Shown here piece by piece: positions 1 through 64,000 of a stretch of 64,000 nucleotides of DNA; positions within the stretch are counted from its first letter, which is position 1; each line of letters begins with the position of its first letter. The position numbers and the translations under genes were made by a program. The stretch spans positions 124,001-188,000 of the forward strand of contig PMYL01000054.1 of assembly GCA_003170825.1 (NCBI GenBank). The letters run 5' to 3'. The DNA is from Acidobacteriaceae bacterium. Lineage in GTDB: Bacteria > Acidobacteriota > Terriglobia > Terriglobales > Acidobacteriaceae. The notes beneath the pieces are model-generated. The model was given only the letters and a program-made list of their open reading frames with translations. It searched no databases and was not told where the DNA came from.

Positions 1-158
<158 letters not shown>

Positions 159-230
159 GACGAGAGAGAGTTTAGCAGGTGGCCCCTGCGGTGGGGCAGG
201 CGGCGCTTGCGCGCCTATGAGTGCATGGTT

Positions 231-968
231 TCAGTCGGAGACCATCGACTCGCCGGGGAGGATGGGACGGGTGCGGTAAAGCTTGCCGCGAGCGGCCAGC
301 AGACCCATGAACAGGAGTGTGGCGACAAAGACAAGGAGCATGATCCAGTTGGCGGTTTGGAAGGGGATTGGGGTGTGGGGCAGATTCATCCACAGGGTCT
401 TCCAGAGGACGAGCAGGAGGGTTTGCGCGGCGGTGACGGCCCAGACGGAGCCGTAGAAGTAGCGGCGCTCGGTTCCTTCGGTTCTGGTGGAGGGTCCGAC
501 GCGGGGCAGCTTGCCCAGGGCGCCGAGGAGCAGAATGAGGGTGAAGAGGGGCAGGTAGGCGTAGTAGTAAATCTGCTTCATGTACCAGACGCCGGTGAAG
601 ACGGCGATAGCGAGGCCGGCGAGGTTGAGCAGCGCGAAGTTGAGCACGGCGTTCCAGGCGAAGGTGTAGCAGAAGCGGCGGTAGAGGGGATTGGGCTTGT
701 CCTCGTCAAAGCGGAGGATGTAGGGGCGTGGTTCGGCGCCGGGCAACTGCCCGCGCAGAGCGGCGATGCCTGTGCCGGCCAGCACCGCGGCAAGCCAGGC
801 CAGGTTGCCCCCGTGAAAGCCGCTGGCAAAGAGCGAGAAGGTAAGGGGGCCCGGCGCGAGGAAAAAGACCCATATCCAGATGGGCCAGTGCGCCAGCCGG
901 TAGAGACGGGTGTTCCGCTCGCGGAACTTTCGCAGCTGAGAGTATTCAACTTTTCCGCGATATTGCAT
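231..968 (-). CDS. Multi-pass membrane protein, unknown function
   Basis: 245 aa ORF with several hydrophobic segments. Confidence 0.75.
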   Translation of the reverse strand: MQYRGKVEYSQLRKFRERNTRLYRLAHWPIWIWVFFLAPGPLTFSLFASGFHGGNLAWLAAVLAGTGIAALRGQLPGAEPRPYILRFDEDKPNPLYRRFCYTFAWNAVLNFALLNLAGLAIAVFTGVWYMKQIYYYAYLPLFTLILLLGALGKLPRVGPSTRTEGTERRYFYGSVWAVTAAQTLLLVLWKTLWMNLPHTPIPFQTANWIMLLVFVATLLFMGLLAARGKLYRTRPILPGESMVSD

Positions 969-1017
969 TGGCCTGAGTTTCGCAGGGCGGGTGGCGGGGC
1001 GTCAATCGGCGGGCAGG

Positions 1018-1437
1018 CTACGACCGGAGTTCCAGGGCTAGTTTGCGGGCATTGCGAACTTCCGCGGCGAGCACCTCCAAAACCTTGAGAAACAAGCGCG
1101 GGTTGGATTCCATGAGGGCGTTGAAATCGTCGTGCGCGAGGAAGCTTAGCTCGGCGCCGCTGTCGGCAACGGCAGTCAGCGAATAGGGCTCATTGCCGAC
1201 GAGGCCGGGGAGTCCGAGCAGCGAGCCGGCGCCTGCATGGATGGATAGGACCGGGTCGCCAGCCGGGGAAGTCATGGAGAGGGTGACCTTTCCCTTGTTG
1301 AGGATGTACAGGCCGACCGGGGGATCTCCCTGACTGAAGAGAACGTAGTCTCCGCCACAGGAGACTTCGATGGCGTGTTTCTCGAGCGCCTGGATCAGTT
1401 CGGGATCGGCGAGAAATGCGGACGGGTCAAGCTTCAC
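1018..1437 (-). CDS. Crp/Fnr-type cyclic nucleotide-binding domain protein
   Basis: 139 aa; GDYVLFSQGDPPVGLYILNKGKVTLSM...GSLLGLPGLVGNEPYSLTAVA is a cNMP-binding fold; no HTH follows. Confidence 0.85.
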   Translation of the reverse strand: MKLDPSAFLADPELIQALEKHAIEVSCGGDYVLFSQGDPPVGLYILNKGKVTLSMTSPAGDPVLSIHAGAGSLLGLPGLVGNEPYSLTAVADSGAELSFLAHDDFNALMESNPRLFLKVLEVLAAEVRNARKLALELRS

Positions 1438-1577
1438 TTGCGTTCTCCAAGCTTTTTGACGGTCAATGAGCAGGCCCGGGGGATTTGGTTGCCTGTGGCG
1501 CTATGGTTGCACCGAAGGAAGCGGGAGTTTTGTGATGGGTGTCACATAATGGGGGTTAAGCGGGGGAGTTCAAGGGG

Positions 1578-1807
1578 ATGTTGGGGTTGGGTTGGCGGTT
1601 GGCGGCGAAGGCGCTTGGAGTTTCCCGGCCCGCGCTGTCCAGTCTGTCCAGCTTGCTGAACGGCAAGGCCGGGCTATCGGGGGATAGGTCGCTGCGTATC
1701 GAGAAGGCGTTCGGAGTGAAGATGGATACGCCGATGCCTGCGAGATTGCGCAGACGCGGAAGCGGGAGAAGCTGATTCGGGTGCGGCGGGTGGGGCGGGC
1801 GGCGTGA
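1578..1807 (+). pseudogene. Degraded HigA/VapI-type antitoxin relic
   Basis: LAAKALGVSRPALSSLSSLLNGKAGLSGDRSLRIEKAFGVKMDT, then a frameshift into DACEIAQTRKREKLIRVRRV (typical HigA tail); internal 9 bp duplication CTGTCCAGT/CTGTCCAGC. Confidence 0.6.
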
Positions 1808-1884
1808 CGCAGGATGCCGATGCGCAGGGCGCGAATGCGCGCCCTACCATTGCGTTTGGCCAGTTCTCAGCTCAGCATAAGCTG

Positions 1885-2655
1885 CTACTTTGGGTAGAGT
1901 TTTGCCGCAAAAGCATAGTCTGTCGGATCAATATCGAGCCCGCCAAGAATCGGCTCACCGTTCTTCGTGATCGTGCCCGGAATCTGATAGCACATGATCG
2001 AGTCTTCGTCCGGCGTACTCGTCCCCATCATAGAGGATTCTTCAATAGGAGTCAGGACCTGCTGATCGACCATCAACTTGTTCCATCCTTGAGTTTCCAG
2101 GAAAAATTGGTATGCTTTTTCCGGATCAATCAAATCGACTAATGCCTGCCTCATATGTTCATGCACGAAACCCATCGTATGCCCAGTTTCGTGCCGCACC
2201 ACTCTGTGATATTCCGATTCCGGTATATCCATTGAAAAGGATTCCAGATTCATAGTTGGCTGATCCGCAGGTACGCTAAAGATATCGGTGCCAATATAAG
2301 ACCAATAGCCACTGCCCGAGGCAGTTGCTATCCTGACCTGTCCTCCTTTGAGGGATTCGGTGAAAGACACGTTGGCAGATGCGTCCCAGGCATTCATGTG
2401 CTGAAGGATTCTCGCGCGGAGGGTTTGATCCTCGATATCCAAAAAGCTGACAGTCAGGGCAACCTTGCCGCTGTGCCAAAACTTAGTCGTGAGCGCTGCT
2501 ATGCGCTCGCGAGTAGGCGTAAACGAAGGAAATACTTGAGCCAGCATTTCGGCCTGCGGCCGATTCGCTGGATTAAGATGAATAGCTTTGTCCGCTGCTG
2601 ATACACGTTGTTCCAAGGGAAGATACTTTGCCGAACAAACGATTGGACCACTCAT
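1885..2655 (-). CDS. Metzincin-like zinc metalloprotease
   Basis: 256 aa with HETGHTMGFVHEH (HExxHxxGxxHE) and a downstream Met-turn-like SIMCYQIPG. Confidence 0.8.
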   Translation of the reverse strand: MSGPIVCSAKYLPLEQRVSAADKAIHLNPANRPQAEMLAQVFPSFTPTRERIAALTTKFWHSGKVALTVSFLDIEDQTLRARILQHMNAWDASANVSFTESLKGGQVRIATASGSGYWSYIGTDIFSVPADQPTMNLESFSMDIPESEYHRVVRHETGHTMGFVHEHMRQALVDLIDPEKAYQFFLETQGWNKLMVDQQVLTPIEESSMMGTSTPDEDSIMCYQIPGTITKNGEPILGGLDIDPTDYAFAAKLYPK

Positions 2656-2787
2656 AGAACCTCCGATGTCTGAATTGAGTTCGGGTTACATTGAATGCCG
2701 TTAATGATGGGGGGATCTCGTTGGTGCACACGCCAAAGTGTCGGGACTGTTTACGAGTTTTTTCATGTTAGCCCTGGGTCGTAACAC

Positions 2788-4500
2788 TCAGGAGCCCGTT
2801 TTCAGGTTGCTCAGAGTCCGGCTGGCTACGTCGGAACTGATGGCCCAGACAAAGAGTCCGAAATAGTCGCTGAAGGGGTTCGCTCCAAATGTCGCATTCT
2901 TCAGGTAGAGCTGTTGCAAACCCGTTGCGCATAGAGCCAGCACCAACAGTATGAACACCAAGGGGCGCATCAGCCAGAGTGTGACTTGCGCGCGAATCGC
3001 TTCTGCCGCTCCGGTCAATTTGGAGAGAAACACTCCAAACAGAGGAGGCTTCCGCAATTTCGCCGGTTGCAGTCCGTCGCTGGCTATTTCCTTGGCTCTA
3101 TCCGCTTGGGATTTGGCAGTCGAGAACAACGCCCTCTGCGGAGTGGCCGCGGCGACGGCTGCGGTATGGAGATTGGCCACGTTAGTCTGAATTAAGGTGA
3201 CCGCAGCCTCAGCCGCCGCATCCTGCCTTGCTTCAATAAGCTGGCGGACCGGGGGAATTCTGTTCAGAATTGCCAAAACGGCAGCGTCTGCACTTTGGGG
3301 GGTCAACGTGGTTTCGAGGATGCGCAGCGTGTTCAAGAGCTGCCAGCGGTTCTGGATGGCGGCCAGATTGGTCTTGGCGTCATCAAGCTGCTCGGAGTAG
3401 ATATCCAATTTGAGATCCGCGAGCGCGGGTTGGAGAAGGGCCAGATCCGGCGGCGAAGACGCAATCCTGCTTTCCAATTGATAGAACGCCAGCAGTAAAT
3501 CGGATTGAGCGTTTCCCTTGTCCTGCAAATATTTCAGCAGCCTTCCCAAACCTATGCCCGCCACCAGCGCGAGCAGAGGAAGCAGCGGCCCGGACTTCAC
3601 ATTCACGTCCAGGGGCACCGTTGTTAAGAGCTTGTCTGCGGAGTAAAAGTTGATACTGCCGACGTAATGATCGGCAACTGGAGAGGCGGCGAAGGTTAAG
3701 GGGACATTGACGAACTTGGACTGAACGTCGACGTTTTGAGCGGTTGAATCGCCTGTTTTGAGGGCATCTCCCAGGATTTGCCGGTTCGTTACGCCCCGCG
3801 CTTGAAGGGCTCCATTCATGCTGAACGATTCGCGGCTGCCGTTTATCAGACAGACAGACTGAGAGTTCCCTTGAGAGCCGAGCCGCGATGCGAGAACGGC
3901 TTCCGGCTGGATGAAACCGGCAATTAGGCATCCGACGCAGGAACACTTCACGAATTGAAGCGTGATGGAATCGGAGCCTTTGCAGAGTGTCACGGCGGGA
4001 TCGGAATGCACGGTCAACTCAATGGGGACCGTAACTGCCGGTTTTAGCCCTTTCCCTGGGACAAAGAAATGCAGTTCTCCGGTGTAAGTGCCGGGATCCT
4101 TCACGCCAGTAATCTTGACGGCGACGTCCTTCGGAGTGTCGGCATCCAGATCGAACACCGCTGTAAGAGCAAGCGCGACCTGCCGGGTTTGAATAAGGGG
4201 CTGCCGCTGATCGCCTTTCAAGACACCGGACTGCATGTAGATTTTATGAACCGCGCTGCCCGCAATGAGCTCAACTGTCCCAACAAAGCTTGTATCGTCT
4301 CCCAGCTTAGCCGGGATCTCGACAAGCGGTCCCCCGACCTGCTCTATCTTGAGCGGTTTGGTTTCCTCGCCCTGCTTTGTTTCGGGGGTTTTGGCGTCCG
4401 GCGCTGGTGCTGCAGACCCCTGTGCATGCGCAAAATGAAGGTGCGCCAGCAGGAGGAGGTATGCGAAGACGCATGCGAAAAGCGCTGTTTTGTTTCGCAT
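2788..4500 (-). CDS. Secreted/membrane-anchored protein of unknown function
   Basis: 570 aa, N-terminal signal peptide MRNKTALFACVFAYLLLLAHLHFAHAQ, C-terminal hydrophobic segments. Confidence 0.7.
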   Translation of the reverse strand: MRNKTALFACVFAYLLLLAHLHFAHAQGSAAPAPDAKTPETKQGEETKPLKIEQVGGPLVEIPAKLGDDTSFVGTVELIAGSAVHKIYMQSGVLKGDQRQPLIQTRQVALALTAVFDLDADTPKDVAVKITGVKDPGTYTGELHFFVPGKGLKPAVTVPIELTVHSDPAVTLCKGSDSITLQFVKCSCVGCLIAGFIQPEAVLASRLGSQGNSQSVCLINGSRESFSMNGALQARGVTNRQILGDALKTGDSTAQNVDVQSKFVNVPLTFAASPVADHYVGSINFYSADKLLTTVPLDVNVKSGPLLPLLALVAGIGLGRLLKYLQDKGNAQSDLLLAFYQLESRIASSPPDLALLQPALADLKLDIYSEQLDDAKTNLAAIQNRWQLLNTLRILETTLTPQSADAAVLAILNRIPPVRQLIEARQDAAAEAAVTLIQTNVANLHTAAVAAATPQRALFSTAKSQADRAKEIASDGLQPAKLRKPPLFGVFLSKLTGAAEAIRAQVTLWLMRPLVFILLVLALCATGLQQLYLKNATFGANPFSDYFGLFVWAISSDVASRTLSNLKTGS

Positions 4501-4602
4501 TGCGAAATTGTGGCACGAAGTGGCGTGGAATGCAACGGTTTTTCTTTTCCGCGTTAGCGATTCGCCCGTTGCCAGATTTGGAGCTGCAAACTGATCCGCA
4601 AC

Positions 4603-5847
4603 TTACATGAGCCGGCGGCGGATGAGGTCGAGGGCTTGTTGGGTGGTCCATTGGCGGATGCGGTCGCGGTCGCCGCGGAAGGTGCGCTCGATGGATTCGT
4701 TTTTCTGGGCGTCGGAGAGGGCGATGTAGACGAGGCCAACGGGTTTGGATTCTGTTGCGCCGGCGGGACCGGCGATGCCGGTTACGCCGAGGCCGAGGGT
4801 GGCGCAGGCGCGAAGACGGATGCCTTCGGCGAGGGCCTGGGCAACTTCAGCGGAGACGGCGCCGTGCCGGGCGATGAGCTCGGGCGGGACGTTGGCGAAG
4901 GCGGTTTTGAGGGCGTCAGAGTAGACGACTGCGCCGCCGAGGAAGGAGCGGGAACTGCCGGGAACAGAGGTGATGCGCTGGGCGATCATGCCGCCGGTGC
5001 AGCTTTCGGCGACGGCGAGGGTGGATTGGCGGAGGCCGAGGAAAAAAATGACGATCTGCTCGAGAGACTCGCCGTCAGAGGAGTAGAGCCAGTCTTCAAG
5101 GGCCTCTTCCATGCGGCCGGCGAGCTCGTCGACGCGGTGCTGGGCGGCGGGGAGCGAGGGCTTGGAGCAGAGGAGGGTGATCTGGATGTCGCCGGCGTGG
5201 GCCAGGATGGTGGTTTCGACGTCGGTGTAGGGGGTGTAGATGGGGGCGAGGAACTTGTCGGCCTGGGACTCGGGGATCATGGCTGCGCGGAGGGTGCGTT
5301 TGGCGATGTAACGCGGGGGCAGGACGGCGCGCAGGCGAGGCAGGCAGGCCTCATCGAATAAAGGCCGGCACTCGCTGGGCGGGCCGGGGACGAGCAGGAT
5401 GAGCTTGCGGTAACCGGCGAAGGTGATGTCGAGCCACTGGCCGGGGGCGCTGCCGTTGGGGTTGGGCAAGATGGCGGCGCCCTCGAGCACATCGGCCTGC
5501 TTGAGGTTGTTGTCGGAGATGGTGATGCGCATGGTGGCGGCGCGAGCGTAGAGGGCGGCGACCTGGGCAGCGTCGCGGCGGAGGGTGAGCGAGAGGGCTT
5601 CAGCGACGGCCTCGCGGGTGAGGTCGTCTTCCGTGGGGCCGAGGCCGCCCATGAGGACGATGACGTCAGTGCGGCCGAGGGCGGCGCGGATGGCGTTGAC
5701 GAGGTCCTTGCGGCGGTCGCCGACGATGGTCTTGAAGGCCACGATGACGCCGATTTCATTGAGTTTTTCAGTGAGATAGAGGGAGTTGGTGTCCTGGCGG
5801 AAGGGGGTGAGCATCTCGGAGCCGACGGCGATGATTTCGGATTTCAT
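4603..5847 (-). CDS. cinA: CinA-like competence/damage-inducible protein
   Basis: 414 aa; MKSEIIAVGSEMLTPFRQDTNSLYL...MGGLGPTEDDLTREAVAEAL and C-terminal AESCTGGMIAQRITSVPGSSRSFLGGAVVYS. Confidence 0.95.
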   Translation of the reverse strand: MKSEIIAVGSEMLTPFRQDTNSLYLTEKLNEIGVIVAFKTIVGDRRKDLVNAIRAALGRTDVIVLMGGLGPTEDDLTREAVAEALSLTLRRDAAQVAALYARAATMRITISDNNLKQADVLEGAAILPNPNGSAPGQWLDITFAGYRKLILLVPGPPSECRPLFDEACLPRLRAVLPPRYIAKRTLRAAMIPESQADKFLAPIYTPYTDVETTILAHAGDIQITLLCSKPSLPAAQHRVDELAGRMEEALEDWLYSSDGESLEQIVIFFLGLRQSTLAVAESCTGGMIAQRITSVPGSSRSFLGGAVVYSDALKTAFANVPPELIARHGAVSAEVAQALAEGIRLRACATLGLGVTGIAGPAGATESKPVGLVYIALSDAQKNESIERTFRGDRDRIRQWTTQQALDLIRRRLM

Positions 5848-5893
5848 AAAAGCAGGGATCAGGGGTCAGGGGTCAGGGGTCAGGGATCAGAAT

Positions 5894-6943
5894 CTAGAAG
5901 AGATTTAGTCCTTCGACGCCCAAGTCCACATCATAAACGGCTTCACTGGTGGCGAGAATGGTGGTCCCGAGGGGGGAAAAGGCGACGCCGACGAGGTTGG
6001 CTCCGGCGAGGACGAGGGATGCGTCGCCGCCGGGGGTGATGCGGACCAGGCCGTGGCGGCCGTGGAGGCAGGCGGCGAGGTAGATGTCGCCTTCTTTGGA
6101 GAGCGCGAGGCCCTGGGGGCGGCCGAGGCCGCGAAACCAGGCGCGAGTGTCGCCGTTGGGCTGGATGGCCCAGATGGCGTCGTTGGAGGAGAGCGTGGGG
6201 GCGGTGACGAAGAGGGTGCCTGCGGCGTTGACGGCGAGGTGATAGGCGGCGGGGCTGGGTTCGAGGGTGGCGTAGACGAAGATCTGGCGCTGGGGGTCGA
6301 TTTTGAAGATGGTTCCACTGCGGTCGCCGACGAAGAGGTTGCCCTGGGCGTCAAAGGCGGCGCCGGTGGCTACGCCCATGCCCTTGGCGTAGACGGTGGG
6401 CTCGCCCGCGGCGTCGATGCGGTAGACGTTGCCCTCGGCGCGGGAGGTGACGAAGAGGTCGCCGCCGGGACTGAAGGCGAGGCCGGTGGCGTTGAGGATG
6501 CCGCTGACAAAGGGGGTGCCGCGGCCGTCGGGGCTGACGCGAACAATCGACACGGGGGTTTGTTTGCCGCGGGGACCGGAGATGGTGGTGTAAATCATGC
6601 CGGAGCGGCTGACGGCGGGGCTGGTGACGGGATGGAGGCCTTCAGAGAGCTGGCGGGCTACGCGGAGGGGCACGGCATTGCTGGCGCCGGAGGGGCTGCG
6701 GACTTCAACCAGGCCGGTAGAGGCCTGCTCGGGGACGCGGAGGGCCAGGCGGGTGGGGCGGCTCATGAGGACGTGGGCGGGGTGCCCCGCGACCAGTACG
6801 GCGGGGGGACCGAAGGTGAACGGGCCTAGATGGGCGCCGATGAGGTCGACTTCGCCGAAGGGCAGAGCAGCGGCGGGGACGATCAAGTCGATGCGGGGAT
6901 CGGGGCGGGATGCGGCGCCGGATTGGGGGCGGGAGCTGGGCAT
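5894..6943 (-). CDS. TIG-like plus SMP-30/NHL-type beta-propeller protein
   Basis: 349 aa; repeated GDLFVTSRAEGNVYRIDAAGEPTVYAKG / GNLFVGDRSGTIFKIDPQRQIFVYA blades. Confidence 0.75.
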   Translation of the reverse strand: MPSSRPQSGAASRPDPRIDLIVPAAALPFGEVDLIGAHLGPFTFGPPAVLVAGHPAHVLMSRPTRLALRVPEQASTGLVEVRSPSGASNAVPLRVARQLSEGLHPVTSPAVSRSGMIYTTISGPRGKQTPVSIVRVSPDGRGTPFVSGILNATGLAFSPGGDLFVTSRAEGNVYRIDAAGEPTVYAKGMGVATGAAFDAQGNLFVGDRSGTIFKIDPQRQIFVYATLEPSPAAYHLAVNAAGTLFVTAPTLSSNDAIWAIQPNGDTRAWFRGLGRPQGLALSKEGDIYLAACLHGRHGLVRITPGGDASLVLAGANLVGVAFSPLGTTILATSEAVYDVDLGVEGLNLF

Positions 6944-6956
6944 TTGAGCAGAACCT

Positions 6957-7553
6957 TTAAATCCAGATGCGTAGGAGCGATGCTACACCCAAAGCATACA
7001 GGCCTGCCGCCACGTCATCGAAGACGATGCCCCAGCCTTCGGGGAGGCTTTCAAGCTGGCGGGCGGGAAAGGGCTTGGTGATATCGAAGAGACGGAAGAG
7101 GATGAGAGCGATGAGGGCGTGTCGCCAGTCGGTTGGGCTGAAGAGCAGAGCGATCCATTGGCCGGCGACCTCGTCGATGACGACGAAGCCGGGGTCGTGG
7201 CGGCCGGATTCGCGGGCAACGATGGTGGCGGCGGGGATGCCGAGGACGAGTGTGAGGGCGATGCCGGCCAGGAGGACGAGGAGAAGGGTGTGGGGCGTGG
7301 GGTGGAGGGCGAAGGCGTAGGCGGCCCAGAGGAGGACGGCGGCGACAGAGCCCCAGGTGCCGGGGCCGGGCTTGCCGAAGCCTGCGCCGAAAAAGGTGGC
7401 GACGGCCCACCATTGCATGGAGCGGCCCTTTTGGACGGGAGTCGTGGAAGGAGGGTCAGTCGTCATGGGAGTCTCCGCTTTGGCCGCCGCTGAGGCCTCC
7501 GAGGTCTTCGAGGACTTCGGGGTCGAGGACGGGGGAGCTGATTTTGTAGACAC
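6957..7553 (-). CDS. pgpA: Phosphatidylglycerophosphatase A
   Basis: FFGAGFGKPGPGTWGSVAAVLLW...DPGFVVIDEVAGQWIALL...FRLFDITKPFPARQLESLPEGWGIVFDDVAAG; true start probably at internal MTTDPPS. Confidence 0.9.
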   Translation of the reverse strand: MSTKSAPPSSTPKSSKTSEASAAAKAETPMTTDPPSTTPVQKGRSMQWWAVATFFGAGFGKPGPGTWGSVAAVLLWAAYAFALHPTPHTLLLVLLAGIALTLVLGIPAATIVARESGRHDPGFVVIDEVAGQWIALLFSPTDWRHALIALILFRLFDITKPFPARQLESLPEGWGIVFDDVAAGLYALGVASLLRIWI

Positions 7554-7686
7554 CCATGGCCCACTTGCCGAGGTCGATCTTGCGGCAGCGGTCCGAGCAG
7601 AAGGGGAAGTCCTCGTCTTTGATTCGAACGAGCATACCGCAGGTGGGGCAGTGGTGGAGCTTTACGGATTTTTTCTTTGGAGGCAT
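7456..7686 (-). CDS. yacG: YacG-like zinc-binding protein
   Basis: 76 aa; HHCPTCGMLV...FPFCSDRCRKIDLGKWAMGVYKI. Confidence 0.9.
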   Translation of the reverse strand: MPPKKKSVKLHHCPTCGMLVRIKDEDFPFCSDRCRKIDLGKWAMGVYKISSPVLDPEVLEDLGGLSGGQSGDSHDD

Positions 7687-7716
7687 CGGACTATTTCATT
7701 TTACAGCGGGTCCACT

Positions 7717-9372
7717 TTACAGCGGGCCGGAGAGGACGCGGGCGACTACGTCGTACTCGTGGGCTTCTGTGATCTGGGCGCGGTAGAAGCGGCTGGGTTC
7801 CAGGGCGGCCAGGTCGCCGAAGTCGTTGATGTAGACTTTGCCGTCGATTTCGGGGGCGTGGAACTGGGTACGGCCTTCCCAGAGGAGCGGGGTCTCTTCG
7901 CTTTCACCTTCGGCGAGAAGGACCAGCTCGCGGCCGACCCACTGCTGCTTGGCGCGCCTGGAGATGGATTGCTGAAGCTTCATGAGGCGGCGCTTGCGGG
8001 CTTCGATGGTGCGTTTGGGGACCTTGGCGTCGAGTGAGTGGGCGGCGGAGCCTTCTTCGTCGGAGTAGCTGAAGACGCCGAGCCAATCGAATCTTGCCTC
8101 GCCGATGAACTCCTCCAAAAGTTCAAAGTCGCGGAGCGACTCGCCGGGGAAGCCGACGATGAAGGAGGTGCGGAGGGCGATTCCGGGGACGGCGGCGCGG
8201 ACTTTTTCGAGGGTCTTGAGGAAGAGGTCGGCGCCTGCGCCGCGCTTCATGCGCTTGAGGACAGCGGGCGAGGCGTGCTGGAGTGGAACGTCGAGATATT
8301 TGCAGATGTTGTCATGGCGGGCGATGGTCGAGAGCAGGCGGCCGGTGATGCGGTTGGGGTAGGCGTAGAGGAAGCGGAGCCAGCGGAGGCCTTCGATGCG
8401 GGCGAGCGAGTCGAGGAGGGTGGCGAGGCCGTCCTTGAGGCCGAGGTCTTCACCGTAGCAGGTGGTGTCCTGGCCGATGAGGGTGATCTCCCGGACGCCG
8501 CGGGCGACGAGCTGTTGGGCTTCGGCGACGACCGACTCGAAGCGGCGGGAGCGGAACTTGCCGCGCAGGTTGGGGATGACGCAGAAGGTGCAAGGGTGGT
8601 CGCAGCCCTCGGCGATCTTGATGTAAGCCGAGGATCTGGGGGTGGTGAGGACCCGTGGGGTCTTTTCATCGTAGAGATACGTGGGCAAGAGATGAGCTGC
8701 GCCCTGCCAGTCGTCGCGGCGGAAGCGGCCCTGCTTCTCGCGAAGGTTGCCTTCGGGGCGGGAACCGGCGGGCCGACTTACGGAAGAGCTTCCCTCAGGG
8801 GCTAAAGCCCACGTCGATTTTGCAGGCCTCACGGCACGACTAAAGTCGTGCCCTGACACAAAGCCAGATCTTTCCGCAACGTGCTTATGTGTGCCGGCTT
8901 GGGATTCCTGGCCTTCGCGGGCTTCGAGGGCCGTGCTGGTTTCGGCGGCTTTGCCCGAGAGGATGGTGAAGGGAGACGAGGACGGTGCAGCCGCGATGGG
9001 CGCAAGTCCGGCGGCATCGAGGATGGATTCGAGTTCGCCGGCGCCGACGACGGCGTCGACTTCGGGGATGCTTTTGCGGATTTCATCGCGGTAGCGCTCG
9101 ACGAGGCAGCCGGCGACGATGAGCTTTTTGGCCGAGCCGGAGGTCTTGTAGCGGGCCATTTCGAGAATGGTGTCGACGGACTCCTGCCTGGCGGCGTCAA
9201 TGAAGCTGCAGGTATTGACGATGAGGATTTCGGCCTCTTGGGGATGGGCGGTGAGGCGCGCGCCGGCGCGGTCGAGCAGGCCCATCATGACCTCGGAGTC
9301 GACGAGGTTTTTGGGGCAGCCTAATGAAATAAAGCCCACGGAAGGGGCCGTGGGTGGGGAATTCTTAGTCAC
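7717..9372 (-). CDS. rimO: Ribosomal protein S12 methylthiotransferase RimO, with in-frame insertion
   Basis: 551 aa; FISLGCPKNLVDSEVMMG, radical SAM CDHPCTFCVIPNLRGKFRSR; extra residues about 141-228 include a repeat-derived peptide. Confidence 0.95.
   Translation of the reverse strand: MTKNSPPTAPSVGFISLGCPKNLVDSEVMMGLLDRAGARLTAHPQEAEILIVNTCSFIDAARQESVDTILEMARYKTSGSAKKLIVAGCLVERYRDEIRKSIPEVDAVVGAGELESILDAAGLAPIAAAPSSSPFTILSGKAAETSTALEAREGQESQAGTHKHVAERSGFVSGHDFSRAVRPAKSTWALAPEGSSSVSRPAGSRPEGNLREKQGRFRRDDWQGAAHLLPTYLYDEKTPRVLTTPRSSAYIKIAEGCDHPCTFCVIPNLRGKFRSRRFESVVAEAQQLVARGVREITLIGQDTTCYGEDLGLKDGLATLLDSLARIEGLRWLRFLYAYPNRITGRLLSTIARHDNICKYLDVPLQHASPAVLKRMKRGAGADLFLKTLEKVRAAVPGIALRTSFIVGFPGESLRDFELLEEFIGEARFDWLGVFSYSDEEGSAAHSLDAKVPKRTIEARKRRLMKLQQSISRRAKQQWVGRELVLLAEGESEETPLLWEGRTQFHAPEIDGKVYINDFGDLAALEPSRFYRAQITEAHEYDVVARVLSGPL
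8792..8864. repeat. REP-like palindromic element inside rimO
   Basis: GGGCTAAAGCCC followed by GGCACGACTAAAGTCGTGCC (8833-8852), two adjacent near-perfect palindromes; translated in frame as SGHDFSRAVRPAKSTWALAPEG. Confidence 0.8.
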
Positions 9373-9450
9373 AGTTCCATTGTAGCTGGAAGTGCGCCGC
9401 GACAGCTTCGATTCCGGGCGAGCGTCAGTTCGCCGCCAAGTGAGTGACTG

Positions 9451-10311
9451 TTACCTCTTGCCCTTGATGGGCAAGCCGGCGGTGATAAGAATCCCCTTGG
9501 CGTCATTGGCGAACTGGCCTTTCGGTTCCAGTTCCAAATACTTCTGGTAAGCCTCGGCGCATCCGGGCGGAAGAATCATCTTATGCGTCTGGGGATCGAC
9601 GGAGACTTTGGAGACAAGCGCCTGGCCCTTGAAGTAGTAAAGCATGGCGCGGCCAGGATCGACGGCGATGGCCTTCTCGACCGCCTCCAACTGGGCCTCC
9701 GCATTGCCAACCTGAAAGAAGAAGATGGTTTCATTGCGCCGATAGAGGGCGGCATCACTTGGAAACGCCTTGACCGCGGTGTCGTAGGCCGCCTCAGCCT
9801 CGGCGATTCTGCCGGTGCGGGCGTAAATCTCTCCGAGGCTGCTGTAGGCAACGCCCTGAATCTCCGGGGTGCGGACTTGGGCGTTGGTGACCGTTCCACC
9901 CAGGGTATTGCGGGAATTGCGGGTGGCGGAGGGGGCGACGACACCGCGGGCGTCAGGCTGCTTCTGAAAGAAGTCGTCGGCATTTGCCAGCTTCAGGGAG
10001 GCCGGATCGATGCCCAGCGCAATCTTGAAGCTGTTTTCGGCTTCGGCGTATTTCTTCAGGCCGATTTGCGCCAGGCCCAGTTCGACCCAGGGAAGGATTG
10101 CCTCGGGTTGGGAGGCGGTCGCCTTGAGCATCAGCGCCTCGGAGTCGGCATAGCGCTTTTCCCTGGTGGCGGCGCGGGCCGCAGACAGTTCGGCGTTCAC
10201 GCTATCGTCGGTTTTCTTGCCGGCGTCCGGTGCGGGCGAGCCTTCCTGCCCGTAGGCGGACCAGGTCATAGAGAACAAGAGGGCCATGCAGAACCAAAAA
10301 TTGCGTTTCAC
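9451..10311 (-). CDS. TPR-repeat secreted protein
   Basis: GTG start giving VKRNFWFCMALLFSMTWSAYGQ signal peptide; TPR-like helices AEAEAAYDTAVKAFPSDAALYR. Confidence 0.8.
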   Translation of the reverse strand: MKRNFWFCMALLFSMTWSAYGQEGSPAPDAGKKTDDSVNAELSAARAATREKRYADSEALMLKATASQPEAILPWVELGLAQIGLKKYAEAENSFKIALGIDPASLKLANADDFFQKQPDARGVVAPSATRNSRNTLGGTVTNAQVRTPEIQGVAYSSLGEIYARTGRIAEAEAAYDTAVKAFPSDAALYRRNETIFFFQVGNAEAQLEAVEKAIAVDPGRAMLYYFKGQALVSKVSVDPQTHKMILPPGCAEAYQKYLELEPKGQFANDAKGILITAGLPIKGKR

Positions 10312-10422
10312 GTTTGCGCCTTCAGATGAGGAGTAGAGCTTTCCAACAGCAAGTGTACTCCGGCGGCTGCACGGCTCCATCGCCGCCAGCTAAGCGATCC
10401 CATTTGCCCAACAAACAGAAGG

Positions 10423-10474
10423 CCCACGGAAGGGGCCTTGGGTGGGGATGGTTTGGTCACAATTTTATTGTAGC
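10423..10474 (-). pseudogene. Partial copy of the rimO 5' end
   Basis: Ungapped 52 bp match to 9335-9386 (about 83% by eye), encoding VTKPSPPKAPSVGL versus RimO MTKNSPPTAPSVGF. Confidence 0.5.
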
Positions 10475-10571
10475 GGGGATGGAAATGGAGCGTTGGATTG
10501 GGGTTCGTGGTTTCCCGCCCATGCGCCAGAAAAAAGACGCATGGATGGGGCACGGAGCGATTATGTACCAA

Positions 10572-11369
10572 CTATCTATTCACGGGACTTTTCCCTTTGC
10601 TTAACCGCACACTTGACGAAAGCGGGGTACCTGAGATTTCTGCCGGGTCGTACGCTCTCATCGTTTGTACAGAACCAGCTTTAATGTACTCTCCATTTCG
10701 CCACAAATACTCCGTGATGACATATCGGTGCAAGCACCATTCACACTCGAATTCCGCTGAATTCGGATTATTGGCATTCCTCCCCGTCAACACTGATGAA
10801 CGGCCCCACAATTCAAGTTTGAGAATCCCAAATTCCATGCGCCCTTGCCCGACCATTCGTTTAAATACCACGCGATAGTCACCCGATTGCCATTTGATGA
10901 TGGCGAAAGCTGACCCAGTGCCATCGAAGGCTGTTGAGAGTGCAATAGCAAACGCCTTTTGGTTCCTCGCGAGGTCAAATTGGCAACTTGACAAATAACG
11001 CTCGAAGCCGCCGCCACGAGGCGCAAAATCACTCCCATTGAACAACTTCACAAGATGCCCGGCAACCAGGAACGCCACCTTGGGATGCGGGTCGGAAGCA
11101 TCGGAATCGCTGTCGTAGATGACGATTCTTTCGCCGGAAGGGGCGAGGTTCGTATTGAGCACGCGCCGGACTTCGTGAAAATCTAGCAATTGCGCACGAA
11201 TGTCAGCGGCAAGTAAGACTGGCGGTACAGCATGGTTCTCTGCTCCAAATGCGCCGATGATTCGGGGCGAAATGTCGCAATCCGATGCCGATGCTTCGCA
11301 TCTTTGCAGTAGGCATGTCTGAGACGCGACTAGCAATGCAGCCAGTAGCCAAAACCAATGTTGCTTCAT
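10572..11369 (-). CDS. Exported protein of unknown function
   Basis: 265 aa with N-terminal hydrophobic segment and lower GC than neighbours. Confidence 0.6.
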   Translation of the reverse strand: MKQHWFWLLAALLVASQTCLLQRCEASASDCDISPRIIGAFGAENHAVPPVLLAADIRAQLLDFHEVRRVLNTNLAPSGERIVIYDSDSDASDPHPKVAFLVAGHLVKLFNGSDFAPRGGGFERYLSSCQFDLARNQKAFAIALSTAFDGTGSAFAIIKWQSGDYRVVFKRMVGQGRMEFGILKLELWGRSSVLTGRNANNPNSAEFECEWCLHRYVITEYLWRNGEYIKAGSVQTMRAYDPAEISGTPLSSSVRLSKGKSPVNR

Positions 11370-11543
11370 GGTGTTGTATTGTACCCCAACAAATGTTGAC
11401 GATAACAGACCATTTCAACAGATAGGGTATTCGTGAACTGCTGTAGCGACCTCTTCCGAATCTGCCAACTCTCAGATGGCTGCGAACGCGGGAGCAGATC
11501 GCTGTTCCCTGTTCCCTCTGCCTCGTGGTGCTAAAATCGACAA

Positions 11544-11640
11544 GTGCCGGGTCCTACGCGACGTAATCCCGCCAATCCCGCCAGGTCCGGAAGGAAGCAA
11601 CGGTAACGGGCTAGTACGGGCGCAGTAGGTCACCCGGCGC
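11544..11640 (+). ncRNA. ffs: SRP RNA (4.5S-type, bacterial small)
   Basis: Apical signature CCAGGTCCGGAAGGAAGCAACGG, closing stem GCCGGGT...ACCCGGC, followed by a T run. Confidence 0.93.
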
Positions 11641-11738
11641 TTTTTTGATGTTGAAGCGGAAAAGCAAACGCGGGTCCTTCGACTTCGGTCGCCGCGGCGA
11701 CCTCCGCTCAGGATGACAGTCATTGATTGAAGTGGAAT

Positions 11739-11772
11739 CCCAGGTCTTCCGCCGCGGCGGACGAGACCTGGG
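11739..11772. repeat. Intergenic hairpin ahead of fabH
   Basis: CCCAGGTCT-TCCGCCGCGGCGGA-CG-AGACCTGGG, a strong stem with internal perfect palindrome. Confidence 0.7.
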
Positions 11773-11811
11773 GCACCCGGCTTCCGTAGTTGTGCTTCAA
11801 GGAGAGATGCA

Positions 11812-12828
11812 TTGAGCCTTACTGTTCGCCCCGTGGTGGGCCGGCGCGCCAAGATTTCGGCGCTCGGGACCTACGTTCCCCCTCAAGTTCTGACCAACAA
11901 AGACCTCGAAAAGATGGTGGATACCAACGACCAGTGGATTCTGGAGCGTACCGGCATCCGTGAGCGGCACGTGCTGGCCAAAGGGCTGGGCGTAAGCGAT
12001 ATGTGCGCGGAGGCGGCGAAGAAGTGCCTGGCGGCGCGGGGTATTGAGCCCAGCGAGGTGGAGGCGATCCTCGTGGGCACGGTGACGCCGGACATGATGT
12101 TCCCCTCGACGGCGTGCCTGGTGCAGAACAAGATCGGCGCGAAGGGCGCGTGGGGATTTGACGTCTCGGCAGGGTGCTCGGGGTTCGTTTTCGCATTGCA
12201 GGCGGGTGCAAAGCTGGTGGAGAGCGGGGCGCATAAGAAGGTTCTGGTATGCGGAGCGGACGCCAATACGCGGATGACCGACTACACGGACCGGGCGACG
12301 TGCGTGCTGTTCGGCGATGGCAGCGGGGCGGTGCTGCTGGAGCCGGCGGAAGAGGGCGAGATTGGGTTTATCGATTATGTGCACGAGATCGACGGGTCGG
12401 GCGGCGTCTCACTGTATCTGCCGGGCGGCGGCAGCCTGAATCCTTCGACCCATGAGACCGTGGACAAGAAGATGCACTATATCCACCAGGACGGGTCGGC
12501 GGTTTACAAGTTTGCGGTGCGCAAGATGGCCGAGGCCACGGCGAAGGTTCTGGAGCGCAACGGCGTGACCGGGGCGGAGCTGGGATGCTTTATTCCTCAC
12601 CAGGCCAACAAGAGGATTATCACGGCGACCGCCGACCGGCTGGGGATGGACGCGGAGCGGGTGATCATCAATATAGAAAAGTATGGGAATACGTCGTCGG
12701 GGAGCATCCCGCTGGCCATGGAGACGGCCATCGAGCAGGGCAAGCTGAAGAAGGGCGACCTGGTGCTGCTGGCCGCGGTGGGCGCGGGGTTTACGGTGGG
12801 GGCGGCGCTGCTCAGGTGGGAGATATGA
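11812..12828 (+). CDS. fabH: Beta-ketoacyl-ACP synthase III
   Basis: 338 aa, TTG start after [21 protein letters not shown] active site Cys, [10 protein letters not shown] and [14 protein letters not shown]. Confidence 0.95.
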
Positions 12829-13101
12829 GAAGCAGCTACTAGCTACTAGCTTCTAACTTGCCGGACGATACCTTGGTTTCCTGCGAGTGGCAGCAAGTTA
12901 GCGGGCCGATCCGCGGTGCGGATCGGCCCTGTTCGCGAGTTCGCAGGTTAGCGGCGGCTGGGGATTGGCAGGATTTATCGACTTATATTTGCTTCGCATC
13001 TGGTTTTATTTGCTTTACATCGAGATTCTTACGAATATTTCTTCCCTTACGCGTCCATGCAAACCATTGCCGGCCTGCCCCGCTGTCTTGCCGACTCGCT
13101 G

Positions 13102-13983
13102 CTAGACCACCAGCTCGGGGACGGCGACGGTGTATTCGGGCAGCACGCCGAGTTCGGCGGCCATGCGGAAGAAGCCTCTCATGCCTTCGATGCACTCTTC
13201 GTCGAGGACGTAGTGAATGTTGGCGGTGAGGTAAGAGCGAATGGTCTCTTCGGGGATGGGGACGCGAGTCGACCACTCGGTTACCAGGGCATCCATATTT
13301 TGGAGACCGTGGTCGCGGGACTGGATGAAATCCTGTGCGACACTCTCGTCAAAAAAGCTGGGCTGGGCTTCGTTTTTGGGCGCGGCGGCCCAGACGGCGG
13401 AGACGAAGGGAAGGCCGGTGACGGCGCGCCACTCTTCGGCGAGGTCGTGGTAGACGAGCTGTTCGCCGGCGCGCTCGAAGCGGTTGGCGCGCTCTTCGAG
13501 GGCAAAGAGGGCGGGGTCGCCGATGAGGATGGCGGCGTCGGCTCTCTGGAGCATGGCGTCGAGTTCGGCGGCCATAGGCAGAAAGGGAACGTCCGGGTTG
13601 CCCCACTTGTGGAAGAGCATGCGGGCGTAGGCGAGGGTGGTGCGGCTGGCGGTGTCGGCGGCCACGGCGCGCAGGGCGGCGAGGGGCTGATTGGCGCGGC
13701 GGACCAGGAGCAAGGAGCGCACGCGGCCTTTGGAGGCGATGGTGCAGCCCGGGAGGATGCGAAGGCCCGGGGTGGCGGCGAGGGCGGCGATGGGGATCAG
13801 GCCGATGTCAGCGGCGCCCGAGGCCAGACGGGCTGCGCATTCGGAGGGGGACATGCGGTCGATCTGGTAGCGAAGGGCGAGCGGGGCGGAAAGAGGCGGA
13901 TGCTCGAAGTCCCACATGAGGGGCGCGGGATTGAGGAAGTTGATGGCGGCAACGCGCAGGCGGGAATTTGGGGTCGTGCTCAC
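13102..13983 (-). CDS. mqnA: Chorismate dehydratase MqnA (futalosine menaquinone pathway)
   Basis: 293 aa; RVAAINFLNPAPLMWDFEH...SPSECAARLASGAADIGLIPIAALA. Confidence 0.88.
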   Translation of the reverse strand: MSTTPNSRLRVAAINFLNPAPLMWDFEHPPLSAPLALRYQIDRMSPSECAARLASGAADIGLIPIAALAATPGLRILPGCTIASKGRVRSLLLVRRANQPLAALRAVAADTASRTTLAYARMLFHKWGNPDVPFLPMAAELDAMLQRADAAILIGDPALFALEERANRFERAGEQLVYHDLAEEWRAVTGLPFVSAVWAAAPKNEAQPSFFDESVAQDFIQSRDHGLQNMDALVTEWSTRVPIPEETIRSYLTANIHYVLDEECIEGMRGFFRMAAELGVLPEYTVAVPELVV

Positions 13984-14153
13984 GTTTTCTTAGAGTACCA
14001 ACCGAGGGCGAAGGATTCCCCGGCGTGTCTCGAATGAATCCGGGGCGCCAATACCGGCGGCTTGACATGGAACTCCGGCAGGGCTAGTGTGGGCGAAAAT
14101 CCAAAAGAGCCGGGGTCCAGGTTTCCTGTGAGGAAAACTGCCGCGGGCAATGG

Positions 14154-15356
14154 ATGGATAGAAGCACCCCCGCGATGACGAGATTGCCCCAAAACGCGGT
14201 TTTGCCCGAACCGCTCCAGTTGGATGAGCAGCGGCTGGCGTGGCTTGCGCTGGCGCTTTCTCCGGGGCTGGGACCGAAGAGGATTCTGGATGCAGTGAAG
14301 ACGTTGGAGGCGCCCAGCCAGATTTTCACTCTGCCCTTGACTGCGCTGGAGGGGCTGAGGTTTCCCGCCGAGGCGGCGCAGTTCATCTTCGACGGGAAGG
14401 CGCGCCAGGCGGCTGAAGAAGAGTGGGCGCGGGTGGCGGCGCAGGGCGCGACGATAGTGAGCTACGGCTGCGCGGAGTATCCGGAGCGGCTCAAGGAAAT
14501 CTACGATCCGCCTCCGGTGCTGTGGGTGCGCGGAGCGGTGAGCCTGCTGGCGCGGCCGGCGATTGCGGTGGTAGGCACGCGGCATCCTTCTCCGTATGGG
14601 TCGGGAGTGGCGGAGATGCTGGCGCGGGATCTGGCGGTGCGGCGGCTGTTGATTGTGAGCGGGATGGCGCGGGGCATCGACTCCTGCGCGCACCGGGGGG
14701 CTCTGGCGGCGCGGATGCCTACGGTGGCGGTGTGGGGCACGGGCATTGACGTGATTTATCCCAAGGAAAACAAGAAGCTGGCGGAGGAGATTCTGGCGAC
14801 GGGCGGGGCGATCGTGAGCGAGTTGCCGATGGGGACGTTTCCGGCGCCGCAGAACTTTCCAAGGCGCAACCGAATCTTAAGCGGGCTGAGCATCGCGGTG
14901 CTGGTGGTGGAAGCGGGGGAGAATTCGGGCACGCGGGTGACTGCCCGCTGCGCCGCCGAGCAGAACCGGGATCTGTTTGCGGTGCCGGGCAACGTGACCA
15001 GCAAGGGATCGTGGACTCCCAACACGCTGATTAAGCAGGGGGCAAAGCTGGTGGCCACCTGGGAGGACGTGTGGGAGGACCTGCCTTCGCAGGTGCGGCT
15101 GGAGCTGGAGTCGGAGGCGCCGGCTGAATCCAAATCGGAGACTACTGCATCCTTATTGCCTGATCCGGTTCTGCGGCCCCAGGAGGCCATGGTGCTGGAG
15201 GTTCTGCGCTCGGACGAGAGCTTGCAGATCGATGAGATTCTGGAGCTGCTGGAGACGCAGTTGACGTCTTCGGAGGTGTTTACGGCGCTCTTCGAGCTGG
15301 AGATTACGGGCCGGGTTCGGTGTCTGCCGGGGAAAAATTACGTAAGGACGATGTGA
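14154..15356 (+). CDS. dprA: DNA processing protein DprA
   Basis: 400 aa; AVVGTRHPSPYGSGVAEMLARDLA...IVSGMARGIDSCAHRGAL...FPRRNRILSGLS. Confidence 0.95.
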   Translation: MDRSTPAMTRLPQNAVLPEPLQLDEQRLAWLALALSPGLGPKRILDAVKTLEAPSQIFTLPLTALEGLRFPAEAAQFIFDGKARQAAEEEWARVAAQGATIVSYGCAEYPERLKEIYDPPPVLWVRGAVSLLARPAIAVVGTRHPSPYGSGVAEMLARDLAVRRLLIVSGMARGIDSCAHRGALAARMPTVAVWGTGIDVIYPKENKKLAEEILATGGAIVSELPMGTFPAPQNFPRRNRILSGLSIAVLVVEAGENSGTRVTARCAAEQNRDLFAVPGNVTSKGSWTPNTLIKQGAKLVATWEDVWEDLPSQVRLELESEAPAESKSETTASLLPDPVLRPQEAMVLEVLRSDESLQIDEILELLETQLTSSEVFTALFELEITGRVRCLPGKNYVRTM

Positions 15357-15510
15357 AGGCAGTGGTCAGGGGTCAGAGATCAGAGATCAGCCGGTGTGCG
15401 GGTGAGTTGAGGTTGGTGTTTTCCCACCCCTAGCCGCAAAAGTCGCCGCGGCGACACGCCAAGAATGGGGCCCTGGCGGCGAAGGAGTGTAAGAGGGAAA
15501 CAGGTTCACT

Positions 15511-15909
15511 GTGAGGCATCCGATGGTCAGCTTCGGTTCCGTGTTAGTGGGATTGTACATATGTGTTGTGGTCGGCATCCCCGTCGCGTTGGTCTGGGGT
15601 TGGATGCGATGGTTGAAGCAGGCCAAGAAACGAAGTCTGATCTCGATTATGTCCCTTATCGGCTTCGCCCTCGCCACTGCATCCGCAATGCTTGGGGCGT
15701 TGACGGCAGTCTACGCAAAGGCGATTGGCGGATTCCCATATTACGACCCGACATTGCTTAGAATCTATAGGTATGGAGTGCTGATATCCCTATCGGGGAT
15801 TGTGTTCGGAATGGCCGGTCTTTGGAGACCAAGCGCACTGCGATGGCACGCGCCAGTCTGTGCGGTGGGCACTCTGCTGTACTGGTTTTTGCAAGCGTCA
15901 ACCGAGTAG
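15511..15909 (+). CDS. Small membrane protein, unknown
   Basis: 132 aa with four hydrophobic stretches. Confidence 0.55.
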   Translation: MRHPMVSFGSVLVGLYICVVVGIPVALVWGWMRWLKQAKKRSLISIMSLIGFALATASAMLGALTAVYAKAIGGFPYYDPTLLRIYRYGVLISLSGIVFGMAGLWRPSALRWHAPVCAVGTLLYWFLQASTE

Positions 15910-15982
15910 TTCGCTTGATCGCGTGCCCTATCCTTTTCTCAGTTATCGCGAAAAGTGTGGGAGCCAACCAATCCCCACCGGC

Positions 15983-16198
15983 TTATGCAGGAATCGCCAT
16001 GCGCATCACTTGTGTAACTGGCTCTGGAATCGGCAGGCCGTCCTCGCGCATTCCATCGATGTGCATCTCAATTCCCTCGCGCAGCAACTGCTCGGTCTGA
16101 GCGAAGGTCGCGGCAGCCACGCCCAACCCCGGCAGGTCCGGAGCATAGGCGCTCCAGCCATTCGATGTTTTCTCGAATACAGCTGCATATTCCTTCAT
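15983..16198 (-). CDS. hicB: HicB-family antitoxin
   Basis: 71 aa; YAAVFEKTSNGWSAYAPDLPGLGVAAATFAQTEQLLREGIEMHI. Confidence 0.88.
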   Translation of the reverse strand: MKEYAAVFEKTSNGWSAYAPDLPGLGVAAATFAQTEQLLREGIEMHIDGMREDGLPIPEPVTQVMRMAIPA

Positions 16199-16380
16199 TT
16201 CAAGCCCGCCTGTTTGAGAATGTTGCCGAAAGTACCTTTGTCCATTTCCTGCGACGGGTGACCAGCCACTGTGACCCGGCCTACCTTCACAGGGTGCTTA
16301 AACTGACGGTGGCTACCCTTCTGCGCTACCTGATACCAGCCGTTGTCCTCGATCAGTTTCAGCACATTGCGTACTTTCAT
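16195..16380 (-). CDS. hicA: HicA-family toxin
   Basis: 61 aa; MKVRNVLKLIEDNGWYQVAQKGSHRQFKHPVKVGRVTVAGHPSQEMDKGTFGNILKQAGL. Confidence 0.92.
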   Translation of the reverse strand: MKVRNVLKLIEDNGWYQVAQKGSHRQFKHPVKVGRVTVAGHPSQEMDKGTFGNILKQAGLK

Positions 16381-16452
16381 GCAAGCGACTCAATCCTTGC
16401 AGTGATTATAGCGCCAATCGATATTTTCACGGGCTGCGGAGTCCAGGCAAGA

Positions 16453-16743
16453 TCAACTGGCACGGGCCTCGTCCTCTGCGGCAGTTGCCAACCGCTGCCG
16501 CGCCTCTCGCCGCGCAGGCTCAAAGTCCACCGGCGAGGCGGCTCCGCTGGCCTTGCCCTGATCCCATAGTTGGCGCAGGCGCTTCAGGTCTTCCTGGCGT
16601 AACTCACGCTTGAACTGCCAGTCCCGGATGGCCTCTCGAACGATCTCGCTGGTGGTGGCATATTCTCCCGTTTCCACGGCTGCCTTGAGGGCGCCAAGCT
16701 GCTCCCCGGTCAAGGCGATGCTGATTTTTTGAACATCCGGCAT
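16453..16743 (-). CDS. ParD-like antitoxin without an intact ParE partner
   Basis: [47 protein letters not shown], ribbon-helix-helix ParD pattern. Confidence 0.8.
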
Positions 16744-17090
16744 GACGGCGACTCCGCTCTTTATGGGGCAATACTTGCTACTTCTTGCTGAAGTATAGCA
16801 AATATTCCCCTGTATCGCCATGCTCCGCACACAGTTAAATGGGGTTCTGCATCGAATGTTTCCCTTCCGCCTGCCCTAAAAATGGGACGTAAAGGGAAGA
16901 AGTGATCTCTCGCAAGTGGAAACGGAGCGGGGTTCCGTGGTAGGGTGCAACATTTGCGGGTGGTTTTTCCCGGAGCGGGACGAGCGGCTCCGGACGCAGA
17001 CGGATATCGGACTGCCGGGGGAGTGAATCCGATCTGTCCACTCGTGAGTCAAACAGGCCGGACAGGGTAGAGTGGGATTGGTAAATAAGG

Positions 17091-19760
17091 ATGGCAATGA
17101 GCAAATCACTGGTGATCGTCGAGTCCCCCGCCAAGGCGAAGACGATCGAGAAATATCTGGGCAAGGGCTTTGAGGTGCGGGCCTCGATCGGGCACATCAT
17201 GGACCTGCCCAAGAACGAGATTGGCGTGGAGCTGGAGAATCGCACCTTCGAGCCGACGCTGATTGTGTCTCCGGGCAAGGAGAAGGTGGTTGCGCAACTG
17301 AAGCGGGCGGCGGCAGCGGCAGACGAGATTTATTTGGCGCCCGACCCGGACCGCGAGGGCGAAGCGATTGCATACCACCTGGCGCTGCAGTTGGGAACGA
17401 CGGCCAAGGAGCGGAAAAAGATTAGGCGCGTGACCTTCAACGAGATTACGAAGAAGGCCGTGCAGGAGGCGTTCCAGCACGCGCGGGATCTGGATCAAAA
17501 CCTCGTGGACTCGCAGCAGACGCGGCGGGTGTTGGACCGGCTGGTGGGCTACCAGATTTCGCCGCTGCTGTGGGACAAGGTGCGGCGGGGGCTCTCGGCG
17601 GGCCGCGTGCAGACGGTGGCCGTGCGGCTGATTGTGGAGCGGGAGCGGGAGATCGGCGCGTTTGAGCCGGTGGAGTACTGGACGTTGGACGCGGTGCTGC
17701 ACCCGGAGAAGCAGGCGGACAAGAAACTGAAGGCGCGCTTTATCGGAATCGATGGAGAGCCGGCACGGGTCCCGAACGGCAAGGACAAAGACGGCAAAGA
17801 CCAGTTCATCGCCAATGCGCTTCCGGATGAGAAGTCGATGAAAGCGGTGGTTGCGGCTCTCGATAAGGCGCAGTGGTCATTGGTTTCGGTTCAGTCGAGG
17901 GAGCAGCAGAGGAAGCCTTTTGCTCCGTTCATCACCAGCCAGTTACAGCGGGACGCAGCGAGCAAGCTGGGCTTTAACGTGCGGCGGACGATGGGCGTGG
18001 CGCAGCGGCTGTATGAAGGAGTCGACGTGGGCGCCGAGGGCACAGTTGGCCTGATTACTTATATGCGTACCGACTCGCCGCGTGTGGCGCCGGAGGCGAT
18101 TGCGGGGGCGCGGGAGTGGATCGGGAAGCAGTTGGGGGCGAAGTATCTGCCCAAGGAACCCAATGTGTACAAGGGCAAGAAGGATGCGCAGGACGCGCAC
18201 GAGGCGATCCGGCCGACCGATGCATCGCGGACGCCGGAGTCGATCGCCCGCAACCTGACCGAGGAACAGCTCAAACTGTACCGGCTGATTTGGCAGCGGT
18301 TTGTGGCTTCGCAGATGATGCCGGCCCTCTTTGACGTGACGACGGCGAAGATTGCCGCGGTCTCGGCGAAGACGGGAAAGACATACGATTTCCGCGTCAG
18401 CGGATCGGTGGTGCGCTTCGACGGATTCCTGAAGGTCTATGAGGTTTTGGAAGAGAAGAAGGACGAGGACGACGAGTCGACCAACAAGCTGCCCGATCTG
18501 GACAACGTGAAGAAGCTGGAGCTGGAAAAGCTGGAGAACGAGCAGCACTTTACCCAGCCGCCACCGCGCTATAACGAGGCTTCACTGGTGAAGGAGCTGG
18601 AGGAGCGGGGCATCGGGCGGCCGTCGACCTATGCCTCGATCATCAACACCATCCAGGACCGCGAGTACGTGACCAAGATCAGCAACCGTTTCTATCCCAC
18701 CGAGATCGGGATGGTGGTCTGCGACTTATTGGTGAAGAATTTTCCATACATTTTCGACGTTGCGTACACGGCCAAACTGGAAGAGGAGCTGGACGATATC
18801 GAGGAGGGCAAAGAGAAGTGGACGGATCTGCTGAACGGCTTCTACGGCTACTTTGAGGAAGAGCTCAAGGACGCCGGCAAGAACATGGAAAACATCAAGC
18901 GGATGGAGCGGGTGACAGGCGAAAAATGCGACCTTTGCGGTTCGCCGCTGTTGTTGAAGTGGGGCAAGTTCGGGAGCTTCTTTGCCTGTTCGGCCTATAA
19001 CAAGAAGGATAAATCGAGCTGCACGTTCACCAAGGAGAATACGGCGGGCAAGCCGGACCTGAATACGCCGGAGGCGCAGGAGGCGAGCGAGCAGGAAGAG
19101 TACTGCGACAACTGCGGGCGGGTGATGGTGCTCAGGCGGGGGCCGTTCGGCATGTTCATGTCCTGCCCTGGGTTCAATGAGGACCCACCTTGCAAGACCT
19201 TCCGCAAGCTGAGCCAGAAGCAGCAGCAGAAGCAGGCTGTGCCGCAGCCCACCGGCGAGGACTGCCCGCTTTGCGGCAAGCCTCTGGTGCTGCGCCAGGG
19301 GGCTTACGGGGAGTTCGTTTCGTGCTCCGGGTATCCGAAGTGCAAGTACGTGAAGCAGAACCTGATTGAAGGGATGAAGTGCCCCAAGTGCGGCATCGGG
19401 GACCTGGCCGAACGCAAGGCGCGACGGGGCAACATCTTCTGGGGCTGCACGAATTATCCGAAGTGCGACTTCACGTCGAACTACAAGCCGGTGGCGAAGA
19501 AGTGCCCGGAGTGCGGGAGCCCGTACCTGGTGGAGAAGACGCTGCGCTCGGGGATTTATCTGGAATGCCCGAACAAGAAGAAGGCGGCTGACGAGACGGC
19601 GCCGAAGAAGCGGGCAAAGAAGGCGGCTGGGGCGGCGGAAAGCACGGTGGCGTGCAGCTATTCGAAGCGGATTGGGGATGCGCCGCCTCCGCCGACGGCG
19701 GAGACGCATGGGCCGGTGGTGGAGAAGAAGGGCGGGAAGAAGGAGTTGCAGCCGGCATAG
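17091..19760 (+). CDS. topA: DNA topoisomerase I
   Basis: 889 aa; SLVIVESPAKAKTIEKYLG, VGLITYMRTDSPRVA, several C-terminal C4 zinc ribbons. Confidence 0.97.
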   Translation: MAMSKSLVIVESPAKAKTIEKYLGKGFEVRASIGHIMDLPKNEIGVELENRTFEPTLIVSPGKEKVVAQLKRAAAAADEIYLAPDPDREGEAIAYHLALQLGTTAKERKKIRRVTFNEITKKAVQEAFQHARDLDQNLVDSQQTRRVLDRLVGYQISPLLWDKVRRGLSAGRVQTVAVRLIVEREREIGAFEPVEYWTLDAVLHPEKQADKKLKARFIGIDGEPARVPNGKDKDGKDQFIANALPDEKSMKAVVAALDKAQWSLVSVQSREQQRKPFAPFITSQLQRDAASKLGFNVRRTMGVAQRLYEGVDVGAEGTVGLITYMRTDSPRVAPEAIAGAREWIGKQLGAKYLPKEPNVYKGKKDAQDAHEAIRPTDASRTPESIARNLTEEQLKLYRLIWQRFVASQMMPALFDVTTAKIAAVSAKTGKTYDFRVSGSVVRFDGFLKVYEVLEEKKDEDDESTNKLPDLDNVKKLELEKLENEQHFTQPPPRYNEASLVKELEERGIGRPSTYASIINTIQDREYVTKISNRFYPTEIGMVVCDLLVKNFPYIFDVAYTAKLEEELDDIEEGKEKWTDLLNGFYGYFEEELKDAGKNMENIKRMERVTGEKCDLCGSPLLLKWGKFGSFFACSAYNKKDKSSCTFTKENTAGKPDLNTPEAQEASEQEEYCDNCGRVMVLRRGPFGMFMSCPGFNEDPPCKTFRKLSQKQQQKQAVPQPTGEDCPLCGKPLVLRQGAYGEFVSCSGYPKCKYVKQNLIEGMKCPKCGIGDLAERKARRGNIFWGCTNYPKCDFTSNYKPVAKKCPECGSPYLVEKTLRSGIYLECPNKKKAADETAPKKRAKKAAGAAESTVACSYSKRIGDAPPPPTAETHGPVVEKKGGKKELQPA

Positions 19761-19834
19761 GGAGCGGCGTCTGAGGGGCACAGCTCAGCGCGCTCCGTCT
19801 GAATCCGGTAGTATGGAGGAACGGAGAAACCCAA

Positions 19835-20317
19835 ATGGAACGGATGCTCGCAACGCCTGCCGATGCAGAAATTATTCTCAGACTCTATGAATTGCGCACC
19901 GAAGCGGTAATGCGCGAGGCTCGCGCGTGGATGACGGGCGAGTTCTGGCCGGCCACGGCCGAGGAGTTTTTTGCTGTGGCGGCGAACGCCGGGGACCCGC
20001 ACAACGCGTGGCTGCGGCAGGTGCTGACCTACTGGGAGATGGCGGCGGCGATGGTGCTGCACGGGGCGGTTTCAGCGGAGCTGTTTGTAGATTGCAACGC
20101 GGAGGGGTTCTTTCTGCTGGCCAAGTTTGCGCCGATTCTGGAAGCGATCCGGGAGAAGAATCCGGGGTTTCTGGTGAAGACGGCGGAGCTGGTGAACCGG
20201 TTTTCGGCGGCTTCGCAGCGCTACGAGGCGGTGCTGAAGAATGTGGAAGCCAGGCGGAACAGCCTGCCAGCGAAGCAGGAATCGCACGGGCAGTATTCTT
20301 ATCCCGCGAAACCCTGA
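19835..20317 (+). CDS. Conserved hypothetical protein
   Basis: 160 aa helical ORF, in-context start and consistent coding composition. Confidence 0.65.
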   Translation: MERMLATPADAEIILRLYELRTEAVMREARAWMTGEFWPATAEEFFAVAANAGDPHNAWLRQVLTYWEMAAAMVLHGAVSAELFVDCNAEGFFLLAKFAPILEAIREKNPGFLVKTAELVNRFSAASQRYEAVLKNVEARRNSLPAKQESHGQYSYPAKP

Positions 20318-20398
20318 GTTTCAAATTTCTTGCCGAATTGCGGCCAGTGGAGGATGATGGTAGTCGATAGAGACTTTCCAATCCCCTGGAGGTTCCTC

Positions 20399-20722
20399 GT
20401 GAAAAGTGTTCTTGCTCTTCTATTGGCCGTTTTTTCCCTGACGGCGATTGCGGCGCGCGCTGCCGATTCCACCAAATTGAACGGCTGGATCTCCGACTCG
20501 ATGTGCGGCGCCAAGCACCTTGGCGACAACCCGGCGTGTGTGAAGAAGTGTATCGAGGGCGGCATGGCCCCGGTGTTTGTGGACGAGGCCAAGAAGGCGG
20601 TCTGGACGATCGACAATCCGGACGCGGTGAAGGGGTTCTACGGCGACCATGTGACGGTGACCGCTACGGCCGATGAGGGGAAGAAGAGCGTCCACATCGA
20701 GTCCATTTCGGACGTAAAGTAG
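20399..20722 (+). CDS. Small exported protein
   Basis: GTG start after CTGGAGG; signal peptide VKSVLALLLAVFSLTAIAARA then DSTKLNGWISDSMCGAKH. Confidence 0.7.
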   Translation: MKSVLALLLAVFSLTAIAARAADSTKLNGWISDSMCGAKHLGDNPACVKKCIEGGMAPVFVDEAKKAVWTIDNPDAVKGFYGDHVTVTATADEGKKSVHIESISDVK

Positions 20723-20876
20723 GGCGCGGACGCGAAGCAGGGCTTTCCGGCTTTTCCAGATTGCAATCGGACTCGCCACGCCAGCGAATCTCTGGTAGTG
20801 TCATATCCGTTACTCTCATTCGTGCTGGATTTGAGGCCGATGGGGGCAAGTGCGTTGAATTTAAACGGAATAGACC

Positions 20877-21161
20877 ATGGCGCGAGCAATCTGGAACGGC
20901 AAAGTCGTTGCCGAAAGCGACACGACGGAGACAGTCGAAGGCGATGTTTATTTTCCCGAGGCCAGCCTCAAACGGGAGTATTTTCGCCCCAGCACCACCA
21001 CCTCGACCTGTCCCAGGAAGGGACAGGCACACTACATGAACCTGTTGATCGACGAGAAGGATAACCCGGATGCGGCCTGGTACTATCCCGATCCAAAGCC
21101 GATCGCGCGCAAGATCAAGGGGTGTGTGGCGTTCTGGCGGGGCGTGGAGATAGAGAAATAG
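20877..21161 (+). CDS. DUF427 domain protein
   Basis: 94 aa; ARAIWNGKVVAESDTTETVEGDVYFP...YFRPSTTTSTCPRKGQAHYMNL...AAWYYPDPKPIARKIKGCVAFWRGVEIE. Confidence 0.9.
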   Translation: MARAIWNGKVVAESDTTETVEGDVYFPEASLKREYFRPSTTTSTCPRKGQAHYMNLLIDEKDNPDAAWYYPDPKPIARKIKGCVAFWRGVEIEK

Positions 21162-21375
21162 GATCGAGGCGGCGCGTACCCCCTCACGAACGGACGGCGG
21201 TCAGGGTTTGTGGTCTCCCATGCCTCCCGCCGCGGCGGGCGAACCCCCTTCGGCTTCGCTCAGGGCAAGCTTTCGGCGAGCTCAGGGCAGGCTCTTGGGC
21301 GCCCGGTCACTGTACTTAGCAGCCCCCCCACTTTAAAAAATTGTCAGGTTCAGCGAATGCTAAGAATCAAGGGGG

Positions 21376-21713
21376 TGGCGCATAGAGTATTAAAGTACCA
21401 TGGACACCAAAGAATTAGATCAGTACATAGAGTACTAGAGTGGTATAGATACCCAAAGAATTAGCGAGCACGCTGATATGTCATGCCGAAACCGACTTAC
21501 ACGATCCATGCAACCAGTTGATTCTATTCAACTTCTAACAGGACAGCAGTGGCGGCACATAAAGTACTAGAGTAACATGGATACCCAAAGAATTAGATCA
21601 GTACATAGAGTACTAGAGTGGTATGGGCACCCGAAGAATTAGATCAGTACATACAGTACTAGAGTGGTATGGACACCCCAAGAATCTGTGATCACACTAA
21701 TATACCGTGCCGA
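21376..21713. repeat. Two-block 45-46 bp direct-repeat array
   Basis: Five units resembling AGAGTACTAGAGTGGTATGGACACCCAAAGAATTAGATCAGTACAT at 21384, 21429, 21561, 21607 and 21653; both blocks end in related tails (CACGCTGATATGTCATGCCGA / CACACTAATATACCGTGCCGA). Confidence 0.9.
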
Positions 21714-21919
21714 TGAAAGCATCAGCTACCACATGGTGTTCTTGGATGTGTCTGTGCTGGCGCCGCTGTAGTCTTCATCGGCAACAAGGACGCCGCGTTC
21801 CGCAGGAAGTGGGCTGAACGCTGTGGTTTTGGCTTTGAATTGGCTTCGGTTTAAGCGCACCGGCACCCAGTTCGTGCCGCGGTCAATTCACAAACGATTG
21901 TTGATTGGAGTGAATTACG

Positions 21920-24817
21920 ATGAAAAATCGCACATCTCGCTTAAAGGTCATGAGCAGGCTGCTGTTTTGCCTGACGCTCGTGGCGCTTCTCTTCTGGGGC
22001 AGTTCGGCCTTCGCGCAGAACTCGACGATCTTTGGCCCCAACGTCTACGTCTATGACACCACCTATTCGATTTCGTCGATCAACACGACCCTGGCCACGC
22101 TGGCCGGCAACGCGCAGTTCAGCACCAACCGCTATGCGGTGTTTTTCAAGCCCGGCACATACAGCGGCGTCGAATCCCAGGTGGGCTTCTATATGTCCGC
22201 TGCCGGACTCGGCACGTCCCCCACCGCCACCGCCATCACCAACGGCTATCTGACGGTCAATACGACGGATGGCAACGGGAACGTCACGACCAACTTCTGG
22301 CGTTCCCTTGAGAACATAGCAATCACCGCCCCGTCAGGCGACACTCTGCAATGGGGCGTCTCCCAGGGAGCGGACTTCCGGCGCGTACAGGTGAACGGCG
22401 GGCTGGAACTGACGAATACCTCCTGCGGCGAGGCCAGCGGCGGATTCATCGGCGACTCCAAGATCACCGGGGCCGTTAACGCCTGCTCCCAGCAGCAGTG
22501 GTATACCCGCAACAGCTCTGTTGCGAGTTTCGCGGGGAACGTATGGAATTTCGTCTTCTCCGGCGTCTCCGGCGCACCGGCGAATAGCAACCCATTCGCC
22601 ACCGGATCCAGTTCCATGACCACGCTGGCCACAACTCCGGTCGTCCGTGAAAAGCCCTACCTCTATGTGGATAGCGGCGGCAACTATTTTGTATTCTCGC
22701 CGTCCCTCCTGACAAACTCGTCGGGCGCGGACTGGTCTAACGGAGGCCTTGGCGCCGGCACCTCCCTGGCCATCAGCACCTTCTTGATCGCCACGCCCTC
22801 AACCTCGCTGGCCACGATTAATTCCGCGCTGGCTTCAGGCAAAAACCTCATTCTGACCCCCGGCATCTACAAGTACAGCGGTGCCATCAACGTCACCAAT
22901 GCAAAGACAGTCGTGCTCGGCCTGGGCTACGCGGATCTGGTTCCGCAGACGGGAACAGCAGCGCTTACCGTTGCCGACGTGGACGGAGTGCAAATCGCCG
23001 GACTGCTCATCGACGCGGGTCCGGTCAACTCGCCGGTACTCCTCGAGGTAGGAGTAAAGGGTGGATCGCGCGTCAGCCATGCAAGCAACCCCACGTCGAT
23101 CAGCGATGTGAACTTCCGCATTGGCGGAGCCACCGCGGGAACCGCCACCGTAGCCACGGAAATCGATAGTGACAACGTCATTATCGACAACATGTGGTCA
23201 TGGCGCGCCGACCACGGGACCGACGCCTCCTGGACCGGCAACGTCGCCATGAACGGATTGGTCGTGAACGGGGACAACGTCACGGCCTTGGGCCTGGCTG
23301 TCGAGCACTACGAGGCAGAGCAGGTCGTATGGAACGGCAACGGCGGCGAGACCATCTTCTATCAGAGCGAAATGCCCTATGACGTTCCCAGCCAGGCCGC
23401 ATGGATGAACGGCAGCGTGGACGGTTATGCGTCCTACAACGTCGCGCCGGCGGTCACCACTCACCAGGCCTACGGCATCGGTGTGTACTCCTACTTCAGT
23501 CAGGGAGTAGCTATCATTGCCAACAGCGGCATCTCCGCCCCGGTCGCCGCAGGAGTCACGTTTGAGCATGCGGTAACAGTGTTCCTGGCTGGAAGCGGCC
23601 AAATCACCTACACTCTCGCCTCGGACAGCAGCCAGGCCGATAATGCGGGCACGGTAGCGGAGTCCGGCTCCATTACCAGCTTTGTAACCAACTGGGGAGG
23701 TTCGGGCGGCAGTTGCTCCTCGGTTCCCAGCGTTCCTGGAACGCCTTCCGCGACGGCAACTTCCTCCAGCGCAATCAACGTGACCTGGGGCGCCAGCACT
23801 GCCGGCTCGGGTTGCACTGTGAGCTACAACGTGTACCGTAGCACGACCTCCGGGTTCACGCCGGGCTCGGGCAACCTGATCGCGAGTGGCGTGACCACCG
23901 CGAGCTACTCCAACACCGGCCTCGCGGCTTCGACAACCTACTACTACAAGATAGAAGCGGTTGACGGGGATGGTTCATCGGCGGCCTCGGCGCAGGCCAG
24001 CGCGACCACGCAAAGCGGCGGCAGTTGCTCCGCGGCCCCCTCGGCGCCAACCGGTCTGGCGGCGGCGGCGACGTCCTCCAGCGCCATCGGCTTGAACTGG
24101 TCGGCGGTGACCCCTCCGGCCAACTGCACCATCAGCGGCTACAGCGTCTACCGCAGCACCACCAGCGGATTCACTCCGGGATCGGGCAACCTGATTGCCA
24201 GCGGCGTGACCAGCCTCAGCTACACCAACAGCGGCCTCGCGGCTTCGACCACCTACTACTACAAGGTAGAGGCACTTGACTCGTATGGCTCATCGCCGGC
24301 CTCGGCGCAGGCCCAAGCCACCACGCAATCCGGCGGTTCCGGCGGGGACTTCATCGCCATCAACTTTGAAGGTCCGGCGGTCAACAACTCGGGCGGCGGC
24401 GACGCTTCCTTTGCCGCGGATGAAGACTTCACCGGCGGAGGGGCTTCCACCCCTACCACGCACTCCATTAGCACCACCGCGGCCGGCGCCAATGCGGCGC
24501 CCATGGCGGTGTATCAGACCCAGCGTGACGGAACCTTCACCTACACGATTCCGGGCATGGTGGCCAACAGCCAGCACACCGTCCTGCTGCACTTCGCCGA
24601 GATCTACTTCACCGCGACGGGGAAACGTGAATTCAACGTAGCCATCAACGGCACAAATGTGCTCACCAACTTTGACGTCTATGCCGCAGCCGGAGGAGAG
24701 TACATCGCTGTGGTCAAGACGTTCACGGCCACCGCCAACAGCAGCGGCCAAATCGTGGTCGCCTTCACCAGCGGCGCGGATAACCAACCTTCGGTCGCGG
24801 GTCTTGAAATCCGCTAA
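21920..24817 (+). CDS. Secreted GH55-like (beta-helix) glucanase with two FN3 modules and a C-terminal malectin/CBM57-like module
   Basis: 965 aa; signal peptide to SSAFAQ; RYAVFFKPGTYSG...GFYMSAAGLGTSP...FWRSLENIAI...VVREKPYLYVDSGG...FYQSEMPYDVPSQAAW; two FN3 repeats; FIAINFEG...YTIPGMVANSQHTVLLHFAEIYF. Confidence 0.7.
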   Translation: MKNRTSRLKVMSRLLFCLTLVALLFWGSSAFAQNSTIFGPNVYVYDTTYSISSINTTLATLAGNAQFSTNRYAVFFKPGTYSGVESQVGFYMSAAGLGTSPTATAITNGYLTVNTTDGNGNVTTNFWRSLENIAITAPSGDTLQWGVSQGADFRRVQVNGGLELTNTSCGEASGGFIGDSKITGAVNACSQQQWYTRNSSVASFAGNVWNFVFSGVSGAPANSNPFATGSSSMTTLATTPVVREKPYLYVDSGGNYFVFSPSLLTNSSGADWSNGGLGAGTSLAISTFLIATPSTSLATINSALASGKNLILTPGIYKYSGAINVTNAKTVVLGLGYADLVPQTGTAALTVADVDGVQIAGLLIDAGPVNSPVLLEVGVKGGSRVSHASNPTSISDVNFRIGGATAGTATVATEIDSDNVIIDNMWSWRADHGTDASWTGNVAMNGLVVNGDNVTALGLAVEHYEAEQVVWNGNGGETIFYQSEMPYDVPSQAAWMNGSVDGYASYNVAPAVTTHQAYGIGVYSYFSQGVAIIANSGISAPVAAGVTFEHAVTVFLAGSGQITYTLASDSSQADNAGTVAESGSITSFVTNWGGSGGSCSSVPSVPGTPSATATSSSAINVTWGASTAGSGCTVSYNVYRSTTSGFTPGSGNLIASGVTTASYSNTGLAASTTYYYKIEAVDGDGSSAASAQASATTQSGGSCSAAPSAPTGLAAAATSSSAIGLNWSAVTPPANCTISGYSVYRSTTSGFTPGSGNLIASGVTSLSYTNSGLAASTTYYYKVEALDSYGSSPASAQAQATTQSGGSGGDFIAINFEGPAVNNSGGGDASFAADEDFTGGGASTPTTHSISTTAAGANAAPMAVYQTQRDGTFTYTIPGMVANSQHTVLLHFAEIYFTATGKREFNVAINGTNVLTNFDVYAAAGGEYIAVVKTFTATANSSGQIVVAFTSGADNQPSVAGLEIR

Positions 24818-24835
24818 GACGAACCAACCCATTCA

Positions 24836-24862
24836 GGCCGGCGGCACTTTGTGCCGCCGGCC
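24836..24862 (+). terminator. Hairpin terminator
   Basis: GGCCGGCGGCAC-TTT-GTGCCGCCGGCC, 12 bp perfect stem. Confidence 0.8.
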
Positions 24863-24925
24863 TGTAACCATGGCTCGTGCTTTCGGTCGAGCCTATCTTC
24901 CACCGGAAGAAGAAATGAGAATGAA

Positions 24926-26674
24926 ATGAGACTTGGTTCAAGCAAATTGAGACAAATCTTTGTGGCCGCGCTGTTTGTGGCGCCGCTGATCTTCGCTTTA
25001 ACTTCGTTGCCGGTTGTTGCCTATGCGGCACCATCTGGCGGTTGTACCGGCGTTTCCAACATTACGGTCGGGTCAACGACATACGTTCCGACATGGTGCG
25101 ACGAATTCAACGGCGCCGCGGGTTCTCCAAACACCTCGACGTGGAAGTTTGACCTCGGAGGAGGCGGCTGGGGCAACGGCGAGGCGGAAGTTTACTGCGG
25201 GCCTGCGGGATACGCGGGCAATCCGTCCCAGTGTCCCACAACGTTCAGCGCTTCCACCGCCCCGATCTACATCGACGGCAGCGGGCATCTGGTGATCCGG
25301 CCGATCAATGAGAATGGAGCGTGGCTATCGGGCCGCATGAATACGGAGGGGAAGGAAAACTTTACGTACGGCATACTTGAGGCCAGCATCGAGCTCCCCA
25401 ATACGACAACCCAAGGTCTCTGGGCCGCATGGTGGACCCTGGGCAGCGACATCACCACCGTTCCGTGGCCCGGTTGCGGCGAAGAGGACATCATGGAGGA
25501 CTGGTCCCCGCAAGTTGATAACGGCGAAGGCACCACAGGGGACATTTCAACGGTTCACACGACCAAGACTGGAGGGGGCGGAGTAGGAGGACGTTTTACT
25601 TTCCCCAGCGGACAAGCGGGGAACACTGCCTTCCATACCTATGGGATAGTTTGGACGGCGAACGATGTGAAGACCTTTGTGGATAACCCATCATCACCGT
25701 TCTTGAGTATTACCCCCAGCAGCCTTCCCTCGGGAGATACCTGGCCATTCAATCAAAGCATGTTCGCGATCTTTAATGTGGCGGTCGGCGGCACCCTGGG
25801 TGGATCGACCAGCGGCCTGGCCAGTCCGGCGCAACCGATGCTGGTGGACTACGTTCGTTGGTACACGCCATCCTCGGGAAATTGCAGCGCGGATCCCTCG
25901 GCGCCAACCAGTCTGGCGGCGACAGCCCAATCCTCCAGCGCCATCGGTTTGACCTGGTCGGAGCCTGCTCCACCGGCCAATTGCACCGTCAGCTCCTACA
26001 ACGTCTACCGCAGCACCACCAGCGGCTTCACTCCGGGCTCGGGCAACCTGATCGCCAGCGGCGTGACCAGCCCCAGCTACACCAACACCGGCCTCACGGC
26101 TTCGACCACCTACTACTACAAGGTGGAAGCGATTGACTCGTACGGCACATCGTCGGCCTCGGCGCAGGCGCAAGCCACCACGCTCAGCGGCGGCTCCGGC
26201 GGGGACTTCATCGCCATCAACTTTGAAGGTACGGCAGTCAGCAACTCGGGCGGCGGCGACGCTTCCTTTCACGCGGATGAAGACTACAGCGGCGGCGGAG
26301 CTGCAACCCCCACCACGCACTCTATTAGCACCACCGCGGCCGGCGCCAATGCGGCGCCGATGGCGGTGTATCAAACCCAGCGTGACGGTGTCTTCACCTA
26401 CACGATTCCCGGCATGGTGGCCAACAGCCAGCACACCGTCCTGATTCACTTCGCCGAGACCTATTTCACCGCGGCGGGGAGTCGTGAGTTCAACGTGGCC
26501 ATCAACGGCACAAATGTGCTCACCAACTTTGACCCATATGCCGCAGCCGGAGGAGAATACATCGCTGTGGTCAAGACGTTCACGACCTCGGCCAACAGCA
26601 GCGGCCAAATCGTGGTCGTCTTCACCGACGGCGCGGATAACCAACCTTCGGTCGCGGGTCTAGAAATCCGGTAA
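24926..26674 (+). CDS. Secreted GH16 family glucanase with FN3 and malectin/CBM57-like modules
   Basis: Signal peptide; WCDEFNG...W...GWGNGEAEVYC; catalytic-type GCGEEDIMEDW (ExDxxE); C-terminal modules nearly identical to the upstream gene. Confidence 0.88.
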   Translation: MRLGSSKLRQIFVAALFVAPLIFALTSLPVVAYAAPSGGCTGVSNITVGSTTYVPTWCDEFNGAAGSPNTSTWKFDLGGGGWGNGEAEVYCGPAGYAGNPSQCPTTFSASTAPIYIDGSGHLVIRPINENGAWLSGRMNTEGKENFTYGILEASIELPNTTTQGLWAAWWTLGSDITTVPWPGCGEEDIMEDWSPQVDNGEGTTGDISTVHTTKTGGGGVGGRFTFPSGQAGNTAFHTYGIVWTANDVKTFVDNPSSPFLSITPSSLPSGDTWPFNQSMFAIFNVAVGGTLGGSTSGLASPAQPMLVDYVRWYTPSSGNCSADPSAPTSLAATAQSSSAIGLTWSEPAPPANCTVSSYNVYRSTTSGFTPGSGNLIASGVTSPSYTNTGLTASTTYYYKVEAIDSYGTSSASAQAQATTLSGGSGGDFIAINFEGTAVSNSGGGDASFHADEDYSGGGAATPTTHSISTTAAGANAAPMAVYQTQRDGVFTYTIPGMVANSQHTVLIHFAETYFTAAGSREFNVAINGTNVLTNFDPYAAAGGEYIAVVKTFTTSANSSGQIVVVFTDGADNQPSVAGLEIR

Positions 26675-26693
26675 GACGAACCCAACCCATTCA

Positions 26694-26720
26694 GGCCGGC
26701 GGCACTTTGTGCCGCCGGCC
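26694..26720 (+). terminator. Hairpin terminator (identical copy of 24836-24862)
   Basis: GGCCGGCGGCACTTTGTGCCGCCGGCC. Confidence 0.8.
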
Positions 26721-26804
26721 TGGTACTATCCCGACCTGAAGCCGGGCGCGCGCAAGATCAAGGGGTGTGTGGCGTTCTGGCGGGGCGTGGAGATAGAGCA
26801 GTAG
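26716..26804 (+). pseudogene. 3' fragment of a DUF427 gene
   Basis: 89 bp aligned without gaps to 21073-21161 with 7 mismatches by eye; encodes AWYYPDLKPGARKIKGCVAFWRGVEIEQ then stop. Confidence 0.85.
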
Positions 26805-27293
26805 CTCCGCCGGGGCGGGTGTGACTAGGCAGGCTGTGTGACGGCGGGGGAAAGCATCCGGGAGCCTCCGGGGCGCAGATTCAGGATAAACGATTTTGTG
26901 CGAAGCGCCTGTCTGCGCGGATATGCCGGTTATACATCTACGAGAAATTCCGGTTCCCTTGCGCATACCGCTTCTTTTGCCAACACACGACCTGCTCCCG
27001 CTACGAACTCTCTGTTATACTGCGGGCTGTTTCTTCCTGCTGTTCAAGCCATTCCAACCGATCGATACACTAACGGTTGAGTCGATCCAATCGCACCAAT
27101 GCCAATCATCGAGGAGAAGCAGAAGCCTGAATCGGTCGATTCGCCGGTGGCCGCTTCGTTCCAAGCCGATCGAGGCGGTCACGCGGCAGCGGCCGCCGAA
27201 TGGATGTTGTGTCTTCCCGAAGGACTGGACGTTTATTATTTCTTCTATGCACAAGTTTTTATTTGCCATTGAGCACGGGCATTTGGCTGTTAC

Positions 27294-28904
27294 TTGAAAC
27301 TTATCCGTCAGAAACGAGGCGATGCCGTGAAGCAAGGCACTGCAATCATCATCGGAGCGGGTCCGGCAGGACTTACCGCGGCAATAGAACTCGAACGGCG
27401 CTCGTGCATCAAGCCCATTCTGATTGAGGCCAGCCAGGAAATCGGCGGCATCTCGCGGACCATTCGCTACAAAGGCAACCGGATGGATATTGGCGGCCAT
27501 CGCTTCTTCTCAAAGTCGGACCGGGTGATGCGGTGGTGGCTCGACCTGATTCCCGTCGAGGCCGGCTCAAGCCAGGACGGCGAACTGCGCTATCAGGGTC
27601 AGCAACGCGATGTTCCAGCGGCTGCCGCGGCTCCCGATCCTCAAACGGAAGACCTGGTCATGCTGGTCCGCCAGCGCAAGAGCCGCATCTATTTTTTGCG
27701 CCGCTTCTTCGACTATCCCATCAGCCTGACCGCGGCAACGTTCAAGAACATGGGCCTGGTCCGCACCGTTCGTTGCGGCGCCAGTTACATGCGGTCGGCG
27801 TTGCTTCCCCAGCGCGAGGAGCGCTCCCTCGAGGATTTCATCATCAACCGTTTCGGCAAGCAGCTTTACCTCACCTTTTTCAAATCGTATACAGAAAAGG
27901 TTTGGGGCGTGCCTTGCCACGAGATCAGCGCCGAATGGGGCGCCCAGCGCATCAAGGGTTTGTCGCTCAAGGGCGTGGCGGCGCACTTCCTCAGGAAGAC
28001 CTTCGGCCCCAAACGCTCCGGCGACATCGCCCAGAAGAAGACGGAAACCTCGCTGATCGAGAAGTTTCTCTATCCAAAATTCGGCCCCGGACAACTGTGG
28101 GAACACGCGGCCGATCTGGTTTGCAAGGGCGGTGGCGAAATCCACTTCGAAATCCACATCAACCGCATCAACGTGGAAGGAAACAGGGTAGTCTCGGTCG
28201 AGGGCCTCAATCAGGCGGGAGAGCGGGTCACTTATGGAGGCGATTACTTCTTTTCGACCATGCCTGTCCGCGATCTTATTCGAGCCATCTCTCCGCAGGT
28301 CCCCGCCGAGGTGGCCGCGGTGAGCGAAGGCCTCATGTATCGCGACTTCATCACCGTCGGCCTGCTCGCCGGCAAGCTCACTGTGACTGAGAAGGACGGC
28401 ACTCCGCTCAAGGATAACTGGATCTACATTCAGGAGCCGGACGTGGTTGTGGGCCGCCTGCAAATCTTCAATAACTGGAGCCCCTGGCTGGTGAGCAGCC
28501 AGGACAAGGCCTGGATCGGCCTGGAGTATTTCTGCAACGACACCGACCCCTTATGGAAGCTCTCCGATGAGGAGATGGCCCGGTTCGCAATCGCCGAAGT
28601 GGCGAAGATCGGAATTCTCAAGGCAGAGGATGTGGAAGACTTCCACGTCGTCCACGTTCCCAAGACTTATCCGGCGTACTTTGGCAGTTATGACCGCTTC
28701 GACGTCATCCGCGACTATACCGACCGCTTTGAGAACCTCTTCCTGGTTGGTCGCAACGGCATGCACAAATACAACAACCAGGACCACTCCATGCTGACCG
28801 CGATGGCCGCCGTCGAAAACATCGTCAACGGCGTCACCGCCAAAGACAACATCTGGGCCATCAATACCGAGATGGAATATCACGAGAATAAAGAGACACA
28901 GTGA
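27294..28904 (+). CDS. NAD(P)/FAD-dependent oxidoreductase (amine oxidase / UDP-galactopyranose mutase-like)
   Basis: [22 protein letters not shown] dinucleotide-binding motif, [26 protein letters not shown]; probable GTG start at 27327. Confidence 0.85.
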
Positions 28905-28907
28905 GCC

Positions 28908-30215
28908 TCAGAGCTTGATGCGTCTCCACGGGAGCACGCCTGCAATCGCAAGAACGACAATGGCCGGCTCAATCGCCTGGCGATAATCCATAATCGGCTT
29001 GGTCAGGTAGTAGGTCAGCGGAAAGATGCAGATGAGCACCAGATAGGGCCAGAGGGCGGCGCGGTTCTGGCGCCAGAAGCGGCGGATGCCGCGCAGCATC
29101 AGCAGCGTAATGCAACTGACGTAAAAACAATTTTCCGGGGTGAATGGCTGTGCCTGCAATTCTTCGGCAGAGAAGCTCCAGTACCCCGTCCAGTAATAGA
29201 CAATGCGGCGCAGCGTTTTAATCACCAAAAACGCATAGTGGGGATGATGGCGGAAATCATCAAGGGAGAGGGCGTGCTTCTCGGCCAGATAGGCCGTCTC
29301 TCCCATGGCGAGATACTTGCGCAACTCCACCGGACTGCTGGCCGGGTAGGGCCGTCCTTCCGCGCTCGGCGGCGAGGATGTATCCATGGGCGCATTGCCG
29401 AAGTCGTCGGCATAAAACTCCAGCCAGATGTTGTCGCGGATCGGGCAGAGGACGCCGAGAGCCCGGTAGTTGCGCACGGTCCACGGGGTGAGAACGGCGA
29501 TGAGAGCAACCATGGCGAGCGCGCCGTTCAGCAGCCAGCGCCCGCCCGCCTTGCGCACCTTGTAGAGCGCCAGCAGGAGCAGAAACGGAACCGAGGAAAG
29601 CACCGCGGGATTGGAGTGCGCGGTGACGCCGCAGAGCGCGCCCCAGCCCAGCCAGGCAAAGAGATTCGAGGTGTGATGAAGGCGCTGCGCGATGCAGAAG
29701 CAGGTGGTGAAGAGCAATCCGGTCAGGGCATACTCCCAGACGCGGCCGGCGGAGAAGTAGATGGCAAAGGGATAAAAGGCCCAGGCCCAGGCTGCTATCT
29801 TTGCGCCGCGCGCGCCGAGAGAATATTTGGCGCTGAAGTAGACCGGGATGCAGGTGATGGCGCTGAACAGGCTGTTGATGGAGAGGATGATGAATCCCGA
29901 GGTGAGCGAGTAGATGCCGAAGAGCTTGAAGACAACAGCGAGAAGTCCTGGATAGAGCGGCGACTCGATGGCGGTGGGCCCGCTTATGGGGTAGTACGGC
30001 GAACTGAATCCATGGCCGCTGGCCAGCGCGCGCGCAATCCAGCCCATCTCCCAGCCGAACTGCTCGTAGTATTTATCCGCGTCGGGCAGGCCGCGATAGG
30101 TGAAGCAGACCACAACCATGCGGATGGCAAACGCCGCTAGAATGATGACGGGAAGCAGCCAGCGGGAGTCTTTCTTTTGTTCCGGTTGTGCATTTGGAGC
30201 AGTGAGAATCGCCAA
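28908..30215 (-). CDS. GT39-like integral membrane glycosyltransferase
   Basis: 435 aa, many TM segments, YYPISGPTAIESPLYPGLLAVVFKLFG. Confidence 0.7.
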   Translation of the reverse strand: MAILTAPNAQPEQKKDSRWLLPVIILAAFAIRMVVVCFTYRGLPDADKYYEQFGWEMGWIARALASGHGFSSPYYPISGPTAIESPLYPGLLAVVFKLFGIYSLTSGFIILSINSLFSAITCIPVYFSAKYSLGARGAKIAAWAWAFYPFAIYFSAGRVWEYALTGLLFTTCFCIAQRLHHTSNLFAWLGWGALCGVTAHSNPAVLSSVPFLLLLALYKVRKAGGRWLLNGALAMVALIAVLTPWTVRNYRALGVLCPIRDNIWLEFYADDFGNAPMDTSSPPSAEGRPYPASSPVELRKYLAMGETAYLAEKHALSLDDFRHHPHYAFLVIKTLRRIVYYWTGYWSFSAEELQAQPFTPENCFYVSCITLLMLRGIRRFWRQNRAALWPYLVLICIFPLTYYLTKPIMDYRQAIEPAIVVLAIAGVLPWRRIKL

Positions 30216-30360
30216 GTTTTCGTCTCAAGTGAGAAAATGTGGGGCTTCTTCGATTGGAACACATTGATTCGGGGTGGTGGGCAGAAGCGGGTTGATCTCC
30301 GGTGAGCAACTGCATGACGGCTGACTCGTGAGGCCATGGCAGGCGCCTGATTCAGAAATG

Positions 30361-30395
30361 AAAACGCCGGACGGCTGGGAGGCTGTCCGGCGTTT
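30361..30395 (-). terminator. Terminator of the leu-ilv block
   Basis: AACGCCGGAC...GTCCGGCGTT stem just downstream of ilvC. Confidence 0.75.
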
Positions 30396-30411
30396 GTTGA
30401 TTGAGGCGGAC

Positions 30412-31467
<1,056 letters not shown>

Positions 31468-31740
31468 TCAGTGGAGTGGGCCGGTTTTTGCTGTGCACGC
31501 AAACTTGTGCGGGTCCATATTGGACCGAAAAGCAATCGCGGGTTCTTCGCTCCCAATGAACGGTTGAACCCGGTTGAGGCTGCGATTTATTACAAAGGCA
31601 GCAAGTTAGCCCCCGCTTCGCGGGGATCGCGGGTTAGCGAGTTAGCGGGTTTCTGCGGCAGGCCCGATCCCTGCCTGAGTTCATTGCCTTTGCAACTCGC
31701 CGACCCGAGTCAAGCTGCTCAGGATGACAACATCGATGTA

Positions 31741-32322
31741 TCACTCCGGCTCGCCGGCGGCGCCTTCTTCAAGAGCTTCCAGAGGCGGTTCGGCAGGCAT
31801 GTCGGGACCGGCGCCCATGGCATTGAGGACGCTGCTGATGTGGTGGCCGCGGCGCATGGTCATCTTGCCGCTGCGGCAGATTTCGAGGATGCGGCCCTCG
31901 TCTTCACGGAGCACTTCGATCAGCCCTTCGATCTTGCTTTCGACGCCGGTCATTTCGATCATGAGCGACTCCGAGGTCAGGTCGACGATGCGGGCGCGAA
32001 AGACCTCGACCAGATCGAAGATCTGAGCGCGGTTGCGGGGCGTGGCGGCGATTTTAATGAGCGCCAGCTCGCGGGTGACGGCCGGATCCTTCGCGATGTC
32101 GTCCACATCGACCACATTCTCCAGTTTAAACAGACTGGCGCGGATGCGATCGCCGGCTTCAGCGGAGGCCTCGCAGACCAAGGTCAGGCGCGAGAGGCCG
32201 GGGCGCTCGCTGCGGCCCACGGTGAGCGAGTTGATGTTGATGTTGAGGCGGCGGAAGAGCGAGGCGACGCGGGTGAGCACGCCGGGCAGGTCTTCAACGT
32301 AAGCGACGAATGTGTGCAGCAT
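31741..32322 (-). CDS. ilvN: Acetolactate synthase small subunit
   Basis: 193 aa; ACT domain MLHTFVAYVEDLPGVLTRVASLFRRLNININSLTVG. Confidence 0.95.
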   Translation of the reverse strand: MLHTFVAYVEDLPGVLTRVASLFRRLNININSLTVGRSERPGLSRLTLVCEASAEAGDRIRASLFKLENVVDVDDIAKDPAVTRELALIKIAATPRNRAQIFDLVEVFRARIVDLTSESLMIEMTGVESKIEGLIEVLREDEGRILEICRSGKMTMRRGHHISSVLNAMGAGPDMPAEPPLEALEEGAAGEPE

Positions 32323-32330
32323 AAAAGCCT

Positions 32331-32442
32331 CTAGCTTCTAGCTCCTAGCTTCTAGCTCTTTGCTCCCGGCTTCCGCGCGCCGCCAAGACTGTTTGACTGA
32401 CGGCGGAAAAGTTAGGAGCTAGAAGCTAGCAGCTAGAAGCTG
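32331..32442. repeat. Long inverted repeat between ilvB and ilvN
   Basis: TCTAGCTTCTAGCTCCTAGCTTCTAGCT (32331-32358) opposed by AGTTAGGAGCTAGAAGCTAGCAGCTAGAAGCT (32411-32442). Confidence 0.8.
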
Positions 32443-32444
32443 TC

Positions 32445-34211
32445 TTATTTGTCGTCCGGCGATTCCACTAAGGGGTCGTTGCCGGGCCGGCGGATCATCT
32501 CGTGAAGTGCGGAGCCGGCGGAAACCATCGGATAGACCGAGTCTTCCTTCTCGACCTTGAAGTTGATCAGAAACGCGCCGGGCGCGGAACGGGCTTCGTT
32601 GACGGCCTCAGCCACCTCGGCGCGGGTGCGAACGGTGAGGCCCTGGATGCCGTGGGCGCCGGCCAGCTTGACGAAGTCGGGGCTGACCATCGGCGTGGCT
32701 TCGTAGTTGCGCTCGTAGAAGAACTCCTGCCACTGGCGGACCATGCCGAGATAGCCGTTGTTGATGACGGCGATGTTGATCTTGATCTTTTCCTGGACGA
32801 TGGTCGCCAGCTCGGCCGAGGTCATCTGGAAGCCGCCGTCGCCGGCAATGACCCAGACCTCTTTATCCGGGCAAGCGAACTTGGCGCCGATGGCGGCTGG
32901 CAGAGCGAATCCCATGGTGCCGAGGCCGCCTGAGGTGATGAGCGTACGCGGGTGCTCGTGGTGGTAGTACTGCGCCTCCCACATCTGATGCTGGCCGACG
33001 TCGGTGACGACGATGGCGTTGCCGCCGGTGATGCGCCAGAGGTCGTGCATGACGTGGGCGGCGTAGAGGTGGCCGGAGTCGGGGAGGTTCTTGATGTCGC
33101 GGACGGCGGCAGCGCCCTTGATGCCGTCGATGGTCTTGAGCCATGCGGAGCCGTCGCGGCCGGGTATGCGGGGAAGCAACTGCTCGAGCACTTCGCGGAG
33201 ATCGCCGACCAGTGCGACGTCGACCTTGATGTTCTTGTTGATCTCCGCCGGATCCACCTCGATGTGGATCTTCTTGGCCTTGGTGGCGTAGGTGGCGAGG
33301 CTGCCGGTGACGCGATCGTCAAACCTCATGCCGCAGGCGATGAGCAGGTCGGCTTCCTGGATGGCGTGGTTGACCCAGGCCTCGCCGTGCATGCCCATCA
33401 TGCCGAGGTTGAGGGGGTGCGAGGCAGGGAATGCGCCCAGGCCGAGAAGGGTGAGGGCGACGGGAATCTGGGCGCGCTCGGCCAGGGTGCGCACCTGTTC
33501 CATGGCGCTGGATTCGATGATGCCGTGGCCGGCGAGGATGACGGGGCGTTTGGCGTTGCGGATGAGTTCGGCGGCTTGCGCGAGACCGGAGTCCTCGACG
33601 TGGAGCATGGGGTGGGGGCGGTAGGGGCGCGGTTTGGCGGCGGCAAAGTCAAAGAGGGCCGTGGCCTGCTGCGCGTCCTTGGTGATGTCAACCAGCACCG
33701 GGCCGGGACGGCCGGAGCGGGCAATCTGGAAGGCGTGACGGAGCGCGGGCGCCACGTCCTCTGTGCGGCTGATGAGAAAGTTGTGCTTGGTGACGGGCAA
33801 GGTGATGCCGGTGATGTCGACTTCCTGAAAGGCGTCGGTGCCGAGAACCTTGCTGGAGACATTGCCGGTGATGCAGACGATGGGGATGGAGTCCAGCATG
33901 GCGGTGGCGATGCCGGTGACGAGGTTGGTGGCGCCGGGGCCGCTGGTGGCGATGGCGACGCCCACCTTGCCCGATGCGCGGGCATAGCCGTCGGCCATGT
34001 GCGCGGCCCCCTGCTCGTGGCGGACGAGGACATGGTGAATGGGAAACTTGCGCAGCGCGTCATAGACCGGCAGGATGGCGCCGCCGGGATAGCCGAAGAC
34101 GGTGGTGACGCCTTCGCCCACCAGCGTGGCCCACACGATCTCCGCGCCGGTGAGGCGGGCGGGAGTGGTGAGATGAGCGTTTGCGGCTTGCGTGGTTGCG
34201 TTGGTTCCCAT
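32445..34211 (-). CDS. ilvB: Acetolactate synthase large subunit
   Basis: 588 aa; TPP enzyme, FGYPGGAILPVYDAL, GATNLVTGIATAMLDSIP. Confidence 0.96.
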   Translation of the reverse strand: MGTNATTQAANAHLTTPARLTGAEIVWATLVGEGVTTVFGYPGGAILPVYDALRKFPIHHVLVRHEQGAAHMADGYARASGKVGVAIATSGPGATNLVTGIATAMLDSIPIVCITGNVSSKVLGTDAFQEVDITGITLPVTKHNFLISRTEDVAPALRHAFQIARSGRPGPVLVDITKDAQQATALFDFAAAKPRPYRPHPMLHVEDSGLAQAAELIRNAKRPVILAGHGIIESSAMEQVRTLAERAQIPVALTLLGLGAFPASHPLNLGMMGMHGEAWVNHAIQEADLLIACGMRFDDRVTGSLATYATKAKKIHIEVDPAEINKNIKVDVALVGDLREVLEQLLPRIPGRDGSAWLKTIDGIKGAAAVRDIKNLPDSGHLYAAHVMHDLWRITGGNAIVVTDVGQHQMWEAQYYHHEHPRTLITSGGLGTMGFALPAAIGAKFACPDKEVWVIAGDGGFQMTSAELATIVQEKIKINIAVINNGYLGMVRQWQEFFYERNYEATPMVSPDFVKLAGAHGIQGLTVRTRAEVAEAVNEARSAPGAFLINFKVEKEDSVYPMVSAGSALHEMIRRPGNDPLVESPDDK

Positions 34212-34250
34212 GGTGGACTCCTTTTTAGCTGTTAGCTGCTAGAAGCTGTT

Positions 34251-35924
34251 TTACGTCGTTGCTCCCTCGGAGGCGCTGGTTACGCGGTCGACATATTTGC
34301 GGAAGACGCCGCGTGGCCAACGAAGGGCTGGCGGCGTGAAGCTTTTGAGCCGGGCCGCGATTTCTTCCTGGCTGACTTCGAGAGTCAGCTTGCGGTTGGG
34401 AATGTCGAAGTGAATGATGTCGCCCTCGCGGACGGCGGCGATGGGTCCGCCGACGAAGGCTTCGGGGGCGACGTGGCCGGCGGTGAAGCCGCGCGTTGCG
34501 CCGGAGAAACGGCCGTCGGTCAACAGGGCCACAGTGGCGCTGAGTTCCGCATTCGAGCTTATGGCGGCGGTGACTTGCAGCATCTCTCTCATGCCGGGAC
34601 CGCCCTTGGGGCCTTCATAACGGATGACGAGCACGTCGCCGGGCTTGATCTGAGCGGATTGAACGGCGGCGAAGCAGGCTTCTTCGGTGTCGAAGACGCG
34701 GGCGGGGCCGCGATGCTCGACGCGGTTGGCGGCGGCGACTTTCATCACGCAGCCTTCGGGGGCGAGGTTGCCTTTGAGGATGACGAGGCCGCCGGTGGGC
34801 TTGATGGGTTTGTCAAAGGTGTGAATGACGACCTGGCCGGGAGTTTCCACGGCGAGAGCGGCTTCTTCAGCAAGGGTTCGTCCGCTGATGGTTAGCGTGG
34901 AGCCGTCGGCGTGGCCGGCGTCGATGAGGCGCTTGGCGAGGAGGCGCGAACCGCCGGCAGCCTGATAGTCGGAGGCAACGAATTTACCGGCGGGAGTGAG
35001 GTCGCAGATGTAGGGCGTGCGCTTAGAGATGATGTCGAAGTCGTCGATGGAGAGGGGAATGCCGATCTCGCGGGCGATGGCGATGAGGTGAAGAACGGCA
35101 TTGGTGGAACCGCCGCTGGCGGCCACGCTGGCGATGGTGTTCTCGATGGATTTGCGGGTGATGATTTGCGAGGGGCGGCGATTGGCGCGGACGGCGTCCA
35201 TGAGAATGCGGCCGGCTTCGCGGGTGGCTTCGTGCTTGTCTTTGGAAGTGGCGGGGACGCCGGAGAGATAGATGGGTGCGATGCCCAGAATCTCCGCCGA
35301 CATGGCCATGGTGTTGGCGGTGAACTGGCCGCCACATGCGCCCGCGCCGGGACAGGCGTTGGCTTCAAGGGCTTCGAGGCCGGCGTCGTCGATGCGGCCT
35401 GCGGCGTGGGAGCCGATGCCCTCGAAGACATCCTGAATGGTGATGTCCACGCCGTTCAGTTTGCCGGGAGCGATGGATCCGCCGTAGAGCATGAGGCCGG
35501 GAATGTCGAGGCGGCAGAGGGCCATGATGATGCCGGGCATGTTCTTGTCGCAGCCGCCGATGCCGGCGAGGCCGTCGAAGAGGTTGCCGCGGGCGACTAA
35601 CTCAATGGAGTCGGCGATGACTTCGCGCGAGACCAGAGAGGCCTTCATGCCCTGCGTGCCCATGGTGATGCCGTCGGAGATAGTGATGGTGTTGAACTCC
35701 ATCGGCGTTCCGCCAGCCTCGCGAATCCCCTCCTTGAGGGCTTCGGCAATCTCGCGCAGATGCACGTTGCAGGTGCCGATCTCGGTCCAGGTGTTGGCGA
35801 TGCCGATGATGGGCTTGTGCAGATCGTCTTTGCTGTAACCGACGCCGCGCAGATAGGAACGCGCGGCGGCCCGGCTGGGGCCTTCGGTCATCGGGATGCT
35901 TTGGCGCTTGCCTTCGATGGTCAT
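34251..35924 (-). CDS. ilvD: Dihydroxy-acid dehydratase
   Basis: 557 aa; GIGGCDKNMPGIIMA, ANACPGAGACGGQFTANTM. Confidence 0.97.
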   Translation of the reverse strand: MTIEGKRQSIPMTEGPSRAAARSYLRGVGYSKDDLHKPIIGIANTWTEIGTCNVHLREIAEALKEGIREAGGTPMEFNTITISDGITMGTQGMKASLVSREVIADSIELVARGNLFDGLAGIGGCDKNMPGIIMALCRLDIPGLMLYGGSIAPGKLNGVDITIQDVFEGIGSHAAGRIDDAGLEALEANACPGAGACGGQFTANTMAMSAEILGIAPIYLSGVPATSKDKHEATREAGRILMDAVRANRRPSQIITRKSIENTIASVAASGGSTNAVLHLIAIAREIGIPLSIDDFDIISKRTPYICDLTPAGKFVASDYQAAGGSRLLAKRLIDAGHADGSTLTISGRTLAEEAALAVETPGQVVIHTFDKPIKPTGGLVILKGNLAPEGCVMKVAAANRVEHRGPARVFDTEEACFAAVQSAQIKPGDVLVIRYEGPKGGPGMREMLQVTAAISSNAELSATVALLTDGRFSGATRGFTAGHVAPEAFVGGPIAAVREGDIIHFDIPNRKLTLEVSQEEIAARLKSFTPPALRWPRGVFRKYVDRVTSASEGATT

Positions 35925-35957
35925 TGTGTTACGGAAACCTTTCCTTGCTGTGAGCTT

Positions 35958-36575
35958 CTAGCTGGCTTTTGCTTTCAGCCAGCCGGCTTGGTCGTGTTTG
36001 GCTTCGAATGTGTCCAGTGTCGCTTCGTGCCGGAGCGTGAGGCCAATATCGTCCAGTCCTTCAATGAGACAGAACTTGCGGAACGGGTCTACCTCGAAGG
36101 TTGCGTTGAAACCGAAGCTATCAGTCACGGTTTGATCTTCGAGCGAAACCGTGAGCTGGTAGTTCGGCAGCGTTTTGGCGTTGTGCAGCAGTTGCGCAAC
36201 CTGTTCTTCAGTCAGCCGGGCCAGCACGATGCCGTTCTTGCCGGCGTTGGAGAAGAAGATGTCGGCGAAGGTTGGAGCGATGACGGCGCGGAAGCCAAAG
36301 TCGTTCAGCGCCCAGGCGGCATGCTCGCGGCTGGAGCCGCAGGCGAAGTTCTTGCCTGCGATGAGAATTTGAGCGCCCTTGTAGCGCGGGTCGTTGAGGA
36401 CGAACGCGGGGTCGGGATCGCCGGCCGCATTGCGCCGCCAGTCGAAGAAAAGAAAATCGCCGTAGCCGGTGCGCTCGATGCGCTTGAGGAACTGCTTGGG
36501 AATGATCTGGTCGGTGTCGACGTTGGCGCGGTCGAGGGGCGCAGCCAGTGCGGTGAGTGTGCGAAAGGGTTCCAT
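35958..36575 (-). CDS. leuD: 3-isopropylmalate dehydratase small subunit
   Basis: 205 aa; NVDTDQIIPKQFLKRIERTG, FACGSSREHAAWAL. Confidence 0.96.
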   Translation of the reverse strand: MEPFRTLTALAAPLDRANVDTDQIIPKQFLKRIERTGYGDFLFFDWRRNAAGDPDPAFVLNDPRYKGAQILIAGKNFACGSSREHAAWALNDFGFRAVIAPTFADIFFSNAGKNGIVLARLTEEQVAQLLHNAKTLPNYQLTVSLEDQTVTDSFGFNATFEVDPFRKFCLIEGLDDIGLTLRHEATLDTFEAKHDQAGWLKAKAS

Positions 36576-37996
36576 CAGGCTTTTACCTCCCAGTTGCGAA
36601 TGTCGACGAAGTGGCCGGCAATAGCGGCTGCTGCGGCCATCTCGGGCGAGACCAGGTGGGTGCGTCCGCCGCGGCCCTGGCGGCCTTCAAAGTTGCGGTT
36701 GCTGGTGGAGGCGCAACGCTCGCCCGGCGCAAGAATGTCGGGATTCATGCCCAGGCACATGGAGCAGCCTGGTTCCCTCCAGTCGAATCCAGCCTCGCGG
36801 AAGACGCGGTCGAGGCCTTCGGATTCGGCTTGCGCCTTGACGGCTTGCGAGCCGGGAACGACCATGGCGCTGACATGCGTGGAGACCTTGTAACCGGAGG
36901 CGATGCGGGCGGCGGCGCGGAGGTCTTCCAGTCGGCCATTGGTGCAGGAGCCGATGAAGACGCGGTCGATAGACACATCTTCTAGAGGCGTGCCGGCCGT
37001 GAGTCCCATGTATTCGAGGGCGCGCTCGAGGCCCTTGCGCTCCTGCTCGTTGGGAGCGGCGGCGGGGTCGGGCACGGATGAGGTGATGGGCGCGACCATG
37101 CCGGGACTGGTACCCCAACTGACGTAGGGAACCAGCGTGGCGGCGTCGATGATGAGTTCGCGATCGAACTTTGCGCCGGGGTCGGTGGGGAGTTTGCTCC
37201 ACTCGGTCACGGCCTGGTCCCATGCATCGCCTGCGGGTGAGAAGCGGCGGCCTTTGAGGTAGGCGAAGGTGATTGCATCGGGAGCGATCATTCCCGCGCG
37301 GGCTCCGGCTTCGATGCTCATGTTGCAGACGGTCATGCGGCCTTCCATGGAGAGGGCGCGGATGGCCGAGCCGGCGTATTCTACGACGCAGCCGGTTGCG
37401 CCATCGGTGCCGATCTGCCCGATGATAGCGAGGATAATGTCCTTCGCCGTGACGCCGCGCGGCAGCTCGCCTTCGACGGCGATGCGGAAGGTCTTGGGCT
37501 TTGACTGGGGCAGCGTCTGCGTGGCGAGGACGTGCTCGACTTCGCTGGTGCCGATGCCGAACGCGAGCGCGCCAAGTGCGCCGTGGGTGCTGGTGTGCGA
37601 GTCGCCGCAGACGATGGTCATGCCGGGCTTCGTGATGCCAAGTTCGGGGCCGATGACGTGAACGATGCCTTGCTCGTGCGAGTTCACGTCGTAAAACTCG
37701 ACGCCGAATTCAGCGCAGTTTTGGCGCAGCGTGGCGATCTGCGTGGCGGCGATCTGGTCGATGATATGGAGGCGGCCTGCGATGGTGGTGGGCACGTTGT
37801 GGTCCACGGTGGCGATACAACGGTCGGAGCGGCGGACCTTGCGGCCGGCCACGCGCAGGCCTTCAAAGGCTTGCGGCGAGGTGACCTCGTGCAGCAGTTG
37901 CAGGTCGATGTAGAGCAGGGTTGGCTCGCCTTGCGGCTCGACCACCACGTGCTGCTGCCAGACCTTTTCGAATAGTGTCTTTGATTCGGTGCTCAT
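36575..37996 (-). CDS. leuC: 3-isopropylmalate dehydratase large subunit
   Basis: Start [66 protein letters not shown]. Confidence 0.96.
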
Positions 37997-38032
37997 GGAA
38001 CTCCCTGTGTTCAAAAGCTTGAGTGCTTGTAT

Positions 38033-38080
38033 ATCCCACCCTAGCCGCAAAAGAAAAAACGCGGCGAGGGTGGGGCACCC
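38033..38080 (+). repeat. 48 bp intergenic hairpin family, copy A
   Basis: TCCCACCCTAGCCGCAAAAGAAAAAACGCGGCGAGGGTGGGGCACCC. Confidence 0.85.
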
Positions 38081-38096
38081 GGTTGGTTTGGAAAGC

Positions 38097-39188
38097 CTAC
38101 GCGGTCACGAGCAGTTCTTTCACGGTTTCGCGCACCTTTGCGCCCATCTCGCGGGTTCCGAGCACGGTCAATCCCTCGGGATTGGTGCGCGCCAGGTCTT
38201 GCGTGCGGAAGCCCCGTTCCAGCACCTTGCGGACAGCCTTGACGATCACGTCGGCCTCCGCATCGAGCCCGAACGTGTAGCGCAGAAGCATGGCTCCGGT
38301 CAGGATGGTGGCCAGCGGATTGGCGATGTTCTTGCCCGCATGTTTAGGCGCGGAGCCGTGGGCCGGCTCATACAGATTGATCTTGCCGCCGGCGGTCCCC
38401 GAGGGCAACATGCCCAGCGAGCCGGTGATCACCGAAGCCTCGTCAGTGAGAATGTCGCCGAATGTGTTCTCCGTGACCACCACGTCGAAGTCGCGCGGCC
38501 GCTTCATCAGGTGCATCGACATGGCGTCGACGAACTGGTGCTCCAACGTCACATCGGGAAACTCTTTGGCCACCTCGATCACCGTGTCGCGCCAAAGCTG
38601 CGAGACTTCAAGCACATTGGCCTTGTCGACGCTGGTGACCAGTTTGCGGCGCTTTTGGGCCAACTGGAAGGCGACGCGGGCGACGCGGGCCACTTCATCG
38701 CGCGTGTAGATCATGGTATTGAAAGCTACGCCCTTTTCCTTGTCCCACCCGCGGGGCTGGCCATAGTAGAGGCCGCCGAGCAGCTCGCGGACGAACATAA
38801 TATCCGTGCCGTCGACGATCTCGGGCCGCAGGGGGCTGTTGACCGTCAGCTCCTTGAAGGCAAAGACGGGGCGCAGGTTGGCGAAGCCGCCCAGAGCCGC
38901 GCGCAGTCCGAGCAGACCGGCCTCGGGGCGCTGGCTTGGAGGAAGAGAATTGAATTTGTCGTCGCCCACCGCGCCTAAAAAGACGGCTTCGGAGTCGAGA
39001 GCAGCGGCAACGGTGTCGGGAGGCAGAGGCGTTCCATCCCGCTCAATGGCCACACCGCCAATGCGCCGCTCGTCAAGATCCAGCGTGTGGCCGCTCATGG
39101 CCACTACTTCCTGCAATACGGCGATGGCTTGTTCGATGATTTCGGGGCCAATGCCGTCTCCGGGGGTAACGAGTACTTTCAACTTCAT
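38097..39188 (-). CDS. leuB: 3-isopropylmalate dehydrogenase
   Basis: Start [59 protein letters not shown]. Confidence 0.95.
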
Positions 39189-39264
39189 TCTTATCTCTCC
39201 TTGTTCTTCGGGTATAGGTTTCTTCTTGCCGCAGGCCTTCCGTTGGGACCGAGCCGAAGCCGGC

Positions 39265-40461
39265 TCAATCGAGTTCGGAGACCGGTTCGCGGCGTTTCTC
39301 TCGGATCTGGTCGGGCACAACGCCGATCAGATCCTGGTCGTAGATGTTCTTCTTGCGGTCGGCGAGGGCGACGAAGCGGTAGTAGGTATGTTGCAGCTCC
39401 TCGCGGGTGAGGGTGAAGCCGAGCTGCTCCAATCTGTGTCTAAGGGCGGCGCGGCCGGAGTGCTTGCCGAGGACGAGATGGGTTTTGGCGACGCCGACCA
39501 GCGCGGGGGTCATGATCTCGTAGCAGAGGGGGTTGGCCAACATGCCGTGCTGATGGATGCCGGACTCGTGGGCAAAGGCGTTGTCGCCGACGATGGCCTT
39601 GTTGGGCGAGGGGCGGAAGGTGATGATCTGGCCGAGGACCTGGCTGGTGGCGTAAAGATTTTCAAGCTTGATGTTGGTGGAGATGCCGAAGCGGTCGCCG
39701 CGGACATAGAGGGCGGCTGCGATCTCTTCGAGGGCGGCGTTACCGGCGCGTTCTCCGATGCCGTTGATGGTGCACTCGACCTGGCGCGCGCCGGCGGTGA
39801 TGGCGGCCAGCGAGTTGGCAACGGCGAGGCCCAGGTCGTCGTGACAATGCGAGGAGAGGACGATGCCTTCGGCGTCGATGGCCGGGACGCGCTCGCGGAC
39901 TTCAGCGAACATGCGGCCGTATTCTTCGGGGGTGGAGTAGCCGACGGTATCGGGCATGTTGATGGTGGTGGCACCGGCCTGGACGGCCACGCGAACCATT
40001 TCTACAAGAAAATCGCGATCGGAGCGGGTGGCATCCTCGGGGGAGAACTCGACATCGTCCACCAGCGAGCGGGCCAGGCGCACCGATTCGGCGGTGCGAT
40101 CCAGGGCCTCCTGGCGGCTCATCTTCAGCTTGTATTCCAGATGCAGATCGCTGGAGGCCAGGAAGACGTGGATGCGGGCGCGGTCAGCGAACTGCAGGGC
40201 GCGGCCGGCCATTTCAATATCTTCCGTCATGGCCCGAGCCAGCGAGGCGATGCGCGGCTTGCGGACGGCCTGGGTGATGGTGGCGATGGCCGCGAAGTCG
40301 CCCTCGGAGGCCATGGCGAAGCCGGCCTCGATGATGTCCACGCCCAGGTCCTCGAGGGCGTGGGCCATGGTGAGCTTTTCCTGCGTGGTCATGCTGCAGC
40401 CGGGCGACTGCTCGCCGTCGCGCAGCGTGGTGTCGAAGAAGACTACGTGATTCGAGGTCAT
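39265..40461 (-). CDS. leuA: 2-isopropylmalate synthase
   Basis: Start [50 protein letters not shown]. Confidence 0.95.
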
Positions 40462-40521
40462 GAATTCGCCTGCCGGGAGGAGCTTCCTGCCAACACTGCA
40501 AGTGTCTCGCATAGGGCCGGT

Positions 40522-40565
40522 ATAAGGCAAAGTTATTCTTTTTGGGGAAGCGATTAGAATTGCTT
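40522..40565. promoter_or_regulatory. Candidate LysR binding region between leuA and the lysR-type gene
   Basis: ATAA-N7-TTAT at 40522-40536 and near-palindrome AAGCGATT-AG-AATTGCTT at 40548-40565. Confidence 0.5.
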
Positions 40566-40587
40566 ATGATGGATTTCGGAGGCGTAC

Positions 40588-41511
40588 ATGGAACTGAATC
40601 AACTGGAGACGTTTTTGGCGGTGGCGGAGGAGCGAAGCTTCTCGCGGGCGGCGGTGCGGCTGCACCGGACGCAGCCGGCGGTGAGCCAGGTGATCCGCAA
40701 ACTGGAAGCGGCGGTGGGCGAGACGCTGTTCGACCGGGCGGCGCGGGACGGGTCGCTGACGGCGGCGGGGATGCTGCTGCGCGACTATGCGCTGCGGCTG
40801 ATGGCGCTGCGGCGGGAGGCTACGAGCGCACTGGACGAGCTGAAGAACCTGGAGCGGGGGCGGCTGCAGCTGGCGGCGAACGAGTACACGTGCATGTACC
40901 TGCTGCCGGCGATCGACCAATTCCGGCGGGAGTTTCCGCATGTGAGCGTGACGGTGCACAGGATGCTGGCCTCGAAGATTCCCGAGGAACTGAGCCTGCG
41001 CACGTTCGAGATCGGGGTGATTTCGTTCCGGCCGGACCCGGCGCAGTTCCGCACTATCGCGGTGTATGGGGACAGCCTGGCGTTCATTGTGAGCCCCCAT
41101 CATCCGCTGGCGGGTGCGGAGCGGGTCTCCATCACCGACCTGGGGAAAGAGCTTTTTGTGGCCCACAACGTGGCCTCGCCGCTGCGGCGGAAGGTGATCG
41201 AGGCCTTTCAGCGCTACCGGACGCCGTTGAACATGGGCATCGAGCTGCCGACGATCGAAGCGATCAAGCGGTTTGTGGCAATGGGCAACGGGGTGGCGCT
41301 GGTTCCGCACCTGACGGTGGCGCGGGAGCTGGAGACCGGGGACCTGGTGCGGGTTCCGGTGGACGAACTGGAGATCAAACGCGTGCTGCGGCTGGTGCAC
41401 CGGCGGCAGGCCACGCTCTCCTATGCGGCCAGAGCCTTTTTGCGCACGGTGAGGACGCTGGCCAAGGAGCAGGGGCCGCCATTTTATTATCATGTGGAGC
41501 GGACAGGCTGA
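40588..41511 (+). CDS. LysR-family transcriptional regulator
   Basis: 307 aa; MELNQLETFLAVAEERSFSRAAVRLHRTQPAVSQVIRKLEAAVGETLFDR. Confidence 0.96.
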   Translation: MELNQLETFLAVAEERSFSRAAVRLHRTQPAVSQVIRKLEAAVGETLFDRAARDGSLTAAGMLLRDYALRLMALRREATSALDELKNLERGRLQLAANEYTCMYLLPAIDQFRREFPHVSVTVHRMLASKIPEELSLRTFEIGVISFRPDPAQFRTIAVYGDSLAFIVSPHHPLAGAERVSITDLGKELFVAHNVASPLRRKVIEAFQRYRTPLNMGIELPTIEAIKRFVAMGNGVALVPHLTVARELETGDLVRVPVDELEIKRVLRLVHRRQATLSYAARAFLRTVRTLAKEQGPPFYYHVERTG

Positions 41512-41798
41512 GCGGGTGCGATCAAAGCGGACCGTGAGGGGTGTCTGGTCTGGTTGTTTGTGCGGGGCAAGCGCCCCTTTGGCTTCCGGTGCGTCTATAG
41601 CCTCAGATCATTCCGGTGCAATGGCCGGCGCAATGGCCGGCGCTATGGCTTGCGCGATGGCCGGGGCAGGGGGAATCCGGCACGGACCGGCCCGGCAAGT
41701 TACAATGCTGAGAGCGGGGCCCGGCTCGAGCCGGCGCGCCGGAATCGACAAGTTCGTTGCCAGCCGGAAGGTTGCGCAGTCGTGAGGTTCAGGACCGA

Positions 41799-42428
41799 AT
41801 GAAGAAGATCGCATTCATTGCATTTCTGCTATCCGTATGCGTGGCCGCAGGCCGCGCTCAGGAAAGCCGCCAGGACATCAGCATCAGCGGAATAGGGCTT
41901 ATTGAGCCGTTCATTGCCTCATCAACCGACGTACAGGTCCACTCGACCGCCGCCTATGGCGCGATGGCCGGCTACCGTTTCATGCTCACGCCCTCGAGCG
42001 CGCTCGAGGTCAACTACGGGATCACCTACCAGAACAAGATCAACTACTCCGCACCCAATATCGGTCCATACGGCATCACCATTCTGACCCGTACACAGGA
42101 GATATCGGCCGCCTACGTGCGCACGTTCCACTTCCGCAAATACAATCCGTTTGTCGAGGCAGGCCCGGGAGCGTTCATTTTCCTGCCCATCGTGAACAGC
42201 GGCACGAAGATCCTGGGCGCAAAGCAGCAGACCGAGGTCGGCGCCATGTACGGAGCCGGCATCGCCTATGAGATCAGCCCCAGCTTCGACATCCGCGCGG
42301 AGTTTCGGGGGTATGTCACCAAGGTGCCGACATTTGGCCAGACGTCGAGTAGTTCGGGCTACAACTTCTCCACCAACAAGTGGTACAACATCTACGTTCC
42401 GACGATCGGCGTGGCATATCACTTCTAG
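41799..42428 (+). CDS. Outer-membrane beta-barrel protein
   Basis: Signal peptide MKKIAFIAFLLSVCVAAGRAQ, alternating strands, C-terminal aromatic VPTIGVAYHF. Confidence 0.8.
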   Translation: MKKIAFIAFLLSVCVAAGRAQESRQDISISGIGLIEPFIASSTDVQVHSTAAYGAMAGYRFMLTPSSALEVNYGITYQNKINYSAPNIGPYGITILTRTQEISAAYVRTFHFRKYNPFVEAGPGAFIFLPIVNSGTKILGAKQQTEVGAMYGAGIAYEISPSFDIRAEFRGYVTKVPTFGQTSSSSGYNFSTNKWYNIYVPTIGVAYHF

Positions 42429-42449
42429 AGCCAACGAGCATATAGGCTA

Positions 42450-42481
42450 AAAAGGGGACGGGCTGCAGCCCGTCCCCTTTT
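42450..42481. terminator. Bidirectional terminator
   Basis: Perfect 32 nt palindrome AAAAGGGGACGGGCTGCAGCCCGTCCCCTTTT between convergent genes. Confidence 0.9.
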
Positions 42482-42539
42482 GTTTCTGCCGTTCCTGCAA
42501 GATTCTGATGGAATGAGTTCCTGTCCGCCGGTTTTGGGA

Positions 42540-43373
42540 TCAGCCGGTTTTGGCTTCTTTGCGCGCTTCCCGGTAGCGGCCCAACTCCTTGACCATGGCG
42601 CAGTGGGGCGCGAGCGCCTCAAGGACGCGCGAACCCTCCTGGGAGGAGTGAATCTGGCAATCCACATAAAAGATGTACTCCCAGGGCTTGCCGTGGACGG
42701 GGCGGGACTCGATTTTGGTGAGGTTGGTGCCGATGGCGGAGAGTTCCGAGAGCGCGGCGACGAGCGATCCGGGACGATTTTCGACGGAAAAGGCGAGGCT
42801 GATCTTGTTGGACTGGGGATCGGGAACGGAGTCGCCGGCGCGGCGGACGAGGAAGAAACGGGTGAAGTTTTCCGGGTTGTCCTCGATGCCGGCCTGGAGG
42901 ATCTGCGCGCCATAAAAGTGCGCGGCCGCCTCGCTGGCGATGGCGGCGGCGTGGCGGTCGCGCAGTTCGACCAGTTGCTTGACGCTGCCGGCGGTGTCGT
43001 AGAAGGCGAAGGCCTCCATCCTGGAGTGAGCGGCAAGGAAGCGCCTGCACTGCGCCAGGGCTACAGGATGCGAGAAGACGCGGTCGATCTCGCCGATCGA
43101 GGCTCCGGAGATGGCGATGAGGTTGTGGCGGATGCGCAAGAGCGTCTCTGCCTCGACCTTCACATCATGGGCAAGCAGTAGGTCGAAGTGCTCAGAGACC
43201 GAGCCGGCCAGGCTGTTCTCGATGGGAATGACCGCAGCCTCGACGGTACCGTTGGCCAGCGCGGCAAAGGCGTCGGCGGAGAGCGAAAACGGCACGATAA
43301 CCGCGCCGGTGACGAGTTTCATCGCCGCTTCGTGGCTGAATGAGCCGGGTTCACCCTGGATCGCAATCTTCAT
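42540..43373 (-). CDS. pheA: Prephenate dehydratase
   Basis: Start MKIAIQGEPGSFSHEAA; IPIENSLAGSV; C-terminal ACT domain. Confidence 0.93.
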   Translation of the reverse strand: MKIAIQGEPGSFSHEAAMKLVTGAVIVPFSLSADAFAALANGTVEAAVIPIENSLAGSVSEHFDLLLAHDVKVEAETLLRIRHNLIAISGASIGEIDRVFSHPVALAQCRRFLAAHSRMEAFAFYDTAGSVKQLVELRDRHAAAIASEAAAHFYGAQILQAGIEDNPENFTRFFLVRRAGDSVPDPQSNKISLAFSVENRPGSLVAALSELSAIGTNLTKIESRPVHGKPWEYIFYVDCQIHSSQEGSRVLEALAPHCAMVKELGRYREARKEAKTG

Positions 43374-43504
43374 GCCGATGGCTGGTTCTCCTGTGGATGG
43401 ATGCGGGGCGGACGCCGCAGTGGCGTCCTGCGTGGAGTGCTTTCTGGCACCATACCACAGCTCGATCGGTGTTTTCTCGCGGAATGGGCCGGAAGTCATG
43501 AGAT

Positions 43505-44407
43505 TCAACTCCGCAGCCAGAGGTCGGCTGCCACAAAGGCAAGAAAGACCATGGCGATGAAGCCATTCATGGTGAAAAAGGCGGCATTCAGGCGGCGCAG
43601 GTCTCGGGGGGAAACGAGGGAGTGCTCATAGGCCAGCAGGAGGGCTACGGCGGCGATGCCGAGCCAGCCGACGGTCCGAAATTGAAAGAGGAAGCCGAAC
43701 CAGACCAGGAAGCCCAACATGGCGAGGTGCATGGCGCGGGCGGCGAAGAAGGCGGCGGGAATGCCGACGGCCTGGGGCAGGCTGAAGAGGCCGGCGGCGC
43801 GGTCGTGGTCGAAGTCCTGGCAGGCGTAGAGGACGTCGAAGCCGCCGACCCAGAGGGTGACGACGGCAGTGAGCACCAGGATGCGGGGGTCCAGAGAGCC
43901 GCGGACGGCAATCCAGGCCGCCGAGGGGGCGAGGCCCAAGGCGAGGCCCAGAACGAGGTGCGACCAGCGGGTGACGCGCTTCATGTAGCTGTAGCCGAGC
44001 AACACCATGAGGACTAGCGGCGAGAGGCAGAGGGTGAGCCGATTGAGTTGGGCGGTGGCCAGGACAAAGATCAGGGCTGTGAGAATCGTGAAGCCAAGCA
44101 CAAACCGGCGCGAGAGCAGGCCGGCGGGAATGGCGCGGTTGCGGGTGCGGGGATTGGCGGCGTCGAGATCGGCGTCTGCCCAGCGGTTGAAGGCCATGGC
44201 GCAGGAGCGGGCGGCGACCATGGCGACAAGAATCCAGGCTATGGTGCGCAAGGCGGCCAGGCCGCGAGCGGCGAGGAGGACCGCGGTGAGGGCAAAGGGG
44301 AGCGCGAAGACGGAGTGCTCCCACTTGATCATCTCGAGTGTTGTGCGCGTCTTGGACCACAGACCTGGCATGGGTGGCTCCATGGACCAGTGTAGTTGAG
44401 GGGGCAA
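43505..44407 (-). CDS. UbiA-family prenyltransferase (possibly MqnP)
   Basis: 300 aa; MAFNRWADADLDAANPRTRNRAIPAG; DVLYACQDFDHDRAAGLFSLP. Confidence 0.9.
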   Translation of the reverse strand: MPPQLHWSMEPPMPGLWSKTRTTLEMIKWEHSVFALPFALTAVLLAARGLAALRTIAWILVAMVAARSCAMAFNRWADADLDAANPRTRNRAIPAGLLSRRFVLGFTILTALIFVLATAQLNRLTLCLSPLVLMVLLGYSYMKRVTRWSHLVLGLALGLAPSAAWIAVRGSLDPRILVLTAVVTLWVGGFDVLYACQDFDHDRAAGLFSLPQAVGIPAAFFAARAMHLAMLGFLVWFGFLFQFRTVGWLGIAAVALLLAYEHSLVSPRDLRRLNAAFFTMNGFIAMVFLAFVAADLWLRS

Positions 44408-44509
44408 AGGAACGGCCCCGGAGGTGGTTAATCCTCCGAGGCCGGGTTGAACAGCGTGAGATCAGGTATGCGTGAAGCACGGTTCGCCGTCCGCGCAGGA
44501 CCGAAGGAC

Positions 44510-45316
44510 CTATTTCTGTACCTTGGTGGGCGGGTTGGCGACTTGCAGGTAGTTTTTGACGCTGAAGACGCCGGGGACGCCGTTGGCGCGGATGAAGGCG
44601 ATATCCTTGTCGGTCTGGGTGTCAACCATGCCGTAAAGCTCGACATGGCCATTCTGCACCGAGATGCGGATGGGCTTGGCGGGGTCGATGGCGTACCTGT
44701 TCAGTGTCGGGAAGCCGTAGACGGCGCGGAAGACCGCCATACGGATTTGGCTGTCTATTATGGAGAGGGGATCGACCTCGATCTTGTCAACCACGTCCTT
44801 GACGCCGGGATAGGTGGAGACCAGGTCCAGAGCGGAGTCCCTGGACGGATAGTCAAGCGCATGGCCGCCCAGGGTGACCACGCCGTTTTCGACGCCTAAC
44901 GAGATGGCGTTGAAGGCGTTGCCGTAAAAAACGCGGTCATCGGCCAGCTTTTCCTGGAGCTTGGCTTGCAGTTGCTGGTCGGGAATGCTGGGTCCGGCGA
45001 CTGCAATCAGGTTGCGCACGGTGGAGACGCCATTGGCTTTGTGGACGCGCTTCTCGGCGTCGGCCTTGTACTCATAGAGGTCGACGGTGCCGGAGAGGGT
45101 GGCGATGCCGTTGTCCACGGCCACCTTGACGTTGCGATATTCCTTCTTGTTGAGCCGGGCTGCGGCATCGCTGGCCGCGGGGGTGTCTTGCTGGGCCTGC
45201 GCGGCGGCGCCGGAGCCGAGGGGTGCGGCGAATGATCTCTCGGAAAGGCCCAAAAGGGCTCCGGCGAGGGTGGCCGCGAGCAGTGCGGTCCGGGTTGTAT
45301 GGATGGTCCTATTCAT
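44510..45316 (-). CDS. BON-domain exported protein
   Basis: Signal peptide MNRTIHTTRTALLAATLAGALLG; repeated GIATLSGTVDLYEYKADAEKRVHKANGVSTVRNLI-type BON units. Confidence 0.88.
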   Translation of the reverse strand: MNRTIHTTRTALLAATLAGALLGLSERSFAAPLGSGAAAQAQQDTPAASDAAARLNKKEYRNVKVAVDNGIATLSGTVDLYEYKADAEKRVHKANGVSTVRNLIAVAGPSIPDQQLQAKLQEKLADDRVFYGNAFNAISLGVENGVVTLGGHALDYPSRDSALDLVSTYPGVKDVVDKIEVDPLSIIDSQIRMAVFRAVYGFPTLNRYAIDPAKPIRISVQNGHVELYGMVDTQTDKDIAFIRANGVPGVFSVKNYLQVANPPTKVQK

Positions 45317-45611
45317 GTGTGAAACCTCCTGGTTCCAGGAACACGGGCAATGCGGCAGCCACGGGGAATATCGTGGCGGGCTTGCCGTTCGCCCATATAG
45401 ACACAGATTCCGGGGAAAGGTTGCGGATGCAAGAGAGTGGGGAGAAATAGAGACAGAAACCGGACGGGTCAGTAGAGCGGCAGGTGACGGGCGGAACCGC
45501 ATCCCAGGTCTCAAAAGCGAATCCTCGCCCCAGCGACGTAGACCCATAGCTGGGGATCCCGAGTCACTGGGGACCCCGAAACCTGGCGCACCCGGCGACC
45601 GGGAATCTGAA

Positions 45612-46067
45612 TCAATGCTGTTTGTTGAATTTCAGGTTCATGTCGGCGTTGGGGTCGCACGCGGGACCCTTCCAGCGATAGTCGGATGTGGAATCCATGT
45701 GAGTTGTTTTTCCGTTGACCGTGGTATCGAAGGAGGCAATGGCGGTCATGTGCGTCATTCCGTCAAAGGTCAACTTGACTTTGCCCGTCATCTGAAAGGC
45801 TTTCATGGGACAGTTCAGGGAGTAACTTCCGCCCATGGGAGTGATGTAGAGTTGCTGGATCTGGCAAGAGGGGTTGGCGTTGAGCGCCTTGGTCCACAGC
45901 TCGTCATTCAGACAGAACAGCATGACGAAGGGCGGCTTGTCCGGCGTGGGATCTGGGGTGGTGGCTGTCCATTCGCCGGAGCGCAGGGGGAATTTCTGTT
46001 GCGCCGAAGAGACGGCGGTTGCCATGAGGACGATTGCGCCCAATGCTGCCGATTTGAGGGAAGACAT
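45612..46067 (-). CDS. Small exported protein, possibly DUF3617-like
   Basis: 151 aa; signal peptide; LRSGEWTATTPDP...CLNDELW. Confidence 0.6.
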   Translation of the reverse strand: MSSLKSAALGAIVLMATAVSSAQQKFPLRSGEWTATTPDPTPDKPPFVMLFCLNDELWTKALNANPSCQIQQLYITPMGGSYSLNCPMKAFQMTGKVKLTFDGMTHMTAIASFDTTVNGKTTHMDSTSDYRWKGPACDPNADMNLKFNKQH

Positions 46068-46219
46068 CTCTACCTGCCTTTTCTTGAAGTCAGAGTTTCA
46101 GGCTGAAGGTTCGAGGGCTTTGCTGTCAATGACAAAGTGATAGCCGCACGCTTCGAATCGCCGGGAAAGCGAGGACGCTAGGGCATTTTCACTGTTCCTG
46201 TAATGCGAGCATTGCGCGA

Positions 46220-46267
46220 TCCCACCCTAGCCGCAAAAACTAGAGACGCGGCGAGGGTGGGGCACCC
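46220..46267 (+). repeat. 48 bp intergenic hairpin family, copy B
   Basis: TCCCACCCTAGCCGCAAAAACTAGAGACGCGGCGAGGGTGGGGCACCC. Confidence 0.85.
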
Positions 46268-46295
46268 AGGACATTACACTATCCGTGAAAACTCT

Positions 46296-48667
<2,372 letters not shown>

Positions 48668-48925
48668 CGATTTTTGTGATCCCCCTCACACATTGTCAGT
48701 TTAGAGGCTACCACCTGCAAATTGCGCGTGGCAATGGCGGAAGAGGCAAAAAGACCGGTCCATGCAGGATAGATGCGAAGACGGAATAGGCGAGTGCCCA
48801 TTCGGGAGGCGCCATGTCTACAATAAGCAGGAAAAGGATTTTGTTGTTCCGAGCCACTCATTCCTTATGGTCTGAAAACGACTTCTGAACAGATGAGTTA
48901 AGCTTAAGATACGAGGGCGCAGAGC

Positions 48926-49732
48926 ATGACGGATCAACCTTATTCCATATTCATCAGCCACGCCGCAATTGATGAAGAAATTGCTTTTTCAATCAAGCAA
49001 GCCATCGAACAAGCGTTTCCCAAGGAGAGAGTCTTCGTGTCAAGCGATCCAGAGAATCTCAAGCCGGGCGACGATTGGGTGGTGAAAATCCTGAATGCGT
49101 TGGAAAGCGCAAGTTATATTTTGGTTCTCACCACAGAACGCGGTCTCAGTAGAAAGTGGGTATGGTTTGAATCAGGGCGAACGTGGTTCTCAAAAGTGAA
49201 ACTAATTCCATGCTGCATCGGGAAAATCCGCAAGAGCAACCTTCCCGCACCTTTCTCAGACCGAATGGCAATTAATATTGATGAGCGGCCAGGAGCAGAA
49301 GCTTTATTTGGCGCACTACAGGAACAATTCGGGACTCTGACAAAACTGCCCGATTACGGCGAATTCACTCAAACGATGGTACGTCTCGATGTTAGAGCGG
49401 AAGAGAAAGGCAGAATTCAAGAGGATCCATTTATTAGCGAAATAATGAATGACATAGAACACAAGATGAAGACGCTATCACCAGCCGAGAGAGAAACAAT
49501 CAAACAGTTCGCAATCTACGGAGATCTAAGCACCGCAGGAGCCAGAACTATTGTGAAGGGAACCGGGGTGAATATGGATAAATGGTCAGTCCCAAGTTAT
49601 CTCATTACACTCACTGGTTGGCTGGTATCTAACGCTGGAAACTCAACATACGATGAAATGCATCAAAACGTCTATAGCATTAACCCATCGGTGAGGCCCC
49701 ACCTGCGCGCCTATTTTTCAAGACAGAAATGA
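48926..49732 (+). CDS. TIR-domain protein
   Basis: 268 aa; SIFISHAAIDEEIAFSIKQAIEQAFPKERVFVSSDPENLKPGDDW...LTTERGLSRKWVWFESG; AT-richer than neighbours. Confidence 0.85.
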   Translation: MTDQPYSIFISHAAIDEEIAFSIKQAIEQAFPKERVFVSSDPENLKPGDDWVVKILNALESASYILVLTTERGLSRKWVWFESGRTWFSKVKLIPCCIGKIRKSNLPAPFSDRMAINIDERPGAEALFGALQEQFGTLTKLPDYGEFTQTMVRLDVRAEEKGRIQEDPFISEIMNDIEHKMKTLSPAERETIKQFAIYGDLSTAGARTIVKGTGVNMDKWSVPSYLITLTGWLVSNAGNSTYDEMHQNVYSINPSVRPHLRAYFSRQK

Positions 49733-49792
49733 TTCTCAGGACTGCCCCCGAGTCTCGATTTTCAGATTAGGGGGATTACGCCGCTGGGTGCC

Positions 49793-49840
49793 GGGTGCCC
49801 CATCCTTGCGACGTTTTTGTTGTTTGGCGCGAGGGCAGGA
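49793..49840 (-). repeat. 48 bp intergenic hairpin family, copy D (reverse orientation)
   Basis: GGGTGCCCCATCCTTGCGACGTTTTTGTTGTTTGGCGCGAGGGCAGGA aligns to the reverse complement of copies A/B. Confidence 0.7.
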
Positions 49841-49893
49841 AACCAGGAACCCCAAGCGAGCGAAAAGCGAGCCATTGGCCCCACCGCAGGTGC

Positions 49894-49930
49894 TTGACAT
49901 CATGATGTCTCCCAGCGTAGCATCATGATG
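49894..49930 (+). promoter_or_regulatory. vapBC promoter with two palindromic operators
   Basis: TTGACA-N18-TAGCAT; GACATCATGATGTC (49896-49909) and CATCATGATG (49921-49930), core spacing 23 bp. Confidence 0.7.
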
Positions 49931-50175
49931 TGCGGACCACGCTTACCATTGACGACGACATTGCCGTGCTCGTGGAGCAGGAGCAGCGGCGCTCGGGTGA
50001 CTCTTTCAAGGGCACCGTGAACACTCTGCTCCGCCTGGGCCTTACCGCCGACCGCAATCCTCAACCCAGAAAGCGCTTTGTGGTAAAGCCCCGCAAGATG
50101 GGCCTCCCGCCAGGGCTGAGCTACGACAGCATCCCCGACCTTCTCGAAGCAATTGAAGGGCCGTATCACAAGTGA
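49930..50175 (+). CDS. VapB-type antitoxin
   Basis: 81 aa, GTG start; MRTTLTIDDDIAVLVEQEQRRSGDSFKGTVNTLLRLGL; 4 bp overlap with the toxin gene. Confidence 0.82.
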   Translation: MRTTLTIDDDIAVLVEQEQRRSGDSFKGTVNTLLRLGLTADRNPQPRKRFVVKPRKMGLPPGLSYDSIPDLLEAIEGPYHK

Positions 50176-50606
50176 TTGTCCTCGACGCGAACCTACTCTT
50201 GTACGCCTATGACAGCGAGTGCGCGGAGCACGAGAAGGCACATTCCTGGTTGGAAACCGTCTTCTCGGGTCAGGAGCCCATCGGTCTTCCGTGGCAGACG
50301 ATCTCAGCATTCTTACGCATCCACACGAATTCAAGGCTGCCAGGCGACCGCTTCACCACCGAGGAAGCGGTACGAGTGATCGATGAGTGGATGGACCTGC
50401 CGCAGGTTCGATTGCTGGTTCCAGGAGAGCGTCATTGGGGCCTATTCCGGCAGATGCTGTTGGAGGGTAAGGTTCGCGGTCCCCTTGCCACTGATGCAGA
50501 ATTGGCCGCTCTCACGATTGAATACGGCGGAGTGCTGCACACCACCGACCGCGATTTTGCCCGGTTTCCTGGGCTGCGATGGGTCAATCCGCTGCTGGAA
50601 CCCTGA
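50172..50606 (+). CDS. vapC: VapC-type PIN-domain toxin
   Basis: 144 aa; MIVLDANLLLYAYDSECAEHEKAHSWLE...DAELAALTIEYGGVLHTTDRDFARFPGLRWVNPL. Confidence 0.92.
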   Translation: MIVLDANLLLYAYDSECAEHEKAHSWLETVFSGQEPIGLPWQTISAFLRIHTNSRLPGDRFTTEEAVRVIDEWMDLPQVRLLVPGERHWGLFRQMLLEGKVRGPLATDAELAALTIEYGGVLHTTDRDFARFPGLRWVNPLLEP

Positions 50607-50798
50607 GATCCGCCCCTCGATCTGGCGCTCCGAAGTGTCCATGGCCGGACAGCTCCGCGGCGGCGGGCGGAATTGCGCCGCGCAAAGTTGAGACGAAATC
50701 GCCGCAAATGCTGTTTTCACCCGCCCGGATGCGATAGACTCATGCGGGAACGTTCAACAGAATTGCCGAACTTCAAACTCACGGAGGGTACATAGAAA

Positions 50799-51359
50799 TT
50801 GGGAAAAGGCATGGTCCCGAAGAGGATTTTCTTTACCAAGGGCGTGGGCAAACATAAGGAGCGTTTGACCTCCTTTGAGCTGGCGCTTCGGGATGCGGGG
50901 ATCGCCTCGCAGAATCTGGTGCGCGTCTCTTCCATTTTTCCGCCGCAGTGCAAGGTGATTCCGCGCAAGGAAGGGCTCAAGTATCTGCGTGACGGCGAGG
51001 TGGTTTTTTCGGTGATCGCGGAGAACTCGACGCGCGAGCCGCACCGGCTGATCGTATCGAGCATCGGCGTGGCCATCCCCGCGGACCGCAACACCTACGG
51101 CTACCTGAGCGAGCATCACAGCTTCGGCGAGACCGAGGAGCAGGCGGGCGAGTACGCCGAGGAGCTGGCCGCTGAGATGCTGGCCACCACCCTGGACGTG
51201 GACTTCGATCCTGACAAGAGCTGGGACGAGAAGAAGGAGATTTACCGCATCTCCAACAAGATTGTGCGCACCAGCAACGTGACGCAATCGGCCGTGGGCG
51301 ACAAGCGCGGGCTGTGGACGACGACGATTGCGGCAGCGGTGCTGATTTTGGAAGAGTAG
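50799..51359 (+). CDS. Pyruvoyl-dependent arginine decarboxylase
   Basis: 186 aa; [47 protein letters not shown] with the Ser-Ser processing site. Confidence 0.92.
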
Positions 51360-51457
51360 CGCTGAGGTCCATTAGAAATGCTGAGGCCAATCCCGCCAGG
51401 CGGGGTTGGCCTTGCCGCATGGTTGCGCAGGATTGTTTCAGGAGGATTGGCCCGCGA

Positions 51458-52402
51458 ATGATGGGGAATGCGCGCAAATACGTTGTGGGGCTGGTGCAGA
51501 TGCGCATGGGCGCGGACCCGGAGGCGAACTTCGCGTCGGCGGTGCGGCATATTGAAGAGGCCGCGCGGCAGGGCGCAAATATTGTTTGCTTGCCGGAGCT
51601 TTTCCGCGCGCAGTACTTTTGCCAGCGCGAGGATATCCGGCTGTTCGATCTGGCTGAGCCGATCCCCGGTCCATCGACGACGAAGCTGGCCGAGGTTGCG
51701 CGCAAGGCCCGGGTTGCGATTGTGGCTTCGCTCTTCGAGCGGAGGGCGCCGGGGCTTTATCACAATACGGCGGTGACGCTGAATATGGATGGGGCCATCG
51801 CAGGCGTATACCGCAAGATGCACATTCCGGACGATCCGCTGTATTACGAAAAGTTCTACTTTGCGCCTGGGGACCTGGGTTTTCAGGCCGTGGACACGGC
51901 TTTTGGGCGCGTAGGCACGCTGGTTTGCTGGGACCAGTGGTATCCGGAGGGCGCGCGGCTGACGGCTCTGCAGGGCGCGGAGGTACTGTTTTATCCGACG
52001 GCGATTGGGTGGCACCCGGCGGAGAAGGATGAGTTTGGCGCAGCGCAGTACGATGCGTGGCAGACCATCCAGCGGGCGCACGCGATTGCCAATGGGGTGT
52101 ATGTGGCGGGCGTGAACCGCGTGGGAGTGGAACACGGCGACGTGGAGGGCAATCGCGCCGACGGGCCGGGGCTGGAGTTCTGGGGCGGCAGCTTTTTGGC
52201 CGATCCGTTTGGGCGCATCATCGCCAAGGCCTCGCACGATGCGGAAGAGATCCTGTTGGGCGAGATCGACCTGGGTCTGATCGAGGAGACGCGGCGCAAC
52301 TGGCCGTTCCTGCGTGACCGCCGCATCGATGCCTACGCGCCGATCACCCAGTGTTATCTCGATCCGGTGAACACGTGGACGCAGGACGGAGAGCCAAAGT
52401 GA
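51458..52402 (+). CDS. aguB: N-carbamoylputrescine amidase
   Basis: Carbon-nitrogen hydrolase; NIVCLPELFRAQYFCQ, RKMHIPDDPLYYEKFYFAPGDLGF, CWDQWYPEGARL. Confidence 0.93.
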   Translation: MMGNARKYVVGLVQMRMGADPEANFASAVRHIEEAARQGANIVCLPELFRAQYFCQREDIRLFDLAEPIPGPSTTKLAEVARKARVAIVASLFERRAPGLYHNTAVTLNMDGAIAGVYRKMHIPDDPLYYEKFYFAPGDLGFQAVDTAFGRVGTLVCWDQWYPEGARLTALQGAEVLFYPTAIGWHPAEKDEFGAAQYDAWQTIQRAHAIANGVYVAGVNRVGVEHGDVEGNRADGPGLEFWGGSFLADPFGRIIAKASHDAEEILLGEIDLGLIEETRRNWPFLRDRRIDAYAPITQCYLDPVNTWTQDGEPK

Positions 52403-53586
52403 CTTTTGCGGGTTCTTCGGGGGCTGGTTCTGTTCGGGCCGCCTCTTTGCCGTCCGCAGCAACGCCGCGAGAACTGGGTTACATCATGGCCGCCGAGTGG
52501 GAGCGGCACGAGGCCACCTGGCTGGCGTGGCCGCACAATCCCGAGGACTGGCCGGGCAAATTTCAGGCGATTCCGTGGGTTTATGCAGAGATTGTGCGGT
52601 TGCTTGCGGTGCGGGAGCGGGTGCACATTCTGGTGAATGACGCGAAGGCTGATGGACGCGCGCGGGGGATTCTGGAGAGGGCTGGAGCGCATCTGGACAG
52701 GATGAGCTTTCATGTGTGGCCGACGAACCGGGGATGGACCCGCGACTCGGGACCCATCTTTGTGCGTAACGCTGAAGGCAAGGTGGCGATTACCAACTGG
52801 CACTTCAACGCATGGGCCAAGTACGCGGACTGGCAGCTCGACGACCAGGTGCCGGGGCGCGTGGCGGTGCTGCTGGGACTGCCGGAGTGGAAGCCTGCGG
52901 TGGAGCTTGCGGACGGTTCTCGACGGCGGCTGGTGTTGGAGGGCGGGTCGATCGACACCAATGGCCAGGGGGTTCTGCTGACCACCGAGGAGTGCCTGCT
53001 GAGCGAGGCGCAGGAGCGCAATCCGGGCGTCGGACGCGAAAAATTGGAGCAAGCGTTTCACGATTTTCTGGGGATCGACCAGGTGATTTGGCTCAATCGA
53101 GGAGTGGCCGGGGACGACACGCACGGGCATGTGGACGACATTTCGCGGTTCGTAGGGGATGTGACCATCGTGACTGCCGTTGAGCCGAATACGAAGGATC
53201 CGAACCATGAGCCGCTGGCCGAGAATTTGGAGCGGCTGAAGGCGGCGCGGACGTTAGACGGGAAGCAGTTCACGCTGGTGGAGTTGCCGCTGCCGCGGCC
53301 GGTGATTTTCAGGGGCCAGCGGCTTCCGGCAAGTTACGCGAATTTCTATATTGCGAATGGGCTGGTGTTAGTGCCGACGTTTCACGATCCCAACGACCGC
53401 GTGGCGCTGAACATTCTGGCTGAGGTGTTTCCGGAGCGCGATGTCATCGGCATCCACTCGGTGGACTTGGTCTGGGGCCTGGGCACGCTGCACTGCATGA
53501 CGCAGCAACAGCCGGCAGCACACCCCACGGACCCCGGCTCTACGAGCCACCCGTCCGCGGGGGCCCCGGCGGCGGCGCTGGCATGA
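52399..53586 (+). CDS. aguA: Agmatine deiminase
   Basis: MAAEWERHEATWLAWPHNPEDWPG; DDTHGHVDDISRF; GTG start overlaps aguB stop. Confidence 0.94.
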   Translation: MTFAGSSGAGSVRAASLPSAATPRELGYIMAAEWERHEATWLAWPHNPEDWPGKFQAIPWVYAEIVRLLAVRERVHILVNDAKADGRARGILERAGAHLDRMSFHVWPTNRGWTRDSGPIFVRNAEGKVAITNWHFNAWAKYADWQLDDQVPGRVAVLLGLPEWKPAVELADGSRRRLVLEGGSIDTNGQGVLLTTEECLLSEAQERNPGVGREKLEQAFHDFLGIDQVIWLNRGVAGDDTHGHVDDISRFVGDVTIVTAVEPNTKDPNHEPLAENLERLKAARTLDGKQFTLVELPLPRPVIFRGQRLPASYANFYIANGLVLVPTFHDPNDRVALNILAEVFPERDVIGIHSVDLVWGLGTLHCMTQQQPAAHPTDPGSTSHPSAGAPAAALA

Positions 53587-54032
53587 TCGCCGATCTTGAA
53601 GCGATGCAAGCCGCGCTCGCCGAAGCCCACCTGGCCGCGGAGGCCGGCGAGGCGCCGATTGGGGCGGTGGTGGTCCGCGATGGGGCGATTGTGGCGCGGG
53701 GGCAGAATCGCGTACTGCGCGACCTGGACCCGACGGCGCACGCGGAGATCGTGGCCTTGCGGGCGGCGGTCGCGGCAGTGGGCAATTACAGGCTGCCGGG
53801 CTGCACGTTGTATGCGACGCTAGAGCCGTGCGCGATGTGCGCAGGGGCGATGATTCATGCGCGGCTGGACCGGCTGGTGTTTGCGGCTGCTGATCCCAAG
53901 GCGGGGGCGGCGGGGTCGGTGCTGGCGGTACTGAACCATCCGCAGCTCAACCACCAGATGATGGTGGAGCAGGGGATTCTGGCCGCTGAGGCGGCGGAGT
54001 TGCTGCGGAGCTTCTTTCGGGAGCGGCGGTAG
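53583..54032 (+). CDS. tadA: tRNA-specific adenosine deaminase
   Basis: 149 aa; DPTAHAEIVALRAA, TLEPCAMCAGAMIHARL. Confidence 0.93.
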   Translation: MIADLEAMQAALAEAHLAAEAGEAPIGAVVVRDGAIVARGQNRVLRDLDPTAHAEIVALRAAVAAVGNYRLPGCTLYATLEPCAMCAGAMIHARLDRLVFAAADPKAGAAGSVLAVLNHPQLNHQMMVEQGILAAEAAELLRSFFRERR

Positions 54033-54091
54033 AGCTAGCTGTGAGTCATTGTTCCTGATGGTAGCAGCGGGAACCCGAGTAAAATGACCGC

Positions 54092-54349
54092 ATGAAGGTG
54101 CAGATTTATGCCACTTCCTGGTGCGGGGACTGCCGGGCGGCCAGAAAGTTTCTCGACTCCCACGGCATCGAGTACACCGTGATCGATGTGGACCGTGATC
54201 GGGATGCCTCAGCCGAGGTGGTTCGCCGCGTGGGGAAGCGGGCCGTTCCGCAACTGGTGATCGACGGGGAGTGGTTTCAGCCGTACAAGCCGGGCAGAGG
54301 GCTGCTTTTGGAGGAACTGCATCAGCGTTTGGGGATTCCGCGCAGCTAA
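54092..54349 (+). CDS. Glutaredoxin-like protein
   Basis: 85 aa; VQIYATSWCGDCRAARKFLDSHGIEY...RAVPQLVIDGEWFQPY. Confidence 0.9.
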   Translation: MKVQIYATSWCGDCRAARKFLDSHGIEYTVIDVDRDRDASAEVVRRVGKRAVPQLVIDGEWFQPYKPGRGLLLEELHQRLGIPRS

Positions 54350-54418
54350 GTACATTTCCCTCGTACAATCATAGAGTTGGCGCAGGGCGCGGAATGCGGC
54401 TCTGGCAAGGAGTCTCCC

Positions 54419-55729
54419 TTGATCGAACGCTATACACGGCCGGCGATGGGCCGGATCTGGACGGATGAGAGCAAATACCGCTGCTGGCTTGAAGTGGAGT
54501 CGGTGGTTCTCACCGTGCTGGCTGAGGACGGGGTGATTCCCGCGTCGGCGGCCGAGGCGATCGGCACGAAGGCCGGCTTTTCCGTGGCCCGCATTCAGGA
54601 GATCGAGGCGGAGGTGAAGCACGACGTGATCGCCTTCACCACCGCGGTGGCCGAGAGCCTGAACGCGCAGGGGCTGGGGGATGAGTCGCGCTGGCTGCAC
54701 TACGGTCTGACTTCAAACGACGTCGTGGACACGGCGCAGGCTCTGCAGGTGAAAGAGGCTTCGGCGCTCATCCGCGCAGGGCTGGTGGAGCTGCAGGCGG
54801 TGCTCAAGCGGCGGGCGGTGGAGTTCAAGCACACGCCCACCATCGGCCGGACGCACGGGATTCATGCGGAGCCGACGACGTTCGGGCTGAAGCTGCTGAA
54901 CTGGTACGCGGAGATGGAGCGCAACCTGGCTCGCTTCAACGCGGCGGCCGAGGATATGCGGGTGGGGAAGCTCTCGGGCGCGGTGGGGACGTTTGGGCAT
55001 TTGAAGCCGGAGCACGAGGAGCAGATTTGCGCGCGGCTGGGGCTGAAGCCGGCGCCGGTGGCTACGCAGGTGATTCAGCGTGACCGGCACGCGGCGTATA
55101 TTTCGACGCTGGCAATTATCGGGAGCACGCTGGACAAGATTGCGGTCGAGGTTCGGCACCTGCAGCGAACCGAGGTGCGCGAGGCGCAGGAGTATTTCAG
55201 CGAGAAGCAGAAGGGCTCCTCGGCCATGCCGCACAAGAGGAATCCGATTACTGCAGAACAGATCAGCGGGTTGGCGCGCGTGCTGCGCGGCAATGCGCAG
55301 GCGGCGTTTGAAAACATTGCGCTGTGGCACGAACGGGACATTTCGCACTCCTCGGTGGAGCGGGTGATCTTTCCGGATTCGACCATTCTGGTGGATTATC
55401 TGCTGGCCAAGACGGAGAACCTGATCAGCCGGCTGCTGGTGTATCCGGAGCGGATGAAGAAGAATCTCGAAAGCACGGGCGGGCTGATCTTCAGCGGGCA
55501 GTTGCTGCTGGACCTGGCCGAGGCGGGGATGCTGCGCGAGGACGCTTACCGGCTGGTGCAGGAGCACGCTATGAAGGCGTGGAAAGAGGATTTGGTGTTT
55601 CGAGATGAGGTTGCGAAGGATGCGGCGATTGCGGCGCTGCTGAGCGAAGAAAAGCTGGCGAAGACCTTCGACTATACGCGGCAGTTGGGGAATGTGGATG
55701 CGATCTTCAGGAGGGTGCTGGGAGAGTAG
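54419..55729 (+). CDS. purB: Adenylosuccinate lyase
   Basis: TTG start after AAGGAG; IERYTRPAMGRIWTDESKYRCWLEVE; GSSAMPHKRNPITAEQI. Confidence 0.95.
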   Translation: MIERYTRPAMGRIWTDESKYRCWLEVESVVLTVLAEDGVIPASAAEAIGTKAGFSVARIQEIEAEVKHDVIAFTTAVAESLNAQGLGDESRWLHYGLTSNDVVDTAQALQVKEASALIRAGLVELQAVLKRRAVEFKHTPTIGRTHGIHAEPTTFGLKLLNWYAEMERNLARFNAAAEDMRVGKLSGAVGTFGHLKPEHEEQICARLGLKPAPVATQVIQRDRHAAYISTLAIIGSTLDKIAVEVRHLQRTEVREAQEYFSEKQKGSSAMPHKRNPITAEQISGLARVLRGNAQAAFENIALWHERDISHSSVERVIFPDSTILVDYLLAKTENLISRLLVYPERMKKNLESTGGLIFSGQLLLDLAEAGMLREDAYRLVQEHAMKAWKEDLVFRDEVAKDAAIAALLSEEKLAKTFDYTRQLGNVDAIFRRVLGE

Positions 55730-55837
55730 GCTATTGAGGGAAAGTGGTTTCGCAGGTCTCAGAATCCGCGCCTCGGGAAACCTGATTCCTGGAACTTTTA
55801 CGCCAACGTCACGTACTGATCTGGAGGAGGAGAACCA

Positions 55838-56428
55838 ATGCGAGTGATTCTGCGAATGCTTCTGATCTGCCTTCTTGCGCCAGCCGCCGTTGCCCTGGCT
55901 CAGGAGAAACCGTCATCCGCCGCAGCCGCGCCGTCGGCCAATCCATACAGCACGTTTACTAAAGCCGTCTACGGAAGGGTGGAGAACATCCTGCTCCGCT
56001 CGGCCGAAAAGGTTCCCGAGGAGGATTACGGCTTCAAGCCCACGGACGCGGTGCGCAGCTACGGACAGATCATTGGGCACGTGGCCGACGCGCAGTACAT
56101 GTTTTGCTCCATCGCGCTTGGCGAGAAGAATCCGGCCCCGAACATCGAGAAGACCAAAACCACCAGGGCCGATCTCATCGCCGCGCTCAAGGACGCCTTC
56201 GCCTACTGCGACAAGGTATACGACGGCATGACCGATGCGTCGGGCGCCCAGATCATCAAGCTCTTCGGAGGCGACACACCGAGGTTAGGCGTGCTGATGG
56301 TCAACAATATGCACGATATGGAACACTACGGTAACCTCGTTACTTACATGCGGCTGAAAAACATCGTTCCTCCAACCAGCGAACCAGCGCCGCAGGCACA
56401 GCCGAAGAATCCACAGCCGAAGCAATGA
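55838..56428 (+). CDS. DinB-family protein
   Basis: Signal peptide then FTKAVYGRVENILLRSAEKVPEEDYGFKPTDAVRSYGQIIGHVADAQYMFC. Confidence 0.8.
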   Translation: MRVILRMLLICLLAPAAVALAQEKPSSAAAAPSANPYSTFTKAVYGRVENILLRSAEKVPEEDYGFKPTDAVRSYGQIIGHVADAQYMFCSIALGEKNPAPNIEKTKTTRADLIAALKDAFAYCDKVYDGMTDASGAQIIKLFGGDTPRLGVLMVNNMHDMEHYGNLVTYMRLKNIVPPTSEPAPQAQPKNPQPKQ

Positions 56429-56471
56429 TGCCCGTTTTGATTTGCATAAAGGAGTTAGCGCCGTCGAAGTC

Positions 56472-57062
56472 ATGAATCTAACTGTAGCTCTCACCGGCGC
56501 ATCCGGAGCGGTCTTTGGGCGCGAGATGCTGCGCGCGCTGGAGGCCGACGAGCGGGTGGGGCGGGTCCATTTTGTGGCCTCGGAGAACTCGTTGCGGGTG
56601 GTGGCCGAGGAACTGGGGCTGAGTGGACGCGCGGAACTGCTGGAAAAGCTGCTGGGCGCGGCGCCCAAGAAGACGGTGCAGCTATCGGATGCGGACATTG
56701 GCGCGGCCATCGCCAGCGGCAGCCATCCTACGAATGGAATGATCGTGCTGCCGTGTTCGATGGGGACTCTGGCGGCGATTGCGCATGGGCTGGCCAACGC
56801 GCTGATTTCACGCGCCGCCGACGTTACGCTCAAGGAGCGGCGGCCGCTGATTCTGTGCGTGCGGGAGACGCCCTTCAACCGCATTCATCTGCGGAACATG
56901 ACGCTGGCCGCAGAGGCGGGCGCGGTGATTTTTCCGGTAATTCCGGCGTTCTATATCCACCCCATCGACTCGACGGAGATGGCGCGGCAGTTCGTGTACC
57001 GGGTACTGGCGCACATCGGGCTGGCCCAGCCGGGAGCGTATGTGTGGAAGGCGGAAGAGTAG
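56472..57062 (+). CDS. ubiX: Flavin prenyltransferase UbiX
   Basis: MNLTVALTGASGAVFGREMLRAL; LPCSMGTLAAIAHGLANALISRAADVTLKERRPLILCVRETPFNRIHLRNM. Confidence 0.95.
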   Translation: MNLTVALTGASGAVFGREMLRALEADERVGRVHFVASENSLRVVAEELGLSGRAELLEKLLGAAPKKTVQLSDADIGAAIASGSHPTNGMIVLPCSMGTLAAIAHGLANALISRAADVTLKERRPLILCVRETPFNRIHLRNMTLAAEAGAVIFPVIPAFYIHPIDSTEMARQFVYRVLAHIGLAQPGAYVWKAEE

Positions 57063-57178
57063 GGGAACAGGGAACAGGGAATAGGGAATAGGGAATAGGG
57101 AATAGGGGTCAGAGCCTACTGAATGCCATCGCATGAGCTTAGATACCCTCACCCGAGCGTTCCGGCTTCGATTCCCAG

Positions 57179-57208
57179 TTGACATGCGCCCCGGCCAGAG
57201 TCGATACT
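57179..57208 (+). promoter_or_regulatory. Candidate promoter for metY leader
   Basis: TTGACA-N18-GATACT between ubiX and metY. Confidence 0.6.
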
Positions 57209-57281
57209 GGCTTCAATGCCGAATTTGAGCAATTACGCGATTGTGGTCATGGCTATGTGCATGTGTATGTGCATGGGCTGC

Positions 57282-59918
<2,637 letters not shown>

Positions 59919-60330
59919 GGCGCTTATCGAACTCCTGAATTGGCCGGGAACAGTTTTCCCGTTTCGGCGCCTAAGCGGGGAATGCAGCGAGGGGCGGACG
60001 TTGGGGAGGTGGATTTGCGCGGGACCGGCGGAGCCGCCGGTGGAGATGGATGGTAACGCTTTTTGCGCAATCTGGACCCCGCAACCGGGTTCCGGAGGTG
60101 TGGCGCCGAGCCCGGTGGCACGCCTTCCTTGCGAGGTTTCTGCTTTTTCCGCTCAAACTTTGCTTGTCACGGAGGGCAGGGCTTCCTATAATCCTTCCAG
60201 CACCGCAATGGAAGCCGTGGTATGGTTTACCCGTTACCCCGGCACTCAACCGCCCAAGAGAGCGGTTGTACATTCCGTGGGCGAGTGCATGGGTATCGAT
60301 CTCCATTTTGGCAATTCCCAGGAGCACCGA

Positions 60331-61659
60331 ATGAAGAAGTTAGTCTTTGCGTCTGTGATGGCATTGGCGAGCATCAGCCTCGTCTACACGCCCACGCTGC
60401 GAGCACAGGATTCGATTACGATCAAGGATCCGGTCGAGTACAACGCCTATCAAATGGCCACCACACAGAGCGATCCCAAGGCCAAAGCCGCGGCCCTGGA
60501 GAGCTTTCTGCAAACCTATCCACAGAGTGTGGTCAAGCAAACGGCTCTTGATCAGCTTGTGGATCTCTACCAGGGCTTGAACGACGACGACAAGGAGCTC
60601 AGCGTGACCACCCGCCTGCTTCAGGTGGATTCCGCCAACCTCAAGGCCATTCTTTACTCCGTCGTCATCAAGAAGAGGCAGTGCGGCAAGACCAGCGACG
60701 CGCAGACCTGCGACGATGCCGCGGCACTGGCCCGGAAGGGGCTCACGGTTCCTAAGCCTGCCGGCACCTCTGGCGACGACTGGAAGAAGTTGACCGGCGC
60801 GGCCTATCCGCTTTTTCACTCGGCCATGGCTTTGGATGACGCGATCTCAAAAAAGGACTTCAAGGCTGCCGAGGCCGAGTACACGTCAGAGTTGATGCTG
60901 TATGGGGAAGACCAGTCCAAGACCCAGGGGTTGGTGGACACGCTCCAGCTTGCGCAAGCGTATGTCCAGCCCGACGCCAAGGATTTGGTGAAGGCGGTCT
61001 GGTTCTACGCGCGCGTCTGGGATTTTGCTCCCCCGGCGTACAAGGCGCAGATCGAACCAAAGCTGGAGTATTACTACAAGAAGTATCACGGCGCTCTGGA
61101 TGGACTGGACGCCATCAAGACCCAGGCAGCGGCCACAACGTTTCCTCCGGGAACCCTGGTGATCACGCCCGCGAAGACCCCGGCCGTGCAGATTCACGAA
61201 TTGCTTGAAACCACCAAGGACTGGAACACACTGGCCTTGGCCGACAAGGAGACCGTTTTGGCCCTTGGCTCCAAGGAAGACGCGGACAGGCTCTGGGTGC
61301 TGCTCAAGAATAAGCAAACGCCAGTCCCGGGAATCGTGATTGAAGCCGCCGCTTCGGTCATTAAGGTCGCTGTCACGCAGGATGCGAAGGATGCCAAGAC
61401 CGCCGACTTCATCGTCGATCTCAAGACGCCCCTGGCCGACAAGGACATCCCGGCGGTAGGTTTCGAGTTCGGGCTCCAGTCCAAGGGGCAAGCGGAGCTG
61501 GATGGCACCTACGACTCCTATACGCAGATTCCGGCCACGGAAACCACGGCGCAGACCGCGCAGATCGTGCTTCGCGATGGATTCATCCAGGCTGAGAAGA
61601 AGAAGCCTGTCGCGCCGCACAAACCCGCAGCCGGACACAAGCCTGCGGCGAGACACTAA
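60331..61659 (+). CDS. Exported tetratricopeptide-like protein
   Basis: Signal peptide MKKLVFASVMALASISLVYTPTLRAQ; basic His/Lys/Pro-rich tail. Confidence 0.78.
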   Translation: MKKLVFASVMALASISLVYTPTLRAQDSITIKDPVEYNAYQMATTQSDPKAKAAALESFLQTYPQSVVKQTALDQLVDLYQGLNDDDKELSVTTRLLQVDSANLKAILYSVVIKKRQCGKTSDAQTCDDAAALARKGLTVPKPAGTSGDDWKKLTGAAYPLFHSAMALDDAISKKDFKAAEAEYTSELMLYGEDQSKTQGLVDTLQLAQAYVQPDAKDLVKAVWFYARVWDFAPPAYKAQIEPKLEYYYKKYHGALDGLDAIKTQAAATTFPPGTLVITPAKTPAVQIHELLETTKDWNTLALADKETVLALGSKEDADRLWVLLKNKQTPVPGIVIEAAASVIKVAVTQDAKDAKTADFIVDLKTPLADKDIPAVGFEFGLQSKGQAELDGTYDSYTQIPATETTAQTAQIVLRDGFIQAEKKKPVAPHKPAAGHKPAARH

Positions 61660-61702
61660 TCCGCAGATCAAACGCGCACCGTCCCTCTCCTGGGATCACG
61701 CA

Positions 61703-61729
61703 GGGCAGCCCGTACCGGGCTGCCCTTTT
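61703..61729 (+). terminator. Intrinsic terminator
   Basis: GGGCAGCCCG-TAC-CGGGCTGCCC-TTTT. Confidence 0.85.
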
Positions 61730-61768
61730 GTTTTCCCGCTCAGAACCGGCCTCACGCGGTGATAGTCT

Positions 61769-62665
61769 ATGGGCAGCATGGAACGCCTGAGAATTCTTCC
61801 GATCCTCCTGGCCGTGGCATCGATCGCCGCTGTCCGCGCCCCCATGGGAGCCCAGACGGCGCGGGAAATCTCCGCGGACCAGCCGCAGGGCAAGGAGATC
61901 CACCCGGTTGAACGGCCCATACCGTTTTCCTCCGGGGCTGGCGGCAATGCACATTCGATCGAGTTCCGTACCGTTGACCAGATGACCCAGAAGGACCGCG
62001 ATCTGGTGGCGGACGCGGAATCTTCGATCAGCGAACATGCGGGATTTATGGGCATGGAGTTCAACGGGGGCAAATGGAATTACCAGCAGGTGGTTTGCCC
62101 GGCGCTGCCGAATCACGTTTTTTTGCGGTTCACGCGCAACAACGGGACGGGGGACGTGAGCGTGTTTTCGGCATCGATTCCACGCGATGGCGAGGGCCGA
62201 GTGCGCATCATCCCGATTCTGCTGCGAGGCTATTCGCTGTTCTCTCCCGCGCCCATCAACGCCCTGACCATCTCGGCCTTCAATCACATTCGGGCCGAGG
62301 AGCATCCGGACAAGGCCCCGGAGTGGCTTGGGACGGGGTTGTGCTACGCTGCGCTGGCGGGAGGGCATCCCCAGGCAGTGTATTTGTCAGAGGACCCCGA
62401 GAGCCAGAAATTCCCCGTAGCTCTGCCGGCCTTGATGGAGATTACCAGCGGCGGCGACGCCATTCTTTCGTTTGCGGATGTGTCGGCGACTCCGCGGCCG
62501 ATGGAGTGGACGATGACCTTCAACGGCAAGGGAAAATTGCTGAAAGCCACCCACAAGCCCGCGGATCTGATTCCGGTAAAGGCGCTTCACCCGGCGCCGA
62601 GCGCCGTGTATGGCAAAGCGGCCCCGCCGGCACAAGCAACGGCCGACCCCGTTCCTGCCAATTGA
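61769..62665 (+). CDS. Exported protein of unknown function
   Basis: 298 aa with N-terminal signal-like segment. Confidence 0.65.
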   Translation: MGSMERLRILPILLAVASIAAVRAPMGAQTAREISADQPQGKEIHPVERPIPFSSGAGGNAHSIEFRTVDQMTQKDRDLVADAESSISEHAGFMGMEFNGGKWNYQQVVCPALPNHVFLRFTRNNGTGDVSVFSASIPRDGEGRVRIIPILLRGYSLFSPAPINALTISAFNHIRAEEHPDKAPEWLGTGLCYAALAGGHPQAVYLSEDPESQKFPVALPALMEITSGGDAILSFADVSATPRPMEWTMTFNGKGKLLKATHKPADLIPVKALHPAPSAVYGKAAPPAQATADPVPAN

Positions 62666-62687
62666 TCTTTGCCGGACCGGTTGGGGC

Positions 62688-63485
62688 TTACTCTCCCAGC
62701 ATGATGCGCTGAATGGCAGAGGCGCGTCCGGTGAGGGGATCGCAGGCGACCAGGGCCGCGCACATCCTGGGATTTCCCTTGGCGGCTTCGAACTTGCCCG
62801 GCATTCCGGTGAGAAACTTGTGCAGCACAAGGTCTTTTTCGACGCCGATTACGCTGTCGTAGGGGCCACTCATGCCCACATCGGTCTGGTAGGCGGTTCC
62901 GCCCGGCAGCACGCGCTCATCGGCGGTGGGAACGTGGGTATGCGTGCCAAGCACCGCGGTCACGCGGCCATCCAGATACCAGCCCATGGCGACCTTCTCG
63001 CTGGTGGCCTCGGCGTGGAAGTCCACTACGATGACCTTGGCCTTGATGCCGGTGAGCAGATCGTTGATGGCGTGGAAGGGATCGTTGGTCGCGTTCATGA
63101 AGACGCGGCCCTGCAGGTCGACGACCGCATAATCCACGCCGCTCTGCGTGGTTCCTTCATAGACGCCATAGCCGGGAAGGCCGGGCTGGAAATTGGCCGG
63201 GCGCAGGACGCGGCGGGGGCGGGCGTGGCTGTCGGCGGGCGCCGAGTTGAGATAGTCGATCAACTCGCGCTTGTCCCATACGTGGTTGCCGGTGGTGAGG
63301 ACGTCGGCGCCCAGCTCGAAGAGGTCTTCGGCGAGCTGGGGGGTCAGTCCGAAGCCGCCGGCGGCGTTCTCGGCGTTGATGACGACCAGATCCACGGAGT
63401 TTGCCTGGCGCAGATGGCCGATGTGCTCGCGCACGATCCTGCGCCCCGCGCTGCCGAAGATGTCGCCGACGAAGAGAATGTTCAT
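62688..63485 (-). CDS. ymdB: YmdB-family metallophosphoesterase
   Basis: 265 aa; [56 protein letters not shown]. Confidence 0.93.
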
Positions 63486-64000
63486 GGTAGCTGTTTCTCC
63501 GGCCTCATCAGCGGAAACAGAATCACGTCGCGGATTGACTTGGAGCCGGTGAGGAGCATGACCAGGCGGTCGACGCCGATGCCTTCGCCGGCGGTTGGAG
63601 GCAGCCCGTAGGCCAGCGCGCGCACGTAGTCCTCGTCCATCTGGTGGGCCTCGTCGTCGCCGCGGTCGCGCTCGGCAAGCTGCTGGGCAAATCGTTTGTG
63701 CTGCTCGACCGGATCGTTCAGCTCGCTGAAGGCGTTGCCCAGCTCGAAGCCGCCGCAGAAGAACTCAAAGCGCTCCACCCACTCCGGATCATCCGGCTTC
63801 TGCTTCGAGAGCGGAGAGACGGCGGTTGGGAACTCGTAGATGATGGTGGGCTGGATCAAATGCCTCTCTGAGACTGTCTCAAAAAGGTGCGCGATAGCTG
63901 AACCTAATGTCACCTTGCCGGCCTCCATCATACCTACGATGAAGGCGAGCGCTATGCGTAGCTCGGCTAAGTCGCTATCCTCGAAAATCACATGCTCTGT
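63482..64000 (-). CDS. lysS: Lysyl-tRNA synthetase (class II), C-terminal part, runs off the window end
   Basis: [51 protein letters not shown]...[18 protein letters not shown]; frame open to the window edge. Confidence 0.95.

What the first reader, a model, noticed from the sequence alone, without database searches (positions are those of the whole stretch)
8690..8952. REP-like palindromic element translated in frame within rimO
RimO carries roughly 88 extra residues between its N-terminal domain and the radical SAM domain. Part of it (about 8792-8864) consists of two palindromes, GGGCTAAAGCCC and GGCACGACTAAAGTCGTGCC, read as SGHDFSRAVRPAKSTWALAPEG. The ORF stays open, so an intergenic-type repeat seems to have become a protein linker in a conserved tRNA/ribosome-modification enzyme family.
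Basis: partly seen in the sequence, partly recalled or inferred. Interest (0 to 1): 0.6.

Follow-up and report, generated by a model that had tools for sequence, protein, structure and literature searches.

The report
Mobile palindromic repeat translated inside RimO
A short mobile hairpin repeat found in dozens of copies across this soil acidobacterium's genome has inserted in frame into the floppy linker of the ribosome-modifying enzyme RimO, and the same kind of repeat sits in frame in linkers of other housekeeping enzymes here and in related species; the phenomenon is known from Rickettsia and a few other bacteria, but I found no report of it in this phylum.

Summary
Confirmed, and larger than described. 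Both palindromes (8799-8810, 8833-8852) lie inside the only rimO gene (7717-9372, minus) and are translated. The ~95-bp element has about 50 other BLAST matches in the 3.49-Mb genome, occurs in all 23 same-genus genomes shown, and in none of 14 genomes of a sister family. RimO's long linker has two layers: ~50 residues shared by the genus, and ~32-40 residues from the element. Seven of 30 same-genus RimOs carry such an element at the same point, all in one orientation and frame; sister species G004 (empty) and G010 (filled) show the insertion directly (net 111 bp, 37 codons). The same genome carries in-frame copies in LpxB, RsmB, TilS, HpnI, CarB, a YycJ-like hydrolase and a UvrC-like protein. 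Of 167 scorable copies, 13 lie inside coding sequence and all 13 keep the frame open. One REP-type tyrosine transposase gene (RAYT) here, and seven in relatives, are flanked by inverted copies. Best reading: a RAYT-linked REP family that inserts widely and survives in genes only where in frame in tolerant linkers. Precedents: Rickettsia palindromic elements, intragenic GTAG/CGTC REPs. New member of that kind in Acidobacteriota, with recurrent landing sites. Mobilisation and enzyme activity are inferred.

The parts
7717..9372 (-). rimO, 30S ribosomal protein S12 methylthiotransferase (551 aa), single copy, GTG start
   Evidence: TIGR01125 473 bits; UPF0004, Radical_SAM and TRAM_2 domains; one match in the genome
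8761..9012 (-). inter-domain linker (aa 121-204), predicted disordered; holds a genus-specific extension plus the element
   Evidence: no secondary structure, block-mean pLDDT 25-45; motif distances
8761..8880 (-). stretch between conserved THKH and RPEG (40 codons); same-genus RimOs without an element that were read have 1-9 residues between THK and RPEG
8780..8878 (+). full palindromic element, with imperfect terminal inverted repeats ACGGAAGAGC (8780-8789) and GATCTTTCCGC (8867-8877)
   Evidence: alignment of copies; nhmmer match 8784-8875, 82.7 bits
8799..8810 (.). palindrome 1, GGGCTAAAGCCC
8833..8852 (.). palindrome 2, GGCACGACTAAAGTCGTGCC

Best explanation
The insert is a copy of a lineage-specific, REP-type mobile repeat: two different hairpins inside an inverted CTCAGGG...CCCTGA frame, ~70-bp core, ~95 bp with ends. 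The family is linked to, and probably mobilised by, a REP-associated tyrosine transposase (RAYT). Copies insert widely. Those that break genes are lost, and those that keep the frame and carry no stop survive where a flexible inter-domain linker tolerates 30-40 extra residues. In RimO the element landed in a disordered linker between the UPF0004 and radical-SAM domains and is translated antisense as (GFV)SGHDFSRAVRPAKSTWALAPEG. RimO most likely stays functional and the peptide is a neutral passenger. Shown: repeat family, in-frame coding, empty/filled sites, recurrence at the same linkers, RAYT flanked by copies. Inferred: RAYT does the moving, RimO is active, the peptide has no function.
For: About 50 further matches in the genome and 66 nhmmer matches in the fetched regions, with a common consensus. 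Present in 23 of 23 same-genus genomes shown, 0 of 14 of a sister family; all 80 named records listed from 84,980 species are Acidobacteriota. RimO: 7 of 30 same-genus genomes carry an element match (E<=1e-5), all antisense and in the same frame; at least 5 changes of state on the tree. Sister species G004/G010: 121 bp in place of 10 bp, net 111 = 37 codons. Other in-frame cases in the same genome: LpxB, RsmB, TilS, CarB, HpnI, YycJ-like, UvrC-like, a DNA methyltransferase-like ORF, absent from most relatives where compared. 13 of 13 copies inside coding sequence are open and in frame, although a non-coding copy is open in only ~30% of frames on average. RAYT (NF047646, 101.7 bits against cut-off 80) is flanked by inverted copies, as are RAYTs in G001, G012, G013, G014, G015, G017 and G024. 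RimO keeps C18, C54, C88 and C256-x3-C260-x2-C263; the linker is predicted unstructured.
Against: No transposition was observed, and no target-site duplication or excision product was found. Most RAYTs examined are not flanked by this element. G000 and G010 RimO share a nearly identical 5' junction (CAC/CAT then T-TTGCGGAA), so part of the RimO pattern may be one old insertion that was later altered or lost, not separate events. Some copies sit inside other MITE-like terminal repeats, so another transposase may help move them. No expression or activity data.
Confidence: 0.82

Rival explanations
1. The repeat was moved as cargo of DDE-transposase MITEs; RAYT linkage is incidental.
For: Several copies lie within longer inverted ends such as AGGAACCTCTGATTAAGTT..., CTAGGAACTTGTTGAAA..., CAGGCTGCGGAAAA...; the window copy itself has imperfect ends ACGGAAGAGC / GATCTTTCCGC.
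Against: The core occurs with at least three unrelated outer ends and also without them, and RAYT genes in eight genomes are bounded by inverted copies at similar distances.
Confidence: 0.15
2. One ancestral insertion in the RimO linker, altered by gene conversion and lost in many lineages, explains all carriers.
For: All seven carriers have the same orientation and frame; G000 and G010 share the 5' junction.
Against: Hairpin subtypes differ even between sisters G001 and G009; G004, sister of G010, has a clean short linker; parsimony needs at least 5 changes; in rsmB of sisters G004/G010 and in lpxB of G000/G010/G018 the orientations differ.
Confidence: 0.25
3. The inserted peptide or mRNA hairpin has a selected function in RimO (regulation of translation, a binding tag, RNA processing).
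For: Recurrence at the same linker in several species; strong hairpins (fold z about -3.4).
Against: The majority of same-genus RimOs lack it; sequence, subtype and length vary freely; similar insertions occur in unrelated enzymes in both orientations and more than one frame; no terminator-like signal and no Rfam match.
Confidence: 0.08
4. Assembly artefact or pseudogene.
For: Draft genome of 59 contigs.
Against: The same kind of insertion is found in separately assembled genomes; the frame is open over 551 codons with motifs intact; codon signal is coding on both sides.
Confidence: 0.02

Closest known systems
Rickettsia palindromic elements (RPE; Ogata et al. 2000, 2002, as reviewed in PMC10969869)
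   Same: Short palindromic mobile repeats inserted in frame in many unrelated housekeeping genes, read as extra residues in tolerated positions
   Different: Unrelated host phylum, free-living soil lineage; here a RAYT gene flanked by copies is present; most copies here are non-coding
Intragenic GTAG/CGTC REPs (Di Nocera et al. 2013, PMC3733652)
   Same: REP dimers encoding 20-30 aa inside known proteins, including repair and tRNA-modification genes; one case (recB of two Xanthomonas) of different REPs at about the same site
   Different: No GTAG or CGTC tag here; a different family in Acidobacteriota; recurrent use of the same linker in several enzymes and species
TIRYT/TIRtrons (PMC3733652), including a group from T. 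saanensis, K. versatilis, A. capsulatum and G. mallensis
   Same: RAYT-like tyrosine transposases of Acidobacteria flanked by inverted repeats that can be members of a repeat family
   Different: Identity with those terminal repeats was not tested here; intragenic copies were not mentioned for Acidobacteria in the main text read
REPINs (PMC3116915)
   Same: Two hairpins in inverted arrangement, dispersed, linked to a RAYT
   Different: The two hairpins here differ in sequence and length

Membership tests
RimO (S12 methylthiotransferase) | TIGR01125 above cut-off; UPF0004, radical SAM and TRAM domains; cluster cysteines | tested here: met
   473.4 bits against 357; PF00919, PF04055, PF18693; C18/C54/C88 and C256/C260/C263
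RimO (S12 methylthiotransferase) | methylthiolates S12 Asp89 | not testable with these tools
   needs mass spectrometry
REP elements (general) | short, dispersed, high-copy palindromes, mostly outside genes | tested here: met
   13 of 167 scorable copies have coding sequence on both flanks, against about 40% of random positions
REP elements (general) | association with a RAYT gene | tested here: met
   (a subset of RAYTs)
GTAG/CGTC REP superfamilies | GTAG or CGTC tag at the foot of the palindrome | tested here: not met
   consensus CCCTCAGGGGCTAAAGCCC...GGCACGACTGAAGTCGTGCCCTGACA
REPIN/BIME | two REPs in inverted orientation forming one unit | tested here: inconclusive
   outer CTCAGGG/CCCTGA are inverted, but the two hairpins differ
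Rickettsia palindromic elements | in-frame insertion in unrelated coding genes | tested here: met
Rickettsia palindromic elements | sequence homology to an RPE family | not tested
   no RPE sequences were compared; the 80 listed named hits are Acidobacteriota only
MITE | terminal inverted repeats with target-site duplication | tested here: inconclusive
   imperfect terminal repeats seen; no duplication evident in the G004/G010 pair, where 121 bp replaces 10 bp

The most novel reading that the evidence does not exclude
A fixed set of inter-domain linkers in housekeeping enzymes (RimO, LpxB, RsmB, CarB, HpnI, TilS) acts as recurrent landing pads for RAYT-linked repeats across a bacterial genus, either by target choice of the transposase or because the inserted peptides are useful, so that protein linkers are continually re-made from mobile DNA.
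Probability: 0.15. Interest if true: 0.75.

Novelty: new member of a known kind. Interest (0 to 1): 0.52.

Why it matters
It extends protein-coding palindromic elements to a free-living, abundant soil phylum with many genomes, and pairs them with flanked RAYT genes and with sister species that have empty and filled sites. That makes an old question testable: are such insertions random and merely tolerated, or targeted and useful? It also warns annotators that GHDFSRA/GFSP...ALAPEG segments in acidobacterial proteins are likely to be translated repeats rather than domains.

Tried and rejected
Rfam scan of 7000-11000: nothing. Phage and plasmid collections: no match. Terminator or promoter in the element: none found. 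The idea that the element evolved to be stop-free: rejected, since non-coding copies are open in 6-52% of cases per frame, mean ~30%, against ~47% in shuffles. Two of the three Y1 transposase genes in the genome were not seen to be flanked by the element. The AlphaFold model is of modest quality (mean pLDDT 58.9, 26 sequences) and was used only for the disorder of the linker and for the fold match to RimO 4jc0. ORFs with copies in L053, L056, L057 and L063 were set aside as probably not genes. The ArgS copy (L069:4632-4714) is at the extreme N-terminus and may lie before the true start.

Full report
What is there. The window lies in a 3.49-Mb draft genome (G000). Its GTDB genus appears to include Occallatibacter savannae, because contig 1 of relative G009 has the same length (1,733,497) as the named O. 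savannae record (inference), i.e. Acidobacteriaceae, Terriglobia. The minus-strand ORF 7717-9372 is rimO, single copy. Two palindromes lie at 8799-8810 and 8833-8852 and are translated as (GFV)SGHDFSRAVRPAKSTWALAPEG.

A repeat family. A search of the genome with 8690-8952 gave 51 matches, all except the query itself limited to the element. In the fetched regions nhmmer finds 66 matches. The consensus is TCAGGGGCTAAAGCCCGCGTTGATTTTGCGGCATTTACGGCACGACTGAAGTCGTGCCCTGACA, and many copies extend to TTCC at one side and TTTTTCCGCA at the other. Matches occur in all 23 same-genus genomes shown and in none of 14 genomes of another family of the order. RNA and DNA folding is stronger than shuffles (z about -3.4).

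The RimO linker. The distance between the N-terminal motif and the radical-SAM motif is 134-159 residues in six genomes of other families, 184-203 in same-genus RimOs without a detected element and 234 here. Thus the long linker is a genus-level extension of about 50 residues plus an element insertion of about 32-40. Between the conserved THK and RPEG, relatives without the element have 1-9 residues in the examples read, the window has 41. An element HMM finds matches in 7 of 30 same-genus rimO genes (G000, G001, G009, G010, G016, G018, G028), all antisense, all in the same frame. G004 and G010 are sisters on a five-gene tree. G004 has ACAAACA-CGATCACGGC-TCCCGCCCCGAAGG, while G010 has 121 bp in place of the middle 10 bp, net 37 codons. 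Parsimony gives at least five changes for rimO, three for lpxB, two each for tilS and carB, one for rsmB. The linker is predicted disordered, and the model matches T. maritima RimO 4jc0.

Not only rimO. In the same genome, in-frame copies lie in LpxB, RsmB, TilS, HpnI, CarB, a YycJ-like metallo-hydrolase, a UvrC-like protein and a DNA methyltransferase-like ORF (names). Relatives mostly lack them, and when they have an insertion it tends to be at the same point: LpxB in G010 (two elements, opposite orientations) and G018 (sense), RsmB in G004 (sense), G010 and G016 (antisense), TilS in G003, CarB in G015, HpnI in G004. The opposite orientations in the sister species G004 and G010 at rsmB, and the empty lpxB of G004, speak for repeated insertion or replacement at the same place.

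Filter, not targeting of frame. A codon-usage test on 167 scorable copies (from G000 and 80 named loci) found 13 with coding sequence on both flanks; all 13 are in one continuous open frame, none out of frame or stopped. One of the 13 (L069:2714-2769) is a weak match. If insertion were blind and unselected, frame preservation alone would be about 1/3 per event (6e-7 for 13 of 13), or less when stops are counted (one search gives both numbers; 1/3 and 1/6 are assumptions). Random positions in the same loci fall in coding sequence about 40% of the time against 8% for the copies, so genes are strongly avoided overall. Limits: broken genes decay and can escape the test, and the named loci were chosen by an exact hairpin match, which favours young copies.

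Mobiliser. One of three RAYT-like genes in the genome (L058, about 3130-3590, minus; NF047646 101.7 bits) is flanked by copies in inverted orientation. So are the best RAYTs of G001, G012, G013, G014, G015, G017 and G024; the other RAYT loci examined are not. This is the arrangement described as REPtron or TIRtron in PMC3733652. That RAYT moves the element is inferred.

Known kinds. In-frame palindromic inserts are known in Rickettsia (reviewed in PMC10969869) and as intragenic GTAG/CGTC REPs in several species (PMC3733652), where one pair of recB genes also has different REPs at about the same site. The present family lacks the GTAG/CGTC tags, is from Acidobacteriota, and reuses the same linkers in several enzymes. 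The literature searches, limited to open-licence papers, found no report for Acidobacteriota. I therefore call it a new member of a known kind, with the recurrent landing sites as its unusual feature.

Noticed in passing
window 10308-10571 (minus) and 9329-9388: The stretch around 10419-10475 resembles the start of rimO (TKPSPPKAPSVG against TKNSPPTAPSVG, with similar upstream DNA), as if a fragment of the rimO 5' end had been duplicated about 1.1 kb upstream.
   Followed up: no
G000:C23:45502-48513 and loci of G001, G012, G014, G015, G017: A RAYT gene lies next to carB in at least six species, suggesting long vertical residence of this transposase at one locus (coordinates).
   Followed up: partly
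L052, L064, L067, L068, L070 and others: Several copies of the element sit inside longer MITE-like inverted ends (AGGAACCTCTGATTAAGTT, CTAGGAACTTGTTGAAA, CAGGCTGCGGAAAA), suggesting nested or composite small mobile elements.
   Followed up: partly
window 8761-9012: The genus-wide part of the RimO linker has a conserved G.ES.AGTHK...RPEG motif; RPEG resembles the LAPEG end of the translated element and could be a fossil of an older insertion.
   Followed up: no
L043:8611-8798: A DNA methyltransferase-like ORF (872 aa) carries two consecutive in-frame copies of the element.
   Followed up: no
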